From Lachnospiraceae bacterium (lineage in GTDB: Bacteria > Bacillota > Clostridia > Lachnospirales > Lachnospiraceae): DNA of 64,000 nt. Of the stretch, positions 1-64,000 are shown in pieces (the stretch's first letter is position 1; each line of letters opens with the position of its first letter). Under the pieces are notes generated by a model. It did no database searches. It saw only the letters and a program-made list of their open reading frames with translations, and was not told where the DNA came from. Both the position numbers and the translations under genes were made by a program. The stretch spans positions 1-64,000 of the forward strand of contig JAFZLD010000010.1 of NCBI GenBank assembly GCA_017553505.1, read 5' to 3'.

Positions 1-98
1 ACGTAAGACCCCTTGAAGACGACGAGGTAGATAGGGCCAAGGTGTAAGTACAGTAATGTACTCAGCTGATGGTTACTAATAGGTCGAGAGCTTCACTT
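1..98 (+). rRNA. 23S ribosomal RNA, 3' end (partial)
   Basis: The first ~98 bases match the conserved 3' terminal segment of bacterial 23S rRNA: the GACGACGAGGTAGATAGG segment, the GTAC-hairpin that follows, and the TACTAATAGGTCGAG segment near the 3' end. The gene begins outside the window, so only domain VI remains. The exact mature end is uncertain by a few bases. No 5S rRNA follows before the tRNAs. Confidence 0.93.
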
Positions 99-363
99 GA
101 AGGTGAAAGTTATCCTAGGATTGAAAGTTCTTCTGTTTTGTGTTAAGTTATCAAGGTAAGCTTATAAATGAACTCGTAAGAATTAATTTTAGTGCCTACG
201 GGTCATTTTTTTGAAAACGTATTTTGTTGTTTTGGAAGATAACAAGATTTGGGCTCGTTTTGAAAATAACAAAACGAGAAAAAGCCTCCGGCCCCTACGG
301 GTCTAGCTTCTAAAAGATGATTTTAAAGCTAATCATCTTTTGAGCAGAAGCAAGATTTTTCCT
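99..363 (+). other. rRNA-tRNA spacer with two hairpins, no 5S gene
   Basis: This spacer lies between the 23S end and tRNA-Glu. It carries no 5S rRNA that I can recognise and no ORF. It holds a 9-bp hairpin at 254-278 (arms CTCGTTTTG and CAAAACGAG) and a larger imperfect hairpin at 306-351 (arms GCTTCT-AAAAGATGATT and AATCATCTTTT-AGAAGC). The word CTACGGGTC occurs twice, near 197 and 295. These are probably processing or stability structures of the rRNA-tRNA transcript. Confidence 0.55.
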
Positions 364-435
364 GGCTCCGTGGTCAAGCGGTTAAGACATCGCCCTTTCA
401 CGGCGGTAACACGAGTTCGATTCTCGTCGGAGTCA
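364..435 (+). tRNA. tRNA-Glu (anticodon TTC)
   Basis: The cloverleaf is complete. The acceptor arms are GGCTCCG and CGGAGTC, the anticodon stem is TCGCC/GGCGG with loop CTTTCAC (anticodon TTC), and the T arm is ACGAG-TTCGATT-CTCGT. CCA is not encoded, so it must be added after transcription. It is the first of three closely spaced tRNAs downstream of 23S. Confidence 0.96.
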
Positions 436-445
436 CTCTCAATAT

Positions 446-517
446 TCCTCGATAGCTCAGCGGTAGAGCATCCGGCTGTTAACCGGAGGGTCGTAGGTTC
501 AAACCCTACTCGGGGAG
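446..517 (+). tRNA. tRNA-Asn (anticodon GTT)
   Basis: Acceptor TCCTCGA pairs with TCGGGGA (one G-U). The anticodon stem is TCCGG/CCGGA with loop CTGTTAA (anticodon GTT). The T arm is GTAGG-TTCAAAC-CCTAC. CCA is not encoded. It lies 10 bases after tRNA-Glu and is probably co-transcribed with it. Confidence 0.96.
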
Positions 518-527
518 TTCATAATAT

Positions 528-599
528 GGTGCGATAGCCAAGTGGTAAGGCCCCGGTCTGCAACACCGTTATCCGCCGGTTCAAATCCGGCTCGCACCT
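528..599 (+). tRNA. tRNA-Cys (anticodon GCA)
   Basis: Acceptor GGTGCGA pairs with TCGCACC. The anticodon loop contains TCTGCAA (anticodon GCA). The T arm is GCCGG-TTCAAAT-CCGGC. CCA is not encoded. It is last in the tRNA run and is followed directly by a terminator. Confidence 0.95.
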
Positions 600-607
600 C
601 GCTAATA

Positions 608-640
608 AGCCCGAAACGTTTTGTTTCGGGCTTTTTGTTT
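608..640 (+). terminator. Terminator of the rRNA-tRNA operon
   Basis: The hairpin AGCCCGAAAC/GTTTCGGGCT has a short loop and is followed by TTTTTGTTTT, a textbook Rho-independent terminator just after tRNA-Cys. Confidence 0.92.
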
Positions 641-678
641 TACATTTTGAGCTATATATTATTATCGAAACGTACCCC

Positions 679-1401
679 CTACCCTCTCTTCCCAGGCGTA
701 GCACCATACTTTTTCTTGTAGGCCCCTATGAAGTGGATTTCGGAGCAGAAAGAAAGCCGGTAGGCGATTTCGGAGAGGGTCATGCCTTCGGAGAGCATTA
801 CGCGGGCAGCGTCGAGCTTTTCGTTCATGATATAGTCGTGGATGGTGGTGCCCATTTCACGCTTGAATAGAATAGATAAGTAACTTCTTGATAACCGACA
901 TTCTGAAGCGAGAGTGTCGGTTGTTATTTTTTCGTAGAGATGGACGTGGATGTAGTGGATGCAGCGGCGGATGGCGGGGGAGAAGGCGCGGTTGGCTTTG
1001 GAGTTGAAGACTCCATAGGTCAGATCTTCTGCTTTGTCCAAGAGATAGCTGACGATAGCCTCGGGCGAAGACGCCGCATCGATGTGGCGGATATATTCAT
1101 CACTTAGGTTAAAGGCGTCGGTTTCGTCCATGCCGCCGAGAATAGCGTAGTGGATGGCTACGGCAATAGTAGAGATAGCCCAATAGCGATACTGCTTGAG
1201 GTTATCACGCGAAAGAAAGCCCATGGTAATCCCTTCATTGAGGTAGGCCTGAGCTTTGTCACGCACTAGTGCAGGATTGCCTGCTTTGATGCACTCAAAC
1301 AGTTCGTACTCGCGGCTGAAAGCAGAGTGAACAACGCCGGTCTCGCGCTCCATGGAAAGCGAGTTTTCGTCTCGGTTGATGGTTTCGAATCGATTCTTCA
1401 T
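679..1401 (-). CDS. AraC-family transcriptional regulator
   Basis: This is a DNA-binding activator of the AraC/XylS type. The C-terminal ~100 residues carry the double helix-turn-helix: a first HTH around the TLASECRLSRSYLSILFKRE segment and a second around MTLSEIAYRLSFCSEIHF, ending in a KKYGATPGKRG tail as usual for the family. The N-terminal ~140 residues are helical and should hold the sensing part; no cupin motif is obvious. It is divergent from a GH3 glycosidase and a sugar symporter, so it probably controls their uptake and hydrolysis operon. The start is uncertain: I chose the ATG at 1401 (240 aa); ATGs at 1431 and 1353 are possible and none has a strong ribosome binding site. Confidence 0.85.
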   Translation of the reverse strand: MKNRFETINRDENSLSMERETGVVHSAFSREYELFECIKAGNPALVRDKAQAYLNEGITMGFLSRDNLKQYRYWAISTIAVAIHYAILGGMDETDAFNLSDEYIRHIDAASSPEAIVSYLLDKAEDLTYGVFNSKANRAFSPAIRRCIHYIHVHLYEKITTDTLASECRLSRSYLSILFKREMGTTIHDYIMNEKLDAARVMLSEGMTLSEIAYRLSFCSEIHFIGAYKKKYGATPGKRG

Positions 1402-1526
1402 GAGACAATAATAGCATAACAAATGAGACATAAAAAGAACAAAAGTGATATTTGAAACTTAGATTCCGTGCTAAAGTGGAACAATAGGGGAGAAAGCACA
1501 AAACGCATATTGAGAGAGGTACAACT

Positions 1527-3959
1527 ATGAACATCGAGCAGACACTCAAGAACCTGACAACCGACGAAAAAATCAGACTCTTAACCGGCGACGGCGCATG
1601 GCACACATACGACTGCAACGGTAAGATTCCGAAGATTTGCATGACCGACGGCCCTCACGGACTCAGAAAGGTTGCTGTCGAGAAACACGGCGATATTGAG
1701 AACAGTATTCCTGCCACATGCTTTCCGACAGCCTGCGCGGCAGCTTCGAGCTGGAACCCTGAAGTCACTGCTCAGATGGCCACCGCGATAGCCAAAGAAG
1801 CCAAGAAAGAAAACGTCGCAATCGTTCTCGGCCCCGGCACAAACATCAAGCGTTCGCCCCTCTGCGGACGTAACTTTGAATATTACAGCGAAGATCCTTT
1901 ACTTGCAGGCAAGCTCGCAAGTTCTTTTATCAACTCAATGCAAAAAGAAGGCGTCCGCACCAGCCTCAAGCACTTCGCAGCCAACTCTCAGGAGACAAGA
2001 CGCATGACCTCGAACTCCGAGGTAGACGAGCGCGCTCTCAGAGAGATTTACCTTGCAGCTTTCGAAACAGCGGTCAAAGAAGCCAATCCTACAACACTTA
2101 TGTGCTCCTACAACCGCATAAACGGTGAATTCGCCTCGAATAACATGCACTTGCTCACAGAAATACTCAGAGACAACTGGGGCTATAACGGCGCAGTAGT
2201 TTCCGACTGGGGCGCGACCAACGATGTAGTAAAATGCTTCAAGTCAGGCCTCAACCTTGAAATGCCCGACGGCTCAGGCTTCCACACCAAGGAACTGAAA
2301 AAAGCCTATGAAAGAGGCGAAATCACCGACGCAGAACTCGACAAGTGGGCGGGAGCTGTCCTTAAGAACTTCTCAGAACTCGCAGAACGCTTCGACGCTG
2401 CCACACCCACAGAAGTCGATTTCAAGGCCCACAACGACCTTGCCCGTCGACTCGAGGACGAATGCGCAGTTCTACTTAAGAACGATGGATCCCTTCCCGT
2501 ATCCAAGGACCGCGACATAATCATCATCGGTGAGCTTGCCGACAATATGCGTTTCCAGGGCGGCGGTAGTAGCCACATCAACGCGACCTTTAAGAAGAAC
2601 GCTATTGATTCCCTTCAGGACGCAGGCTACACAGTCATCTACACCAAGGGCTACAGCAATGACACCGACGTAACAGACACTGCCCTGGCCAAAGAAGCCA
2701 TCGACACCGTCCTTAAGAACTATCAAAGAAACCGTACCACTATCCTTTTCTTCCTGGGCCTCACGGAATCCTACGAAGGCGAAGGATATGACAGAACTGA
2801 CATAAACATCCCCGGCAACCAGACCGAGCTCCTCGAGGCAATCTCGGGCATAGCAGATCAAAAAGACATTGCTGTCGTAAGTTTCGGCGGCGCTCCCATG
2901 GACTTCTCCTGGGAAGACAAAGTGTCCGCAATCCTTCACATGTACCTCGGCGGTCAGGCAGTCGGCGAATCGGTAGCAGACCTCGTATCCGGTGCAGTGA
3001 ACCCTTCCGGTAAGCTTGCCGAGACTATGCCTCTCGAAATTAAGCACACCCCTGCGCACCGCTACTTTGCAGCGCCTCATGACGACGTGGAATACCGCGA
3101 GAGCATCTTCGTAGGATATCGCTACTACGAGACCTACAACGTTCCCGTGCGATATCCCTTCGGCTACGGCTTATCCTACACAACATTTGCATATACCGGC
3201 ATCAAGGCGCCCGAAGTCTTCGAGGGTAACGACATCGAAGTTCAGGTCACCGTTAAGAACACAGGAACCGTAGCAGGCGCCGAGACCATCCAGTTATACA
3301 TTCTTCCGGAAAAAGAAAACTTCCTAAGAAGCGCCATCGAGCTTAAAGGTTTCAAGAAAGTATTCCTTAACTCCGGCGAAGAAAAGACGGTTACCATTCC
3401 GCTTAACGCCCGCGCATTCAGTGTATTTGATGTCGACAAGAATTCTTTTGCCACCATCGCAGGCGTATACACCATTGCGGCAGCCGCTTCGGTTAGAGAC
3501 ATTCGACTCAAGACTCAGATTGTAGTTCAAGGCGACAAGTACTTCCGCGACGAGCGTGAACTCTTCCCTGACTACTTTAAGCCACAGCCCGAAGGTATGG
3601 ATATCTCCCGCGAACAGTTCGAAGCTCTTTACGGTCGCCCGCTTACAAACTTCCGCAACAGAAGAAGAGGCGACTTCGACCTCACCTGCGCCCTCGGCGA
3701 GGTAACCCGCAAGAGTCTCTTCGGAAGAATCTTCAGACTCATCCTGAACATAGCCATCGGCTTCATGTTCCCGGGTAAAAAGAAAACGGACCCCTCCTTC
3801 AAGATGCTCAAAATGGGCCTCGAAGAAGGCAACCTCGAAGGCTTAATCGCCAATAGCGGCGGTATGATTTCCAAGAAGCTTTGTGACGTACTCGTACTTA
3901 ATGCCAACAGACACTACCTGAAAGCATTTGCTAGATTCTTTGCCAAAAAGGAGGCATAA
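1527..3959 (+). CDS. Glycoside hydrolase family 3 (beta-glucosidase-like)
   Basis: This is an 810-residue exo-acting GH3 enzyme that removes sugars from the non-reducing ends of beta-glycosides. The GH3 N-terminal barrel is visible (MTDGPHGLR near residue 40, KHFAANSQE near 147, then the nucleophile motif VVSDWGA near 225). The GH3 C-terminal domain follows, with the EGEGYDRTD and GGQAVGESVAD segments, then a fibronectin-III-like domain (YPFGYGLSYTTF onward) and a ~130-residue helical C-terminal extension. No signal peptide is seen, so it should act in the cytoplasm on imported oligosaccharides. GAGAGAGG precedes the ATG. The symporter follows 3 bases downstream, so the two form an operon. 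The exact substrate cannot be read from the sequence. Confidence 0.93.
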   Translation: MNIEQTLKNLTTDEKIRLLTGDGAWHTYDCNGKIPKICMTDGPHGLRKVAVEKHGDIENSIPATCFPTACAAASSWNPEVTAQMATAIAKEAKKENVAIVLGPGTNIKRSPLCGRNFEYYSEDPLLAGKLASSFINSMQKEGVRTSLKHFAANSQETRRMTSNSEVDERALREIYLAAFETAVKEANPTTLMCSYNRINGEFASNNMHLLTEILRDNWGYNGAVVSDWGATNDVVKCFKSGLNLEMPDGSGFHTKELKKAYERGEITDAELDKWAGAVLKNFSELAERFDAATPTEVDFKAHNDLARRLEDECAVLLKNDGSLPVSKDRDIIIIGELADNMRFQGGGSSHINATFKKNAIDSLQDAGYTVIYTKGYSNDTDVTDTALAKEAIDTVLKNYQRNRTTILFFLGLTESYEGEGYDRTDINIPGNQTELLEAISGIADQKDIAVVSFGGAPMDFSWEDKVSAILHMYLGGQAVGESVADLVSGAVNPSGKLAETMPLEIKHTPAHRYFAAPHDDVEYRESIFVGYRYYETYNVPVRYPFGYGLSYTTFAYTGIKAPEVFEGNDIEVQVTVKNTGTVAGAETIQLYILPEKENFLRSAIELKGFKKVFLNSGEEKTVTIPLNARAFSVFDVDKNSFATIAGVYTIAAAASVRDIRLKTQIVVQGDKYFRDERELFPDYFKPQPEGMDISREQFEALYGRPLTNFRNRRRGDFDLTCALGEVTRKSLFGRIFRLILNIAIGFMFPGKKKTDPSFKMLKMGLEEGNLEGLIANSGGMISKKLCDVLVLNANRHYLKAFARFFAKKEA

Positions 3960-3962
3960 TCG

Positions 3963-5408
3963 ATGGGCAACCGCAAACTCGACAAAAGAACAAAATGGAG
4001 CTACTGCATAGGCGCAACTGGCCGCGACATGGCCTATACGCTCGTGAGCATGTTCCTGCTTACCTATATCCAATACACGATGAAACTCACAGTTGCCCAG
4101 TTTGCAACAATCTCGGCAATCGTGGTGGTATGCCTTCTCTGGGACGCGGTCAATGACCCCCTAATGGGCATCATCATAGAGAACGCGCGACTTAAATCCG
4201 GCAAGTTCAAGCCCTGGATTCTCCTCGGCGTTATCTTAAACGCGCTGGTTATCATCGGTCTCTTCACCATCAGGCCCGAAGGCTGGGGATTCGTCGCTTT
4301 CTTTGGCATAGGGTACCTGCTCTGGGGAATGACTTACACAATGAACGACATTTCCTACTGGGGACTGCTTCCCGCACTTAGCTCCGACGCCAAAGAACGT
4401 AACGCGCTTGTGACCATCCAAGGCATTTTTGTCTGCATCGGCCAGTTTTCCGTGGCGGGCCTTCTTCCCGACATGATAGCAGGCAACGCGGTCAAAGCAT
4501 ACAGAATCGCGGCAATCGTAATCGCAAGCTGCTTCTTATGCTTCCAGCTGCTTACCTTCTTCGGTGTCAAAGAACCTCCGAGACAGGACAACAAAGAAGT
4601 TCTTTCCTTAAAGGATATGTTCAAGATTTTTTTGCGTAACGACCAGCTCGTGGCCATCGGTATCGCGTGCCTTCTTTTCCAGATAGGCAACAACCTTCTT
4701 ATTATGATAGGTATGAACTTCTTTTATTTCGAGTTCGGCTACTCTGTAGGCGGCAACCTCGTCTTCTGGTTCACGGTTATGTACGGACTCGGTACGCTTG
4801 TGTCGGAAGCGGGCTTTGCTTCAATCGCGGCCAAGTTTTCGAGAGCGAAGATTATAGCGGTATCCACAGCCATGACGGTTGCGGGCTACCTTCTTTTCTT
4901 AAGCGTCGGCTATATTCTGCCCAAGAACTCGATTCTTATTAATGCAATCGGTTTCATGATTTTCTTTGCTCAGGGACTCTTCAACATGACTATGATTGTC
5001 ATGCTCAACAACACGATTGAGTACGATCAGGTGCGTTTCGGGGAGAGACACGACAGCATAATTTCCGCGGTTCGTTCTTTTGCGACGAAGCTTGCCAGTG
5101 CAATTGACCAGGGAGTGGTGGCGCTAATCCTTATCATCAGCGGAATATATGCCATCAGCCAGAACATTTCGAACCTCGAGATTCAGTCGGGCACAGGTGA
5201 AATCACCAAAGAAGCAGCCATAGCAGGCGCAGACAGTTTCATAGCGACCGCCACCGGCGCACAAAGATTCATTTTGAGAATGGGCATCGCATCCGTACCG
5301 ATTATTGCAATCGGCATAGCTTTTCTCATTATTAAAAAGAAATACATCATAGATGAGAAGAAATACAAAGAGCTGGTGGATGAAATTGACAAAAGATTAC
5401 ATAACTAG
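3963..5408 (+). CDS. GPH-family sugar:cation symporter (MFS)
   Basis: This 481-residue protein has about 12 hydrophobic segments and belongs to the glycoside-pentoside-hexuronide:cation symporter group (MelB-like). Supporting motifs are the early DAVNDPLMG segment and the NDISYWGLLPALSSDAKERN loop, both typical of the group. It should import a glycoside together with Na+ or H+. It starts 3 bases after the GH3 stop codon, with GGAGG ahead of its ATG, and the pairing suggests that it supplies the GH3 substrate. The end is a charged cytoplasmic tail. Confidence 0.9.
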   Translation: MGNRKLDKRTKWSYCIGATGRDMAYTLVSMFLLTYIQYTMKLTVAQFATISAIVVVCLLWDAVNDPLMGIIIENARLKSGKFKPWILLGVILNALVIIGLFTIRPEGWGFVAFFGIGYLLWGMTYTMNDISYWGLLPALSSDAKERNALVTIQGIFVCIGQFSVAGLLPDMIAGNAVKAYRIAAIVIASCFLCFQLLTFFGVKEPPRQDNKEVLSLKDMFKIFLRNDQLVAIGIACLLFQIGNNLLIMIGMNFFYFEFGYSVGGNLVFWFTVMYGLGTLVSEAGFASIAAKFSRAKIIAVSTAMTVAGYLLFLSVGYILPKNSILINAIGFMIFFAQGLFNMTMIVMLNNTIEYDQVRFGERHDSIISAVRSFATKLASAIDQGVVALILIISGIYAISQNISNLEIQSGTGEITKEAAIAGADSFIATATGAQRFILRMGIASVPIIAIGIAFLIIKKKYIIDEKKYKELVDEIDKRLHN

Positions 5409-5548
5409 GACAAAAAAATCATAGAACTATTTTTATGAGTACTATTTTCTTTTTTTCGGTTTTATGTTAATCTATATCTTGAGTGGGTGAGTCAATATAT
5501 ACCCAAAATGTTCCATTTTTTGTCGGAATTATAGAATTCAGGATAAAT

Positions 5549-6358
5549 ATGATTTGGACACTGATCAATATAGCAATTGTTCTTTTAATAGTAATGCTGT
5601 TTCTTATAAAGCCCGGTAAAAAGCGCGACACATCTTATTATAAGACCAAGATGTACGCCCACCGTGGACTTCACGGTGCAGGTGTGCCGGAGAATTCCCT
5701 TACCGCATTCAGACTTGCGCGAGAGTCGGGATACGGTGTCGAGCTTGACGTTCAGATGACCAAGGACAGAAAGCTTGTGGTGTTCCATGACGGCAATCTT
5801 ATGAGAATGTGCGGAGTGGACGGCTATTTACGGGACTATACTTACGATGAATTGTGTGAGTTCAGACTTGCAGGAACTGATGAGAAAATCCCCCTTTTTG
5901 AGGACGTGCTGAAAGTCCTTAAGAAGACTGACCTTATATGTGAAATCAAAGGCGACAACGGCAACAAATGCTACGATTTGTGCAGATACACCTATGAAGC
6001 GCTTCGTAATTACGAAGGCCGCTACTGTATCGAGTCCTTCAGCCCGTTTCTTGTGCAGTGGTTTAGGAAGAACCACCCCGAGATTATAAGAGGACAGTTG
6101 TCATGCGACTTCATGCACGATACCGGCATGAACTTTTTCGAGCGCGTCACCATGACGCATTTAATGGTTAACGTTTTGTCCAGACCCGACTTCATAGCGT
6201 ACAAGCATGAGGACATTGGACGATTCGGTTATAGATTGTGTAGAAGGGTATTTCGTCCTTTCCTGGTGGCATGGACTGCCAAGGGGGATGAAGAGCAGAA
6301 GCGAGCTTGGGGGAGTTTCGATTCTGTGATATTTGAACAGTTTCTCGGGGAAAGATAG
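5549..6358 (+). CDS. Membrane-anchored glycerophosphodiester phosphodiesterase
   Basis: This 269-residue GDPD-family enzyme hydrolyses glycerophosphodiesters to glycerol-3-phosphate and an alcohol. The N-terminus is one membrane segment (residues ~2-20). The catalytic domain follows, with the AHRGLHG motif, PENSLTAF, the metal-binding ELDVQMT and the VVFHDG histidine, all expected for an active enzyme. I chose the ATG at 5549, which has AGGA upstream. A longer GTG start at 5483 would add 22 residues and break the membrane-anchor pattern. It is 15 bases from the EAL-GH25 gene and probably in one transcript with it. Confidence 0.9.
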   Translation: MIWTLINIAIVLLIVMLFLIKPGKKRDTSYYKTKMYAHRGLHGAGVPENSLTAFRLARESGYGVELDVQMTKDRKLVVFHDGNLMRMCGVDGYLRDYTYDELCEFRLAGTDEKIPLFEDVLKVLKKTDLICEIKGDNGNKCYDLCRYTYEALRNYEGRYCIESFSPFLVQWFRKNHPEIIRGQLSCDFMHDTGMNFFERVTMTHLMVNVLSRPDFIAYKHEDIGRFGYRLCRRVFRPFLVAWTAKGDEEQKRAWGSFDSVIFEQFLGER

Positions 6359-6373
6359 AGGTACGCTGGGTTA

Positions 6374-8425
6374 ATGTTACAACAACCGGTTCTTTCCGCG
6401 AAACAGGCCTATGGAGAACAATTCGACGTCAAGGGATTAAACTTTTTCAGACGTCTTCTTTTGGCGCTGCAGAACAAGGAATTTGTAGTATACTTTCAGC
6501 CGAAAGTATCTATACAGGACATGAAGATAGCCGGGGCAGAGGCCTTGGTCCGTTGGAATTATGACGGTCAGGTACTCCCGCCGGTTAAGTTTATACCTTT
6601 TTGCGAAAGAACGGGTCTTGTCATAGACATAGATTTTTATGTGTTGGAAGAGACCTGCAGAAAGATGCGGGAGTGGATGGACGCAGGAATGCAACTGGTC
6701 CGCATCTCCGTGAACTTCTCCAAGTACCACTTCAATGAAGAGGGAGTCGCGGAACGCATCTACAACGTAATACAACATTACGGGATACCACCTGAGTACA
6801 TAGAGGTTGAGTTCACCGAGACGGCTTATCTTGATAAGGAAGAATTGCTGGAATCTACGGTCGACAAGCTGCGAAGTTACGGCATCAAGTCATCGATAGA
6901 CGATTTCGGCTCCGGATATTCCTCGCTGAATCTGCTTCAGAACATGGACTTCGAAGTGGTTAAGTTAGACAAATCATTACTTGGCAAAGGCGTTGAGAAC
7001 GACAAAGCCAAGAAAGTAATATCAAGCATCATCCACATGGCCAAGGAACTCGACATGGAGGTCCTGGCGGAAGGTGTGGAGACGGCGGAAGAGCTTAAAC
7101 TCCTAAGGGGGTTAAAGTGCGATATCGTACAAGGCTTTTTCTTTGACAAACCGTTGCCGGTTGCGGAATTCGAGAAACGGCTTCGCGCCGGCGGATACAA
7201 AGAAGACGGTTCGGTCAAAGAACCCGAAAGGATAAAGATGGAATTAAAGGACGTTGAAGAAATCGGAAACAGCAGCAAGAATGAAGCCAACAGTAGTTTA
7301 AACAGATATTTAAACTACGAAGAGCTTTACGACAGAAAGCGCAATAACGGTATGTTTATTGCGGGTCTTGTTATGCTGCTTGTGGCAATTACCGTCCTTC
7401 TTATCACTTTCTTTGTAATTAAGAGCGGCAAGTTCGGCAAGAAAGAGGCGAATGTATCTTCCGTAGTTGAGAAGACCTACACTCAGGCCGAAGTTGATGA
7501 GCTCGTATCAGGCAGGGTAGCACTTGCCGAAGAAGAAACAAGAACACTTGTGGAGAGAGAGTATCTTTCACAGATTCGTGAGGTAGCAGGCGAATACAGC
7601 GGTATGACCAATTACCTTCGTTCTCTCTATCCCGATAATCTGGTATTTACGGATGGCAGCAGATATAATTTTGTTGCCATCAATAAAGACCTTAAGCAGA
7701 GCGATGTGCTGGAGGAGCTTTTCGTAAGGGACGAGGCTACAGGTTACCTCTACTATACGGATGCCTCCGGCAATAAGACTTCTTACTTGGGTATCGATGT
7801 GTCATCACATCAGGGTAACATAGACTGGAACAGCGTTAAGGCGGCAGGCATTGACTTTGCGGTTTTAAGATGCGGTATCAGAGGTTACGGCACAGGTAAG
7901 ATTGTCGAGGATACTCAGTTTAAGAACAATATGCTCGGAGCGTCCAACGCGGACCTTCCTTTGGCAGTTTATTTCTACACTCAGGCCATTACTACTGAGG
8001 AAGCGGTTGAAGAAGCGCAGTTTGTAATCGATCTTCTTAAGCCCTTCACGGTTAAGGGTCCCGTGGTGTTGGATGTTGAATCCGCTTCATCGGATGAACG
8101 TATCAAGGACTTAACAGCCGGTCAGAGAACAGACATTATTCTGGCTTTTTGTGATGCGATAAAGCAGGCGGGCTATACCCCCATGATTTATGCTGATTCA
8201 AGATTCTACACCCTGAGAATGGAACTTGAAAGACTCGAAGAATATGACAAATGGTATGCCAATTACAATAACCTGGGAAGAGACCCTTCGGCTTCGATAT
8301 GGTCATACAACAGCCCTCTGCTGTTCCCTTACAAGTATCGTATGTGGCAGTATTCCAATACAGGAAGAGTTAACGGAATTGACGGAAACGTTGATTTGAA
8401 CGTTTTGTTTGATAAATGGTGGTAG
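6374..8425 (+). CDS. EAL-domain c-di-GMP phosphodiesterase fused to GH25 lysozyme domain
   Basis: This is one uninterrupted 683-codon frame with three parts. Residues ~22-275 form an EAL domain with the motifs needed for c-di-GMP hydrolysis: AEALVRW (E56-A57-L58), SVNFS, EFTET, DDFGSGYSSL, KLDKSL, AEGVET and VQGFFFDKPLP. Residues ~328-350 are a single membrane helix. Residues ~470-683 form a GH25 muramidase domain with GIDVSSHQGNIDW, VVLDVES and MWQYS. The expected topology is a cytoplasmic EAL and an extracellular lysozyme. An internal ATG at 7238 (residue 289), preceded by GAAAGGATAAAG, could start a separate TM-GH25 protein. GAGGT lies ~12 bases ahead of the first ATG. The fusion is unusual and may be a true signalling link or the result of a lost stop codon. 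Confidence 0.87.
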   Translation: MLQQPVLSAKQAYGEQFDVKGLNFFRRLLLALQNKEFVVYFQPKVSIQDMKIAGAEALVRWNYDGQVLPPVKFIPFCERTGLVIDIDFYVLEETCRKMREWMDAGMQLVRISVNFSKYHFNEEGVAERIYNVIQHYGIPPEYIEVEFTETAYLDKEELLESTVDKLRSYGIKSSIDDFGSGYSSLNLLQNMDFEVVKLDKSLLGKGVENDKAKKVISSIIHMAKELDMEVLAEGVETAEELKLLRGLKCDIVQGFFFDKPLPVAEFEKRLRAGGYKEDGSVKEPERIKMELKDVEEIGNSSKNEANSSLNRYLNYEELYDRKRNNGMFIAGLVMLLVAITVLLITFFVIKSGKFGKKEANVSSVVEKTYTQAEVDELVSGRVALAEEETRTLVEREYLSQIREVAGEYSGMTNYLRSLYPDNLVFTDGSRYNFVAINKDLKQSDVLEELFVRDEATGYLYYTDASGNKTSYLGIDVSSHQGNIDWNSVKAAGIDFAVLRCGIRGYGTGKIVEDTQFKNNMLGASNADLPLAVYFYTQAITTEEAVEEAQFVIDLLKPFTVKGPVVLDVESASSDERIKDLTAGQRTDIILAFCDAIKQAGYTPMIYADSRFYTLRMELERLEEYDKWYANYNNLGRDPSASIWSYNSPLLFPYKYRMWQYSNTGRVNGIDGNVDLNVLFDKWW

Positions 8426-8468
8426 TCACGGGTGCACGGGCGAGGGGCTCGGCGTAAGGAGGCTTACT

Positions 8469-9191
8469 ATGGATGAGAAACTTTTAACTCTTAAGAAATG
8501 GATTGACGAGTCGGACAACATCGTTTTCTTTGGCGGCGCGGGCGTGTCGACGGAGAGCGGTATTCCTGACTTTCGTTCCACAGACGGACTCTACAGTCAA
8601 AAATACAAATATCCTCCGGAGACAATTGTAAGTCACACATTTCTTACAAGACGCACGGAGGAATTTTTTGAATTTTACAAAGAAAAAATGGTGGCTCCTG
8701 CATTAGCGGCACGTCCCAACGCGGCACACCTTAAACTCGCCGAGTGGGAAAAAGCAGGCAAGCTCAAAGCGGTTATAACCCAGAACATCGACGGACTTCA
8801 CCAGGCTGCAGGCAGCAAGGAAGTGCTGGAACTTCACGGAACCATCATGAAGAATTACTGCGACAGATGCGGCAAGAAGTTTCCTGTCGAATATGTAACC
8901 GAGTCGGCAGGCGTTCCCAAGTGTGAGTGCGGCGGAACGGTTCGACCGGATGTAGTACTCTACGAAGAAGGCCTCGACATGGGCGTCATGGAGAGAGCCA
9001 TCAATTATATCAGTAATGCAGATGTGCTTATTATCGGCGGAACGTCGCTTGTGGTATATCCGGCGGCGGGGCTGATCAGATATTACAGGGGCAATAAGCT
9101 CGTTCTTTTGAATCTGTCCGAGACGAGTCAGGATTCCAATGCGGATTTAGTGATTCATGCCAAGCTCGGTGAGGTTCTTTCACAGTTATGA
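8469..9191 (+). CDS. Sir2-family NAD-dependent protein deacylase
   Basis: This is a 240-residue sirtuin that removes acyl groups from lysines using NAD+. The NAD-binding GGAGVSTESGIPDFRS is near residue 23, and the catalytic segment TQNIDGLHQAAG is followed by the ELHG histidine. The zinc site has CDRC and CEC, with four cysteines present. GTSLVVYPAAGL is the second nucleotide-binding segment. The start at 8469 is fixed by AAGGAGG 9 bases upstream; the frame is open further upstream, but that part overlaps the preceding gene and has no support. Confidence 0.94.
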   Translation: MDEKLLTLKKWIDESDNIVFFGGAGVSTESGIPDFRSTDGLYSQKYKYPPETIVSHTFLTRRTEEFFEFYKEKMVAPALAARPNAAHLKLAEWEKAGKLKAVITQNIDGLHQAAGSKEVLELHGTIMKNYCDRCGKKFPVEYVTESAGVPKCECGGTVRPDVVLYEEGLDMGVMERAINYISNADVLIIGGTSLVVYPAAGLIRYYRGNKLVLLNLSETSQDSNADLVIHAKLGEVLSQL

Positions 9192-9206
9192 TGATGGAAT
9201 GACGGT

Positions 9207-9386
9207 ATGGAAATTCACGTAGGTGATATTGTTAAGCTTAAAAAGGGTCATCCCTGCGGAAGCTTCGAGTGGGAAGTGCTCAGGGAAGGCGCAGATTTCA
9301 GAATAAAGTGCACGGGTTGCGGCCACCAGATTATGCTTTCACGTAAAAATCTGGAAAAAAGCGTAAAGAGTATAAAAAAACCTTGA
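9207..9386 (+). CDS. DUF951 small zinc-ribbon-like protein
   Basis: This 59-residue protein begins MEIHVGDIVKLKKGHPCGSF and contains CTGCGHQIML, the hallmark of DUF951, a small conserved Firmicutes family found near rpsF/ssb/rpsR and translation or chromosome genes. Its function is unknown. Three cysteines are present (C17, C35, C38), which may bind metal. It starts 15 bases after the Sir2 gene. Its stop codon overlaps the -35 box of the promoter proposed for rpsF. Confidence 0.88.
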   Translation: MEIHVGDIVKLKKGHPCGSFEWEVLREGADFRIKCTGCGHQIMLSRKNLEKSVKSIKKP

Positions 9387-9411
9387 TTTAACGAAAAACG
9401 TATGTTATTAT
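9383..9411 (+). promoter_or_regulatory. Promoter of rpsF-ssb-rpsR
   Basis: The -35 is TTGATT (9383-9388) and the -10 is TATTAT (9406-9411) with a 17-base spacer. The leader to rpsF is about 65 bases. The -35 overlaps the DUF951 stop codon. Confidence 0.6.
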
Positions 9412-9482
9412 AGTAACTCGTGATAAACAATTCCTTGCTCATACTATGCGTGTGGGCCAGAGACCAAAAGGAGGTAACAAGC

Positions 9483-9773
9483 ATGAACAAGTATGAATTA
9501 ACTGCTGTTGTTAGTGCGAAAATCGAAGATGACGAGAGAGCCGCTGTTGTTGATAAGTTAAAGGCTTACGTTGAAAGATTCGGTGGTAAAGTTACAAACG
9601 TCGAGGAAGCCGGCAAGAAGAGACTTGCCTATGAAATTCAGAAGCAGAAAGAAGCTTTCTACTATTTCATCCAGTTCGACGCTGAAGCAACTGCTCCCGC
9701 TGAAATCGAAAATCGTGTTCGCATTATGGACAACGTTCTCAGATTCTTAATCGTTCGCCCTGACGAAGACTAA
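9483..9773 (+). CDS. rpsF: 30S ribosomal protein S6
   Basis: This 96-residue protein matches S6: MNKYELTAVVSAKIEDDER, the FGGKVTNVEEAGKKRLAYEI segment and an RIMDNVLRFLIVRPDED end. S6 binds the central domain of 16S rRNA together with S18. AAAGGAGGT at -9 fixes the start; the 21 extra upstream codons of the open frame are not supported. It is first in the classical rpsF-ssb-rpsR operon. Confidence 0.97.
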   Translation: MNKYELTAVVSAKIEDDERAAVVDKLKAYVERFGGKVTNVEEAGKKRLAYEIQKQKEAFYYFIQFDAEATAPAEIENRVRIMDNVLRFLIVRPDED

Positions 9774-9791
9774 TCGATAGGAGAATCAAAT

Positions 9792-10256
9792 ATGAATAAA
9801 GTTATTCTTATGGGAAGATTAACAAGAGATCCCGAAGTAAGATACTCACAAGGAGACAGCTCAATGGCAATCGCAAGATACTCTCTTGCAGTTGACAGAA
9901 GAGGCCGCGGAAGCAATCAGGACGGAGATCAGACAGCTGATTTCATCAACATCGTTGCATTCGGTAAGGCCGGTGAGTTTGCCGAGAAGTACTTACACAA
10001 GGGAACCAAGGTATTGGTAACAGGTCGTATTCAGACAGGTTCCTATACCAATAAGGATGGTGTGAAGGTTTACACCACAGACATTGTTGCAGAGGATCAG
10101 GAGTTTGCCGAGAGCAAGAATGCAAGTTCTTCAAACGGCGGGGGATTTAACAACAATTCCGAGCGTCCTCAGCAGATGCCGGCAGAAGGCTTCATGAATT
10201 TCCCTGATGGGGACGGTATTGAAGATGACCTTCCGTTTGGCCCTGTAACCAGATAA
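9792..10256 (+). CDS. ssb: Single-stranded DNA-binding protein
   Basis: This 154-residue SSB has an N-terminal OB fold (MNKVILMGRLTRDPEVRYS, then FINIVAFGKAGEFAEKYLHKG), a Gly/Asn-rich linker from about residue 115, and an acidic tail. The tail reads EDDLPFGPVTR: the DDLPF protein-docking motif is there, but five residues follow it rather than ending the protein. It sits between rpsF and rpsR as in most Firmicutes. Confidence 0.96.
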   Translation: MNKVILMGRLTRDPEVRYSQGDSSMAIARYSLAVDRRGRGSNQDGDQTADFINIVAFGKAGEFAEKYLHKGTKVLVTGRIQTGSYTNKDGVKVYTTDIVAEDQEFAESKNASSSNGGGFNNNSERPQQMPAEGFMNFPDGDGIEDDLPFGPVTR

Positions 10257-10271
10257 ATAGGAGGCAAAGTC

Positions 10272-10544
10272 ATGGCATTTAATAAAGCTGATAAAGGCGA
10301 TAAGTCCGATGCACCTATGAGAAGAAAGGGTGCCATTCGCAGAAGAAAGAAAGTTTGTGTATTCTGCGGCAAGGACAATACAATTGATTATAAGGATGTA
10401 GCTAAGCTTAAGAGATACATCTCCGAGCGTGGTAAGATTCTTCCCAGAAGAATCACCGGCAACTGTGCTAAGCATCAGAGAGCTTTAACCGTAGCTATCA
10501 AGCGCGCTAGACACATCGCTCTTATGCCTTATTCTCAGGATTAA
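10272..10544 (+). CDS. rpsR: 30S ribosomal protein S18
   Basis: This 90-residue S18 shows [13 protein letters not shown], then [26 protein letters not shown] and a basic C-terminus ending in [11 protein letters not shown]. It binds next to S6 in the 30S platform. The CVFC pair and the C in GNCAKHQ suggest a zinc-type variant. AGGAGG precedes the ATG, and a terminator follows within 15 bases. Confidence 0.97.
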
Positions 10545-10557
10545 TTTAAGATTTAAG

Positions 10558-10591
10558 CACCTCTGCTTTTGCAGGGGTGTTTTTATTTTTT
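10558..10591 (+). terminator. Terminator after rpsR
   Basis: The 9-bp hairpin CACCTCTGC/GCAGGGGTG with a TTTT loop is followed by a long T tract. Confidence 0.9.
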
Positions 10592-10616
10592 TGTCTTTTT
10601 TTAGGCTACTTTAATT

Positions 10617-10644
10617 TTGTTTTACGGCGCGATTGTGGTATACT
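10617..10644 (+). promoter_or_regulatory. Promoter of gdpP-rplI-dnaB
   Basis: The -35 is TTGTTT (10617-10622) and the -10 is TATACT (10639-10644), with a 16-base spacer. It lies just after the rpsR terminator and ~48 bases before the gdpP start. Confidence 0.55.
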
Positions 10645-10692
10645 GTTGTTATCTTTGATAATGGGGTCGGCGGTTACGCCCGGAAGGAACTT

Positions 10693-12750
10693 ATGAAAAA
10701 TAAGATTAAAATCGAAGGTAGGCTGAAAAATTATCTTATGTCGGGATTGCTTCTCGGAATCCTTGCAGTGGTAGTTAATATATACATCTATACTGTTGAT
10801 GTCAGGGCAGGGCTTATTTTCACAGGCTTTGTTCTTCTTTATCTGGCTGTTCAGCTCGTTTTCTTTTTACGTGGTTCAAGGACGGTTTTCCGTGATATGG
10901 TGAATTTCGCTACTCAGTACGGCCAGGTTCAGAGTTCACTTCTTAAGAATCTCGATCTTCCCCATGCACTTCTTGATGAGTCCGGCAAGATTATCTGGAC
11001 GAATAATGCTTTTGAGCGCTTGCTCGGCGATGATAAAGAGTTAAATAAGACGGTTACTCATTATTTTCCCGCTATTACCAAGGACAAGCTTCCAGGCTCC
11101 GATGTGGATTTCAGCGAGAATGAGTTTGAGATTAAATATAACAGCAGCGAGTTTGTGGTTAAGCTTCGCAAGATTCCTCTCAAGGAAATGCTTGAGTCCA
11201 GTAACACTTTGGAAGTGGACGAGGATTACGAGGGATTCCTTGTTGCTATGTATATGTTTGATAATACGGCTTTGAAGTTAGCTTTGCGAGAGGTTGACGA
11301 CCAGAGCTTGTCGGTTGCACTTGTGTACATAGACAACTATGAAGAGGCTTTGGAGAGCGTCGAGGAAGTTCGCCGTTCGCTCCTTACCGCGCTTATTGAG
11401 AGAAAGATTAATAAGTACATGTCAGCTCTAGACGGTATTACCAAGAAGATTGAGAAGGATAAGTACATGGTTATCCTTCGCAAGAGCTGTATTGCCAAGC
11501 TTAAAGAGAATAAGTTTGATATCCTTGAAGATGTTAAGACCGTCAATATCGGTAACGAAATGGCTGTTACGCTGAGTATCGGTGTAGGTCTTGACGGTTT
11601 GTCATACGGACAGAATTACGAGTTTGCCAGAGCCGCTATCGATATGGCGCTTGGCCGTGGCGGTGACCAGGCAGTAGTTAAGACTCCCGATCAGTTATTA
11701 TACTTCGGAGGCAAGAGCCAGCAGGTTGAGAAGAATACAAGAGTTAAGGCTCGTGTTAAGGCTCACGCCCTTATGGAAATTATCTCGAGTAAGGATCAGG
11801 TATTTATCATGGGTCACAGACTCGGCGACGTAGACAGCTTCGGTGCCGCAGTCGGTGTTTATCGTATTGCTTCCGCACTTGAGAGAAAGGCTCATATCGT
11901 TCTCGATGAAATTACAGCGTCTATGAAGCCGCTTGTTGATATGTTTATCAATAATCCCGAGTTCCCTCAGGATATGATAATCGGTTGTCAGAAGGCGATT
12001 GATGAAATCGGGAATAATGCAGTTTTGATTGTTGTGGACGTTAATAAGCCCAGCATAACCGAGTGCCCCGAGCTCTTTGGTAAGTGTAAGTCTGTAGTGG
12101 TACTCGATCATCACAGACAGAGCGCCGAGCCTATTGAGAACGCTACACTTTCTTATGTAGAGCCTTACGCTTCATCGACTTGTGAAATGGTATCTGAAAT
12201 TCTGCAGTATACCACTGACAATATTAAGATTCGTCCCGAAGAGGCAGACAGTATGTATTCGGGTATCATTATCGATACCAATAACTTTACCCAGAAGACC
12301 GGCGTCAGAACCTTTGAAGCAGCCGCTTTCTTGCGCCGTAACGGAGCGGACGTTACACGTGTGCGTAAGCTCTTCAGAGAAGACGTTAATGAATATAAGG
12401 CCAGAGCCGACGCTGTCAGCCAGGCAGAGATTTACAAGACCAACTATGCTATTTCAGTGTGCGAGGCTGAGAACTGTGCAAGTCCTACCGTAGTAGGTGC
12501 TCAGGCGGCCAATGAACTCCTTAACATTAAGGGCGTTAAGGCAAGCTTCGTGCTTACTTATTACAACAATTTGGTATTTATCAGCGCACGTTCCATCGAT
12601 GAAGTCAACGTTCAGGTCATCATGGAGAAACTCGGCGGTGGCGGTCACATGAGCGTTGCGGGTGCACAGCTCAATGACACTACGGTTGATGATGCTATTT
12701 TACGATTGAAAGAAACCTTAGATACAATGATTACCGGAGGAGAGTTATAA
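10693..12750 (+). CDS. gdpP: GdpP-type cyclic-di-AMP phosphodiesterase
   Basis: This 685-residue membrane protein hydrolyses c-di-AMP to pApA. In order it has two N-terminal membrane segments (residues ~12-65), a PAS-like region (~80-150), a degenerate GGDEF domain without the GGDEF motif (~180-310), a DHH domain with VVLDHHR (near 470) and a DHHA1 domain with GGGGHMSVAGAQ (near 645). MGHRLGDVDSFGAAVG carries further metal ligands. GGAAGG upstream supports the ATG at 10693 over the TTG at 10633. The stop codon touches the rplI start, as is usual in Firmicutes. Confidence 0.95.
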   Translation: MKNKIKIEGRLKNYLMSGLLLGILAVVVNIYIYTVDVRAGLIFTGFVLLYLAVQLVFFLRGSRTVFRDMVNFATQYGQVQSSLLKNLDLPHALLDESGKIIWTNNAFERLLGDDKELNKTVTHYFPAITKDKLPGSDVDFSENEFEIKYNSSEFVVKLRKIPLKEMLESSNTLEVDEDYEGFLVAMYMFDNTALKLALREVDDQSLSVALVYIDNYEEALESVEEVRRSLLTALIERKINKYMSALDGITKKIEKDKYMVILRKSCIAKLKENKFDILEDVKTVNIGNEMAVTLSIGVGLDGLSYGQNYEFARAAIDMALGRGGDQAVVKTPDQLLYFGGKSQQVEKNTRVKARVKAHALMEIISSKDQVFIMGHRLGDVDSFGAAVGVYRIASALERKAHIVLDEITASMKPLVDMFINNPEFPQDMIIGCQKAIDEIGNNAVLIVVDVNKPSITECPELFGKCKSVVVLDHHRQSAEPIENATLSYVEPYASSTCEMVSEILQYTTDNIKIRPEEADSMYSGIIIDTNNFTQKTGVRTFEAAAFLRRNGADVTRVRKLFREDVNEYKARADAVSQAEIYKTNYAISVCEAENCASPTVVGAQAANELLNIKGVKASFVLTYYNNLVFISARSIDEVNVQVIMEKLGGGGHMSVAGAQLNDTTVDDAILRLKETLDTMITGGEL

Positions 12751-13200
12751 ATGAAAGTAATACTTTTGGAAGATGTTAAGGCCCTTGGCAAGAAGGGTCA
12801 GATTGTAGACGTTAACGACGGCTACGCAAGAAACTTTATTTTTAAGAAAAAGCTTGGTCTCGAGGCTACTCCGACCAATTTGAACAACTTAAAGCTTCAG
12901 AAAGCCAATGACGAAAAGATTGCCAAAGAAATCCTTGAGAAAGCCAAGGCTTTTGGCGAAGAGCTTGCTAAGCTTACTGTGGTTGTTAAGATGAAAGGCG
13001 GCGAAGGCGGAAGAGTATTCGGTTCTGTATCGAGCAAAGAAATTGCCGAAGAAGCCAAGAAACAGTTCGGCGTTGAAATCGACAAAAAGAAAATTGTTAT
13101 GGAAGAACCCATCAAATCCTTCGGCGCATACGAGCTTAATGTTAAGCTTCACCCCGAAGTTACTGCGAAACTTAGAGTTAAGGTAGAAGAGAATGGCTGA
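12751..13200 (+). CDS. rplI: 50S ribosomal protein L9
   Basis: This 149-residue L9 starts [16 protein letters not shown] with the typical [10 protein letters not shown] segment, a long connecting helix (~40-75) and a C-terminal domain with [21 protein letters not shown] sits inside the end of gdpP. The last 8 bases overlap the dnaB start, so gdpP, rplI and dnaB are translationally linked. Confidence 0.97.
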
Positions 13201-14548
13201 GGAATGGCAAAAACGAATACTCCCCAACAGTACAGACGCTGAGAAATCCGTTATCGGTTCCATGCTCATGGACCGCGACGCCATTACCACAGCGTCCGAA
13301 ATTTTGACCGGGGACGATTTCTACGTTAAGCAGAATCAAATATTGTTCGAGACCATGGTCGAGCTTCACAACGAAGGCAAGCCCGTGGATCTTGTCACGC
13401 TCCAGAACAGACTCAAGGAGAAAGACATTCCTCCGGAGATTACTGCCATGGAGTTCGTGCGCGAACTTTTGGAGGCGACTCCCACATCTGCCAATGTTAA
13501 ATACTATGCCAATATCGTAGCTGAGAAAGCAACACTGAGGAAGCTTATCAAAGCAACCGAAGGTGTAGAGAACGATTGCTACAATCAGAAGGACTCCGTA
13601 GACACCATCATGGATGAGGCCGAGAAGAACATCTTCAAGGTTCTTCAGAGGCGTAATGCGGGCGATTACGTGCCCATCAGCACCGTTGTCAACAATGCCC
13701 TTGATAAGATATCGCTTGCAGCCCGTAATAAGGGTGCTGTAACCGGTATACCCACAGGCTTTATTGACCTTGACTTCAAGACTGCGGGCTTGCAGCCCTC
13801 CGACCTTGTACTTATAGCAGCCCGTCCTTCCATGGGTAAGACTGCATTCGTACTTAATATCGCTCAGCATGTAGCGTTTAAACAGGGATTACCCACTGCT
13901 ATATTCTCCCTCGAAATGTCCAAAGAACAGCTCGTTAACCGTCTGTTCTCACTTCAGTCCGGCGTAGATGCTCAGAAGCTTCGTACCGGTAATCTTGATG
14001 AATCCGACTGGGAGATGCTTATTGAAGGCGCTACAGATATCGGTCAGTCCAAGCTTATCATTGACGATACTCCCGGTATCAGTATCGGTGAGCTTCGTTC
14101 CAAGTGCCGCAGATATAAGCTTGAGCATGGATTGTCCATAATCATGATCGACTATTTGCAGTTGATGACCGGTTCCGGTAAGAACGCGGAATCACGTCAG
14201 CAGGAGATTTCAGAGATTTCGCGTTCCCTTAAGGGACTCGCAAGAGAATTACAGGTTCCTGTTATAGCGTTGTCACAGCTCAGCCGTGCGGTTGAGTCTC
14301 GTCCCGACAAACGCCCTATGCTGTCCGACCTTCGTGAATCGGGAGCAATCGAGCAGGATGCCGACGTAGTAATGTTCATATACAGAGATGATTACTACAA
14401 TCACGAAAGCCCCGACAAGGGCATTTCCGAGATCATCATAGCCAAGCAACGTAACGGCCCTATCGGAACCGTCAAGCTTGCATGGTTACCCGAACTTACC
14501 AAGTTCGCCAATCTCGCCAGAGATAACGACAGATTTAATCAGGAATAA
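13193..14548 (+). CDS. dnaB: Replicative DNA helicase
   Basis: This 451-residue DnaB-family helicase has an N-terminal helical domain ([14 protein letters not shown] near residue 10), a linker, and a RecA-like domain with Walker [10 protein letters not shown] (near 215), the [11 protein letters not shown] segment, Walker [11 protein letters not shown] (near 320) and [16 protein letters not shown]. It unwinds DNA at the fork as a hexamer. It overlaps rplI by 8 bases. Its 3' end overlaps the convergent Gx-transporter gene by 14 bases. The likely loader partners are encoded at 42190-44269. Confidence 0.97.
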
Positions 14549-15065
14549 TACGACGATTAACGTAGGCGCTCACGGTTTTGGAGACAATACCGATAAGGGC
14601 GCCTGCTGTGATTCCGGAGATCATAAGCACCGGCAAATATGCAAGAAGCGTCGTGCTCTTAAGAATAAGGCAAGCCACCGCGAGCTGTGCAAGGTTATGA
14701 AATACACCGCCTAGGAGGCTTATACCGAGGGGTGAGAAGGATTTGAGCTTAGTTGCCCCGTACATTAACAGAAAGCTGATTATACCGCCTGCAAGACTGT
14801 ATATAATGGTGGAAAGGTTGCCGAACATAAATCCTGCCAGCAGGATTCTGGATACTAAGATAATAAATACCTGAATAGGATTTAAAAAGAACAAGCCTGT
14901 AAGCGTCACAAGATTGGCAAGGCCAAGCTTCACACCGGGAACAGGTATCGGAATAGGTATAATATGCTCCACATAACTGAATACAAGAGCAAGTGCTATA
15001 AGAACTCCCGATTGGGCCACCAATATCGCGGGAGTTTTTTTGTTACCGTTATTCTGCAACAGCAT
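14535..15065 (-). CDS. Gx transporter family membrane protein (EetB-like)
   Basis: This 176-residue protein has about five membrane segments and matches the Gx-transporter family, often annotated as heptaprenyl diphosphate synthase component I. The conserved part is PGVKLGLANLVTLTGLFFL with LVSRILLAGFMFGN. It follows a NusG-II protein and ApbE on the same strand with overlapping ends. From memory, the same pair occurs as EetB/EetA in flavin-based extracellular electron transfer loci of Listeria and lactobacilli. That link is an inference; transport activity is not shown by the sequence. Confidence 0.82.
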   Translation of the reverse strand: MLLQNNGNKKTPAILVAQSGVLIALALVFSYVEHIIPIPIPVPGVKLGLANLVTLTGLFFLNPIQVFIILVSRILLAGFMFGNLSTIIYSLAGGIISFLLMYGATKLKSFSPLGISLLGGVFHNLAQLAVACLILKSTTLLAYLPVLMISGITAGALIGIVSKTVSAYVNRRIIPD

Positions 15066-15456
15066 CGATGGACCCCTCGCTTTCTTTTGCCGAATTATCG
15101 GACTTAATGGTGATTACAAGCTTGTGGGGGAGGCATACTATGACCTCGCCCGTAAGACTGATTGAAGCGTGATTAACACAGATTAAATCGGGACAATCTG
15201 CGGACTCGACCGAAACCTCCCGGTTGCGCACTACAATAGTGTTGGTGCCACGGTCTGTGGTGACGGTGAGAGTTGTGTCCGTATCTAAGCTGAGAGTGGC
15301 ATACTCCGCTCCGTCAAGCTCCACAAGGGCATAAGCGCCCGGTTTCTTGGAGTGCGACACTATCGGAAAAAGAATGAGCGCCGCAACCACCAGAATCGCG
15401 AGCAAAACTATATCATTTTTCAATAATCTCGAAGCTGATTTCTGATGAGAACTCAT
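15049..15456 (-). CDS. NusG domain II-containing protein (EetA-like)
   Basis: This 135-residue protein has an N-terminal membrane anchor (NDIVLLAILVVAALILFPIV) and an extracytoplasmic NusG-II domain, recognisable by NREVSVESADCPDLICVNH and the later EVIVCLPHKLVITI segment. The two CxxxxC-type cysteines and a third near CLPHK are typical. The gene overlaps apbE by 44 bases and the Gx transporter by 17 bases. Its role is unproven; it accompanies extracellular flavoprotein genes. Confidence 0.83.
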   Translation of the reverse strand: MSSHQKSASRLLKNDIVLLAILVVAALILFPIVSHSKKPGAYALVELDGAEYATLSLDTDTTLTVTTDRGTNTIVVRNREVSVESADCPDLICVNHASISLTGEVIVCLPHKLVITIKSDNSAKESEGSIDAVAE

Positions 15457-16438
15457 CCTTAATTCCTTCCGTTATGTATAAATTACCCGAATCATCGAAG
15501 TAGATAAAATCAAAGAGTGAAGAATTCTCGCGCCAAAGCTTGGTTGCCTTGTCGCGACCCATAACAAAAATAGCGGTAGATAAGGCGTCAGCAAGCGTAG
15601 GGTCGCTCGAAACAACCGTGACAGACTTAGCGCCCGAATCTGCAGGGTAACCGGTAGAGGGATCGATAATGTGATGGTATGTCACACCGCCTTCTTCAAA
15701 GTATCTTTCGTATCCGCCGGACGTAATGACGGCTTTGTCACATATAGAAAGAACGCCTAGATACTTAATGGAGTCGTCGGGTGACTTAACAGCTACGTTC
15801 CAAAGGGAACCGTCGGTTTTCTTGCCGAGGGCGTAGACGTTACCGCCGAGATTGATGAGGGCGGACTTAATTTTTCTGTCAGTTAAAAGGTCTACGGCAA
15901 CCTTCGTGGCGTATCCTTTCGCGATTCCGCCGAAGTCTATCATAGTGCCTTCCGAAAGAGTGACTGTGTCGCCTTGAAGGGCTACCTTCGCGCTTCTCAG
16001 GGCACCACAGAGAGTCGCCAGCGTGGAAGCATCGGGAACCTTGTACTCGCCGGTGGTGAAGCCCCATTCTTTCATGATGGGGTATATGCAAATGTTAAAT
16101 GCGCCATCGGTCATGGCGGTGACATCAAGGCTGCGGGAAATCAGATACTGCATATCCTTATCCGCAACGCAGGAACCATCGCTGTTAAGCCTGTATACGA
16201 GGCTTTCGGGATTCGTAACGGATAAATCACTGTCGAGGGTCATTATAGCGTCTCTGACGGCTTCTACAGCGCCTTCGGAGTCACGCCCGGTTGCTTTGAC
16301 GGACATGTAGGTGTCCATGGCATAAAAACTCTCCTCGGAGGTAGTCTCCGCACCAAAATAGTGCAGGCATAAAGCTATGCCCGCAGTGATTATTATAAGC
16401 GCAAGAAGCGCGATCAATTTAATGTTTTTACGTATCAT
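15413..16438 (-). CDS. apbE: FAD:protein FMN transferase (ApbE family)
   Basis: This 341-residue flavin transferase attaches FMN from FAD to a Ser/Thr of exported proteins. An N-terminal membrane anchor or signal segment (residues ~8-28) places it outside the cell. The ApbE hallmarks are present: FYAMDTYMSVKATG, MIDFGGIAKGYATD-like (here GYATK), LINLGGNVYALG, HHIIDPSTGYPA and a DALSTAIFVMG end. It heads a minus-strand operon with the NusG-II and Gx-transporter genes. Immediately upstream lies the remnant of an FMN-binding lipoprotein, which was probably its substrate. Confidence 0.93.
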   Translation of the reverse strand: MIRKNIKLIALLALIIITAGIALCLHYFGAETTSEESFYAMDTYMSVKATGRDSEGAVEAVRDAIMTLDSDLSVTNPESLVYRLNSDGSCVADKDMQYLISRSLDVTAMTDGAFNICIYPIMKEWGFTTGEYKVPDASTLATLCGALRSAKVALQGDTVTLSEGTMIDFGGIAKGYATKVAVDLLTDRKIKSALINLGGNVYALGKKTDGSLWNVAVKSPDDSIKYLGVLSICDKAVITSGGYERYFEEGGVTYHHIIDPSTGYPADSGAKSVTVVSSDPTLADALSTAIFVMGRDKATKLWRENSSLFDFIYFDDSGNLYITEGIKDEFSSEISFEIIEK

Positions 16439-16459
16439 GATATTTTTATAACAGTTTTC

Positions 16460-16652
16460 TTATTTCTTTTCAATCCCCGCCTGACTGAGGGCGTCGTTGT
16501 AAGCCGCAATAACGGCTTTGGTAGAGAAAGTAGCATCGCTTACGGTATCGAACTCGCCAAGCGGGTCGCCTGCTATCTGCGCAAGCAGCCAAAGAAAGAA
16601 CCATGACTGCAGACATAATCATGTCTAAAGTTTTCTTTTTCACAAATAGCAT
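16460..16652 (-). pseudogene. Remnant of FMN-binding lipoprotein (internal deletion, frameshift)
   Basis: Read on the minus strand, the first ~24 codons give a lipoprotein signal (basic start, hydrophobic core, lipobox LAAC). Shifting frame near 16575-16585 then gives LAQIAGDPLGEFDTVSDATF followed by STKAVIAAYNDAL and a stop at 16460. That second part is the C-terminal end of an FMN_bind domain, whose flavin-accepting motif is normally SGAT; here it is SDAT. Everything between has been lost, so the gene should no longer make the carrier. It lies 21 bases upstream of apbE, where an intact FMN carrier would be expected. The frame relationship is seen in the sequence; the ancestral function is inferred. 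Confidence 0.78.
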
Positions 16653-16691
16653 ATGTTTTTAAAATGGATTTTAAGCAATATGTTTAAGAGC

Positions 16692-16725
16692 AAAATAAAA
16701 AGGCCCCAAGCTTACGCTTGAGGCC
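16692..16725 (-). terminator. Terminator after the ferredoxin gene
   Basis: On the minus strand GGCCTCAAGC and GCTTGGGGCC form a stem with one mismatch and a 4-base loop, followed by TTTTTATTTTG. Confidence 0.88.
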
Positions 16726-16737
16726 GATTTTCCTGGA

Positions 16738-16908
16738 TTATTCCTCGGAGATAGCTCCTACAGGACACTGACCTGCGCAGGAACCGCAGGAAATGCATGT
16801 ATTTGCGTCGATTTCGAACTTAGAATCGCCTGCAGAGATAGCGCCTACGGGGCACTGAGACTCGCAAGAACCGCAAGATACACAAGAATCACCAATTACA
16901 AATGCCAT
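16738..16908 (-). CDS. 2[4Fe-4S] ferredoxin
   Basis: This 56-residue clostridial-type ferredoxin has two cluster motifs, CVSCGSCESQCP and CISCGSCAGQCP, in a twofold-symmetric protein. It carries low-potential electrons in the cytoplasm, for example for radical SAM enzymes, hydrogenase or pyruvate oxidoreductase. AAGGAGG lies 9 bases before the ATG. It is followed by its own terminator and lies downstream of pflA on the same strand. Confidence 0.95.
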   Translation of the reverse strand: MAFVIGDSCVSCGSCESQCPVGAISAGDSKFEIDANTCISCGSCAGQCPVGAISEE

Positions 16909-17064
16909 TTTGTTAGTCCTCCTTGTTAAATATTTGCCAAATTGATTGTATTACAACTTAAGACAAGTTGCAACATTGTTTAGATAAAAAGAATCTAAAC
17001 AATTTCTATAGGGCCGAAGCCTTTCTAACTCCCAAGTACTATATCGGTACGAATCGCAGAAACT

Positions 17065-17823
17065 TTAGCTCTCGCCAAGTTCGGCTCTGCGAGCCTTGAT
17101 ACCGTTGATAATAGCTTTCTTCTTGTCAAGAAGAATGGTCTTGTCCATGGGAGGCGTATCCTTGAGAGGATAGTCGATGCCAAGCTTCTCGTACTTGACC
17201 TTGCCCATGTCGTGGTAAGGCAATACATCAAGAGCTCTCAAAGTCTTAAGGCCGCCGATAAAATAGCCAAGCTTATAAAGATACTCGTCATCATCGGTAA
17301 TGCCGGGCACTACAACGTGACGAATCCAGGTGTCTACACCTTTCTCGCTTAAGTACTCTGCAAAAGCAAGAATGCCTGCATTGTGCTGCTTGGTAAGCTC
17401 AAAGTGATGCTCATCATCGATATGCTTAATATCAAGCATTACAAGATCGGTGAGGGGCATGAGCTTGTCAAACTTAGCCACAACTTCAGGGCTGTTGGGA
17501 TTAAAAGTAATACCCGAGGAATCGATACAGGTATGGATTCCCTTAGCCTTGGCCTTTTCGAATAATTCGGTAACGAAATCAATCTGAAGTAAAGGCTCGC
17601 CGCCTGTAACGGTAATACCGCCGTCGGTATAAAAGCCTTTATTACGCTCATACTGTTCAATTATGTAGTCGGACTCCATAAGAGTGCCTGCGTTAACTTC
17701 CCAGGTGTCGGGATTGTGGCAGTATTTACATCTCATGGGGCAGCCTTGCATAAATACAACGTATCTTACGCCGGGGCCGTCTACGGTTCCGAAACTTTCA
17801 AGTGAATGAATTCTACCTTGCAT
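17065..17823 (-). CDS. pflA: Pyruvate formate-lyase activating enzyme
   Basis: This 252-residue radical SAM enzyme installs the glycyl radical on pyruvate formate-lyase. The cluster motif is CPMRCKYC (CxxxCxxC) near residue 29, after HSLESFGTVDGPGVRYVVF, which is diagnostic for PflA. GGITVTGGEPLLQ is the SAM-binding segment, and DIKHIDDEHH and LPYHDMGKVKYEKLG also match. It lies downstream of the split PFL genes, after a hairpin that could lower its transcription relative to PFL. The glycine to be activated is on the separate protein at 17884-18132. Confidence 0.95.
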   Translation of the reverse strand: MQGRIHSLESFGTVDGPGVRYVVFMQGCPMRCKYCHNPDTWEVNAGTLMESDYIIEQYERNKGFYTDGGITVTGGEPLLQIDFVTELFEKAKAKGIHTCIDSSGITFNPNSPEVVAKFDKLMPLTDLVMLDIKHIDDEHHFELTKQHNAGILAFAEYLSEKGVDTWIRHVVVPGITDDDEYLYKLGYFIGGLKTLRALDVLPYHDMGKVKYEKLGIDYPLKDTPPMDKTILLDKKKAIINGIKARRAELGES

Positions 17824-17833
17824 ATGGTTTCCT

Positions 17834-17870
17834 TTTTACAAAAAGGGCCCGGATTACTCCGGACCCTTTA
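17834..17870 (-). terminator. Terminator or attenuator between PFL genes and pflA
   Basis: On the minus strand AAAGGG-CCGG pairs with CCGG-CCCTTTT around a short loop, and TTTTTGT follows. It is placed between the glycyl-radical gene and pflA, so it may end the PFL message while letting some read-through make the activase. Confidence 0.8.
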
Positions 17871-17883
17871 AGCATCATTTTAA

Positions 17884-18132
17884 TTAGAATGACTCGTGGA
17901 ATGTACGAGAGATAACGTCTGCCTGCTGTTCGGGAGTTAACTTGATGAAGTTAACTGCGTATCCGGATACACGGATTGTAAGCTGAGGATAGTTCTCAGG
18001 ATGTGCCTGAGCGTCAATAAGAGTATCTCTGTTAAGTACATTTACATTAAGGTGATGACCACCCTTTGTTACATAACCGTCAAGTAAATGAACAAGGTTG
18101 TCAACCTGCTGTGTGTTAGCTACTGTTGCCAT
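17884..18132 (-). CDS. Stand-alone glycyl radical domain of pyruvate formate-lyase
   Basis: This 82-residue protein equals the C-terminal part of a normal [23 protein letters not shown], then [13 protein letters not shown] with the radical glycine at residue 57, ending [11 protein letters not shown]. It has its own ATG with AGGAGG 9 bases upstream. The main PFL protein (18385-20421) stops before this domain, so the active enzyme must form from two proteins, much as GrcA/YfiD can complement a damaged PFL in Escherichia coli. Here no intact copy is in the window. It resembles GrcA in size but its sequence is that of the missing PFL end. Confidence 0.9.
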
Positions 18133-18150
18133 TGTTATATTCCTCCTAAA

Positions 18151-18354
18151 TTATTCATAATCATCCAGACCCTGGTGAAGCGTAGGAACGCTGCAAGCAA
18201 GAGGGGTTCTGGAGCAGTCGGTGCATCCCATTGTCTGCACCGTCTTAGCCTTTTTGGCCTTCTCGTCGAAATCAACATTAACGTGTCCGACGCCTTTACT
18301 CATATCCTGATCAAGCATCTTAACAAGATCGTCAATCATGTCTTTTTCTTCCAA
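18151..18354 (-). CDS. Small PFL-associated protein with three cysteines
   Basis: This 67-residue protein lies between the PFL body and the radical-domain gene. Its first half (DDLVKMLDQDMSKGVGHVNV) resembles the start of the radical domain ([20 protein letters not shown]), so it looks like a partial duplicate. The second half differs: a lysine-rich stretch, then GCTDCSRTPLACSVPTLHQG with a CxxC-x6-C pattern and an acidic end. It has no glycine-radical motif. The start is taken as the TTG at 18354, with GGAGG 8 bases ahead; a GTG at 18363 overlaps that site. It may help assemble or regulate the split enzyme or bind metal; I do not recognise the family. Confidence 0.75.
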   Translation of the reverse strand: MEEKDMIDDLVKMLDQDMSKGVGHVNVDFDEKAKKAKTVQTMGCTDCSRTPLACSVPTLHQGLDDYE

Positions 18355-18384
18355 TGAGATCACCTCCTGTGTTATGTATAAGTC

Positions 18385-20421
18385 TTATTTTAAATCAAGA
18401 TCGATATCGCCTGCGAATACCTTATCTTCCTTACCGAGTGCGCCGGGGATAATAGTGAAGGTATTGGAGATACCATCCTGTGAATCCATGAAAGGAAGCT
18501 TAGCAACTGAGGAAAGGGAAGCAACTGCACCGTGAGTATCGCGGTTGTGCATCGGGTTAGCACCGGGAGCGAAAGGCTGTCCTTTTCTACGTCCGTCGGG
18601 TGTGTTACCTGTAGCCTTACCATAGGTTACGTTAGAGGTAATTGTAAGAACTGACATTGTAGGGAAGCCATCTCTGTAGGTGTGATGTCTTCTGATCATT
18701 GTCATGAACTTGTGAACAAGCTCGGTAGCGATGGAGTCTACACGGTCATCGTCGTTACCGTACTTAGGGAAGTCACCGGTGGTCTCGAAGTCAGTGATGA
18801 TACCGTCTTCGTCACGGATAACTTTAACCTTAGCGTACTTAATAGCGGAAAGTGAGTCAGCTACTACAGAAAGACCTGCCATACCTGTTGCGAAGTAACG
18901 GCGAACGTCTCTGTCGTGAAGAGCCATCTGTGCTCTCTCGTAGCAGTACTTATCGTGCATGTAGTGAATTACGTTAAGGGTATTTACATATACGTCAGCA
19001 AGCCATTCCATCATGTCGGTGTACTTAGCCATAACGTCATCGTAGTCAAGGTAGTCACCTTCTACAGGACGGTACTTAGGACCAACCTGCTTCTTGGTAA
19101 CTTCGTCAACACCGCCGTTAAGAGCGTAAAGAAGGCACTTAGCGAGGTTAGCACGAGCGCCGAAGAACTGCATTTCCTTACCGATTCTCATGGAGGATAC
19201 GCAGCAAGCGATGCCGTAATCATCACCGTGAGTTACACGCATAAGGTCGTCGTTCTCGTACTGGATGGAGCTTGACTGAATAGACATCTTAGCACAGAAC
19301 TTCTTGAAGTTCTGGGGAAGTCTGGTAGACCAAAGAACTGTAAGGTTGGGCTCGGGAGCGGAACCTAAGTTGGTCAAAGTGTGAAGGTAACGGAAGCTCA
19401 TCTTTGTTACCATGTGACGTCCGTCAACACCTACACCACCGATAGACTCGGTAACCCAAACGGGATCGCCTGCGAAAATCTGGTTGTATTCAGGTGTACG
19501 AGCGAACTTAACGCAACGAAGCTTCATGATGAAGTGATCTACGAATTCCTGGATCTGCTCCTCGGTGAAGGTTCCGTTTGCAAGGTCTCTCTCTGCGAAG
19601 CAGTCGATGAAGGTAGAGGTACGTCCAAGGGACATAGCTGCACCGTTCTGCTCCTTAACTGCTGAAAGGTAACCAAAGTAAGTAGCCTGAATAGCTTCCT
19701 GAACGTTGGAAGCGGGTTTGGAAATATCGCAACCGTAAGAAGCTGCCATTTCCTTCATCATCTTAAGAGCAACAATCTGCTCGGAGATTTCTTCACGAAG
19801 ACGGATAACATCATCTGTCATAACGCGTCCGGTGGAGTTCTTCTGTGCAAGCTTATCCTCGATAAGTCTGTCAATACCGTAAAGAGCGATACGTCTGTAG
19901 TCGCCAATGATACGTCCACGACCGTAAGCATCGGGAAGACCTGTGATTACGTGTGAAGAACGGCAAGCTCTCATCTCATCGTTGTAAGCATCGAAACATC
20001 CTGCGTTGTGTGTCTTTCTGTGTACAGAGAAGAACTCACTGATTTCAGGATCAACTGTGTAACCGTTATCGGCACATGCCTTCTCTGCCATACGGATACC
20101 GCCGTAAGGCTGCATGGAACGCTTGAAAGGCTTATCTGTCTGGAAACCTACGATTGTCTCCTTATTCTTGTCAAGATAGCCGGGGCCGTGAGAAGTGATA
20201 GTAGAGATAACCTTGGTATCCATATCAAGAACACCGCCTGCTTCTCTTTCCTTCTTCTGAAGGTCTAATACCATAGCCCATAAGTCTTTGGTGTTCTGTG
20301 TAGGACCTGCAAGGAAGGTGTCATCTCCGTCATAGGGATGATAGTTCTTCTGGATGAAATCACGTACGTTGATTTCATTCTCCCACTTGCCACCTACAAA
20401 ATCTTTCCATTCTGGTCTCAT
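18385..20421 (-). CDS. pflB: Pyruvate formate-lyase, main body lacking the radical domain
   Basis: This 678-residue protein covers the N-terminal ~90% of pyruvate formate-lyase, which turns pyruvate and CoA into acetyl-CoA and formate. Visible are [19 protein letters not shown], the adjacent catalytic cysteines in [15 protein letters not shown] (C406-C407), the pyruvate-binding RTSTFIDCF region and the late [20 protein letters not shown]. It ends after [17 protein letters not shown] and a short tail at a true TAA, before the RVSGY segment, which is a separate gene at 17884. AGGAGG precedes the ATG. A strong promoter lies upstream at 20514-20542. Confidence 0.94.
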
Positions 20422-20513
20422 TTTGAAATCCTCCTGTAAGTTTGTTAGATAAGTGTAATTATTAAAATGACGACGAAACTATTCATCGGATCATTATAAT
20501 TTGTGCATCATCC

Positions 20514-20542
20514 ATTATAGAATAATGCCCTTTGCCAGTCAA
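20514..20542 (-). promoter_or_regulatory. Strong promoter of the PFL operon
   Basis: On the minus strand TTGACT (20542-20537), a 17-base spacer and a perfect TATAAT (20519-20514). The leader to pflB is about 90 bases. Confidence 0.75.
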
Positions 20543-21118
20543 TAATTCCCAGTGTTCTTTTTTAAGTACAAATGCGCAATTTAAAGGCAATTCTGCCAAT
20601 TTACGATGCAATTTAGACCGATTTCTTAACGCCACATACACTTTACTGTTTTGACCCCTCTTTTATGAGCACATTTGATTGAATTATACAGCTTAAATCG
20701 TAACGGTCTATTATCCTTCTTTTGGCAAAATAAATAAACTCAAAGTGAATAGACTTCCACGTAATTGAGCCATAAATCATTTTGCAGGAGTCAGAGAAGA
20801 ACCGATTACCAGCTTCATATTGAATAGGCGCGCAAGAATATCTAGCGACATGAATTGGGTGATAGAATTACAATAGTGAGATACGAATGCACATATCGAA
20901 TATATAGATTTAATATAAGGGTTGCACAACGCAAATATTTACTATCAACAAGCTAATATTGACGATTGCAACCCGATATCGCGTGTGATAATCTATTCAT
21001 ACAAGATATATAGTGCAACATAATATTATACACGTACAATAGTACGACATTATATTGATATGTATGCACATTATAGTTCGGATGATAACATAATGGTTCG
21101 ACTAGGGAGGTTTATATC
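20543..21118. other. AT-rich intergenic region upstream of the RiPP cluster
   Basis: About 570 bases with no ORF I can support, clearly richer in A and T than the genes to its left. It has an inverted repeat GGGTTGCA (20919-20926) / TGCAACCC (20967-20974), a short CGTAC-AATA-GTACG hairpin near 21034-21047, and TTGACG (20959) and GATAAT (20987) boxes spaced too far apart (22) for a confident promoter. The promoter of the downstream cluster should be here. Confidence 0.5.
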
Positions 21119-21385
21119 ATGATTGAAGATATTGGCAGGAAGCCAGTAAGAGTATCTGAGGCGTGGAAGATAATTGATGGGTATGTTTACATGAATAGTT
21201 ATAGAAAAGTCATATTTAGCCGAAAACAGGCACAAATGTGGGAACTATTAGATGGAAATCATACAATACAAGAAATATATGATGAGCTCAGAGAGTTCGA
21301 TAAAGATGAGATAGATACATTTATAGAAGAGTGCTATAACGTTGGGTTTGTTGAAATGCTTGAGGAAGAGGAGTGGGAAATATAA
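21119..21385 (+). CDS. PqqD-like RiPP recognition element protein
   Basis: This 88-residue protein resembles stand-alone PqqD/RRE proteins, which bind the leader of a precursor peptide and present it to a modifying enzyme. Features are an opening beta-hairpin (RVSEAWKIIDGYVYMNS-like), then QAQMWELLDGNHTIQEIYDEL and a closing helix ending NVGFVEML, which is the winged-helix pattern of the family. GGGAGG lies 9 bases before the ATG. It is the first gene of the cluster, and its end touches the next start at 21385. The family call is from pattern recognition, without a profile search. Confidence 0.75.
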   Translation: MIEDIGRKPVRVSEAWKIIDGYVYMNSYRKVIFSRKQAQMWELLDGNHTIQEIYDELREFDKDEIDTFIEECYNVGFVEMLEEEEWEI

Positions 21386-21606
21386 TGGAGCTTAATAAAA
21401 TTGATGAATGTATGGGAAAAAGAGTAGTTATTACTACGATGGGTAATGTGAGCTATGCCGGAACTCTTGTTGAGGCGTATACGAATAAAAGGAAAGTTAA
21501 GGGATATTTTGTTGAGACGGACAGTTTGCTTGGAGTTTCTATTTGGTGCCCGACTACGTCGATAAAAGAATTGGTGTGTATTCCTATCGAGATTGAAGGA
21601 GAGTAA
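21385..21606 (+). CDS. Unknown small protein, possibly Sm-like beta barrel
   Basis: This 73-residue protein begins MELNKIDECMGKRVVITT. The pattern of a G-x-V-x-I strand, then YAGTLVEAY, a lysine-rich turn, GYFVETDSLLGVSIW and a last strand is like the small Sm/LSm or SH3-type barrels, but this is only a visual fold guess. It overlaps the preceding stop codon by one base, and the next gene begins 4 bases after it, so it is firmly inside the cluster. It has one conserved-looking Cys in IWCPTTSI. It may be an accessory factor or an immunity component. Confidence 0.6.
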   Translation: MELNKIDECMGKRVVITTMGNVSYAGTLVEAYTNKRKVKGYFVETDSLLGVSIWCPTTSIKELVCIPIEIEGE

Positions 21607-21610
21607 AGAG

Positions 21611-23005
21611 ATGGAAATGGGAAATAATATATTGGGGAGTAAGTATAAGTTTGATGATTTTATATATGAAAGGGTTTCAGAGGAGGCTGTAGTTGCGTAT
21701 AGAAAAAAATCCGCATATTGGATGTGTCTCAATAATTCGGGATACCGAATTTATAAGATGATTTCGGACGGATTGGCAGAGGATGATATTGTCAATCAGC
21801 TGACAGATTTTTATGAGATTCCGAGAGAGCATATTGAAAACGATTATAAGCAGATGAAAGAGGAACTGCAGTACAGATTAAATGAGTGTGAAGAGTTTGA
21901 AAAGAAGGAAAAGCAGGAAAAATCTCTGCGGGAATTGGAAAAGAGTGCGACCTTACATATAACTAATCGCTGTAATCTTAACTGTCCATATTGCTATAAG
22001 GATGCAAACAGTAATGCTAAAGAACTTAGCAAAGAGGATATTTTTAGAATAATAGATGAACTGGTGAGGCTTGGATTTAAGGAATTTATTTTTTCCGGCG
22101 GAGAGCCGACGATAAGACTGGATTTGTTTGAAATATTGGAAACTGTGCATGAGAAATATCCTGATTGCAGGTACAATTTGATAACAAACGGAACAACAGA
22201 TTTAGATGAAGCTCAAATCGATATTATGGTAAAGACGTTGTCGAATATCCAAATTTCTATCGACTCGTATGATGAGCGAGTTAATCAGAAGACCAGGGGT
22301 AGCGGTAGTTTGGCGAAGGTTGTTGAGTTGAGTAAAAAACTGGCTGCGAGAGAATTCAAGAAGTTTTATTTTGCTTGTGTTCCTTATACAAGCAGAATGG
22401 GTGAATTGGCAAATATAGACAGCGTTCCAAGATTGTTACGCCTGGCGGCGTATTCCGGTGCGAAGGGATTATATGTGAATGCACTTAAGCCCAATGGCAG
22501 AATGAGTCTTGATGAATATAGAAAGTATGATATTAAAGAATTCTGGAAGTGCATTGATGACTGCGAACAAGAAATGATTAACCTATACAACATAGGCTAC
22601 AGAGACCTGAGCCTATATGCTGCGGGCGATTTTAAGCATATTTTGGTTGATAGAAAACACAGGGACGGATGCAGCGCTGGAGTGGTTGAAATAGCAGTCG
22701 ATAATGATGGAAATGTTTATCCTTGCCCGGCATTAATGATTCCTGAATATTTGTTTGGAAATGTGTACAGTGACTCCATGGAAGATATTTATAAATCCAT
22801 GAGTGATGTCTTTGAAAAAATAAATGTAGATAACATGGCAAAGTGTAAAGATTGTACAGCAAGATACATTTGCGGTGGGGGATGTCGTTCGGTGGCGTAT
22901 ATGATGAATAATGACATTATGAGCATCGATCCCCATTGTGAAGAAGGGAAAAAAAGATTGAAAATGTGGCAGGCTATTTCGCTGAGAGTTCGGCCGTTGG
23001 GCTAA
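21611..23005 (+). CDS. Radical SAM/SPASM peptide maturase with N-terminal RRE
   Basis: This 464-residue enzyme has three parts. Residues ~10-90 form a PqqD-like recognition domain. A radical SAM core follows with CNLNCPYC (CxxxCxxC) near residue 122, FSGGEPT and NLITNGTT. The C-terminal SPASM domain, for extra Fe-S clusters, shows CSAGVVEIAVDNDGNVYPCP, then CKDCTARYICGGGCRS and a late HCEEGKKR. Such proteins form sactionine (S to C-alpha), ether or C-C crosslinks, or epimerise residues, in RiPP precursors. The start at 21611 has AAGGAG 9 bases upstream. With the precursor at 27387 holding two cysteines, thioether formation is the first hypothesis. Confidence 0.9.
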   Translation: MEMGNNILGSKYKFDDFIYERVSEEAVVAYRKKSAYWMCLNNSGYRIYKMISDGLAEDDIVNQLTDFYEIPREHIENDYKQMKEELQYRLNECEEFEKKEKQEKSLRELEKSATLHITNRCNLNCPYCYKDANSNAKELSKEDIFRIIDELVRLGFKEFIFSGGEPTIRLDLFEILETVHEKYPDCRYNLITNGTTDLDEAQIDIMVKTLSNIQISIDSYDERVNQKTRGSGSLAKVVELSKKLAAREFKKFYFACVPYTSRMGELANIDSVPRLLRLAAYSGAKGLYVNALKPNGRMSLDEYRKYDIKEFWKCIDDCEQEMINLYNIGYRDLSLYAAGDFKHILVDRKHRDGCSAGVVEIAVDNDGNVYPCPALMIPEYLFGNVYSDSMEDIYKSMSDVFEKINVDNMAKCKDCTARYICGGGCRSVAYMMNNDIMSIDPHCEEGKKRLKMWQAISLRVRPLG

Positions 23006-23026
23006 GAGAATCGGTGGGTGTATGGG

Positions 23027-24361
23027 ATGAAAATAGAAAGAGTAATGTATATAGTTCCGGCAGTTAAGCGAGAGTATAAGAAAGATATGAAAAATAAAGT
23101 AGGAGCGCCTCCTATAGGAGTGGGGCTGCTTTCTTCTTTCCTTAAACTGCATGGATATGTGGTGGAATTAATTGATATGTTTGTTGAGGATTATTCGCCA
23201 TCGGAAATCAAACAAAGGATTTCGGATTTTAATCCTGATGTTGTGGCAATCAGTGCTTCATTCACAGAATCCATATCTGTTGCTATGAATATAGCCGGAA
23301 TGGTTAAACGCAACTTTAAAGCAATAGTAATAGCTGGAGGGGTGCATACAACTTTTCTGCCAGAGGAAGTTCTTTCGCAGAACGTAGATTACGTTATATT
23401 AAATGAAGGTGAATCTACCACCATAAAACTTCTGGAATACCTCAAGGCAGATTGTAAAAAAGAAAAACTTGCTTCCCTACACAGTGTCGGATATAAGGAT
23501 GAGAAAGGGAACATGCATATCAACAGAATAAACGAGCCTTTGGAAGATCTTGATTCTTTGCCTATTTATGACTTTAGAGGGTTCAAAATGGAAAGATATG
23601 CCACACCTTTGGCGTTGATAACCAGCAGGGGGTGCCCGGGTGATTGTGTTTATTGTGCGTCCAGAGCTATGTTTGGAAAAAGGTATCGCTTAAGAAGTGC
23701 CGAGTCCATTATATCAGAAGCATATGTGCTGTATCAGTATGCCAGAGGAAGCAGTAGTATACTGCGGAATTATATGGCTATATATGATGATACATTTACG
23801 GCGCAGAGAGTCAGACTTAAAAAGTTTTGTAAGTACATGATTCAGACCGGCCTTAGCAAGAGGGTTGCCTGGAAGTGCGAATCGCGAATAGACATCCTTA
23901 ATGAAGAAATCTTGGTGCAGATGAAAGAATGCGGATGCATTGCGATTCATGTTGGTCTGGAAAGTACTAGTCAAGAGGTAATAAATTCGCTAAACAAGCA
24001 CATAAAGGTAGAAAAGATGGAAGAAGTTTTAGCACTGATGGCAAAACATCAAATTGAACCGTTGTGCTCGTTTATCATAGGAAATCATTCAGATACAAAG
24101 GAAACCCTTACTGCCACGATTGACTTTATCGAAAGAATACAAAAAAAGTATGGTGCATATGTTGCGGTATCGCCCAATACGCCGCTTCCCGGAACTGAAT
24201 TGTACAATAATCCGGAAAAATATGGAATAACTATAAAGTCAAATGCGTGGACTGACTATTCATTGTTGAAAGTAATAATCGACACATCAAATCTGACGCA
24301 GGATGAGATTAGAAATTTTTACGCCAAAGCGTCAGAGGTGATATCCAATAGAGAGGATTAA
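23027..24361 (+). CDS. B12-binding radical SAM protein
   Basis: This 444-residue protein has an N-terminal cobalamin-binding fold (PPIGVGLLSSFLKLHGYVVELID, then VVAISASFTESISVAMNIA and VIAGGVHTTFLPEEVL). The radical SAM core has TSRGCPGDCVYC and a typical downstream barrel (IYDDTFTAQ, HVGLESTSQEVI). Such enzymes often methylate unactivated carbons or phosphinates; in RiPP clusters they C-methylate core residues. It sits between the SPASM enzyme and the exporter, so the precursor peptide is the likely substrate. I chose the ATG at 23027; a GTG at 23018 is possible. Confidence 0.88.
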   Translation: MKIERVMYIVPAVKREYKKDMKNKVGAPPIGVGLLSSFLKLHGYVVELIDMFVEDYSPSEIKQRISDFNPDVVAISASFTESISVAMNIAGMVKRNFKAIVIAGGVHTTFLPEEVLSQNVDYVILNEGESTTIKLLEYLKADCKKEKLASLHSVGYKDEKGNMHINRINEPLEDLDSLPIYDFRGFKMERYATPLALITSRGCPGDCVYCASRAMFGKRYRLRSAESIISEAYVLYQYARGSSSILRNYMAIYDDTFTAQRVRLKKFCKYMIQTGLSKRVAWKCESRIDILNEEILVQMKECGCIAIHVGLESTSQEVINSLNKHIKVEKMEEVLALMAKHQIEPLCSFIIGNHSDTKETLTATIDFIERIQKKYGAYVAVSPNTPLPGTELYNNPEKYGITIKSNAWTDYSLLKVIIDTSNLTQDEIRNFYAKASEVISNRED

Positions 24362-24365
24362 ATTG

Positions 24366-25268
24366 ATGATTGAAATAGACAGACTCACTAAGCGATATAC
24401 ACTGAACGGAAAGAATGCTTTAGATAATCTTTCATACGTATCAGATACCGCGGCGCCACTTGGTATCATCGGGAGCAATGGGGCGGGAAAATCCACTCTG
24501 TTCATGCTTGCAAATGGATTAACAAAGCCGACAAGCGGAAAGATAAAGTTATTTGGGGAAGAGGTATTCGGGAATTCAAACGTAAAAAAAAGAACGGGTC
24601 TGTTTACTGATAAGTTAACTCTTTATCCTATGCTGACGGTTAAAGAAACGATTAGTTTTTTTATGGGCATATACGGAATATCCTTTAAGGAATACAAGGA
24701 AAAAGTAAGGTTGTTTCATATTGATGAGTTTGAGAATAGTAAGATTGAAGATTTGTCTACGGGTATGATGAAAAAAGTAATGCTTCTTATCAGTATTCTC
24801 CATACTCCGAGTATTTTATTCCTCGATGAACCTTTTTCGGGACTGGATGTTGACGCCAAAAATGATCTGAGTAAAGAAATTCGATATTTGTCAAATGAAG
24901 TTGGTATAAAAACAGTAATTTCGTCCCATGATCTTTGGGAAACGCAAGGAATCATCCAGGATGTTCTGATTATAGAAGGTGGCAGAAATATCGAATCGGG
25001 TAACTATCAGGAGTTGATAAAAAAATATTCGAAAACTAAGAAAATGCAGGTCATTTGTAAAAATGATCCGGAAATATTGAGATTAAGAGAAGACTATAGA
25101 ATGGAAGAAGAATACGGCAATATAAAAATAAGTATAGGGCTAGATGAGCTTCATGGTTTTCTTAGCAGAGTTCGTAGGGAAAATGTTATAAACATAATTA
25201 ATAATGATATGACGTTGGAAGATATTTATGAGGAGGCAAGGAAACATGCAGCTATTGGCAATGATTAA
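24366..25268 (+). CDS. ABC transporter ATP-binding protein
   Basis: This 300-residue ABC ATPase has Walker A GSNGAGKST near residue 37, the signature LSTGMMKKVML (SGQ-type loop weakly conserved), Walker B ILFLDEPFSGLD and the SSHD histidine. About 80 residues follow the nucleotide-binding domain, as in exporters of the drug/bacteriocin type. It overlaps the permease gene by 23 bases. It probably drives export of, or self-protection against, the cluster peptide. Confidence 0.9.
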   Translation: MIEIDRLTKRYTLNGKNALDNLSYVSDTAAPLGIIGSNGAGKSTLFMLANGLTKPTSGKIKLFGEEVFGNSNVKKRTGLFTDKLTLYPMLTVKETISFFMGIYGISFKEYKEKVRLFHIDEFENSKIEDLSTGMMKKVMLLISILHTPSILFLDEPFSGLDVDAKNDLSKEIRYLSNEVGIKTVISSHDLWETQGIIQDVLIIEGGRNIESGNYQELIKKYSKTKKMQVICKNDPEILRLREDYRMEEEYGNIKISIGLDELHGFLSRVRRENVINIINNDMTLEDIYEEARKHAAIGND

Positions 25269-26322
25269 AAAAGAAATCAAAGTTTTGTTTCGAAACAGAA
25301 TTCTGTTTTTTGCCAATGTTTTTATCCCGATAATGATAATTTTAATAAATATTATCTATACCGGCTCGGCAACTACTAATATCGTTATCGGGTTTTCGGG
25401 AGAAACGACGAAGAACGAAGAAATTATGTCTGCGCTGAATTCTATAAGAGAAGATATTAATTTTGCTGACAGAGAATTTGCTGATGAAGTAACGGCGCTG
25501 GAGGCATATGGGAAAGGAGAAACGGACTGTGTGCTTCATTCCACGGGAGGCGGGGTGTATACCGTCTATTATAAGGAAGGTAACCAACGGTCTGAAATAG
25601 CGTATCAGTTTGTGGTTGCTGCAATGCGAGAAATAAATGCCGCTTGTTATTCGCAAGAAGCATTGGAAGTAATACTGGCCAATCAGGAGGTTTCAATAAG
25701 TAAGGTTGTGAGCCAGCTTGCTCGGAATGAGGTTGATATGAACAGTATCATATGGGCGGGATTTATATGGATTTTCATATATTGTAATTTAAGTTTGTCT
25801 GTTAACCAAATGCAGCAGGAAAAGGCGACAAAAACTCTGTTATATATGTGTAAAGCTGGCGCGAGATGGCGAGATGTTTTTTTAGCAAAAAGTGTAGCCG
25901 GAATGGTTCAGTTTGTCGTAATCTTGGTGGCGTTTATTGTTACAACATGTTGTCTGAACTTACAAAGATACAGATTTTGGTTCGGTCAGATAGCGATATG
26001 GGCGTTGGCGTTTTTTTGTGTATACTCATTGGGGCATTTGCTGGGGACTTTGATTACCAATTCCGCTTTGCTCGTAGTTGTTCAGATGCTCATGGTATTT
26101 CCACTCATGATTATGAATTCTATGCAGTCATCGGTGTTTGATTCGATAATGAAGAATAATCCATTGTATTGCGCTATGACAATTGCAAAAAAAGCATTTC
26201 TCGCGGAGTGGCCCGCCATAGAGCATATTGCAGTGTGCGTTGTAACTGTACCAGCATGTTATTTGATTATATATCTTTATCTGTCAAAACGAGAACCGAT
26301 AAAGGTATGTAGAGTAAGATGA
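25246..26322 (+). CDS. ABC-2 type permease
   Basis: This 358-residue membrane protein has one N-terminal membrane segment (residues ~18-38), a ~150-residue extracytoplasmic region, then about five to six C-terminal membrane segments (from IIWAGFIWIFIYCN). That is the ABC-2 layout (NatB/YhaP-like) of peptide and antibiotic exporters. AAGGAAA precedes the ATG at 25246. It shares an ATGA overlap with the next gene. It pairs with the ATPase at 24366. Confidence 0.85.
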   Translation: MQLLAMIKKEIKVLFRNRILFFANVFIPIMIILINIIYTGSATTNIVIGFSGETTKNEEIMSALNSIREDINFADREFADEVTALEAYGKGETDCVLHSTGGGVYTVYYKEGNQRSEIAYQFVVAAMREINAACYSQEALEVILANQEVSISKVVSQLARNEVDMNSIIWAGFIWIFIYCNLSLSVNQMQQEKATKTLLYMCKAGARWRDVFLAKSVAGMVQFVVILVAFIVTTCCLNLQRYRFWFGQIAIWALAFFCVYSLGHLLGTLITNSALLVVVQMLMVFPLMIMNSMQSSVFDSIMKNNPLYCAMTIAKKAFLAEWPAIEHIAVCVVTVPACYLIIYLYLSKREPIKVCRVR

Positions 26323-27359
26323 TAAGTATAATGTTAAAAGAAGTGTTTTACAGAATTGTTCATGCGTTGATTCGTGTAGAGTTCCTGATTTATTATGCCC
26401 TTTCTTTGACCCTATTACTAAAAAAGGGAATGTCGACTTATTATGTGGCGTATACATTACTTATTGCGGTGATTTGTGATAATCTGAGCGTTTATACGCA
26501 TGAATTCGGGCACCTGCTATTGGGAAAGGTATCGGGATTTGAACTGTTTGATTTCAGAATCCCCTTTTTTTCCGCACAAAAAAGGAATTCAGGGTGGGAT
26601 ATACATTCAAACAAGGAAAGACAACACCGTTGCTATATGAAATCTAAAGAGAGTCACCTTTTTACAGAAAAGGCAGTTCTTTACTATTTGGGAGGTTCTT
26701 TGTGCAATTTCATTACAGCTGTGCTTGCGCTAGCTTTTTTTAAAAAGCATTTTTTGATATTCGGCGGGATAATCATATATGAGCTTTCGGTAGGGATACA
26801 AAACATAATTCCGAATTTAAAAAGAAATTATAATGATGGAACTGTTATCCGACTGTTGGTTACAGATAGGTACAACGGGGAACTTTTGCGGAGACAAATG
26901 GACATATTGTCGGATATTTTATTAAGTAAAACGTTGTCGGAAATAGAATGTATTGATGAAAATATTGAGGTGGAAAAAGAAAATGATTTGTCATTTTTTC
27001 TTAGAATGATGAAGGTATATTTAGAACTTGAAAGAGGGGATGCTATAAGGGCGGAAATACAAATCGGAGACATTGCGGCAAATATTTGTGACTATTCAAT
27101 TGATATGCAGAACAGATTTTTATGTGAAAAATTGTTTATATACTCTTTGAATAAAAGCCATGAAACGGAAAAAATATACGAGGAATACATGGCAACAAAA
27201 CCTCGAAAAGATTTGTATTATTACATTTCAATTTTGTGCTATGAAACAATGATATGTAAAAACCGGGAAAGAGAGGCCGGATTAAAAAAGATTCTTGAGC
27301 GGTCTATAAATGGTGAAGAAGATGATACGATATTGAGGTTAAAGCTTCGAATGCTTTAG
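26319..27359 (+). CDS. Site-2-protease-like (M50) membrane metallopeptidase
   Basis: This 346-residue protein has several membrane segments in its first half. The zinc motif is YTHEFGHLLLGK (HExxH) near residue 65, and a second motif NIIPNLKRNYNDG (the NxxP...DG pattern of M50 proteases) lies near residue 160-175. The C-terminal ~150 residues are soluble, helical and TPR-like. M50 proteins accompany radical SAM peptide clusters such as yydFGHIJ of Bacillus subtilis, where they are thought to process the peptide. It overlaps the permease by an ATGA and ends 27 bases before the precursor gene. Confidence 0.82.
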   Translation: MISIMLKEVFYRIVHALIRVEFLIYYALSLTLLLKKGMSTYYVAYTLLIAVICDNLSVYTHEFGHLLLGKVSGFELFDFRIPFFSAQKRNSGWDIHSNKERQHRCYMKSKESHLFTEKAVLYYLGGSLCNFITAVLALAFFKKHFLIFGGIIIYELSVGIQNIIPNLKRNYNDGTVIRLLVTDRYNGELLRRQMDILSDILLSKTLSEIECIDENIEVEKENDLSFFLRMMKVYLELERGDAIRAEIQIGDIAANICDYSIDMQNRFLCEKLFIYSLNKSHETEKIYEEYMATKPRKDLYYYISILCYETMICKNREREAGLKKILERSINGEEDDTILRLKLRML

Positions 27360-27386
27360 TCATATTTTTAGAAAGGAGGTATATGC

Positions 27387-27599
27387 ATGGAAATGCAAAA
27401 AAAAGAATTGTATTTCAGCCCTACTGTATCCGGAAGTATGTCGTCGCTTGCTTCGGATAAAGATTATGGAAACTGCATTACGGCCAGAGATTGCGCTACT
27501 GCTTTCGGCGTTGTAGGCGTTATTGTTATTGGCGGTGCAGCGATAGCATTGGGCGCAGTTACAGGTGGCGCAGCAATACCTGCATTGGCTGTTGCTTAA
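27387..27599 (+). CDS. Candidate RiPP precursor peptide
   Basis: This 70-residue peptide has a polar first ~35 residues (charged start, YFSPTVSGSMSSLASDKDYG) that would serve as the leader. Then come two cysteines in NCITARDCATAF (residues 29 and 35) and a strongly hydrophobic Gly/Ala/Val/Ile tail (VVGVIVIGGAAIALGAV, then TGGAAIPALAVA). There is no charged residue after D34. AAAGGAGGT lies 8 bases before the ATG, one of the best ribosome sites in the cluster, which fits high expression of a substrate. The cut site is unknown. The Cys-then-hydrophobic layout resembles sactipeptides and circular bacteriocins, but I recognise no close family. Confidence 0.8.
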   Translation: MEMQKKELYFSPTVSGSMSSLASDKDYGNCITARDCATAFGVVGVIVIGGAAIALGAVTGGAAIPALAVA

Positions 27600-27625
27600 C
27601 TGAATCAATCTGACAAAAGGATTGG

Positions 27626-27660
27626 CAAGACTCCACCGGTTAAACGCCGGTGGAGTCTTG
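27626..27660 (+). terminator. Strong hairpin closing the RiPP cluster
   Basis: A perfect 14-bp stem, CAAGACTCCACCGG / CCGGTGGAGTCTTG, with a 7-base loop, starts 26 bases after the precursor stop. No T tract follows, so it may be a message-stabilising 3' end rather than a simple terminator. Confidence 0.65.
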
Positions 27661-27734
27661 CTGCTATATTATAGAGGAATCGGATAATATTGGCTTTGAT
27701 ACAAATAGGCATAATATTATTTATAGAAAGTTTA

Positions 27735-27763
27735 TTGATTGTTTCCAATGAATGTACTATACT
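27735..27763 (+). promoter_or_regulatory. Promoter of the DUF1858 gene
   Basis: TTGATT (27735-27740), a 17-base spacer and TATACT (27758-27763), ~43 bases ahead of the start codon. Confidence 0.65.
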
Positions 27764-27806
27764 GACCGTGACGTTAATTAATGTGCCACGATAGGAGGTA
27801 GTTACC

Positions 27807-27998
27807 ATGGCAGATATTACTAAGGAAATGACAATCGGTGAGCTTCTTAATAAAGCACCCGAAGCAGCACCTATTTTAATGAGCGCAGGCATGCACTGCT
27901 TAGGATGTCCCGCATCTCAGGGCGAGAGCATCGAGGAAGCAGCAATGGTGCACGGTATCGACATCGATGCACTCATGGAAGCTCTCAAAGCTATGTAA
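27807..27998 (+). CDS. DUF1858 domain-containing protein
   Basis: This 63-residue protein is a stand-alone DUF1858 domain: [20 protein letters not shown], then [20 protein letters not shown] with the CxxC pair. The family is often fused to or near hybrid cluster proteins and is described as a redox disulfide domain; its precise function is not known. AGGAGG precedes the ATG. It is transcribed alone, with its own promoter and terminator. Confidence 0.88.
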
Positions 27999-28015
27999 TT
28001 CATAATTGCATTAAG

Positions 28016-28050
28016 AAAGCCCGATTCGTAATGAACCGGGCTTTTTCTTT
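28016..28050 (+). terminator. Terminator after the DUF1858 gene
   Basis: AAGCCCG and CGGGCTT form a stem around a 13-base loop, followed by TTTCTTT. The convergent mecA gene ends 12 bases on, so it may act for both strands. Confidence 0.8.
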
Positions 28051-28061
28051 ACTCTATTCAG

Positions 28062-28778
28062 TTAGAACTTAGCCAAAGTGCTTACCGCATCCTTGTCAAT
28101 GATGGTCTCATAGTGCTCTCTTAAGTAGCTCTCTGAGATTGACTTACCGCGAAGAGCGGCGCCGTACTCAGAGAAGAGATTGCAAATCTGTACAAAGTCC
28201 GCAATATCCATCTTGGCGCGGTTAACCGTGAGTAAGTACTCGCCGGATTCCGCATTGTGGTACAAAGAACTGTCTCCGCAGAAGTGAGCAATTACACGCT
28301 CGCATACACGAGAGATATCGCTGATGCTGTCAAAAGAAAACGCCATGCCGTCGAACGCTTCGGTTGCGGCATCCTTATCTCCTTCCTTGCTCTGTACTGC
28401 ATCTCTGAAACGTTTAAACAAATCGGCAATGTTCACAACTTCCTCGTCAACACTTTCGGTGTCGTCTTCGGAGTCGTCGTCTTCATCAATACCGGGCGCG
28501 AACTTCGAGAATCTGGTATCAAGTTCCTCAGGGTCCTCAACCTTGGTAATGACAAGCACGATACACTCGCCGCTTACGGGAATCGCCTCGATCATAAGCG
28601 GAATGTTGCCGGCTTCAAATCCATATTCAATATTTGCTTTCTCCATCATATCCTTAAAAAGATCTCTGGCTTTATCGGAGCCATATGCAAGCTCGCTCAT
28701 CTTGAGGCGTCTGGATGCGAGGTCTTCACGTGTAAGCGTGCAGCGGATCTGATGATCGTTTACTTTTTCAATTTTCAT
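28062..28778 (-). CDS. mecA: Adaptor protein MecA
   Basis: This 238-residue protein matches MecA, which delivers substrates to the ClpC protease. It opens MKIEKVNDHQIRCTLTREDL, typical of the N-terminal substrate-binding domain, followed by GFEAGNIPLMIEAIPVSGECIVLVITKVEDPEELDTRFSKF. A Glu/Asp-rich linker is at ~100-115 and the C-terminal ClpC-binding domain ends HYETIIDKDAVSTLAKF. It is transcribed alone, convergent with the DUF1858 gene. Confidence 0.93.
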   Translation of the reverse strand: MKIEKVNDHQIRCTLTREDLASRRLKMSELAYGSDKARDLFKDMMEKANIEYGFEAGNIPLMIEAIPVSGECIVLVITKVEDPEELDTRFSKFAPGIDEDDDSEDDTESVDEEVVNIADLFKRFRDAVQSKEGDKDAATEAFDGMAFSFDSISDISRVCERVIAHFCGDSSLYHNAESGEYLLTVNRAKMDIADFVQICNLFSEYGAALRGKSISESYLREHYETIIDKDAVSTLAKF

Positions 28779-29061
28779 ATTTGAATATTATTCCCCCGTT
28801 GCTTCTTAGTCAAGTGATACGATTGATGTTTTTCAAAGTTTTAATAAATATAAGAAAGAACTGTCAAATCTTCAAGCTTTCAGAAGCTTTCGCGACCTCC
28901 TCATACTTATATTATACACCGCGGATATTAAAACTTTGAATAAACTTTAGGTTTATTTGTAATATATTAATCGGCTGATTTGGATAGAAACATAACCTAA
29001 TATAAATATATTAGCGGAAAATTAATCGTCCATAATTTGTTCAAAATTTGTTTACAGTTTG
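28779..29061. other. Intergenic region upstream of mecA and the RNA locus
   Basis: About 280 bases, AT-rich, without a supportable ORF. It should contain the mecA promoter (minus strand). A GCTTTCAGAAGC hairpin lies near 28877. Confidence 0.4.
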
Positions 29062-29092
29062 TTCACACATTTTCTTTTGCCTCGTGTATAAT
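29062..29092 (+). promoter_or_regulatory. Promoter of the putative structured RNA
   Basis: Perfect -10 TATAAT (29087-29092) with TTCACA (29062-29067) as -35, spacer 19. The predicted start is near 29099. Confidence 0.55.
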
Positions 29093-29098
29093 ACCCTT

Positions 29099-29330
29099 TG
29101 TGCTCCGAGCCAATCGGTGTTCGGAAAGGGGGCAGACAGTCCTCGCACGAGGAAACAGAATATAAACGTATCTCCGTAGTCGGAGATATCTATAGTCTTT
29201 CGGCGCGTTGAGCGTGCCGTTTTGGGAACAGAAAGTTTTCCTAAATTTACCACGAACAAATAATTCACTATTACATGCAGACAGCAAAAGCATACGGATT
29301 TTTATTTGGAACACGGGTAGGAGCACTTAA
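29099..29330 (+). ncRNA. Putative structured RNA, family not assigned
   Basis: This ~230-base segment has no coding potential I trust but dense pairing. Ends pair as GTGCTCC (29100-29106) with GGAGCAC (29320-29326), and inside that GTGTTC (29117-29122) with GAACAC (29309-29314). Local hairpins include CCTCG-CA-CGAGG (29141-29152), TATCTCCG-TAGT-CGGAGATA and GGCGCG-TTGAG-CGTGCC. The word GCAGACAG occurs near both ends. It has its own promoter, and the next gene also has its own, so it seems an independent transcript rather than a leader. Size and a long closing stem would fit a 6S-like RNA, but I see no decisive match; tmRNA, RNase P and the ydaO riboswitch do not fit. Confidence 0.45.
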
Positions 29331-29446
29331 AATTGTTTATCACGTCTTCTTTTGGTTACAAGCACTAAAAAGCGGCAACCGGAGAAAGAAGGCATAAGCT
29401 TTAATGCCAGACTTACGGCGCGGGACAATCTTAATAGAATTTTAAA

Positions 29447-29475
29447 ATGACGTTAAGAAGATTGTCTGCTATAAT
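29447..29475 (+). promoter_or_regulatory. Promoter of the GH18 gene
   Basis: ATGACG (29447-29452), a 17-base spacer and a perfect TATAAT (29470-29475). It overlaps the GACAATCTT/AAGATTGTC inverted repeat around 29424-29466, which might be an operator. Confidence 0.6.
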
Positions 29476-29509
29476 TAGGGCGGTCGTGTGAGACCACAGG
29501 AGGTTTTAG

Positions 29510-31201
29510 ATGAAGAAAGTAATTCCGGCTTTGGTGGCGATTGTCCTGATTTGCGTCGTTATAGGCGTAAGCTACGGCAAGAAGCTTCTTGATAAATATT
29601 CATACGGACAGGAATGGGCAGATTACAATTCATACTTCGAGATTTACTCGGCGGATGAGGTGCCCGTTATTTTACAGGATTCAAAGATTGAACAGAAGGC
29701 TAAGATGATAGACGGAAATATTTATTTCTCTCTTGATTCGGTTAAAGATCTTTTCACCGAGAGATTCTACCATGATTACAATGAGAACCTTCTTTTATAT
29801 ACTAATGCGGAGACTACGATTCGCACTGAGATAGGAAGTTCTTCTTATACAGAGTTCGGCGAGACTAAGAATTTCAGCTATCCCATTACGGTTGAGAAGG
29901 GCGATACCCTTTACGTTGCGATTGAATATGTTAAGAAATTTGTGAATTTCTCATACGAGTTATATAGCGACCCCATCCATATGCAGGTATATACTGAATG
30001 GAGTGAGAGAGAAGTTGCTACTGTTAAGAAGCCTACGGCAGTCAGATGGCGCGCAGGTGTTAAGAGCGAGATTCTTACCGAGGTTGCGACAGGTGATGTT
30101 GTTGAACTTCTTGAGCCCCTTGATGATTGGATGAAGGTTAAGACAGCGGATGGCTTTATCGGTTATCTCGAGCAGAAGTTCATTGAAGATGAGCGTTACG
30201 AGCAGGAGACTCCCGTGACGGAAGTGGCACCTGAGAATTATTCTTCTCTTAACAGAGGTCATAAGATCAATCTTGCATGGCACAACATGGAATACGTTCA
30301 GGGAGCAAGCGAGCTCTATGCACAGTGTGCGAAGGTTAAGAGTGTTAACGTTATTTCTCCCACATGGTTCTGGCTTACAGACAATGATGGTAATTTCGAC
30401 AGCGTTGCAAGTTTGGAATATACAGATGCGGCTCATAAGATGGGCATGGAAGTCTGGGGACTTATTGCTAACTTCCATTCATATACAGATGTAGATACCG
30501 CTAGTGTTCTTACTTATACATCCAAGAGAGAGCATCTTATCGAAGGCCTCATTTCTGCGGCTCTTCAGTACAATCTTGACGGTATCAACCTTGACTTTGA
30601 GCAGGTCCCCACATCGACGGGAGATGCATATATACAGTTTGTAAGAGAATTGGCGCTTGCATGTCATGCCAATAACCTCGTGCTTTCGGTAGACAACTAT
30701 GTGCCTACCGCATATACTGCTTTTTACAACAGAGAAGAGCAGGGTAAGTTCGCGGATTACGTAATTATCATGGGATACGATGAGCATTACGCAGGAAGCG
30801 ATGCGGGTTCGGTTTCCAGTATGCCTTGGATGGTTAAGGGTATTCAGGATACGGTTGATGTTGTTCCTGCCGAGAAGGTTATCAACGCAATTCCTTTCTA
30901 CACCAGAGTTTGGAAGACTGTCGGCGATGATACCACAAGCGAAGCGGTTACCATGCAGGTGGCAGCAGACTTCCTTGCACGTAACGGTCTTGAGGCCAAG
31001 TGGGACGACGCCACCAATCAGAACTACGCGGAGGCTACCATCGGCGGTACATTCTATCAGGTATGGATGGAAGACCTTGATTCCCTCAAGGTACGTCTCA
31101 ACGTAATCAAAGAAAGCGGCATCGCAGGCGTGGCAGAGTGGAAGCTTGGTCAGGAAATTCCCGAAGTTTGGGATTTGATTGAAGCTTATATGAATTATTG
31201 A
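29510..31201 (+). CDS. Membrane-anchored SH3 and GH18 glycosidase
   Basis: This 563-residue protein has an N-terminal membrane anchor (residues ~4-22), a copper-amine-oxidase-like N-terminal repeat region, a bacterial SH3 domain at ~175-225 (VRWRAGVKSEILTEVATGD, then WMKVKTADGFIGYL) and a GH18 domain from ~245. The catalytic segment is LDGINLDFEQV (DGxxxDxE) near 357-364, as in spore and cell-wall YaaH-type enzymes. It probably cleaves peptidoglycan or chitin-like glycans at the cell surface. AGGAGG precedes the ATG. A terminator hairpin follows the stop. Confidence 0.9.
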   Translation: MKKVIPALVAIVLICVVIGVSYGKKLLDKYSYGQEWADYNSYFEIYSADEVPVILQDSKIEQKAKMIDGNIYFSLDSVKDLFTERFYHDYNENLLLYTNAETTIRTEIGSSSYTEFGETKNFSYPITVEKGDTLYVAIEYVKKFVNFSYELYSDPIHMQVYTEWSEREVATVKKPTAVRWRAGVKSEILTEVATGDVVELLEPLDDWMKVKTADGFIGYLEQKFIEDERYEQETPVTEVAPENYSSLNRGHKINLAWHNMEYVQGASELYAQCAKVKSVNVISPTWFWLTDNDGNFDSVASLEYTDAAHKMGMEVWGLIANFHSYTDVDTASVLTYTSKREHLIEGLISAALQYNLDGINLDFEQVPTSTGDAYIQFVRELALACHANNLVLSVDNYVPTAYTAFYNREEQGKFADYVIIMGYDEHYAGSDAGSVSSMPWMVKGIQDTVDVVPAEKVINAIPFYTRVWKTVGDDTTSEAVTMQVAADFLARNGLEAKWDDATNQNYAEATIGGTFYQVWMEDLDSLKVRLNVIKESGIAGVAEWKLGQEIPEVWDLIEAYMNY

Positions 31202-31215
31202 TAATGATGAATTTG

Positions 31216-31246
31216 AGGCGGATGGTGTCATCCGCCTTGCTTTTGT
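31216..31246 (+). terminator. Terminator of the GH18 gene, overlapping the next promoter
   Basis: AGGCGGATG and CATCCGCCT form a 9-bp stem with a GTGT loop, followed by TGCTTTTG. The same bases contain the -35 and spacer of the next promoter. Confidence 0.8.
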
Positions 31247-31254
31247 GTTATAAT
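31225..31254 (+). promoter_or_regulatory. Promoter of the Sua5-type gene (leaderless start)
   Basis: Perfect TATAAT at 31249-31254 with GTGTCA as -35 at an 18-base spacing. The ATG at 31264 is only 9 bases after the -10 and has no Shine-Dalgarno sequence, so the message may have almost no leader. Confidence 0.55.
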
Positions 31255-31263
31255 TACTTAAAT

Positions 31264-32319
31264 ATGGATACAGAAATAGTAGTACTTAATCAAGATAATA
31301 TAGATAAATCGGTTATAAAGCGCGCCGGAGATATTCTTAAGGCCGGCGGACTGGTTGCTTTTCCTACGGAGACTGTATACGGTCTCGGCGGAGATGCGCT
31401 TAATCCCGAGTCGTCCCGCAAGATATATGCGGCGAAGGGGCGTCCCAGTGACAACCCTCTTATCGTGCATATCGCTAAGATGGACGCTCTTAAGAAAATC
31501 GTTACAGAGATTCCTGACGGAGCTTTGAAGCTTGCAAGTCGCTTCTGGCCCGGTCCCCTTACCATGATTTTTAATAAGAACGGGCTTGTTCCCCGCGAGA
31601 CTACGGGCGGGCTTGATACTGTTGCGGTCAGAATGCCTTCGGACAAGATTGCGGCGGCACTTATTGAAGCGGCAGGGGGATATATCGCTGCACCGAGTGC
31701 CAACCTTTCGGGGCGCCCTAGCCCTACGGTTGCCAAGTACGTAATCGAGGACATGGACGGTCGCATCGACATGATAATCGACGGCGGCGATTCCGAGGTG
31801 GGACTTGAGTCTACGATTGTGGACTTTACTGCAGGCGAGCCCATGATACTTCGCCCCGGTTACATTACCAAGGAGATGCTTGAGGAAGCACTTTCTCAGG
31901 ATGTAACAATTGACAAGGCAATAATCGATACCAATTCGAAGACCCCGCCCAAAGCACCGGGCATGAAATACAGACATTACGCACCCAAGGGTGAGCTTGC
32001 GATTGTTGAGGGCAAGTCCGAAGTGGTTGTAGCCGAGATTAATCGCTTGGCGGAAGAGGCTTCTTTGGCCGGATTCAAGACCGGTATTATAGCGACTGAG
32101 GAGACCAAGGCTCGTTATCATGCCGATTCTGTTAAGAGCGTCGGCCACGCGGGCAGAGAAGACGAGGTTGCGCATCACTTGTTCAGAATTCTGCGCGAGT
32201 TTGATGATGAAGGAATAGAGAAGATGTACTCCGAATCCTTTGCGGACAGCGGAGTTGGGGCAGCAGTCATGAACAGATTGTTGAAGGCTGCGGGACATAA
32301 GGTTATTGAGACGGAATAA
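31264..32319 (+). CDS. L-threonylcarbamoyladenylate synthase (Sua5/YwlC type)
   Basis: This 351-residue enzyme makes threonylcarbamoyl-AMP for the t6A37 modification of ANN-decoding tRNAs. The YrdC domain shows GGLVAFPTETVYGLGGDALN, KGRPSDNPLIVHIA, RFWPGPLTMIF, VRMPSD and AAPSANLSGRPSPT. The C-terminal Sua5 domain (from ~240, after LRPGYIT and PKAPGMKYRHYAP) makes it the long form. The ATG at 31264 is chosen because it starts the conserved part; no ribosome binding site is seen. The upstream in-frame ATG codons lie inside the terminator region. Confidence 0.93.
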   Translation: MDTEIVVLNQDNIDKSVIKRAGDILKAGGLVAFPTETVYGLGGDALNPESSRKIYAAKGRPSDNPLIVHIAKMDALKKIVTEIPDGALKLASRFWPGPLTMIFNKNGLVPRETTGGLDTVAVRMPSDKIAAALIEAAGGYIAAPSANLSGRPSPTVAKYVIEDMDGRIDMIIDGGDSEVGLESTIVDFTAGEPMILRPGYITKEMLEEALSQDVTIDKAIIDTNSKTPPKAPGMKYRHYAPKGELAIVEGKSEVVVAEINRLAEEASLAGFKTGIIATEETKARYHADSVKSVGHAGREDEVAHHLFRILREFDDEGIEKMYSESFADSGVGAAVMNRLLKAAGHKVIETE

Positions 32320-32376
32320 TAAAGCACTTGTGTGATTTATTATAGAGAGAAAAGAGTATTACGGAGGTTTACGGAA

Positions 32377-32805
32377 ATGATTGCTATCGGAAGCGATCAC
32401 GGCGGATACGAACTTCGCCAGATTATCATGAAACACCTTAAAGAAAGAGGTATTGAGTACAAGGACTTCGGCTGTCCCGACACGAGTTCCTGCGACTATC
32501 CCGTATACGGCCGCGCTGTTGCGAAGGCTGTTGCAAGCGGAGAGTGTGAGAAAGGAATCGTTATTTGTACCACAGGTATCGGTATTTCGATTACCGCCAA
32601 TAAGATTTCGGGCATCAGATGTGCACTTTGCTCGGATGTGTTAAGCGCAGAGCTTACAAGACTTCACAATGACGCCAACATGCTTTCTTTGGGCGCAGGC
32701 ATTGTGGGACCCAACCTTGCCGTTAAAATAACGGATACTTTCCTTGACACGGAGTTCTCCGGCGAGGAAAGACATTCCAGACGTATTTCACTTATAGAAA
32801 AATAA
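32377..32805 (+). CDS. rpiB: Ribose-5-phosphate isomerase B
   Basis: This 142-residue RpiB/LacAB enzyme interconverts ribose-5-P and ribulose-5-P. MIAIGSDHGGYELRQ at the start, FGCPDTSSCDYPVYG, and the CTTGIGISITANK segment with its catalytic Cys are diagnostic. GGAGG lies 11 bases ahead of the ATG at 32377. It lies just upstream of upp. Confidence 0.94.
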   Translation: MIAIGSDHGGYELRQIIMKHLKERGIEYKDFGCPDTSSCDYPVYGRAVAKAVASGECEKGIVICTTGIGISITANKISGIRCALCSDVLSAELTRLHNDANMLSLGAGIVGPNLAVKITDTFLDTEFSGEERHSRRISLIEK

Positions 32806-32823
32806 TTAAAGAGGAGAATGAAA

Positions 32824-33453
32824 ATGGGAAAAACAGTTATTATGGATCACCCGCTTATCCAGCACAAAATCGGTTATATCAGAAGAAAGGATACGGGAAC
32901 CAAGGATTTCAGACAGACAATTTCCGAGATAGCTCAGCTTATCTGCTACGAAGCTACCAGAGATTTGGAACTTTCCGATGTTGAGATTGAAACCCCTATC
33001 TGCAAGACTACAGTTAAGGAGTTAAAGGGTAAGAAACTTGCTATCGTTCCTATCCTTCGCGCAGGTCTTGGTATGGTAGACGGTATGCTCACACTTATCC
33101 CTGTTGCCAAGGTTGGTCACATCGGTTTGTACAGAGATCCCGAGACTCATGAACCTGTTGAATACTACTGCAAGCTTCCCGCTGATTGTGCAGAGAGAGA
33201 AGTATTCGTAGTAGACCCCATGCTTGCTACAGGCGGTTCTTCCGTAGCAGCCATTCAGATGCTTAAGGATAAAGGATGCAAGAAGATTCACTTCATGTGC
33301 ATTATCGCAGCTCCCGAAGGCGTTAAGAGAATGCAGGAGGCGCATCCCGACATCGATCTTTACATCGGAGCGCTTGACGATCACCTTAACGAGAATGCTT
33401 ACATCGTTCCCGGACTCGGCGATGCCGGTGACCGTATTTTCGGAACCAAGTAA
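32824..33453 (+). CDS. upp: Uracil phosphoribosyltransferase
   Basis: This 209-residue enzyme salvages uracil to UMP using PRPP. Motifs are [37 protein letters not shown], the PRPP loop [12 protein letters not shown] and the end [16 protein letters not shown]. Of the two ATGs, 32824 fits GGAG with 7 bases of spacing; 32818 is too close to it. The gene is 18 bases after rpiB, so it is likely co-transcribed, and is followed by a terminator. Confidence 0.96.
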
Positions 33454-33458
33454 TTTTT

Positions 33459-33492
33459 AAAGGCCGAAGCGGTAACGCCAAGGCCTTTTCTT
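33459..33492 (+). terminator. Terminator after upp
   Basis: AAAGGCC pairs with GGCCTTT, with an inner GCG-GTAA-CGC, followed by TCTTG. Confidence 0.82.
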
Positions 33493-33573
33493 GTATTTAG
33501 TAAAAGAAAGTATTATGCACGTATTTGTTAATTAGGTCTTTATTTCGCACAGCGAATTTCGGAGGATATTATT

Positions 33574-34053
33574 ATGAAACGTACAGATTACATTTCCTGG
33601 GATGAATATTTTATGGGCGTTGCCGCACTTTCCGGCATGCGTTCCAAAGATCCCAACACACAGGTCGGCGCCTGCATAGTAAGTGCCGACAACAAGATTC
33701 TTTCAATGGGTTACAATGGTTTCCCCAAGAACTGTTCCGACGATGATTTTCCGTGGGAACGCGACGGAGACACACTTGATACCAAGTATGCTTTTGTTAC
33801 CCACAGTGAGCTTAACGCAATCCTAAATTATCGTGGAGGAAGCTTAGAGGGCTCGAAGATTTACGTTTCATTATTCCCCTGCAACGAATGTGCCAAGGCT
33901 ATCATTCAAAGCGGAATCAAGACTATAGTGTACGACAGTGACAAGTACGCAGACACCCCTTCTACCAAGGCATCAAAACGCATGCTGGATGCAGCCGGAG
34001 TTAAGTACTACCAGTACCAGCGAACCGGACGTAAGGTTGAAATCGAAATGTAG
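33574..34053 (+). CDS. Deoxycytidylate (dCMP) deaminase family protein
   Basis: This 159-residue zinc deaminase matches ComEB-type dCMP deaminases, which make dUMP for thymidylate synthesis. The zinc ligands are in THSELNAIL (HxE) and LFPCNECAK (PCxxC). SWDEYFMGVAALSGMRSKDPNTQVGA is typical of the N-terminus. GGAGG precedes the ATG by 10 bases. It is followed 10 bases on by a cell-wall hydrolase gene. Confidence 0.92.
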   Translation: MKRTDYISWDEYFMGVAALSGMRSKDPNTQVGACIVSADNKILSMGYNGFPKNCSDDDFPWERDGDTLDTKYAFVTHSELNAILNYRGGSLEGSKIYVSLFPCNECAKAIIQSGIKTIVYDSDKYADTPSTKASKRMLDAAGVKYYQYQRTGRKVEIEM

Positions 34054-34063
34054 GGAAGTAAAT

Positions 34064-35227
34064 ATGATAAGAAAGCATGTTAGAAGAATCCTGCTGATTC
34101 TTTTACTTGTCGTAATATCGTTAAGGGTTGAACCGAGTCATTCTTTTGCTTCCCAATCTACCAGGGATAAGCTTAACGAAGCCCAAAAGGATCGTGACGC
34201 GGCCAAAGAAAAGGTTAAGGAGCAACAGGACGAGGTCGACGGACTCAATGCCCGTAAGAAAGAGTTTAAGCGTGAGCTCGATAAGCTCAATGCCGAGCTC
34301 GACCAGATCTGTGAGAGAATTGCGGAGTTAGAGGGCAAGATTGAGGTCAAAGAACAGGAAATCGCCGAAACTCAGGCAGCACTTGAAGAGGCGCGTAACA
34401 TTGAGGCCGAGCAGTACGAGGCCATGAAGAAGCGTATCCAGTTCATGTACAAGGACAGCAAGAGCCTTTACCTTGAGATTGTGTTCCAGGCGAAGTCCTT
34501 CTCGGATTTCATAACTCTTAGCAATTACATGGAAGCGCTTGCGGATTACGACAAAGAAAAATTCGATGAATATCAGGCTACCCGTAAGAACATAGAAGCT
34601 TTGGAAGCGAAGCTCCAGGGCGAGAAGGCCGAGCTTGACGGACTGAAAGCCGAGGCTGAAGAAGAGAAAGCCAAGGTTGCGGAAGTCGCCGAGCAGACCA
34701 AGGGTAAGGTGGCTCAGTACACCGACCTTATAAGCGATGCCGAGGCAGAACTTCTTGCTTACGAAGCAGACTTAAAGGCCAAAGAAGCCGATGTGGCAGC
34801 CATCAAGAAACAGCTCGAAGAAGAGTTGAGACTGTCGGCCCTTGCGGCAAGATCGGTTTGGCGTGATATTTCAGATGTACAATTTGCGGACGGAGACAGG
34901 TATCTGCTCGCGGTACTTATATATTGTGAAGCCGGCGGCGAGCCTTATGAAGGTAAGGTTGCGGTCGGAGCGGTAGTAATTAACCGCGTAAGAAGTTCGG
35001 TTTATCCGGCTACCGTTGTGGAGGTTATCAGACAGAGAAAACAGTTCTCACCTGTATATAGCGGACGATTTGATTTGTATCTTGCCGCAGGCAAGACCAA
35101 CAATGACTGCTATGCGGCTGCTGATGCTGCTATGAGCGGCGTCACCAACGTAGGAGATTGCCTCCATTTTAGGACTCCGATTGAAGGATTGACCGGTATC
35201 CAAATCGGAAACCACATCTTCTATTAA
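34064..35227 (+). CDS. Secreted coiled-coil SleB-type cell wall hydrolase
   Basis: This 387-residue protein has a signal peptide (basic start, LLILLLVVISL core), a long coiled coil of Lys/Glu-rich heptads (~30-255) and a C-terminal hydrolase_2/SleB domain (~270-387) with LIYCEAGGEPYEGKVAVGAV, VINRVRSS and RQFSP-like QFSPVYSGRF. SleB enzymes act on cortex or wall peptidoglycan; the catalytic Glu would be E in YCEAGGE. The coiled coil resembles CwlO-type regulators that bind FtsEX. The upstream open frame overlapping the dCMP deaminase is not supported. Confidence 0.88.
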   Translation: MIRKHVRRILLILLLVVISLRVEPSHSFASQSTRDKLNEAQKDRDAAKEKVKEQQDEVDGLNARKKEFKRELDKLNAELDQICERIAELEGKIEVKEQEIAETQAALEEARNIEAEQYEAMKKRIQFMYKDSKSLYLEIVFQAKSFSDFITLSNYMEALADYDKEKFDEYQATRKNIEALEAKLQGEKAELDGLKAEAEEEKAKVAEVAEQTKGKVAQYTDLISDAEAELLAYEADLKAKEADVAAIKKQLEEELRLSALAARSVWRDISDVQFADGDRYLLAVLIYCEAGGEPYEGKVAVGAVVINRVRSSVYPATVVEVIRQRKQFSPVYSGRFDLYLAAGKTNNDCYAAADAAMSGVTNVGDCLHFRTPIEGLTGIQIGNHIFY

Positions 35228-35338
35228 CGAATTATTAAATTCATGGGCGTGATTTCACGCAAGAAAACTTGCATCGCAATAAAAACATGAATGTATACTA
35301 TCAAACTTTCTGACAATTCAAGGCTAGAATAAAATAAC

Positions 35339-36526
35339 ATGGATTATCTTAAACTTTTACAGTCCATAACGGGCGATAACTTAATAAGAATTGTACTTTC
35401 CAAGCCCGCCAAAGATTCGGAGGCCTCGGGAGTCAGAATCAGACCCATAAAGGTCAAGGAGCAGATTCTTTTTCAGGTAACCAAGAGTATCGGTTCTAAG
35501 AGTTCGAATACCTGCAAGGAGGTTCATGAGAATCTTAAGGCGCCCGAGCTTGAAAAATATCTGCAGGAAGCCATACCCGGTTTCTTTTACCAGGGGTTAT
35601 TCGAGACTGAAGACGGCGGCTATACCGTTCTTGCCAATAAGAAGGGAACTGTCACTGTAGTTAAGAATAAGTCGGTAACCGATAAGAAAGCGTCACTCGA
35701 CCACAATCGTACCAAGAAATATATTATAGAAGAGGGCACCAAGGTTCCGTTCATGGTGGACCTCGGAGTTATGACGCAGGACGGTAAGATTGTTCGCTCG
35801 AAGTACGACAAGTTCAGGCAGATTAACAGGTACCTTGAGATTGTGGCTGATGTAATACCGAGTCTTGATACTACAAGGACGATTACGGTTATAGATTTTG
35901 GCTGTGGTAAGTCGTATCTTACTTTTGCTTTATACTATTATCTTGTGAAGCTTAAAGGTATAAAGGCCGATATCATCGGGCTTGACCTCAAGAGCGATGT
36001 TATAGCGGAATGTAACAAGCTTAAGAATAAATATAAATATGAATCGCTTAAGTTCATTGAGGGCGATATCGGCAAGTTTGAAGGCGTTGACAAGGTTGAT
36101 ATGGTTATCACGCTTCACGCTTGCGACACTGCAACCGATTATGCGCTTCACAAGGCCATAACTTGGGGAGCTGAAGTCATAATGGCGGTTCCGTGCTGCC
36201 AGCATGAGCTTAACCGATTTAAGAATTCGCCGGTGCTCAGTGCCGTCTCCGAATACGGAATATTGAAAGAAAGAATGTCTGCGATTTTCACCGACGCCAT
36301 GCGCGCGGGCCTCCTTACTCAAGCGGGATACGATACGCAGATTCTTGAATTTATAGATATGGAGCATACTCCCAAGAACCTCCTTATAAGAGGCGTGAAG
36401 AAGAATCGCATGGTTCCCGGCAAGGCTCTTTCCAAGAGCCTTGAATCATTGACGGAACTTGCGGGCGGGGAGATTACGCTTAAGAAGTTATTACGAGATA
36501 CACCATATGAAGAAAACGATACTTAA
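35339..36526 (+). CDS. SAM-dependent methyltransferase (Methyltransf_32-like)
   Basis: This 395-residue protein has a central SAM-binding fold: VIDFGCGKSYLTFALYYYL (motif I, near residue 184), ADIIGLDLK (motif II), LHACDTATDYAL and MAVPCCQHEL. The CDT and PCCQHEL segments are typical of the METTL25/Methyltransf_32 group, whose bacterial substrate I do not know. The N-terminal ~150 residues are unassigned. There is no clear ribosome site before the ATG, only AAGG 14 bases away. Its end overlaps the next gene by 20 bases. Confidence 0.82.
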   Translation: MDYLKLLQSITGDNLIRIVLSKPAKDSEASGVRIRPIKVKEQILFQVTKSIGSKSSNTCKEVHENLKAPELEKYLQEAIPGFFYQGLFETEDGGYTVLANKKGTVTVVKNKSVTDKKASLDHNRTKKYIIEEGTKVPFMVDLGVMTQDGKIVRSKYDKFRQINRYLEIVADVIPSLDTTRTITVIDFGCGKSYLTFALYYYLVKLKGIKADIIGLDLKSDVIAECNKLKNKYKYESLKFIEGDIGKFEGVDKVDMVITLHACDTATDYALHKAITWGAEVIMAVPCCQHELNRFKNSPVLSAVSEYGILKERMSAIFTDAMRAGLLTQAGYDTQILEFIDMEHTPKNLLIRGVKKNRMVPGKALSKSLESLTELAGGEITLKKLLRDTPYEENDT

Positions 36527-39044
36527 GGCTATCGCTTCGATTCTTACTTTTGTCGGAACAATGTTTCTGGCAGGATTTTTGATGAACCGAGGTAATGTGA
36601 ATACTACCCGCGATATGGAGCGCGCGACTCTCCCCGTAATCAGCATGAGCATCGGCGGCGAGACGGTTAACGAGCTTCACGGTTATACTTCCGAAATGGA
36701 TCTTGGCCTGCTTCGTGAGAACATAACCCCCCTTGACGATCAAAGAGGGGTTACTTTTCGTGTGACCAAGCACGGTCGCGTAGTGGACAAGATTACAGCC
36801 AAGGTCCGCACGGTGGACGGCAGCCGTCTGATTGAATCAACCGACATAACCGATTACACCGAGGATGACTATACCATTCACGCGTCTATCCGCTTCAAGG
36901 ACCTTCTGCAGGAGTACACAGAGTACAGTCTTCAGATTTATCTTACATTCAGCGACAATTCCGAGGCATTCTATCACACTCGCATTATCAAAGCTCCCAG
37001 CTATTGCGTCAAAGAAAAAATAGCATTCATCACTGATTTCTGCGCCAATGAAATGACGCTCGAAACCGCAGGCTCACTTAAAACTTACATGGAGTCCAAT
37101 TCAAGCGGCGACAACACTACCCTTGCCAAGGTCAATATCCACAGCTCTCTTGAGCAGCTTTCTTTTGGCAATCTTAACGCGAAGCGTGTGACCGAGCCTG
37201 TACTCAATATCAAAGAAATAGCCAAAGAAACGGCGGTTTTCACTGCCAACTATATAGTCAAGGTCAACTCTGCGGCTGAGGAAACGGAGTACTTCGTGGA
37301 GGAATGCTTCCGCATCAGATATACCGGCGAAGTCATGTATTTGCTTGATTTTGAAAGGACGATGGGTAGGGTTATCTACATCGACACTCCTATAGTAAGA
37401 GGTGAGGATATACTTCTCGGAATCACCGACGATGACAAGGGCCTTATCGAGAGCGACGACGGTAACGTAATTGCATTTAGTAATGAGAACGTTCTTTACT
37501 CATACAATGCCGACGGTAATCGCCTTGTTAAGCTGTTTTCTTTTTACGACGAGAGCAATTTCGACGAAAGAACATATAACAACAATCATGCGATTAAGGC
37601 ACTCAGCGTTGATGAAGCCGGCAATGTGTGGTTCGCGGTATACGGATATATGAATCGCGGAACTTATGAGGGTCGTGTGGGCGTGACGTTGTATCAGTTT
37701 AACGGCGTTACCAATGAAGTCGAGGAAGAGTTCTTTATTTCTTCGGATAAGTCGGCGGATATAGTTATGCGTGATTTGGAGGAGCTGTGCTTCTTAAATC
37801 GTGAAGGCATTTTCTATATGATGCTTGATAAGTCGATTTATGCAATTGATGTTGAGAACAAGACTACAGAGATTCTGGTTGAGAATCTTGAGGAAGACAA
37901 ATACACAGTATCCGACAATTCTACGATGATGGTGTGGCAGGAAGGCGCAGACGTTAATGCTTCCACTAGCCTTAAGCTTATGAACATGCTTACCAAGCAG
38001 ATTTCTACCATCGAAGCGCCTGCCGGACAGTACATTAAGCCGATAGCGTTCCTCGGCGAAGATTTTGCGTATGGCCTTGCGTACAAGAGCGATGTTACGG
38101 AGGACAATACCGGCCGAGTTACATTTCCTATGTATTGCGTTAAGATTCAAAGTAAATTCGGCGAGAATCGTAAGCAGTATAGTGAAGACGGAGCGTATGT
38201 AATCGGCGGAACGGTTAAGGATAACCTCCTTACGCTTTCAAGAGTTAAAAAATCGGACAAAGAAGCGCTCTCATATGTCGGAATTGACAACGAATACATC
38301 ACCAATAACCAGAAAAAAGAAGATCTTCAGAATAAAATCGATGTGTTTACGTACTCCGACTACGAAAGAGTTGTACGTATTATTCTGAAAAAAGATGCAG
38401 GAGCCAAAATTGTTAAGATTGTTCCGAGGGAAGTAATATACGAAGGAACAAGAGAACTTGAGATGAAACGTGCGGTTTCTACGCATGCTTATTACTATGT
38501 TTATTACAAAGGAAGGCTCCAGAAAATTTATACAAATCCGTCCAATGCGGTTCAGGAAGCTAACCTCAATTATGCTACCGTTTTAAACGGTTCCGGCCGC
38601 TATGTATGGTACAGAGCCAACAGAAATCAGCGCAACCAGATAATGAATTTGAGCGTCAATCCTGTCGGTGAAGAGACCAGAAGCCCACTTGCTTTCTGCC
38701 TTGATAAGATGCTCGAATATGAAGGTGTCGTACGTAACTCTGACTACATGCTGGCTCGCGGCAACTCTGTTCTTTCGATACTGCGCGGAAGCCTTGAAAA
38801 TGCCGAAGTTCTTGACTTGAGTGGATGCTCGCTTGACAGTATTTTGTACTACGTCAACAGAGATATACCTGTGCTCGGTATTGCGGGTGACGATGCATAT
38901 CTTGTAATAGGATTTAACCAGATAGCGGTAGTGGTGCTCGACTCCAAGAAAGGCTGGTACAAACTTGGCATGAATGAGGCCGAGAAACTCTTTGAAAATA
39001 CAGGTAACCGATTTATCACTTATGTACCGTTAAAACAGGAATAA
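36507..39044 (+). CDS. Large membrane-anchored envelope protein of unknown function
   Basis: This 845-residue protein has an N-terminal membrane anchor (residues ~5-25) and a long extracytoplasmic part. The middle contains repeated beta-strand patterns with Ser/Asp/Gly turns, propeller-like (ENVLYSYNADGNRLVKLF, LSVDEAGNVWFAVYGYMN). The last ~130 residues (SVLSILRGSLENAEVLDLSG, then IPVLGIAGDDAYLVIGFNQ) look like a papain-like or C39-type fold without an obvious catalytic Cys. It overlaps the methyltransferase gene by 20 bases. I chose the ATG at 36507 as the start of the membrane anchor. The role is unknown. Confidence 0.75.
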   Translation: MKKTILKAIASILTFVGTMFLAGFLMNRGNVNTTRDMERATLPVISMSIGGETVNELHGYTSEMDLGLLRENITPLDDQRGVTFRVTKHGRVVDKITAKVRTVDGSRLIESTDITDYTEDDYTIHASIRFKDLLQEYTEYSLQIYLTFSDNSEAFYHTRIIKAPSYCVKEKIAFITDFCANEMTLETAGSLKTYMESNSSGDNTTLAKVNIHSSLEQLSFGNLNAKRVTEPVLNIKEIAKETAVFTANYIVKVNSAAEETEYFVEECFRIRYTGEVMYLLDFERTMGRVIYIDTPIVRGEDILLGITDDDKGLIESDDGNVIAFSNENVLYSYNADGNRLVKLFSFYDESNFDERTYNNNHAIKALSVDEAGNVWFAVYGYMNRGTYEGRVGVTLYQFNGVTNEVEEEFFISSDKSADIVMRDLEELCFLNREGIFYMMLDKSIYAIDVENKTTEILVENLEEDKYTVSDNSTMMVWQEGADVNASTSLKLMNMLTKQISTIEAPAGQYIKPIAFLGEDFAYGLAYKSDVTEDNTGRVTFPMYCVKIQSKFGENRKQYSEDGAYVIGGTVKDNLLTLSRVKKSDKEALSYVGIDNEYITNNQKKEDLQNKIDVFTYSDYERVVRIILKKDAGAKIVKIVPREVIYEGTRELEMKRAVSTHAYYYVYYKGRLQKIYTNPSNAVQEANLNYATVLNGSGRYVWYRANRNQRNQIMNLSVNPVGEETRSPLAFCLDKMLEYEGVVRNSDYMLARGNSVLSILRGSLENAEVLDLSGCSLDSILYYVNRDIPVLGIAGDDAYLVIGFNQIAVVVLDSKKGWYKLGMNEAEKLFENTGNRFITYVPLKQE

Positions 39045-39130
39045 TTTTGATTTTTTATAATTTCTCGTTTATTTCCGACATTATAATAGAATTTAGAAAT
39101 ATTGCCACATAATTTGATGGAGGAGTATAC

Positions 39131-40870
39131 ATGAGAAAAATAGGATCGAAGATACTGATTATTGTCGCGGTTTTGTTTGTTGCATTTGCTTGTAATGTAG
39201 TAATTACGTTAAATGCAATGAAAAGTGTTCAGACCACCGGTAACCTCATGGGCGATAAGATTATCCCCGCTGAGTACGCGGCTGCACAAATCGGTAAAAA
39301 CATAGAGGTATGTAAGCTGGACGCTAACCTCTTGGCATTAATGCCCGATGCAGATCCGGGCCTGGTACAAAGCATCAGCGGTGGTTTCTACGGTTCGATG
39401 GGTTTAGTGGATGAGTACAGAGAATCACTTAATAAACTGGTTCCCGCCATTAACGATAAAGCCCTTACGGAAGCACATGCCACATATGAAGGTTTCCTTG
39501 CTGCGGCATCCGAAATGCTTAATACCGCTATGTCGAGCATCTTGGCAGGAGATATTGATACCGCCAATTCAATGCTTGGTTCCGACTTTATGGGCCTTGT
39601 AATAGGTGTCGGTGAACCCGCCAGCGACGCATTCTATGCGGCACTTGATGATGTTAACAAGAAGGCCGAAGCGACATTTGCTTCTACCGTTAAGAATATT
39701 CAGATGATGACACTTGTTCTTTCTGCAGTATTCGTACTTGCGGTTATAGTAGGTATTTTCTTTATCGTCCGTACAGTCAGCAGTCCTGCCAACAGAGCAA
39801 GTAAGCAGCTTGAAACGATTATCAGTGATATCAAGCATGACAGAGGTGACCTTACAGCTCGACTCGATGTTACCACCAAGGACGAAATCGGTGTACTTTC
39901 AGTCGGTATCAATGACTTTATTGAAAATCTCCAGAGCATCATGAAGAAGATCGGTGAAGAGTCAGAAAAGATGCAGGCTTCCATCGAAACAATGGACAGA
40001 AACGTATCCGATTCCGACGACGATATTACAGGTCTTTCCGCAGTTATGGAACAGCTCTCGGCCAGCATGGTTGAAGTTACAAACATGATTCATCAGATGG
40101 ACGACGGTATACAGAATGTAATGTCTTCCGTTACTGCTATGAGTGATGAAACCGATCAGGGTAGCAATCTTGTACTTGAAATCAAAGGACGTGCTAAGGG
40201 CGTTAAGAGCGATGCCAACTCACGTAAGGAAAAGATTCTCAAGATTGTTGAAACCCGTAAGGAAGAGCTTGAAACAGCTATCGAAGAAAGTAAGCGAGTT
40301 AACGAAATCGACGGACTTACCGGAGATATACTTGATATAGCAAGCCAGACCAACCTCCTTGCGCTTAACGCAAGTATTGAGGCTGCAAGAGCCGGTGAAG
40401 CAGGACGAGGCTTCGCGGTAGTTGCGGAAGAAATCAGTAAGCTTGCCGGCAACAGCCAGGAAACAGCCAATATGATTCAGGGCATCAGCGCCAAGGTTAT
40501 AAGCGCGGTGGAAAGCCTTATGAACAACGCGAACCAGCTTATTGAATTCCTGTCTCAGGATATCATCGAAGACTACAAGAACTTTGAAGGCGTAGCCGAT
40601 CACTATTATACCGACGCAGAAGATATGGACAGAATCTTTGAAGCATATCGTGAAGGCGTTAAGACACTTGATAAGACCGTATCGGATATTACCAACTCCA
40701 TGAAGAGTATTTCCTCCGCTACCGAAGAAAGCTCCAAGGCCATCACATCAGCGGCAGAGAATACAGGAGACCTTGTATCAGCTATTCAGAACATCAAGAA
40801 CGAAGCCGAAGAAAACCTTACAATTTCCGGTTCACTTCAGGGCGAAGTATCAAGATTCAAGAATATCTAA
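39131..40870 (+). CDS. Methyl-accepting chemotaxis protein
   Basis: This 579-residue receptor has an N-terminal membrane segment (~7-28), an external four-helix-bundle-type sensor (~30-190), a second membrane segment (~195-215), a HAMP domain (~216-270) and a cytoplasmic signalling domain with the CheA/CheW tip NLLALNASIEAARAGEAGRGFAVVAEE. It senses an external signal and controls the flagellar or twitching kinase. GGAGG precedes the ATG. It is transcribed alone and ends in a strong terminator. The ligand cannot be inferred. Confidence 0.93.
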   Translation: MRKIGSKILIIVAVLFVAFACNVVITLNAMKSVQTTGNLMGDKIIPAEYAAAQIGKNIEVCKLDANLLALMPDADPGLVQSISGGFYGSMGLVDEYRESLNKLVPAINDKALTEAHATYEGFLAAASEMLNTAMSSILAGDIDTANSMLGSDFMGLVIGVGEPASDAFYAALDDVNKKAEATFASTVKNIQMMTLVLSAVFVLAVIVGIFFIVRTVSSPANRASKQLETIISDIKHDRGDLTARLDVTTKDEIGVLSVGINDFIENLQSIMKKIGEESEKMQASIETMDRNVSDSDDDITGLSAVMEQLSASMVEVTNMIHQMDDGIQNVMSSVTAMSDETDQGSNLVLEIKGRAKGVKSDANSRKEKILKIVETRKEELETAIEESKRVNEIDGLTGDILDIASQTNLLALNASIEAARAGEAGRGFAVVAEEISKLAGNSQETANMIQGISAKVISAVESLMNNANQLIEFLSQDIIEDYKNFEGVADHYYTDAEDMDRIFEAYREGVKTLDKTVSDITNSMKSISSATEESSKAITSAAENTGDLVSAIQNIKNEAEENLTISGSLQGEVSRFKNI

Positions 40871-40883
40871 AGAGCATAGAATT

Positions 40884-40912
40884 AAGGCGTCCCCGAGAGG
40901 GGGCGCCTTTTT
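40884..40912 (+). terminator. Terminator after the chemotaxis receptor
   Basis: AAGGCGTCCCC and GGGGGCGCCTT form an 11-bp stem with a GAGA loop, followed by TTT. Confidence 0.9.
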
Positions 40913-40924
40913 AAGTTAATAGTG

Positions 40925-40963
40925 GCAAAAGAAAAACAGCCGGTGCAAATAATGCACCGGCTG
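40925..40963 (-). terminator. Terminator after prs
   Basis: CAGCCGGTGCA and TGCACCGGCTG form a perfect 11-bp stem with a 5-base loop; on the minus strand TTTTTCTTTT follows. Confidence 0.9.
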
Positions 40964-40977
40964 AATATATATCAATA

Positions 40978-42165
40978 TTAATCAAGCTCGCCCATCTTGT
41001 ATCTGCTTACGATACGCTGGATACGCTCGTTAGGAATAAGCAGGTCGCTTATAGAGGTATCGTGGTTAAGTGTATCGATGATGTAAGCGATGTACTTACT
41101 CATGTCGCAGTTAATGTACCACTCCTTGGAAAGAAGCTCGGGTGACTGATAAACAAGGTTAGTGGTAAGAACTCTTGTAATAGTTCCGTCTTCGTATGCC
41201 TTATCGAAACGATCGAGGCCGTTGGTGAAAAGTCCGAAGGATGAGAAAATAAATATCTTATTGGCATTTCTGGACTTTAAGTTAGCTGCAACTTCGAGAA
41301 CGCTTTCGCCTGAAGAAATCATATCGTCTACGATGATAACGTCTTTACCGTCTACGCTTGAGCCTAAGAACTCATGAGCAACGATGGGATTACGTCCGTT
41401 GACAACCTTGGTGTAGTCACGCCTCTTGTAGAACATACCCATATCAAGACCAAGTACGTTGGCAAGATAAATGGCACGTCCCATACCACCTTCATCGGGT
41501 GAGATAACCATCATGTGGTCTGAATCGATATTTAAGCCCTTCACGTTCTTGAGTAAGCCTTTGATAAACTGGTAAGCAGGCTGTATGGTCTCAAATCCGT
41601 GAAGCGGAATTGCGTTCTGAACTCTGGGGTCATGAGCGTCAAAGGTAATGATGTTGTCAACGCCCATATTGGTAAGCTCCTGAAGAGCCATTGCACAGTC
41701 GAGAGATTCACGACCTGTGCGCTTGTGCTGTCTGCTTTCGTAAAGGAAAGGCATGATTACGGTGATACGTCTTGCCTTACCGCCTACAGCTGCGATGATA
41801 CGCTTTAAATCCTGGTAGTGATCGTCGGGCGACATGTGATTCTCATAGCCGCACATTGAATAAGTGAGAGAGTAGTTACATACATCCACCATAAGGTATA
41901 AGTCGGTACCTCTTACTGACTCAAGGATAAGACCCTTTGCCTCACCGGAACCGAATCTCGGAACCTTGGCCTGAAGAATATAAGAAGGTCTCATGTAACC
42001 CGAGAAAGCTAAGCTTTCCTTGTGCTCGTTCTCGCGCTCCTCACGCCACTTAACGAGATAACTGTCTACCTTCTGTCCCAATTCTTTGCATCCCTCAAGA
42101 GGAATAATACCAAGAGAACCAACAGGGATGGTCTCAAGATTACGCTTGTCTTCAAAAACAGCCAT
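40978..42165 (-). CDS. prs: Ribose-phosphate pyrophosphokinase (PRPP synthetase), long form
   Basis: This 395-residue enzyme makes PRPP from ribose-5-P and ATP. Motifs present are RITVIMPFLYESRQHKR, the FDAHDPRVQNAI segment, ISPDEGGMGRA and the PRPP loop VIIVDDMISSGES. It is about 75 residues longer than the usual ~315-320; the extra length is N-terminal (~60 residues before the first conserved strand) and in the C-terminal part. It is last in a minus-strand run with two replication genes; the gap to the helicase-loader gene is 24 bases. Confidence 0.92.
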   Translation of the reverse strand: MAVFEDKRNLETIPVGSLGIIPLEGCKELGQKVDSYLVKWREERENEHKESLAFSGYMRPSYILQAKVPRFGSGEAKGLILESVRGTDLYLMVDVCNYSLTYSMCGYENHMSPDDHYQDLKRIIAAVGGKARRITVIMPFLYESRQHKRTGRESLDCAMALQELTNMGVDNIITFDAHDPRVQNAIPLHGFETIQPAYQFIKGLLKNVKGLNIDSDHMMVISPDEGGMGRAIYLANVLGLDMGMFYKRRDYTKVVNGRNPIVAHEFLGSSVDGKDVIIVDDMISSGESVLEVAANLKSRNANKIFIFSSFGLFTNGLDRFDKAYEDGTITRVLTTNLVYQSPELLSKEWYINCDMSKYIAYIIDTLNHDTSISDLLIPNERIQRIVSRYKMGELD

Positions 42166-42189
42166 GAAAAAGAATCCTCACTTTCGAAA

Positions 42190-43149
42190 TCAACACTTAC
42201 GCTTGACGATTCTTATGTCAGCTCCCGAAAGCTTGCAGGCCGTATAGGTATTGATAATACGGGAGAAAACTCTGTCTGAGTATCTGTCGCTTATCTGCTC
42301 AAGAGAAAGGTTCGTAGAAATAATGGTAGACTTCTTGCGAAGGTTTCTCTCGTTGATAAACGAGAAGAGCTGGTTGGAAACAAAGGTGTTGGATACCTCG
42401 GTTCCCAAATCGTCTACGATTAGCAAATCACAATTATATATATATTCATGGAAATTGTAAAGGTCTTCTTTGGCCTTGTTGTCAAAGGTTTCTCGAGCCA
42501 GGGCTTCAAAGAGAGATACGGCGCTGAAATAGATAACCGAGTGCCCCGAGTCGAGTACGTCCTTGGCAATACATCCGGAAAGGAATGACTTACCGGTGCC
42601 TACAGACCCATAAAACAAAATGTTTTTGTGTTCAAAATCAATCTTCTCAACAAGTTCGCGGCTTACAAAGACAGCGCGCTTAAAGGCTTCAAAGCCCTCG
42701 CCGGTGTGATAGGTATAGTCAAGCTTGCTGAAGTTATTGTCTTCAAGGAATTCCTTGATATTGGACTGTTCGTATAAAACTTCGATAATCTGCTGCTTAA
42801 GGCAGTGACACTTCTCGTTCTTAATGTAACCGGTGTCCTTGCAATCGGGGCAGTCGTAGATAGGCTCGAGGTAATCCTCGGGAAGTCCTGCGCCTTTAAG
42901 AAGGCTGTGCTTCATGCTCTTTAAGTCCGCAAGGAGAGCGCGAAGCTCTTCCATGGCGTCCTTGTCGCCGGCCATTTTCTTGCGGGCCATGTCCATGGAG
43001 ACGGATACAACGGAGTCGTCGAGCTCCTTGTAGCCTTCCACGTTCTTGTATACGTAATCTCTTCTGTCGTTGAGAATGTGCTGGTTCTTAAGTCTGGTTA
43101 CTTCGTATCTTTGTAATATAGTATCAAACTGAGCTTGTGATAATGCCAT
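42190..43149 (-). CDS. DnaC/DnaI-type helicase loader ATPase
   Basis: This 319-residue AAA+ protein should load DnaB at the origin or at stalled forks. The N-terminal ~150 residues include a zinc-binding segment CPDCKDTGYIKNEKCHC. The ATPase part has Walker A YGSVGTGKSFLSG, Walker B LLIVDDLGTE and sensor-1 TIISTNLSLEQI. It follows a DnaD-like gene by 46 bases, the standard Firmicutes pairing (DnaD plus DnaI). DnaB itself is at 13193. Confidence 0.9.
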   Translation of the reverse strand: MALSQAQFDTILQRYEVTRLKNQHILNDRRDYVYKNVEGYKELDDSVVSVSMDMARKKMAGDKDAMEELRALLADLKSMKHSLLKGAGLPEDYLEPIYDCPDCKDTGYIKNEKCHCLKQQIIEVLYEQSNIKEFLEDNNFSKLDYTYHTGEGFEAFKRAVFVSRELVEKIDFEHKNILFYGSVGTGKSFLSGCIAKDVLDSGHSVIYFSAVSLFEALARETFDNKAKEDLYNFHEYIYNCDLLIVDDLGTEVSNTFVSNQLFSFINERNLRKKSTIISTNLSLEQISDRYSDRVFSRIINTYTACKLSGADIRIVKRKC

Positions 43150-43195
43150 ATTGACCCTTTCATACTAACCTATTACAGGCAACGAACAGCAAACA

Positions 43196-44269
43196 CTAAT
43201 TGCTTAATATCTGACGTTCTATTTCATCAAAGTCGTACTTGGTATGAATCATCTGGTTGAACTGATTCTTGGAGGGAGCGCCTGAAGCTGCAGCCTTGGG
43301 CTTTCTGTAAGAAGCATCTGCGGCGGCTATATCGGAAAGATTCTTAACGCCTGCTTTCTTCCAGGAAGAAAGAATACCCTCGCAGTATTCCAGTCTGTGG
43401 GACTCGACAGCAAGAACCGATCTGCCGCAAGCCTCATTGATGATTTCTAAGTCAAATCCGTAGTCCTTGTACCATTTGGTAACCATCTCGGCTTCCTTCT
43501 GAGTGGGAGTCGAGTTGCGTCCGAGGGACTTAAGGATGGTGTATACGGTCTTATCATAACTGTTGCCGACAAAAGCCTTGGCCTGCTTGGGAGTCTTAAT
43601 CTCCGCCTCGGCCCAGGAAATGGCAACCTTCTTAATGTAAGCGAAGCTGGTCTTGCCGCGGTCTACGCAGTACTGAAGCAGGTAGTCCACAAGGTCTGAC
43701 GAAAACTTAAGCTCGTCGGTAATAAAATAAAGAATCTCGATATCCTTAAGCGTAAGCTGCTTCTGAAGATAAGTCTCTGCTATAAAAAGAAGCTGTCCCG
43801 TCTCGGCGTTTTCCTTGAACGCCTTAAGCTGATCTCTGGAATACGAAATATTGTCGTAATCGGGCTTAGCAGGCTCAATGGGAGCGGGCTCGGCAGCCTT
43901 AACCTCCGCAGGCGCGGACACAAGTTTCAAAGGAACAATCGGAGCAAGAGGTCTCTCAACGCTCGCAGCTGCTTCCGACGGTGAAAGAAAGCGAATTCCC
44001 GTAAGAGACTTCGCTTCGTTATATTCAAGAGCAATAAGGTGCTGTCTCTCCCAGTACTTAAGAGCTCTCATAATGTCTTTCTCGGTGTGGTTGAACTTAT
44101 CGGCCATATCGGAGATTCCGGTAGGAAGATTGGCGCTCATCATGCGCACAAGATAAAGGTAGACTTTGAGCTGGGCATCGTTGGCTTCCGTCATGTAATT
44201 GTCGATAAATCTATTGGAAATGGCGGTGCTGCCGGCGTAGTCATCTTTATAAATTGTCAAAGAGTTCAT
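43196..44269 (-). CDS. DnaD-domain replication protein
   Basis: This 357-residue protein has an N-terminal winged-helix-like part (SNRFIDNYMTEANDAQLKVYLYLV), a Pro/Ala-rich linker (~100-135) and two DnaD/DnaB2-type helical domains (~140-300), with WAEAEIKTPKQA marking the YxxxIxxxW-like motif. It should help recruit helicase loader and DnaB. GGGGAG lies ahead of the ATG at 44269; the open frame extends upstream without support. A cluster of DnaA boxes lies in its upstream region. Confidence 0.88.
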   Translation of the reverse strand: MNSLTIYKDDYAGSTAISNRFIDNYMTEANDAQLKVYLYLVRMMSANLPTGISDMADKFNHTEKDIMRALKYWERQHLIALEYNEAKSLTGIRFLSPSEAAASVERPLAPIVPLKLVSAPAEVKAAEPAPIEPAKPDYDNISYSRDQLKAFKENAETGQLLFIAETYLQKQLTLKDIEILYFITDELKFSSDLVDYLLQYCVDRGKTSFAYIKKVAISWAEAEIKTPKQAKAFVGNSYDKTVYTILKSLGRNSTPTQKEAEMVTKWYKDYGFDLEIINEACGRSVLAVESHRLEYCEGILSSWKKAGVKNLSDIAAADASYRKPKAAASGAPSKNQFNQMIHTKYDFDEIERQILSN

Positions 44270-44464
44270 GGAAATCTCCCCTATCCCCTTAAAGAGGTAG
44301 TCTATACAAAATTTGGAAAACACGCATCTCCACTGCGCGGCCGAATGAGGGTACCCCAAACGGAACTTCCAAGGCTGATTCTACCAAAAACAGCCTCCAA
44401 ATAAAATGGGTAAAATGCCGAAAAAGCCAGCAAAATCAAGGCTTTCAAACCGACAGGGTAATTT

Positions 44465-44590
44465 TGTGGAAAGTGTGGATAATGTGGATGTATTTTGAAA
44501 AACCCACTAAAACACGCAGAAAAACGGGGAAAAAATAATCCACATTTTCAAGTGGCTTTTCAACCCTCAAAAATGTGGACTTGTGGATAA
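44465..44590. promoter_or_regulatory. DnaA-box cluster upstream of the DnaD/DnaI genes
   Basis: Two perfect DnaA boxes (TTATCCACA, read on the minus strand) lie at 44474-44482 and 44582-44590. TAATCCACA (8 of 9) lies at 44536-44544 on the plus strand, and 7-of-9 matches are at 44465-44473 and 44483-44491. The rest of the 44270-44593 gap has no ORF. DnaA binding here would tie the helicase-loading genes to DnaA activity. Confidence 0.7.
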
Positions 44591-44593
44591 ATA

Positions 44594-45970
44594 TTATGAA
44601 ACCAGGTTCTGACCGATGTTTACGACGTCTCCCGCGCCCATAGTTATCAACAGGTCATCGGTAGTGCAATTTTCCTTAACGAATTTTTCGATTTCCGAAA
44701 AATCTTTAATATACGTTACATCGATTCCACGTTTCTTCATCGCTTCGTAAAGCGTCTGCGAGTTGCAACCGTATATGTCTTTCTCGCGTGCCGCATATAC
44801 ATCACACAACACAACCTTGTCGGCCAAAGAAAGCGCTTCGACAAAGTCAGGCAACAACGCTTTCGTACGAGTATACGTATGAGGCTGGAACACAACCCAA
44901 AGCTTATTGTGAGGCTTCTGTAATGCTGCATTCAACGTAGCGCGGATCTCTGTGGGGTGGTGAGCATAATCGTCCACTACAGTCACGCCGTTAAAGGAAC
45001 CGAGCTCCTCGAAACGACGCTTCGAACCGCTGCACTTAAGGAGAGCAGACTTAATATTGGAAGCGGATACCTTAAGGTTACGTGCAACCGCAATAGCTGC
45101 AAGCGCATTGGATACATTGTGGATACCGGTCGTGGCAAGCGTTACATCAAACTCACCGCCTGTCTTCTTAACATGGCAGGTAAAAGAAGGATGTCCGTTC
45201 TTATCAAAGCTTACATCGGAAGCCCAGAAATCAAACGCGGGCGAAAATCCGTAAGTAACATAAGGGCACTTGATATCCTTGACAATCTCACGATAGTTAT
45301 CAATCTCACCGTTTATTACAAGCAAACCGTCTTCGGGCAACAAATCCGCGAAACGCTTGAAAGAACTGCGAATATCGTTAATATCCTTAAAGAAATCGAG
45401 ATGGTCTTCTTCTATATTAAGTATGACTGAAATCTTAGGGAAGAAACTTAAAAAGCTGTTGGTGTACTCGCAGGCCTCAAAAATAAAGTAATCGTGAGCA
45501 CCTACGCGAAGATTGGAATTGATGCTCTTTAAAACACCGCCGACCGAAAGGGTAGGATCTGTATCAGCCTCAAGCATAATCTCCGAAATCATTGAAGTAG
45601 TGGTGGTCTTACCGTGAGTACCGCTTACAGCAACCGGAGTATTATATCCCTTCATAAGCTGGCCCAAAAACTCGGCTCTTGTCATGTGAGCCTTGCCCGA
45701 CTCCATCATAGCCTTGTACTCGGCATTGTCGGGACGGATGGCCGCGGTATAGACGATTAAATCAACATCATCGGTAATATGGGAAGTCTCCTGACCGTAG
45801 TAGACGGTAGCGCCGTCTTCGGAGAGCTTTCTTGTCAAATCACTTTCCTTGGAATCGGAGCCGGAAACCTTGTAGCCGTCCGCAAGAAGAATGCTTGCAA
45901 GACCGCTCATGGAGATACCTCCGATGCCTATAAAATAAACATGCATATCAGAATTTAAAGTAATACTCAT
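44594..45970 (-). CDS. murC: UDP-N-acetylmuramate--L-alanine ligase
   Basis: This 458-residue enzyme adds L-Ala to UDP-MurNAc in peptidoglycan synthesis. The N-terminal nucleotide fold is VYFIGIGGISMSGLA, the ATP loop is VSGTHGKTTTTSMI, and the later EACEY, NIEEDHLDFF and DDYAHHPTEI segments match. GGGAG is 8 bases from the ATG. It is transcribed in the same direction as the DnaD operon but is separated from it by 324 bases with DnaA boxes. Confidence 0.96.
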   Translation of the reverse strand: MSITLNSDMHVYFIGIGGISMSGLASILLADGYKVSGSDSKESDLTRKLSEDGATVYYGQETSHITDDVDLIVYTAAIRPDNAEYKAMMESGKAHMTRAEFLGQLMKGYNTPVAVSGTHGKTTTTSMISEIMLEADTDPTLSVGGVLKSINSNLRVGAHDYFIFEACEYTNSFLSFFPKISVILNIEEDHLDFFKDINDIRSSFKRFADLLPEDGLLVINGEIDNYREIVKDIKCPYVTYGFSPAFDFWASDVSFDKNGHPSFTCHVKKTGGEFDVTLATTGIHNVSNALAAIAVARNLKVSASNIKSALLKCSGSKRRFEELGSFNGVTVVDDYAHHPTEIRATLNAALQKPHNKLWVVFQPHTYTRTKALLPDFVEALSLADKVVLCDVYAAREKDIYGCNSQTLYEAMKKRGIDVTYIKDFSEIEKFVKENCTTDDLLITMGAGDVVNIGQNLVS

Positions 45971-46152
45971 AACTAAATCTCCCGTCGGACACTTTCTTTT
46001 TCCAAATCCGACAGATTGATTATAGCATTACTGACAAAAAACGCAAACGAAACGAAACTTTCGTTGATTAAAAGGAAAAAGTGGGGTACACTTAATATAG
46101 AGCATTTTTCGGAGCATTCTAGCTCCATAATAAGCTATATCTGGAGGCATCA

Positions 46153-47427
46153 ATGATAAAAAAAGAGATGATTGCCATGCTTTTGGCGGGTGGCCAGGGA
46201 AGCCGACTCGGAGTTTTGACCGCCAAGATGGCCAAGCCTGCCGTTTCTTTCGGCGGCAAGTACAGAATTATTGATTTTCCGCTTTCCAACTGTATTAATT
46301 CGGGTGTTGATACCGTGGGTGTGCTTACCCAGTACCAGCCGCTTCGACTTAATACGCACATCGGCATAGGTATTCCGTGGGACCTCGACCGTAACATCGG
46401 TGGTGTAACCGTTCTTCCTCCTTACGAGAAGAGCGAGAACAGTGAGTGGTACACAGGTACGGCCAATGCAATCTACCAGAACCTGGATTATATGGAGACA
46501 TACAATCCGGACTATGTTCTTATTCTTTCCGGTGACCATATTTATAAGATGGACTATGAAGTTATGCTTGATTTCCACAAGGAGAAAGGCGCTGACGTAA
46601 CTATCGCCGTTATGCCCGTTCCCATGGAGGAGGCTAAGCGTTTCGGTATCATGATTACCGACGAGACCGGAAAGATAACCGAATTCGAAGAAAAGCCCGA
46701 GAATCCGAGGAGTAACCTCGCTTCAATGGGTATCTATATATTCAACTGGAAGACATTAAAAGAAGCCCTTATCGCGAAGGCCAATCAGCCCGCACTGGAC
46801 TTTGGTAAGCATGTCATTCCTTACTGCCACGACAACGGTTCGCCCATGTACGCTTATGAGTTCACGGGCTACTGGAAGGACGTAGGAACTCTTGAGTCCT
46901 ACTGGCAGGCTAATATGGAGCTTATCGACCTTGTGCCTGAGTTTAACCTCTACGAAGAGTACTGGAAGATTTACACCAAGAGCGAGACCCTTCCTCCTCA
47001 GTATCTGTCCAAGGACAGCGTAATCGAGAGAAGTATCGTGGGTGAAGGCAGCGAGATTTACGGTAAGGTATACAATTCCGTAATCGGACGCGGCGTTGTC
47101 ATCGGCGAGAATGCCGTTATCAGAGACTCCATCATCATGAATGAAGTCGAGATCAAAGAAAGCGCTCAGTGCATTAAGTGTATTGTTGCAGAGGGTGCCG
47201 TAATAGGCGAGAACGCCGTGCTCGGCGAGGGCGAAGAACAGCCCAATGAAACCGATCCCAAGATTTACAATGCAGGTATTGTAACAATCGGCGAGAAGAC
47301 ACTTATCCCCGCAGATGTCCGCATCGGCAAGAACAGCGTGGTACTCGGTGCCACCGGTCCGGAGGATTACCCCGAAGGAGTCTTAAAGAGCGGTTCAACA
47401 CTTATAAAGGCAGGTGACGAGGTATGA
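46153..47427 (+). CDS. glgC: Glucose-1-phosphate adenylyltransferase
   Basis: This 424-residue enzyme makes ADP-glucose for glycogen synthesis. Motifs are [60 protein letters not shown], the FEEKP motif and the C-terminal left-handed beta-helix (~290-420). GGAGG precedes the ATG. It overlaps glgD by an ATGA, so the two subunits are made together. Confidence 0.96.
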
Positions 47428-48542
47428 GAGCAATCGGTATAGTATTGGCCGGCGGATCCAGCCATCGTATGAAAGAACTCGTGTCCAGAAGAGCGGTTGC
47501 CGCAATGCCCGTTGCAGGCAGCTACAGAAGTATCGACTTCGTACTCAGTAACATGTCCAACTCTCACATTCAGAAGGTCGGCGTATTTACCCAGTACAAT
47601 GCCGGAAGCCTTAACGAGCACTTAAGCTCATCCAAATGGTGGGACTTCGGACGTAAGCAGGGTGGTCTTTACGTATTCACTCCCGCGGTTACTGCCGAGA
47701 ATAACTTCTGGTACAGAGGAACGGCAGATGCAATTTATCAGAACCTTTCTTTCTTGAAGAACAGCCACGAGCCTTATGTGGTAATCGCTTCGGCTGACTG
47801 TATCTATAAGATGGATTACAATAAGCTTCTTGAGTACCATATCGAAAAGAAGGCCGACATCACCGTAGTGTGCCGTGATGCCGACGATCTTCGCGACATC
47901 GATCGTTTCGGTACCATCAAGATGAACGAAGAATACCGTATCGAAGAATTTGAAGAGAAACCTGTTGTTGCCAAGACTTCAACCATTTCCTGCGGTATCT
48001 ACGTAATCAGAAGACGTGCGCTTATCGAGATGATTGAGAAGTGTGCTTCCGAAGACCGTTACGATTTCGTAAGAGACGTACTTATAAGACTTAAAGATAT
48101 AAAGAAGATTTACGGCTATAAGATTTCCGAGTACTGGCGTAACATCGCAAGCCTCGAGGACTATTTCTCCACCAACATGGACTTCTTAAAGCCTCAGATT
48201 CGTAACTACTTCTTTAAGCAGTACCCGGATATCTACTCCAAGGTAGACGACCTTCCGCCCGCCAAGTACAATGTCGGCGCGCAGGTACGTAACAGCCTTA
48301 TATCAAGCGGTACCATCGTTAACGGCGTAGTCGAGGATTCCGTAATCTTCAAGGAGACCTACATCGGTAACAACTGCGTTATTAAGAATTCAATCATCCT
48401 TAACGACGTATACATCGGTGACAACTCTTACATTGAGAACTGTATCGTAGAGAGCCACGGCACCGTCCGGGCCAACTCTTATTACAAGGGCGAAGGCGGT
48501 ATCAAGGTAGTCATCGAAGAGAGCGACAGATTTATAATGTAG
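47424..48542 (+). CDS. glgD: Glucose-1-phosphate adenylyltransferase subunit GlgD
   Basis: This 372-residue GlgC paralog keeps the fold ([53 protein letters not shown] and the C-terminal beta-helix) but lacks the intact GGxGxRL nucleotide loop, as expected of the regulatory GlgD of Firmicutes. It overlaps glgC by 4 bases and ends in a terminator. No glgA or glgB is in the window. Confidence 0.94.
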
Positions 48543-48550
48543 TTTATGGG

Positions 48551-48580
48551 GCCCGCGGGTATGTTCTCGCGGGCTTTATT
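48551..48580 (+). terminator. Terminator after glgD
   Basis: GCCCGCG and CGCGGGC form a 7-bp stem with a 10-base loop, then TTTATT. Confidence 0.78.
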
Positions 48581-48666
48581 GCGCTTTCTTTGGCTTATAA
48601 CGGTTGCCTTAATACACGCACTTTTGTATAATGATTGCGGTGTAACGCACCACAGGAGAAGAAATA

Positions 48667-49251
48667 ATGATTATTATCGCAGGTCTCGGCAATCCCGGGA
48701 AAGATTATGCAGGAACCCGCCACAACGCGGGCTTCATGACAATAGATGCACTCGCTTCCAAGTACGGCATAGACGTAGGCGAGAAAAAGCACAAGGCAAT
48801 CATAGGTAAAGGCGCCATCGAGGGTCACAAGGTAATACTTGCGAAGCCTCAGACGTTTATGAACAACAGCGGCGAGAGCCTTAGGGAACTCGTGGATTAT
48901 TATAAGCCCGACATTGAGACGGAAGTCATTGTTATCTACGATGACATTACGCTTGATGTGGGCGGTATTCGCGTGCGCAAGAAAGGCTCCGCGGGCGGAC
49001 ACAACGGCATGAAGAGCATCATCGCTCATCTCGGCACCACCGACTTTCAGAGAGTTCGCGTGGGAATAGGCGAGAAGCCTCCGCGCATGGACCTTGCGGA
49101 CTGGGTGCTCGGACATTTCCACAAAGAGGACATGGAGCCGCTTAAGGACGCAATCGATGAAGCCTGCGCCGCGACCCTTATGATTATGAACGGCGAAGTT
49201 GACGAAGCCATGAACAAATACAACCGCAAGGTTGACAGGACACAAGAATGA
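48667..49251 (+). CDS. pth: Peptidyl-tRNA hydrolase
   Basis: This 194-residue enzyme frees tRNA from dropped peptidyl-tRNA. MIIIAGLGNPGKDYAGTRHNAGF with the catalytic His, KPQTFMNNSGES, and GGHNGMKSI are diagnostic. GGAG precedes the ATG. It overlaps mfd by 4 bases, the usual Firmicutes pth-mfd pair. Confidence 0.96.
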   Translation: MIIIAGLGNPGKDYAGTRHNAGFMTIDALASKYGIDVGEKKHKAIIGKGAIEGHKVILAKPQTFMNNSGESLRELVDYYKPDIETEVIVIYDDITLDVGGIRVRKKGSAGGHNGMKSIIAHLGTTDFQRVRVGIGEKPPRMDLADWVLGHFHKEDMEPLKDAIDEACAATLMIMNGEVDEAMNKYNRKVDRTQE

Positions 49252-52200
49252 GAGCATTGACAGGGCCCCTTATGAGCCTTCCGGGTATCACGGAGGCCAA
49301 AGCGGAACTTAGGAAAAAGAAAAACGTATCGGTCACGGGCTGCGTCGATTCCCAGAAGTGGAACATGGCATATGCCCTTGCCGAAGGGTTTTCCAATAAA
49401 GTGATAGTAACGTACAGTGACGTCCGGGTTAAAGAGATTTACGAGGACTACAGAATGTACGATAAAAACGTGCGCATGTATCCCGCCAAGGACGCTATTT
49501 TCTACCAGGCGGACGTGCACGGCAACAAGATTACAAGAGACAGAATCGCATGTCTTAAAAGAATACTCATGGGCCTTCCCTGCACCATTATCACCACTTT
49601 CGGCGGTCTTATGAATGCGGGCGCGGGACTTGATTTACTTAAGAACAGTCTTATTAAAATCTCAGTTAACGGCGAGGTATCCGAGAAAGAGCTTATCAAG
49701 AAGCTTTGCGCTCTCGGCTACGAAAAGACCTATCAGGTGGAGGCAGGCGGCCAGTTCTCGGTGCGCGGCGGCATCATCGACATCTTTGATTTCACCGAAG
49801 ACAATCCATACAGAATAGAGCTCTGGGGCGATGAAGTAAGCTCCGTACGAAGCTTTGACGTTCAGAGCCAGCGTTCCATCGAGCGCCTCGAGAGCATTAC
49901 CATCTATCCGGCTACGGAGTTGCCTCTTTCCGAGGATGAACTCTTAGGCGGACTTGTCGGCATTGAAGCAGAGACTAAGGCGGCAGTTAATAAGTTCAGA
50001 AAGAACGGTCAGCCCGAAGAAGCCCACAGACTTGAAGCAATGTTCGAAGAAGTAAGAGAGCAGATTACCGAACTTCCCTGGACATTTAACGCCGACGGTT
50101 ATCTTAAGTACTTCTTCAAAGAGCCCCTTTCGGTCTGTGACTATATGCCGGGTGCTTTATTTATACTGGACGAGCCTTCCCGTATCAAAGAACATGCCGA
50201 GGCGGTGGAGCTTGAGTTCAGAGAAAGCATGAAGGCCCGTCTTGAGAAAGGTTACAGCCTTCCGGGACAGACCGACATCCTAATTGGAAGCGCGACCATC
50301 AATGCGAAGCTTGCGGCAGAAAGTCTTCTCATGCTCAGCACCATGCCGGTGAAGGGCTATTCGATTAAGCCCGATTTCACGATGGGCGTAACCGCAAGAA
50401 GCATTCCTTCTTACAACAACAGTTTTAACGAACTCGTAAGAGATTTGAACTCATATAAGAAGCGTAAGTATAAAGTACTCATTCTTTCGGGCTCACGTTC
50501 CAGAGCGGAGCGTATTGCCGAGAGTTTGAGAGGTGAAGAGGTCAACGCTTTCTTTTCCGAAGACCGAAATCACGAGCTTCAAAGCGGCGAGATAATGACC
50601 ATGTACGGCCGGGTTATGAAGGGCTTTGAGTACCCCGAAATCGGCTTTGTTGTCATATCCGAAAGCGACATCTTTACCGAGGCCAAGAAGAAAAAGCGCA
50701 AGAAGCGCTACGAATCCGAGGGCAATAAGGTCAGAGACTTTAACGACCTTCAGGTAGGCGATTACGTCGTGCACGAAAGCTTTGGTATCGGCGTTTACAA
50801 GGGTATCGAGAAGGTTGAAGTCGACAAGGTCGCCAAGGACTACATGCGCATAGAATACAAGGACGGTGGTGTGCTTTACGTGCCCGCGACCGCTCTTGAC
50901 GTTATCATGAAATACGCTTCCGCGGATGCCAAGAAGCCCAAGATTAACAAGCTTGGCACCAAGGAATGGGAGAATACCACCGGCAAGGTTAAGACCGCAG
51001 TCAATGAAGTGGCTGAGGAACTCGTGACCCTTTATGCCGCAAGACGCGACAAGGCAGGCTACGTATTCAGCCAGGACACTGTCTGGCAGCAGGAATTCGA
51101 GGAGAGCTTCCCCTACGAAGAAACCGGCGACCAGCTCGAAGCCATCGAGGCCACCAAAGCGGACATGGAGAGCACCAAGATTATGGACCGTCTCATCTGC
51201 GGCGACGTGGGCTTCGGTAAGACCGAGATAGCCATCCGCGCGGCCTTCAAGGCGGTTCAGGACGGCAAGCAGGTAGTCTTCCTCGTACCCACCACCATTC
51301 TCGCTCAGCAGCACTACAACACCTTCAGCGAAAGAATGCGCGACTTCCCCGTAAAAGTAGCGCTCTTAAGCCGTTTTGTGCCCAAATCCGAGCAAAAGAA
51401 AACCATCGAAGACCTTAAGAAAGGCATGGTAGATATCGTAATCGGTACCCATCGCATGCTTTCTGCAGACATACAGTTCAAAGACCTTGGACTCCTTATT
51501 ATCGATGAGGAGCAGCGCTTCGGCGTAACTCACAAGGAGAAGATCAAGCATATCAAGGACGACGTCGATGTGCTTACCCTTACCGCAACACCTATTCCCA
51601 GAACGCTTCACATGAGCCTTGTGGGAATAAGAGACATGAGCCTTCTCGAAGAGGCTCCCGGCGACAGACTGCCCATTCAGACCTACGTGTGCGAGTACAA
51701 TCCCGAGATGGTGCGTGAAGCCATCAACCGAGAACTTTCCCGTCACGGTCAGGTCTATTACGTATACAACAGGGTCAACAATATCGCAGAGGTTACCGCG
51801 GGTATCCAGGCACTCGTGCCCGAAGCGAATGTTGCTTTTGCCCACGGGCAGATGAAGGAGTCCGAGATTGAGCGTATTATGTACGACTTCATCAAGGGCG
51901 ATATCGATGTGCTCGTGTCCACTACGATTATCGAGACCGGTATCGACATTCCGAATGTTAATACCATGATTATTCACGATTCCGATAGGCTCGGACTTTC
52001 GCAGTTATATCAGCTTCGCGGCCGCGTAGGTCGTTCCAACAGGACGGCGTATGCTTTCTTGATGTACAAGCGAGACAAGATACTTGAGGAAGTTGCAGAA
52101 AAGCGTCTTCAGACCATTCGTGAGTTTACAGATCTCGGAAGCGGCTACAAGATTGCCATGCGCGACCTTGAAATCCGCGGCGCCGGCAATATCCTCGGCA

Positions 52201-52772
52201 TGAGCCAGCACGGTCACATGGCGGCTGTCGGATACGACCTCTACTGCAAGATGCTTAACAAGGCCGTTCAGATGAAAAAAGGCGAGACCGTCACCGAAGA
52301 CTTTAACACGGTTGCGGACCTTGACGTAGATGCATATATTCCATCCGAATACATCCTCAACGAAATCCAGAAGCTCGACACTTACAAGCGTATCGCTGCT
52401 CTTGAGACTCAGGAAGAAATCAACGATATGCGCGACGAACTCAAAGATCGCTTCGGCACTGTTCCGAAAGCCTGCGAGCACCTGCTTCGTATTTCGGGTC
52501 TCAGAAATGCCGCTCACAGACTGGGCATTACCGAAGTGCGCGGGCGTAACGGGGAGATTTCTTTTACCTTCAAGCCCGACGCTGCGATTAAGACAGAGAA
52601 TATCGGCACGCTCCTTACACGTCACAAGAAGAATCTGACGCTCTTTGCCAAGGCCGTACCTCCCGTATTTACATACAGATACAGGACCGTCGGTGAGGTG
52701 GGACAGGATGAAAAACTGCTTCTTGAAAAGACCGAAAAAATGATTGAAGAAATGACTGAATATTTGCTGTAA
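49248..52772 (+). CDS. mfd: Transcription-repair coupling factor
   Basis: This 1174-residue translocase removes stalled RNA polymerase and recruits UvrA. The N-terminal UvrB-like part (~20-330) includes YQVEAGGQFSVRGGIIDIF. The RNA-polymerase-binding domain (~490-560) has LQVGDYVVHESFGIGVYKG. The helicase has Walker A CGDVGFGKTEIAIRA, DEEQRFGV, TLTATPIPRTL and RGRVGRSNRTAYAFL, followed by the C-terminal TRCF domain. Length fits the family. It is translationally coupled to pth. Confidence 0.97.
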   Translation: MRALTGPLMSLPGITEAKAELRKKKNVSVTGCVDSQKWNMAYALAEGFSNKVIVTYSDVRVKEIYEDYRMYDKNVRMYPAKDAIFYQADVHGNKITRDRIACLKRILMGLPCTIITTFGGLMNAGAGLDLLKNSLIKISVNGEVSEKELIKKLCALGYEKTYQVEAGGQFSVRGGIIDIFDFTEDNPYRIELWGDEVSSVRSFDVQSQRSIERLESITIYPATELPLSEDELLGGLVGIEAETKAAVNKFRKNGQPEEAHRLEAMFEEVREQITELPWTFNADGYLKYFFKEPLSVCDYMPGALFILDEPSRIKEHAEAVELEFRESMKARLEKGYSLPGQTDILIGSATINAKLAAESLLMLSTMPVKGYSIKPDFTMGVTARSIPSYNNSFNELVRDLNSYKKRKYKVLILSGSRSRAERIAESLRGEEVNAFFSEDRNHELQSGEIMTMYGRVMKGFEYPEIGFVVISESDIFTEAKKKKRKKRYESEGNKVRDFNDLQVGDYVVHESFGIGVYKGIEKVEVDKVAKDYMRIEYKDGGVLYVPATALDVIMKYASADAKKPKINKLGTKEWENTTGKVKTAVNEVAEELVTLYAARRDKAGYVFSQDTVWQQEFEESFPYEETGDQLEAIEATKADMESTKIMDRLICGDVGFGKTEIAIRAAFKAVQDGKQVVFLVPTTILAQQHYNTFSERMRDFPVKVALLSRFVPKSEQKKTIEDLKKGMVDIVIGTHRMLSADIQFKDLGLLIIDEEQRFGVTHKEKIKHIKDDVDVLTLTATPIPRTLHMSLVGIRDMSLLEEAPGDRLPIQTYVCEYNPEMVREAINRELSRHGQVYYVYNRVNNIAEVTAGIQALVPEANVAFAHGQMKESEIERIMYDFIKGDIDVLVSTTIIETGIDIPNVNTMIIHDSDRLGLSQLYQLRGRVGRSNRTAYAFLMYKRDKILEEVAEKRLQTIREFTDLGSGYKIAMRDLEIRGAGNILGMSQHGHMAAVGYDLYCKMLNKAVQMKKGETVTEDFNTVADLDVDAYIPSEYILNEIQKLDTYKRIAALETQEEINDMRDELKDRFGTVPKACEHLLRISGLRNAAHRLGITEVRGRNGEISFTFKPDAAIKTENIGTLLTRHKKNLTLFAKAVPPVFTYRYRTVGEVGQDEKLLLEKTEKMIEEMTEYLL

Positions 52773-52835
52773 AAAGAACAGTTGTTATATTAATTGGTTA
52801 ATTAGAAAATTGTAGTATTAATGAGTAATTTTATA

Positions 52836-52864
52836 TTGCCGTACTGTCGGAAACTTGATAGAAT
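52836..52864 (+). promoter_or_regulatory. Candidate promoter of the atp operon
   Basis: TTGCCG (52836-52841), a 17-base spacer and TAGAAT (52859-52864), ~33 bases before atpZ. Confidence 0.5.
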
Positions 52865-52896
52865 GACTGTTGGAGCGCTTTTGAGGGGTGGTTTTT

Positions 52897-53166
52897 ATGA
52901 AAAGAGGAGAACTTAACGAAATTGTCAAACAAATTTCTCTTCTGGGCCAGTTAGGCCTTTCTATTATAATGCCTCTTCTTCTGTGCATTTTGTTGTGCTG
53001 GTACTTAACTACGAGGCACGGGGTAGGCCTTTGGGTCTACATTCCCGGTTTCTTTTTCGGCCTTGGTGGCTCGGCAATGACGGTTTACAAATTCTATCTT
53101 TCTACGACTCGCGATACCAAAAAAGAAGACAAGAAGAAAACTGTGTCCTTTAACAGACACGAGTAA
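52897..53166 (+). CDS. AtpZ-like F-ATPase accessory protein
   Basis: This 89-residue protein has two membrane segments (LSIIMPLLLCILLCWYL and YIPGFFFGLGGSAMTVYKF) and the AtpZ/ATPase_gene1 layout, including GLWVYIPGFFFGLGGSA. AtpZ forms a small cation channel or assembly helper with AtpI. GAGGGG lies ahead of the ATG at 52897. It is first in the atp operon. Confidence 0.8.
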   Translation: MKRGELNEIVKQISLLGQLGLSIIMPLLLCILLCWYLTTRHGVGLWVYIPGFFFGLGGSAMTVYKFYLSTTRDTKKEDKKKTVSFNRHE

Positions 53167-53178
53167 TTGGAGTTATAT

Positions 53179-53640
53179 ATGGGTAAATTACTTGACAGGC
53201 TTCAGCCTGCGGTAAAAAAAGAAACTAAGAACGTATTCCTCTACACGCTTATCGGCAGTGTAGTGATGATAATAGCCATTTTTGTTTTGCACAAGTGGTT
53301 TTGGCCCGATTTGTTTCCCTTTGATTACACTGTTTTCACGGGAGCGTTCGGGGGGCTTTTTGTAGCGGTATTGAATTTCTTTTTGATGTCGCTTACGGTT
53401 CAGGCCGTTACTTCGGAAGAGGATGACAAAGTTGCCATCGATATTATGAAGAAAAGCCTTGCCAAAAGAAAGCTGTTACATTTTGTATGGATTGCAATCG
53501 CAATCGCGGCACCGTTTGTTTTCTGGCCGGCAGGGGTTTTACCCTTACTTTTTCCAACTGCCGGTATCAAGATAAAAGGAATTATCGAACGAGAAAAATA
53601 TATAAGACAGGAGGTGGAGCAAAAGCAAGATGGATGTTAG
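53179..53640 (+). CDS. ATP synthase subunit I-like protein
   Basis: This 153-residue membrane protein has four hydrophobic segments in the AtpI position, between atpZ and atpB. The family is weakly conserved; the layout (two early segments, then FPFDYTVFTGAFGGLFVAVLNFF, then a last pair) fits AtpI, which helps assemble the c ring or import Mg2+. It overlaps atpB by 11 bases. The start at 53179 has TTGGAG ahead of it. Confidence 0.75.
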   Translation: MGKLLDRLQPAVKKETKNVFLYTLIGSVVMIIAIFVLHKWFWPDLFPFDYTVFTGAFGGLFVAVLNFFLMSLTVQAVTSEEDDKVAIDIMKKSLAKRKLLHFVWIAIAIAAPFVFWPAGVLPLLFPTAGIKIKGIIEREKYIRQEVEQKQDGC

Positions 53641-54397
53641 TGAAAAAATCGTAGGCCCCAAAGTCTATTGGGAACTACCGGTGGACATCCCTGTGCTTGG
53701 AAGGTTTCATATAACGGAAACCATGGTGGTAAGTTGGATTGTAATGATTATTATTACAACCGTCTGCATATGCCTTACGCGTAAGCTTAAGGTGAAAGAT
53801 GTTTCCAAGCGACAGGCCTTCGCAGAAATGCTTGTGGAAACCGCCGATAAGTTCGTAATCGGCAACATGGGCGAGAAATTTGCTTACTTTGTTCCCTTTG
53901 TGGCGGCATTGTTCGCAACCAGTGTGGTATCCAATCTTATCAGCTTAACGGGTATATTCAGAAGTCCCACGGCCGATTTGAATACCGAAGCATCGTGGGC
54001 TTTAGTGGTATTTGTAATTATCACTTCCCAGAAGATTAAAGTAGGCGGTGTCGGCGGATACCTTAAGGGATTCACACAGCCTATACCTGTTTTGACGCCC
54101 TTTAACGTATTATCGGAACTTGCAACCCCTATCAGTATGGCTTGCCGTCACTTCGGTAACATACTTTCGGGTTTCGTAATCAATATTCTTATTTACGCAG
54201 CACTCGCTGTGGCAAGTTCAAAGCTCCTGGGATTAATTCCCGGCGTAGTGGGAGCACTTCTCTCACATGTACCCATCTTCAGTGTGGGTCTTCCGGCGAT
54301 ATTATCGGTTTATTTTGACTGGTTCTCCGGAGTAATGCAGGCATACATTTTCTGTATGCTGACAACTATGTATATTGCAAATGCCGCAGAAGGCTAA
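53630..54397 (+). CDS. atpB: F-type ATPase subunit a
   Basis: This 255-residue subunit a forms the ion half-channels beside the c ring. The conserved LSELATPISMACRHFGNILSGFV helix carries the essential Arg, and FSVGLPAILSVYFDWFSGVMQAYIFCMLTTMYIANA is the last helix pair. About six membrane segments are seen. It lies between atpI-like and atpE genes in the operon. The adjacent c subunit suggests sodium coupling. Confidence 0.94.
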   Translation: MDVSEKIVGPKVYWELPVDIPVLGRFHITETMVVSWIVMIIITTVCICLTRKLKVKDVSKRQAFAEMLVETADKFVIGNMGEKFAYFVPFVAALFATSVVSNLISLTGIFRSPTADLNTEASWALVVFVIITSQKIKVGGVGGYLKGFTQPIPVLTPFNVLSELATPISMACRHFGNILSGFVINILIYAALAVASSKLLGLIPGVVGALLSHVPIFSVGLPAILSVYFDWFSGVMQAYIFCMLTTMYIANAAEG

Positions 54398-54709
<312 letters not shown>

Positions 54710-54730
54710 CTCATTTAGGAGGTTATAAGC

Positions 54731-55234
54731 TTGAAAGTACAGGACTTAGTTACTATCGATCCCTGGACCCTCATAGCACAGTTACTTAACCTTTTTATCC
54801 AAGTGATGCTGATTAAGAAGTTTCTTTTTAAGCCCATACGCGAGGTTCTTGCCAAGCGTAAGGCTTTAGCAGACGCAGAACTTGCCGATGCGGCCAAGGC
54901 CAAAGAAGAAGCAGAAGCACTTAAGAGCGAGTACGAAGAAAGCATGAAACAGGCCCGCGATAAGGCCAATGACATTCTTAACACCGCTCAGAAATCCGCA
55001 TCGCAGCAGAGCGAAGAAATCATCCGCGAAGCCAATGCTCAGGCCGTATCCATCAAGGCCAAGGCCGAAAGAGACATTGAGCAGGAGAGACGCAAAGCTG
55101 TCAACGAGATTAAGGATGAAATCGGTGATATGGCTATGGAGATTGCCGGTAAGGTAATCGGAAGAGAGATTAACTCTTCGGACCATGAGAAACTGATAGA
55201 TGATTTTATCAATAAAGTAGGAGAAGAGTCATGA
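54731..55234 (+). CDS. atpF: F-type ATPase subunit b
   Basis: This 167-residue stator subunit has an N-terminal membrane segment (LIAQLLNLFIQVMLIKKFLF) and a long charged coiled coil to the end. It begins with TTG at 54731, with AGGAGG 9 bases upstream; no in-frame ATG lies near. It overlaps atpH by an ATGA-type 4 bases. Confidence 0.92.
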   Translation: MKVQDLVTIDPWTLIAQLLNLFIQVMLIKKFLFKPIREVLAKRKALADAELADAAKAKEEAEALKSEYEESMKQARDKANDILNTAQKSASQQSEEIIREANAQAVSIKAKAERDIEQERRKAVNEIKDEIGDMAMEIAGKVIGREINSSDHEKLIDDFINKVGEES

Positions 55235-55770
55235 CGGAATATGCCAGAGTTTATGGTGGCAGTCTGTATGACTTGGCTTCCGAAGAAAAGCTTACAGACG
55301 CCATTTTGGAGCAGATGCAGGAAGTTAAAGCGATATTCAGGGAGAATCCCGAGTATCTTAAGCTTCTTTCGGAACCTTCGGTTAAGAAAGAAGAGCGTAC
55401 CGATCTCATAGAGAAGGCCTTTGGTGCCGACGCCGAGAGATATCTGGTAAACTTCCTCAAGATTCTTTGCGAAAGAAATCTGTTACGCGAGTATGAAGGC
55501 TGTACGGAAGAATTCACAAAGAGATACAATGCCGACCACGGAATAGCAGAAGCGGTTGTAACAAGCGCTGTTGAGCTTACCGAGGAAAAGAAAAAGGCAC
55601 TTAAAGCAAAGCTTGAAAAGGTGAGCGGTAAGACCGTTTCACTTGTAACGAAGGTTAATCCCGCAGTTGTTGCGGGACTTAAGGTCGAAATCGAGGGAAC
55701 TGAGATCGACGGTACCGTAAGCGGACGTCTGAACGAAATTTCCAAGAGATTAAACGACACGATACTATAA
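55231..55770 (+). CDS. atpH: F-type ATPase subunit delta
   Basis: This 179-residue delta subunit connects the stator to the top of F1. YARVYGGSLYDLASEE opens the helical domain, and the end VNPAVVAGLKVEIEGTEIDGTVSGRLNEI is typical. It overlaps atpF by 4 bases and lies 15 bases before atpA. Confidence 0.94.
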   Translation: MTEYARVYGGSLYDLASEEKLTDAILEQMQEVKAIFRENPEYLKLLSEPSVKKEERTDLIEKAFGADAERYLVNFLKILCERNLLREYEGCTEEFTKRYNADHGIAEAVVTSAVELTEEKKKALKAKLEKVSGKTVSLVTKVNPAVVAGLKVEIEGTEIDGTVSGRLNEISKRLNDTIL

Positions 55771-55785
55771 GGATGGAATGGAATT

Positions 55786-57315
55786 ATGCAATTAAAACCC
55801 GAAGAGATATCCAAGGTCATCCGTAGCCAGATAAAATATTACGAAAACACTCTTCAGCAGAATGAGACAGGAACCATACTTAACGTAGGTGACGGTATCG
55901 CACGTGCGAGCGGACTTGTTAAGTGTATGGCAGGTGAGCTTCTTGAATTTGAGGACGGAAGCTTCGGTATGGCTCAGAACCTTGAAGAGAACAGTGTTTC
56001 CATCGTATTATTCGGTTCCGATGAGAACATAGGTGAAGGACAGACCGTTAAGCGTACCGGTAAGGTTGTATCCGTACCGGTAGGTGAAGCTATGATTGGC
56101 CGTGTTGTTAATGCTCTCGGCCAGCCCATTGACGGAGCGGGTCCCATCGATACCAAGGAATTCAGAGCTATCGAATCCAACGCTCCCGGTATTTGTGAAA
56201 GACAGTCAGTATTTGAGCCCTTACAGACAGGTATCAAGGCTATCGACTCGATGATTCCCATCGGTCGTGGTCAGCGTGAGTTGATTATCGGCGACAGACA
56301 GACCGGTAAGACCACCATCGCTACTGATACCATCATCAACCAGAAGGGCAAAGATGTTATTTGTATTTACGTTGCCATCGGTCAGAAGCGTTCCACAGTA
56401 ACGAACCTTGTTGAGAACCTCACCAAGAACGGCGCTATGGACTACACAATCGTTGTAGCAGCTACCGCTTCCGAGGCAAGTCCCCTTCAGTACATCGCTC
56501 CTTATTCGGGATGTGCTATGGGTGAATATTTTATGGCACAGGGCAAGCACGTCCTCGTTATCTACGATGACTTAAGTAAGCATGCGGTTGCATATCGTGC
56601 ACTCTCCTTGCTTATCCGTCGTCCCCCCGGACGTGAGGCTTATCCCGGAGACGTATTCTACCTCCACTCAAGACTTCTTGAGCGTGCAGCGAAGATGGAT
56701 GCCGAGCACGGCGGCGGTTCACTTACCGCACTTCCCATCATCGAGACACAGGCAGGCGACGTTTCCGCATATATCCCTACCAACGTTATTTCCATTACCG
56801 ACGGACAGATATTCCTTGAGACCGAGCTTTTCCACTCAGGCGTTATGCCTGCGGTTAACCCCGGTATCTCGGTATCCCGTGTAGGTGGTAACGCTCAGAT
56901 TAAGGCGATGAAGAAGGTTGCCGGTACTCTGAAGCTTATCTACTCCCAGTACAGAGAGTTACAGAGCTTCGCACAGTTCGGTTCCGACCTCGATGCCGAT
57001 ACCAAGGCACGTCTGGATCAGGGTGCGAGAATCGTGGAAGTTCTTAAACAGAACCAGAATTCTCCTATTCCTGTTGAAAAGCAGATTGCCATCATCTATG
57101 CCGTTACCAAGAACATTCTTGCAAAGGTAGCCGTTACCGATGTTAAGGAGTACGAAGCAGGTCTTTATACTTTCCTTGACGGAGATGCAGACGGTGTAGC
57201 CTTCATGAATGCGGTTAAGGAAACAGGTAAGCTTGAAGAAGATACCGAAGAGCGCTTAAAGAGAGCTCTTGAGGCATATACAGAAGACTTTGTTAAAGCA
57301 CATAGTGCTTCATAA
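55786..57315 (+). CDS. atpA: F-type ATPase subunit alpha
   Basis: This 509-residue subunit shows Walker [25 protein letters not shown], and the [25 protein letters not shown] segment with the arginine finger region and [14 protein letters not shown]. It is a structural and regulatory nucleotide-binding partner of beta. Length is normal. Confidence 0.97.
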
Positions 57316-57326
57316 GGAGGACACAC

Positions 57327-58181
57327 ATGGCTGCTAACATGAAAGCGGTTAAGCTGCGTATCAAGAGTGTCCAGAACACCATGCAGATAACCAAAGCAAT
57401 GGAACTTGTGGCATCCTCCAAACTGCGTAGAGCCAAGGAACGATCCGAGATCGCCCGTCCCTACTTTAAAGAACTGTACAGCACCCTTCAGAAGATTGCC
57501 GCAGGCAATACGGATTTTACTTCCGACTTTGCTTCCGCAGCGACCAGCGAGAAGGTCTGCTACGTAGTAATCGCCGGTGACAGAGGTCTTGCAGGCGGAT
57601 ACAACTCCAACCTCTTTAAATGTATGGAAGCCGATTCCAAAGGCAAGGACTATTCGGTTCTCCCCATTGGTAAGAAAGCGGTAGAATATTTCAAGAGACG
57701 TAAAGTCGAAATCATAACCGAGCATTTCAATGAAATCGCTCCCCTGAACATAGGCGACTGCTTCGAAATCAGCAATCTCTTATGTAAGGAGTACAAGGAC
57801 GGTAACTTCGGTACATTAAGACTTGTATATACAGAGTTCGTATCGATGCTTTCACAGCAGCCTCACGCAGTGAGCGTGTTGCCTCTTACCGATCTTGTGG
57901 GTGAAGAACCCGTTGAGCCCGTTAAGAACTTAATTCTCTACGAGCCCGATTCAACCGAAGTATTCGACGCAATCGTTCCCGAGTATGTAGCCGGTGTTAT
58001 CTACGGCGCCGTATGCGATTCCCTTGCGAGTGAGCAGGCGGCAAGACGTACCGCCATGGAATCCGCAACATCCAACGCCGAAGAAATGATTGAGACTCTG
58101 AACCTTCACTACAACAGAGCCCGTCAGGCAAGCATTACGCAGGAAATTACCGAAATTGTCGGAGGTGCTGAAGGACTGTAG
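57327..58181 (+). CDS. atpG: F-type ATPase subunit gamma
   Basis: This 284-residue central shaft shows the N-terminal LRIKSVQNTMQITKAMELVASSKLRRAK, GDRGLAGGYNSNLFK and the C-terminal AMESATSNAEEMIETLNLHYNRARQASITQEITEIVGGA helix. AAGGAGG precedes the ATG. Confidence 0.96.
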   Translation: MAANMKAVKLRIKSVQNTMQITKAMELVASSKLRRAKERSEIARPYFKELYSTLQKIAAGNTDFTSDFASAATSEKVCYVVIAGDRGLAGGYNSNLFKCMEADSKGKDYSVLPIGKKAVEYFKRRKVEIITEHFNEIAPLNIGDCFEISNLLCKEYKDGNFGTLRLVYTEFVSMLSQQPHAVSVLPLTDLVGEEPVEPVKNLILYEPDSTEVFDAIVPEYVAGVIYGAVCDSLASEQAARRTAMESATSNAEEMIETLNLHYNRARQASITQEITEIVGGAEGL

Positions 58182-58216
58182 CACTTACTTAACTAAAATA
58201 CAAAGGAGATTCGTAA

Positions 58217-59611
<1,395 letters not shown>

Positions 59612-59623
59612 AGGAGGCTGTCT

Positions 59624-60025
59624 ATGACGACATTTCCGTTACGAATCGGTACACCGGACGGCTTACTTTTTGAAGGTAATGTGGAACGGGTCATGTGCCG
59701 AAGCATTACCGGCGATCTTGCAATACTGGCAGGTCACTCCAATTACTGCACCGCCCTCGGTATGGGCGCAGCTTACGTAGTCCTTGAGGACGGCACCAGA
59801 AAAGATGCAGCCTGCATAGGCGGGATGCTCAGCATGATGGATGGCGAGTGCCACCTTCTTGCAACCACCTGGGAATGGGCTGACGATATCGACAAAGACC
59901 GTGCAGAGGCCGCCAAGAAAAAGGCTGAAGAAATCTTAGCCCGCGACAATCTTACGGACAAAGAAATAAGACTCGCAGAGGCCAAGCTTCATCGTGCACT
60001 TGTAAGAATCGGCGTTAAAGGATAA
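59624..60025 (+). CDS. atpC: F-type ATPase subunit epsilon
   Basis: This 133-residue subunit has an N-terminal beta sandwich (FPLRIGTPDGLLFEGNVERV, then AILAGHSNYCTAL) and a C-terminal helical hairpin (RAEAAKKKAEEIL and LAEAKLHRALVRI). It is last in the operon, with a terminator after it. AAGGAGG is ahead of the ATG. Confidence 0.94.
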   Translation: MTTFPLRIGTPDGLLFEGNVERVMCRSITGDLAILAGHSNYCTALGMGAAYVVLEDGTRKDAACIGGMLSMMDGECHLLATTWEWADDIDKDRAEAAKKKAEEILARDNLTDKEIRLAEAKLHRALVRIGVKG

Positions 60026-60033
60026 TAGTTGAT

Positions 60034-60068
60034 AAACCCCGGGGCAGTGAGCCTTGGGGTTTTTCTTT
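60034..60068 (+). terminator. Terminator of the atp operon
   Basis: AAACCCC-GGC and GCC-GGGGTTT pair around an AGTGA loop and end in TTTTTC. Confidence 0.9.
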
Positions 60069-60161
60069 TACCGAGAGCAATATCATAAAAAATTCTTAAT
60101 TTTCCCGAATATTGTGCATGGGTCTCAATAACTTGCTATAATAGCGTGGAAAGGCAGAAAT

Positions 60162-61694
60162 ATGGATAAAGAAGAAATAAAGAGACGGTTGAGAGCCAAA
60201 GCGGCTTCCGACCCGAAGTTACAGAAGGCTATCGCTCATTCGGAGCGCGTTAAAGTAGATGTACCTGTTAAACACAGTGAACCGGTGAAGAGTATGAAAC
60301 CGATTAAAGAGAGTAAACCGAAAACACCCAAGGCGCCCAAAGCCCCCAAGAATTATAAACGTTCAAGCGGTAATCTTTTTTTGACGGTATTTATAGTTCT
60401 TGCGGCTGTGGCGCTGATTGGATTAAGCCTTTATATGATAAAGGATGTCTTTTCGTCCGAGTCGCAGAAGTATGAAGCACTTAAGACTGCGTACGATTCT
60501 CTCCTTAAAGAGAACGAAGCCACGGGAGCTGAGAATCTTGCGCTCAAAGAAGAACTTGATGCTTTGTACGATGAGAATACCAGACTTAATGAGCAGCTTA
60601 CCGACCTTGAGTCCATCATCGGAGGAATTGAGTTAAAAGAAGCCGAAGCGGAGGCCAATCCTTACGACGATACATATGTATCCGAGTACTACGTGACCAA
60701 GAAGCTCAGCTGGAACCTTATAGAGAACGTCAAGACTAACGGTGATACCACCGATTACATTGAAATCAACGACAAGTTCTATTATGCGATATATAGTCCC
60801 AAGTCCGTTACGGTCAATAAATATGACGGCAAGAAGGAGCTTATATCTTCCGAGAAAGTGGATGTAAGCCAAGGTCAGTACTTTGACTTCGGAACGGATT
60901 GTAAGTATGTTACCATTTCTTACAGTGACAAGAAGACTTATTTTGTATCCTCAGGAATACTTACGGGCAGTAAGGAGCGCCCTGACAGAGGCAACTACTT
61001 CTACGTAGTAGGTAAGAACGCCCCCGCCAATGTATCGCTCAGCTATGCGGGCAGATGTCTTAAGAGCGGCGGAACGATACTCGTGCTTCCCGGAACTTAC
61101 GTAGATAACGTTGATGTTCAGAATAAATCAGCCAATATTATCGGTGTAGACAAGAATCTTTGCTCGCTGGTAAGTTACGATAAAGACTACTACAAGCCCC
61201 CGCTTGAGATTGCGGCAGGCAAGGTTGCCAATATGACGATTGAAGCCGTCAGCGACGGATATCACGATTCCGAGCTTTCCGCATACGGTATTCATTCAGA
61301 CTTTAACTACCTGGCTGACAAGACACTTACGATTGACAATTGCATAGTAAGATCGGACTACAACGTAAGCATCGGAATCGGTTTAAGAAGAGGCACCATC
61401 ACCATCAGCAATTGTATATTTGACGATATTTTCTTCCACGATTCGGATGATGAGAACTACGGCGGAGAGCAGAACATCAAGTTCATTAACAACAGCTTCA
61501 AGACCATGAACATTAACTCTCAGGAGAAGGACAACGCCAAGGTTAACCTTACGTTTAAAAAGAATACATTCAGTAGCATAACGGCTGCCAATGTAATTAC
61601 CAACGTTAACGTGGACGGATGCTTTAAGGGTCTTAAGGGATTCTATCTTACGGAAGACAGCGCAGGTAACAGCCTGGGTGACGTTAACTACTAA
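60162..61694 (+). CDS. Membrane-anchored coiled-coil and beta-helix envelope protein
   Basis: This 510-residue protein has a basic, Lys/Pro-rich cytoplasmic start (~1-65), one membrane segment (NLFLTVFIVLAAVALIGLSLY), a coiled coil (~95-155, LKEENEA-type heptads) and an extracytoplasmic part. The second half shows right-handed beta-helix turns: GGTILVLPGTYVDNVDVQNK, then repeated N-rich strands (TIDNCIVRS, TISNCIFDD, KFINNSFKT, TFKKNTFSS). Pectate-lyase-like sugar enzymes and surface binders share that fold; no catalytic motif is clear. TATAAT lies ~25 bases upstream. Confidence 0.75.
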   Translation: MDKEEIKRRLRAKAASDPKLQKAIAHSERVKVDVPVKHSEPVKSMKPIKESKPKTPKAPKAPKNYKRSSGNLFLTVFIVLAAVALIGLSLYMIKDVFSSESQKYEALKTAYDSLLKENEATGAENLALKEELDALYDENTRLNEQLTDLESIIGGIELKEAEAEANPYDDTYVSEYYVTKKLSWNLIENVKTNGDTTDYIEINDKFYYAIYSPKSVTVNKYDGKKELISSEKVDVSQGQYFDFGTDCKYVTISYSDKKTYFVSSGILTGSKERPDRGNYFYVVGKNAPANVSLSYAGRCLKSGGTILVLPGTYVDNVDVQNKSANIIGVDKNLCSLVSYDKDYYKPPLEIAAGKVANMTIEAVSDGYHDSELSAYGIHSDFNYLADKTLTIDNCIVRSDYNVSIGIGLRRGTITISNCIFDDIFFHDSDDENYGGEQNIKFINNSFKTMNINSQEKDNAKVNLTFKKNTFSSITAANVITNVNVDGCFKGLKGFYLTEDSAGNSLGDVNY

Positions 61695-61704
61695 AATCAG
61701 ACAT

Positions 61705-61744
61705 ACAAAAAAGCTGCCGCTCATATGGGCGACAGCTTTTATTA
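61705..61744. terminator. Bidirectional terminator between the beta-helix gene and mscL
   Basis: AAAAAGCTG and CAGCTTTTT form the base of a hairpin that has T tracts on both strands, between two convergent genes. Confidence 0.85.
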
Positions 61745-61753
61745 TGCTTATAA

Positions 61754-62146
61754 TTATTTGTTCTTAAGTAAATCTCTGATCTCTGTAAGAAGCTCTTCGC
61801 TTGTGGGAGCTGCAGGTGCTGCTGCGGCTTCTTCGGCCTGTTTCTTTTTAAGCTTCTCGCCGGCCTTGGAAATGGCCTTGGTCATGAAGAAGATGCAAAG
61901 TGCGATGATAAGGAAGTCGATTACCGACTGAATGAAGCTTCCGTACATAACCTCTGCGTCGCCGACCTTAGCGGAAAGTGCCGTGAAATCGATACCGCCG
62001 GTAAGGATTCCGATGAGTGGCATCAAAATGTCGTTAACAAGAGAGGTAACAATCTTACCGAATGCGCCACCGATGATAACGCCGACTGCCATGTCCATGA
62101 CATTTCCTTTGGAGATGAAATCTTTGAATTCTTTGAATGCTTTCAT
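61754..62146 (-). CDS. mscL: Large-conductance mechanosensitive channel
   Basis: This 130-residue MscL releases solutes on osmotic downshock. [27 protein letters not shown] (first helix), the [13 protein letters not shown] loop and the second helix [15 protein letters not shown] are typical, with an Ala/Pro linker and a final helix [22 protein letters not shown] precedes the ATG at 62146; the open frame upstream is not supported. Confidence 0.96.
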
Positions 62147-62322
62147 AGTATACCCTCCTAGAGTAATATTGTTAATGTACCAAGAAAAAGTATAGCAACT
62201 GTAGCTACAAATATCAATGATATCTGTCAATTTTTTGGGAGATTTTCGCTTGATTGGTCACATTTGCAAAAAAACGCTTTTCAAGGTATATTTACTTAGG
62301 AAAAACATAATGGAGATGTGCT

Positions 62323-63099
62323 ATGAAGACATGTTCGAATTGTGGCGGTTCATACGACGAGAAAGAGCCCAAATGCCCTTACTGCGGCATGATTAACGAA
62401 GTCGGAGCCGAGAATGAATACAAGAATAAACTTAACCAAATCAGGAAGGATTTAGATAACGTAGACGAGCTTGCGGTTATCGACTACAAGAGTGAGTTAA
62501 GAGCCTTCCTTAAGACGTTTGCTGCGACGCTTTTGATTGTGGGATTTTTTGCAATCATGATAGTCAGTGCTCAGATTTCTAAAAGAGAAGGCGCAGGCGG
62601 CGGCGAAAGAAAAGCCATGGATGCCAAGATTGAAGAAATCAAAACCCTCAGAGCTTACACCGAGAAGTGGGACGAGCTGTATGATGCGGGAAAATATGAC
62701 GAAATGTGTGATGTCATAGCGTCGGACAACGGCAAGATAAATATGTATGACTGGCAGCATTATGACTTTTACAAGGGATATGAAGCTTATTATGATACCC
62801 GTCATAAGACCGAAGAGATATTGAGCAAGGATAGTGCAGCGACTTATCTGAAGGCTGATGCCATTCACCACGCTCTTTACGCATATTATATGACCGTATC
62901 ATCAAAGTCTACATACAAATTTACTCCCGCCGAGAAAGAACTCTTTAAGGAAGAATGGCCCAAGCTTGTTAAAGAAGTATGCGAAGCTTTCGACCTTACC
63001 GAAGAAGAGTTTGACACATTGAGAATCAGAGCAGGTAGCGACAGCTATCCGGACTATACGGAAGTAAATCATTTTGCGGAAGAAAGGTGGGGCAAGTAA
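62323..63099 (+). CDS. Zinc-ribbon membrane protein
   Basis: This 258-residue protein begins with a zinc ribbon (CSNCGGSYDEKEPKCPYCG), then a charged linker, one membrane segment (FAATLLIVGFFAIMIVSAQ, ~68-86) and an extracytoplasmic helical domain with many Tyr and charged residues. The family is common in Lachnospiraceae but unnamed. It is followed by a paralog 1 base after its stop and a third such gene. GGAGA precedes the ATG. Confidence 0.78.
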   Translation: MKTCSNCGGSYDEKEPKCPYCGMINEVGAENEYKNKLNQIRKDLDNVDELAVIDYKSELRAFLKTFAATLLIVGFFAIMIVSAQISKREGAGGGERKAMDAKIEEIKTLRAYTEKWDELYDAGKYDEMCDVIASDNGKINMYDWQHYDFYKGYEAYYDTRHKTEEILSKDSAATYLKADAIHHALYAYYMTVSSKSTYKFTPAEKELFKEEWPKLVKEVCEAFDLTEEEFDTLRIRAGSDSYPDYTEVNHFAEERWGK

Positions 63100-63100
63100 T

Positions 63101-63835
63101 ATGAAATGTCAACAATGCGGATCCAATCTTCAGATAGATAATGCTTATTGTCCTTACTGCGGCGCCGCCAACCCTGTGGCCAAGAAGCACCGCGAGGATA
63201 TGAAGCGCTACGCCAACGATTACAAGAGGACCAAAGAAGAAGTTGTAAGAAACACTCGCAGCTTCAACAAGAAAACCTTCAGAATTACAGCCATTGCGGT
63301 TACCGTGGCTGCTGTTTTGGGAAGCTTTATTTTTACTGCTTTGGCTGACACCATCGGTCGTAATATGTATTACGATAAGAGACGTCAGAATGCATCTCAG
63401 TATTTTGAAGAGGTAATTCAACTCATAGAGGACTGTGATTATATTAAGCTTGATACGCTGGCAAGATCCAAGAATGTAAGGAGCACAAGCGACAAGTCCA
63501 TGAGGGAGTACTACAATGCCGAGAGACTTGCCACGGAATATTCCTATGTATTTAACGATGTAATGATTAAGCTTACGGATAATGATATTACGCAGACGGA
63601 GCTTTCAAATCTCGGCAACGAAATATTCAGCTTTTATAAATATTACAATGCGGGCCCCGATACCGAGAATGAGACGGTTGTGAAGTTCTTCGAGAACTGT
63701 AAGCGCGATATGGGCTTTCTTTTGACAACATATGTAGGAATTTCCAAGGAAGATGCCGATAACCTGGCAAATATGAGTGAGGGACAGATTCACGTTCTGG
63801 TAGAGGAGGCTTACAATGGCAAGAGTACGAAGTAA
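63101..63835 (+). CDS. Zinc-ribbon membrane protein, paralog
   Basis: This 244-residue protein has an N-terminal zinc ribbon (CQQCGSNLQIDNAYCPYCG), a Lys/Arg-rich helix (~25-60), a membrane segment (ITAIAVTVAAVLGSFIFTALA) and an extracytoplasmic helical domain. The layout is the same as in the preceding gene, but the sequence has diverged. GGGG is ahead of the ATG at 63101. The open frame upstream overlaps the preceding gene and is not supported. Confidence 0.78.
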   Translation: MKCQQCGSNLQIDNAYCPYCGAANPVAKKHREDMKRYANDYKRTKEEVVRNTRSFNKKTFRITAIAVTVAAVLGSFIFTALADTIGRNMYYDKRRQNASQYFEEVIQLIEDCDYIKLDTLARSKNVRSTSDKSMREYYNAERLATEYSYVFNDVMIKLTDNDITQTELSNLGNEIFSFYKYYNAGPDTENETVVKFFENCKRDMGFLLTTYVGISKEDADNLANMSEGQIHVLVEEAYNGKSTK

Positions 63836-64000
63836 CAGAGGCAAGAAGACTCTCGCAGTAATCCTCGGATTTATTTGGGGAATTATTGTGGCGGTGGTAG
63901 TGGCTGATTTATATATGATGTTCAACTACAAGCCCAATTATTATTCAAGTGCGGTCCGTATGGCTGACAAAGTATCTAACAAGACATACGGCCAGCTCTA
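63816..64000 (+). CDS. Membrane protein, 3' end beyond the window
   Basis: This frame runs from the ATG at 63816 to the window end without a stop (61 codons). GAGGAGG lies 8 bases ahead. It opens with a basic stretch (MARVRSNRGKKT), then a membrane segment (LAVILGFIWGIIVAVVVADLY) and a Tyr/Asn-rich extracytoplasmic part. It overlaps the preceding gene by 20 bases and probably belongs to the same operon. Function unknown. Confidence 0.7.
   Translation, partial: MARVRSNRGKKTLAVILGFIWGIIVAVVVADLYMMFNYKPNYYSSAVRMADKVSNKTYGQL

Follow-up and report, generated by a model that had tools for sequence, protein, structure and literature searches.

An eight-gene operon with two radical SAM enzymes, most likely a new RiPP variant, carries a small protein that accompanies one clade of B12-binding radical SAM enzymes

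Does a compact operon of a Lachnospiraceae bacterium make a modified peptide, and what does the small protein encoded next to its two radical SAM enzymes do? The operon (21119-27599, + strand) lies in the window, i.e. the whole 64-kb stretch of DNA that was analysed. A first-pass annotation had described eight tightly packed genes on the same strand, and all eight ORFs were confirmed at that place (Table 1), with no internal stop across them and with intergenic gaps of -23 to +27 bases; possible ATG starts at 21385 (gene 2) and 21611 (gene 3) are small corrections to the earlier calls. The longest Shine-Dalgarno-like stretch, judged by eye, is that of the peptide gene (AAAGGAGG), where the annotation had also seen the best ribosome site. 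No cobalamin riboswitch or other Rfam family was detected near the operon, except one chance-level match. One 16-nt repeat pair is present upstream. A candidate gene-encoded precursor with putative leader and core stands beside modifying enzymes, as is general for RiPPs, and the gene content, motifs and precursor candidate, all read from sequence, agree with the proposal of a RiPP system. The operon is most likely such a system, of a new variant.

Table 1. Features of the operon, with window coordinates and the basis of each assignment
Gene	Feature	Position	Strand	Basis
1	PqqD-like protein, 88 aa, candidate stand-alone RiPP recognition element	21119..21385	+	weak Pfam PqqD
2	small 'Sm-like' protein, 73 aa, proposed partner of the B12 radical SAM enzyme	21385..21606	+	family A2
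3	SPASM radical SAM enzyme, 464 aa, N-terminal PqqD domain	21611..23005	+	Pfam, motifs
4	B12-binding radical SAM enzyme, 447 aa	23018..24361	+	Pfam B12-binding 1.9e-21, Radical_SAM 2.8e-15
5	ABC transporter ATPase, 300 aa	24366..25268	+	Pfam ABC_tran 5.5e-23
6	ABC-2 type permease, 358 aa	25246..26322	+	Pfam ABC2_membrane_3 1.3e-12
7	M50-type membrane metalloprotease, 346 aa	26319..27359	+	Pfam M50 6e-5, below cut-off
8	candidate RiPP precursor, 70 aa	27387..27599	+	LYFSP leader motif, Cys30/Cys36, hydrophobic tail 38-70
	intrinsic terminator	27623..27663	+	18-pair stem; perfect 15-nt inverted repeat 27625-27661

Pfam comparison of gene 3 gave Radical_SAM, SPASM and N-terminal PqqD matches, all above cut-off, thereby confirming the SPASM radical SAM enzyme with its own recognition element that had been described earlier. 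It carries the motif CNLNCPYC (CxxxCxxC type) and seven cysteines in the SPASM region (354, 372, 412, 415, 421, 425 and 443). The B12 radical SAM enzyme, with the motif CPGDCVYC of the same type, and the ABC ATPase and ABC-2 permease were likewise borne out by their Pfam domains; the permease also matched the NCBIfam SagH-like family (6.6e-7), below cut-off. In gene 7, named an M50 protease, HEFGH stands at residue 61 and is followed by an N...DG motif (NIIPNLKRNYNDG at 162), but its Pfam match is weak and below cut-off. For gene 1, named a recognition element protein, homology to other PqqD-like proteins stood (38% identity over 61 aa with a Lachnotalea protein, E 2e-13 in a single comparison), while its Pfam PqqD match (E 0.0012) fell below cut-off. 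A PqqD-type recognition element, as known from RiPP clusters, is provided above cut-off by the N-domain of the SPASM enzyme, its binding being predicted. In locus L062, a PqqD domain is fused to a B12 radical SAM enzyme.

The explanation that we favour as a whole, at a probability of about 0.78, is that these eight genes together produce a RiPP and export it; all reactions and activities, the order of the steps, leader binding, leader removal and export we infer from the protein families. The precursor leader, which has LYFSP near its start, would be bound both by the PqqD-like protein and by the N-domain of the SPASM enzyme. Around Cys30 and Cys36, the SPASM enzyme would most likely form a thioether, with epimerisation as the alternative; C-methylation is the most likely change to the core rich in Gly, Ala, Val and Ile, and would be made by the B12 radical SAM enzyme with the 73-residue protein as its dedicated partner. 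Leader removal at the membrane may fall to the M50 protease, and export or immunity to the ABC-2 transporter; a membrane-active product is probable. What the sequences show directly is the gene content, the motifs, the recurrence of a four-gene core next to peptides of a similar kind, and the link between the small protein and one clade of B12 radical SAM enzymes.

SPASM enzymes may form thioethers, C-C bonds or epimers. Seven SPASM cysteines together with a Cys-bearing core, as present here, are features of sactipeptide and ranthipeptide systems, and the StsB and PapB families of NCBIfam matched the SPASM enzyme far below their cut-offs. It is possible, though rather unlikely, that the SPASM enzyme epimerises the peptide and the B12 enzyme C-methylates it, the product being hydrophobic and channel-like and similar to polytheonamide or the epipeptides. 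Val, Ile, Ala and Gly are abundant in the core, and that of polytheonamide is similarly V/A/G-rich. The excerpted source on this proteusin describes a radical SAM epimerase combined with C-methylation by a B12 radical SAM enzyme, and also a long nitrile-hydratase-like leader and many more modifications, neither of which was seen in the window; the window peptide had no Pfam match at E 1. The epipeptide locus yydFGHIJ likewise groups a short peptide with a radical SAM enzyme, which is an epimerase, and with a membrane protease and ABC genes, and the operon has the membrane protease (M50 below cut-off, HExxH present) as well as the ABC genes; unlike the window, that locus has one radical SAM enzyme, and the excerpt describing it names no B12 radical SAM enzyme and no PqqD-like or small partner gene. 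The YydG family (TIGR04078) was absent from the best 25 of 101 NCBIfam families for the SPASM enzyme, the leader is without a Pfam match, and the two cysteines suggest thioether chemistry.

For the B12 radical SAM enzymes of RiPPs, methylation and cross-linking are both possible. PbsB, one such enzyme, is described in the excerpted report as forming a C-C cross-link that joins two aromatic side chains (PMC12257519). The tail of the window peptide (residues 38-70) lacks Tyr and Trp and contains a single Phe, and ApyD, the third among the best NCBIfam matches of the window enzyme though far below its cut-off, methylates. A cross-link or other non-methylating change by the B12 enzyme is hence improbable, and C-methylation remains the preferred reading. 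The same excerpt also reports a B12 radical SAM enzyme that works with the partner DUF5825 in clavusporins (PMC12257519); this RiPP enzyme, paired with a separate protein and carrying out C-methylation, resembles the pair proposed here, but DUF5825 is another named family.

The 70-residue ORF, which the annotation had offered as the putative precursor, is supported as the best precursor candidate. It carries LYFSP at residues 8-12, and its tail consists of G/A/V/I/L to 88%, which was matched by no other of the 328 window ORFs; its GC3 (0.338) is similar to that of the operon. With a profile of 11 other precursors it ranked first among 494 window ORFs (433 scored). Layout-keeping shuffles of the peptide scored as high on that profile in 1129 of 5000 cases, and 181 of 2000 shuffles did so against L092, the best-scoring single precursor of 15. 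Of the similarity to other precursors, examined with full and with layout-keeping shuffles, only the layout and the leader motif were upheld, and residue-level homology was not.

The core of PqqD-like protein, B12 radical SAM enzyme, small protein and SPASM enzyme recurs in eight other loci (L022, L023, L024, L026, L030, L031, L059 and L092), with a candidate peptide upstream in each; their hosts include Vallitalea, Lachnotalea, Petralouisia and an Acetobacteraceae MAG. The L092 PqqD-like protein is weak (E 1.1e-4, sole match among 162 ORFs; no Pfam match). The upstream candidates share an early [LIV][LIFY]xxP motif and a stretch rich in Gly, Ala, Val and Ile, and the window peptide has both. 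We defined the motif by eye and also chose the L026, L059 and L092 precursors by eye among small ORFs; within the first 18 residues it was present in 12/12 non-window precursors of core loci (those of L023 and L024 nearly alike) as well as in the window peptide, in 0/3 tested precursors from loci without the full core, in 29 of 494 window ORFs and in 71 of 10,000 shuffles of the window leader. A shared thioether is not general: the single Cys of L030b, a Lachnotalea precursor, lies in the leader region, and the L092 peptide contains just one Cys. The annotation had taken lack of conservation of the ORF beside these enzymes in related genomes as evidence against its proposal: plain alignment showed no conservation, because there was no close intact operon to compare, whereas each of the eight other core loci does have a candidate peptide of this layout and motif next to these enzymes. 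That the true substrate lies elsewhere, the ORF being spurious or a separate bacteriocin, would agree with the weak residue-level similarity to other precursors but not with the good Shine-Dalgarno sequence, the terminator immediately 3' of the ORF, the leader motif and a tail unique in the window, and we regard it as very unlikely.

Searches with the B12 radical SAM enzyme covered 397, 392, 391, 115 and 188 genomes, partly overlapping, and two scans of GTDB contigs. The locus table excludes L028 and L041 (same contigs as L021 and L024), L039 and L043 (short), the relic L063 and the viral L065; L045, a weak match, is in the table and was left out of the tree, and L092, met after the tree was made, is outside it. 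The searches gave no close relative in which the whole operon is intact, and scanning GTDB contigs with single proteins gave no close relative either. None of the neighbourhoods read from the B12 enzyme and small-protein searches contained the exact gene set, in keeping with the earlier remark that it was unfamiliar. A relic in genome G867 retains the B12-ABC-permease-M50 order of the window, and a search for an intact copy in its family and order returned the relic itself and nothing else; the window ABC ATPase is 43.8% identical over 299 aa to that of L063.

The B12 radical SAM enzyme of the window falls in a clade of 17 rows (support 100/99). The small protein was present in 13/13 loci of this clade and in 0/18 other tree loci, as scored with a profile built with rows from nine of the 13, and the profile newly detected the family in L024 (a near copy), L058, L059 and L061. 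On the tree, its presence required 3 label changes as compared to 12.1 in shuffles, with 0/500 shuffles as low. Searching with the small protein first (246 and 204 genomes) gave one previously unmet locus, L092, again beside a B12 radical SAM enzyme. A weak match in genome G602 (E 3e-4, internal stop), with no B12 radical SAM enzyme in the surrounding 12 kb that were read, was treated as chance. The window SPASM enzyme groups with the seven other SPASM enzymes adjoining the small protein, at a support of only 83/88. The small protein occurs also in daptide-type and LanM clusters and follows the B12 enzyme, not the SPASM enzyme, which the first-pass annotation had missed. It is probably a dedicated partner of the B12 enzyme of its clade, judging by this distribution. 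The odds are about even on a wider claim: that the family is a new kind of accessory, an obligate and dedicated partner of one B12 enzyme clade, and that enzyme and partner can be passed on together as a tailoring unit among RiPP classes that are not related (radical SAM peptides, daptide-type and LanM lanthipeptides) and across phyla, the window being a stripped-down eight-gene system of its own.

The label 'Sm-like' given earlier to gene 2 is not secure. Its Pfam LSM match (E 0.0048) is below cut-off, such a match at E 0.1 was given by only 1 of 10 family members, and the host genome had no LSM match at E 0.01. PDB profile search gave one chance-level match (E 0.22), and hhalign against clostridial Hfq, run with five clean Hfq sequences and without a positive control, gave a probability of 0.1%. 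Sm/Hfq membership was rejected, as these comparisons yielded nothing convincing, and they lent no support to an Sm fold. An RNA-binding Sm protein, or one otherwise unrelated to peptide chemistry, would not be expected to track a B12 enzyme clade across differing RiPP classes, and we hold that reading very improbable.

Daptide-type relatives, also missed earlier, do exist. Radical-SAM-bearing daptide-type clusters of Bacillota (L011, L012, L022, L023, L024, L030, L031, L034 and L061) share the same-clade B12 enzyme and small protein, and five of them (L022, L023, L024, L030 and L031) also the PqqD-like protein, the SPASM enzyme and short precursors with the leader motif and a G/A/V tail; unlike the window, they have an extra aminotransferase and methyltransferase, with an SDR in L011, L012, L034 and L061. 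In 9/13 loci of the B12 enzyme clade, tblastn (E 1e-5) detected homologues of both the aminotransferase and the methyltransferase of L030 or L011, enzymes that have daptide families as their best NCBIfam matches, below cut-offs. The precursors read (L022, L023, L024, L030, L031 and L034) end in Thr; an invariant C-terminal Thr is reported for daptide precursors, and daptide subgroups with radical SAM enzymes are mentioned in the Discussion of the same paper (PMC10036551). Despite these shared enzymes and the similar peptide tail, membership of the operon in the daptide class is scarcely credible and was rejected, because the window peptide ends in Ala and the 64-kb window lacks the defining oxidative decarboxylase, aminotransferase and methyltransferase, with no homologue of the L030/L011 aminotransferase or methyltransferase or of the L011 SDR (tblastn E 1e-5). 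Sister-clade clusters (L021/L028, L027, L029 and L032) are alike in the PqqD-like protein, B12 radical SAM enzyme, M50-like membrane protein (by eye), ABC genes and a short peptide with Cys and a hydrophobic part, but have no SPASM match, no small partner and an MKYEKP-type leader.

B12-dependent radical SAM enzymes are sought after for chemistry on unreactive carbons and are hard to obtain in active form in other hosts. One missing part could be the small protein, which goes with an entire clade of these enzymes across several RiPP classes; its tie to that clade is the strongest new observation here. With eight genes and one short peptide, the operon offers a compact place to test the enzyme-partner pair, and it adds a RiPP variant in which a modification core shared with daptide-type clusters stands in a window without the daptide-defining genes.

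Plasmid records matched the B12 radical SAM enzyme (30) and the SPASM enzyme (13), all at below 60% identity and at about 30% or less in the rows listed; sequences from five plasmid records were taken into the SPASM tree. The window M50 protein and the Lachnotalea small protein had no plasmid match, the peptide none in plasmids or viral contigs, and genes 1, 2, 7 and the peptide none in PHROGs; the alignment of the B12 enzymes gave one weak match in viral contigs. The GC content of the 2-kb bins of the operon was 0.372-0.397, as compared to 0.414-0.512 (median 0.463) in the other 28 bins of the window, and this AT-richness suggests that the operon was acquired by transfer.

The operon comprises eight ORFs with no inner stops and gaps of -23 to +27 bases. 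It is AT-rich, its 2-kb bins giving 0.372-0.397 against 0.414-0.512 in the other 28 bins of the window, and is flanked by a pyruvate formate-lyase gene on the opposite strand and a DUF1858 gene. The first-pass annotation had called it a candidate new RiPP system from sequence alone, a call which we judged to be good. Family matches and motifs bore out both radical SAM enzymes (a SPASM enzyme and a B12-dependent one, B12-rSAM), the ABC pair and the M50 protease, while the Pfam matches to PqqD (gene 1), LSM (gene 2) and M50 (gene 7) all fell under the curated cut-offs. The Sm identity proposed for the small protein encoded by gene 2 was not demonstrable by profile comparisons or by an hhalign comparison, which had no positive control. 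The neighbouring pyruvate formate-lyase is itself split, its 678-aa ORF holding PFL and the first half only of Gly_radical (profile 1-51).

Coordinates of features in the window and in compared loci, with the sources of three core loci
Locus	Position	Strand	Feature
Window	21119-27599	+	operon
Window	27623-27663		strong terminator directly after operon
Window	17884-20421	-	split pyruvate formate-lyase, PFL and Gly_radical spread over separate ORFs
Window	17884-18132		82-aa ORF, own AGGAGG, second Gly_radical half (profile 49-106) with RVSGYAV
Window	18151-18363		70-aa ORF, own AGGAGG, between 678-aa and 82-aa ORFs
L085	G000:C1:93000-112900		second RiPP-like locus of the window's own genome
L085	95962-109862		nine radical SAM matches in ~14 kb
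L062	4464-6134	-	single 556-aa protein, PqqD domain fused N-terminally to B12-rSAM
L034	11301-11540		small-protein family match
L034	12906-13136		small-protein family match
L058	1736-10878		small protein and B12-rSAM beside LanM-type enzyme
L063 (G867)	6234-9480	-	decayed copy of operon's second half
L011	10697-12244		large protein of daptide-type cluster
L012	1935-4196		large protein of daptide-type cluster
L033	14071-15633		large protein of daptide-type cluster
L030			core locus, Lachnotalea glycerini
L031			core locus, Petralouisia muris
L026			core locus, Acetobacteraceae MAG, 10-kb contig ending within SPASM gene

The B12-rSAM is rare among the searched genomes. Its own genome lacks a near paralogue, the next best protein showing 26% identity (E 4e-16). 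Matches were obtained in 5/397 genomes of the family at E 1e-40, 7/392 of the order at E 1e-50 and 8/391 of the class at E 1e-90 (with alignment A1 of the enzyme as query), the own genome being counted each time and the three draws overlapping in part. A first scan of GTDB contigs gave no match; a second, with A1, gave 20 loci. Gene neighbourhoods were tabulated in 32 loci, including the window. The titles and abstract openings searched, from a collection with few subscription papers, gave no description of the four-gene core (PqqD-like protein, B12-rSAM, small protein and SPASM enzyme), and no paper was found there joining radical SAM, B12, SPASM, RiPP and M50, or an Sm-like protein with RiPP and radical SAM. 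The operon is rare and without description in the literature searched. The own genome has a second RiPP-like locus (L085), in which six radical SAM matches are of ~300 aa and near tandem and two, of ~560 aa, are distantly like the B12-rSAM of the window. The locus also encodes an ABC pair and an NHLP peptide of the Os1348 family, which scored 41.9 bits against a cut-off of 40.

The most interesting part of the finding is the probable partner protein of one B12-rSAM clade. In a B12-rSAM tree of 39 rows from 31 loci, 17 rows from 13 loci formed a clade with support 100/99. The small protein (profile E 1e-3, ORFs of at least 35 aa within the stretches covered) was present in 13/13 loci of this clade and in 0/18 of the others, and its label required 3 changes on the tree as compared to a shuffle mean of 12.1, as few being seen in 0/500 shuffles. 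Two clade rows, in L026 and L059, are second B12-rSAM copies with no adjoining small protein. The 13 loci had been found via the B12-rSAM and not via the small protein; nine of them had supplied rows to the small-protein profile A2, whose own finds are therefore L024 (a near copy of L023), L058, L059 and L061. Searching with the small protein first gave 5/246 genomes of the order at E 1e-3 and 2/204 of the phylum at E 1e-6, own genome included. Matches in G470, G548 and G561 were loci already known from the B12-rSAM searches, and the only new locus, L092 in genome G1268 (E 3.6e-10), adjoins a B12-rSAM, a PqqD-like protein and a SPASM enzyme. A weak match in G602 (E 3e-4) was without B12-rSAM, PqqD-like or SPASM genes nearby. 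Since five of the 13 clade loci (L011, L012, L034, L058 and L061) carry the small protein and the B12-rSAM with no SPASM match at E 1e-6, the constant neighbour of the small protein is the B12-rSAM. In L058 the two lie beside a LanM-type enzyme (DUF4135 and LANC_like) and a C39 ABC transporter, in what appears to be a radical SAM-tailored lanthipeptide-type cluster; a 797-aa protein with no Pfam match at E 0.01 is also encoded there. The small protein of L012 and L061 contains two repeats, and L034 (Ruminiclostridium hungatei) has three clade B12-rSAM genes in a row.

The complete core was present in the window and in L022, L023, L024, L026, L030, L031, L059 and L092. The PqqD-like protein of L092 is a weak match (E 1.1e-4), the sole one among 162 ORFs; L023 is nearly identical to L024, which shares one contig (Vallitalea MAG) with L041, and the L026 contig could be mis-binned. 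In all eight non-window loci the core genes are preceded by a short candidate precursor, whereas that of the window is the last gene of the operon. The core genes of L092, in the order SPASM, PqqD, B12-rSAM and small protein, precede genes for a C39-matching membrane protein, an ABC ATPase and, where the permease would stand, a 482-residue protein without Pfam match, so that this locus is a counterpart of the window in which the protease differs. Clusters of a sister clade (L021, L027, L029 and L032) have an MKYEKP-type peptide with one Cys and a hydrophobic tail, a PqqD-like protein, a B12-rSAM, a membrane protein M50-like by eye and ABC genes, with neither SPASM match nor small protein.

The window peptide combines a polar leader with two cysteines (Cys30 and Cys36) and a tail (38-70) that is 88% G/A/V/I/L; among the 328 window ORFs of 40-130 residues, it alone reaches this proportion in its last 33 residues. 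A profile of 11 non-window precursors ranked it first among 494 window ORFs (433 scored), at 12.8 bits against 11.5 for the next. This score was reached by 6/5000 full shuffles of the peptide and by 1129/5000 shuffles keeping leader and tail apart. In single-precursor comparison that of L092 was best, its score being reached by 14/2000 full and 181/2000 layout-keeping shuffles. The resemblance is hence in layout, with descent not proven. The motif [LIV][LIFY]xxP, written post hoc after inspecting all peptides and with letter sets exactly those of the non-window peptides, occurs within the first 18 residues in 12/12 non-window precursors of core loci (L023 and L024 not being independent) and in the window (LYFSP at 8), in 0/3 precursors of loci without full core (L021, L029 and L034), in 29/494 window ORFs and in 71/10,000 shuffles of the window leader. 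The choice of precursor in L026, L059 and L092 was made by eye, and three precursors were shortened so as to begin at an inner Met.

Daptides are characterised by an oxidative decarboxylase, an aminotransferase and a C-terminal Thr, and subgroups with radical SAM enzymes are mentioned (passages of PMC10036551); the window has none of these three features. The aminotransferase and methyltransferase of L030 and L011, and the M50-type protein of L011, had daptide families as best NCBIfam matches, below curated cut-offs. With the L030/L011 enzymes as queries (tblastn, E 1e-5), aminotransferase and methyltransferase were both found in 9/13 clade loci (L011, L012, L022, L023, L024, L030, L031, L034 and L061) and neither in the window (all 64 kb), L026, L058, L059 or L092. 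Precursors end in Thr in L022, L023, L024, L030, L031 and L034. Those of L059 and L026 do so with the enzymes absent within 20 kb and 10 kb, respectively, so C-terminal Thr alone is no proof of a daptide. The passages and Discussion of PMC10036551 do not describe the four-gene core, and the only matching passage of PMC12338566 stands in its reference list. L033, also of the sister clade, encodes a YcaO protein in addition, together with enzymes of daptide type. In L011, L012 and L033 there are large proteins whose cysteines look SPASM-like, and one end PqqD-like, by eye; NCBIfam gave no match for those of L011 and L033 at 1e-10, nor did Pfam for those of L011 and L012 at 0.01. These proteins may correspond, in Bacillota, to the daptide RRE-DUF protein.

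By analogy with known RiPP pathways, the leader would be bound by PqqD-type domains, the SPASM enzyme would act near the cysteines and the B12-rSAM in the aliphatic core; the membrane protease would remove the leader and the ABC-2 pair export the product. C-methylation is the favoured B12-rSAM reaction, since ApyD methylates a beta carbon (a passage of PMC11117315) and the tail is without an aromatic pair to cross-link; ApyD was third among the family matches of the B12-rSAM, far below that family's cut-off. Passages of PMC12257519 indicate that cross-linking by a B12-rSAM is possible (PbsB) and that a B12-rSAM with a partner has precedent (the DUF5825 pair).

A relic of the operon was found in G867, a genome of another family of the class. 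Remnants of four genes stand there in window order: the B12-rSAM is cut to its last 251 residues (62.6% identity), the ABC ATPase (43.8%) and permease (29.8%) follow, and the M50 gene is truncated. No match to PqqD, the small protein, SPASM or the peptide was obtained in the 13.5 kb covered. Searches of that family (115 genomes) and of its order (188 genomes) gave no intact copy. The B12-ABC-permease-M50 order is hence not private to the window's genome, and its presence in G867 suggests a transfer across families. The relic adjoins 23S and 5S rRNA genes and a tRNA-Asn gene.
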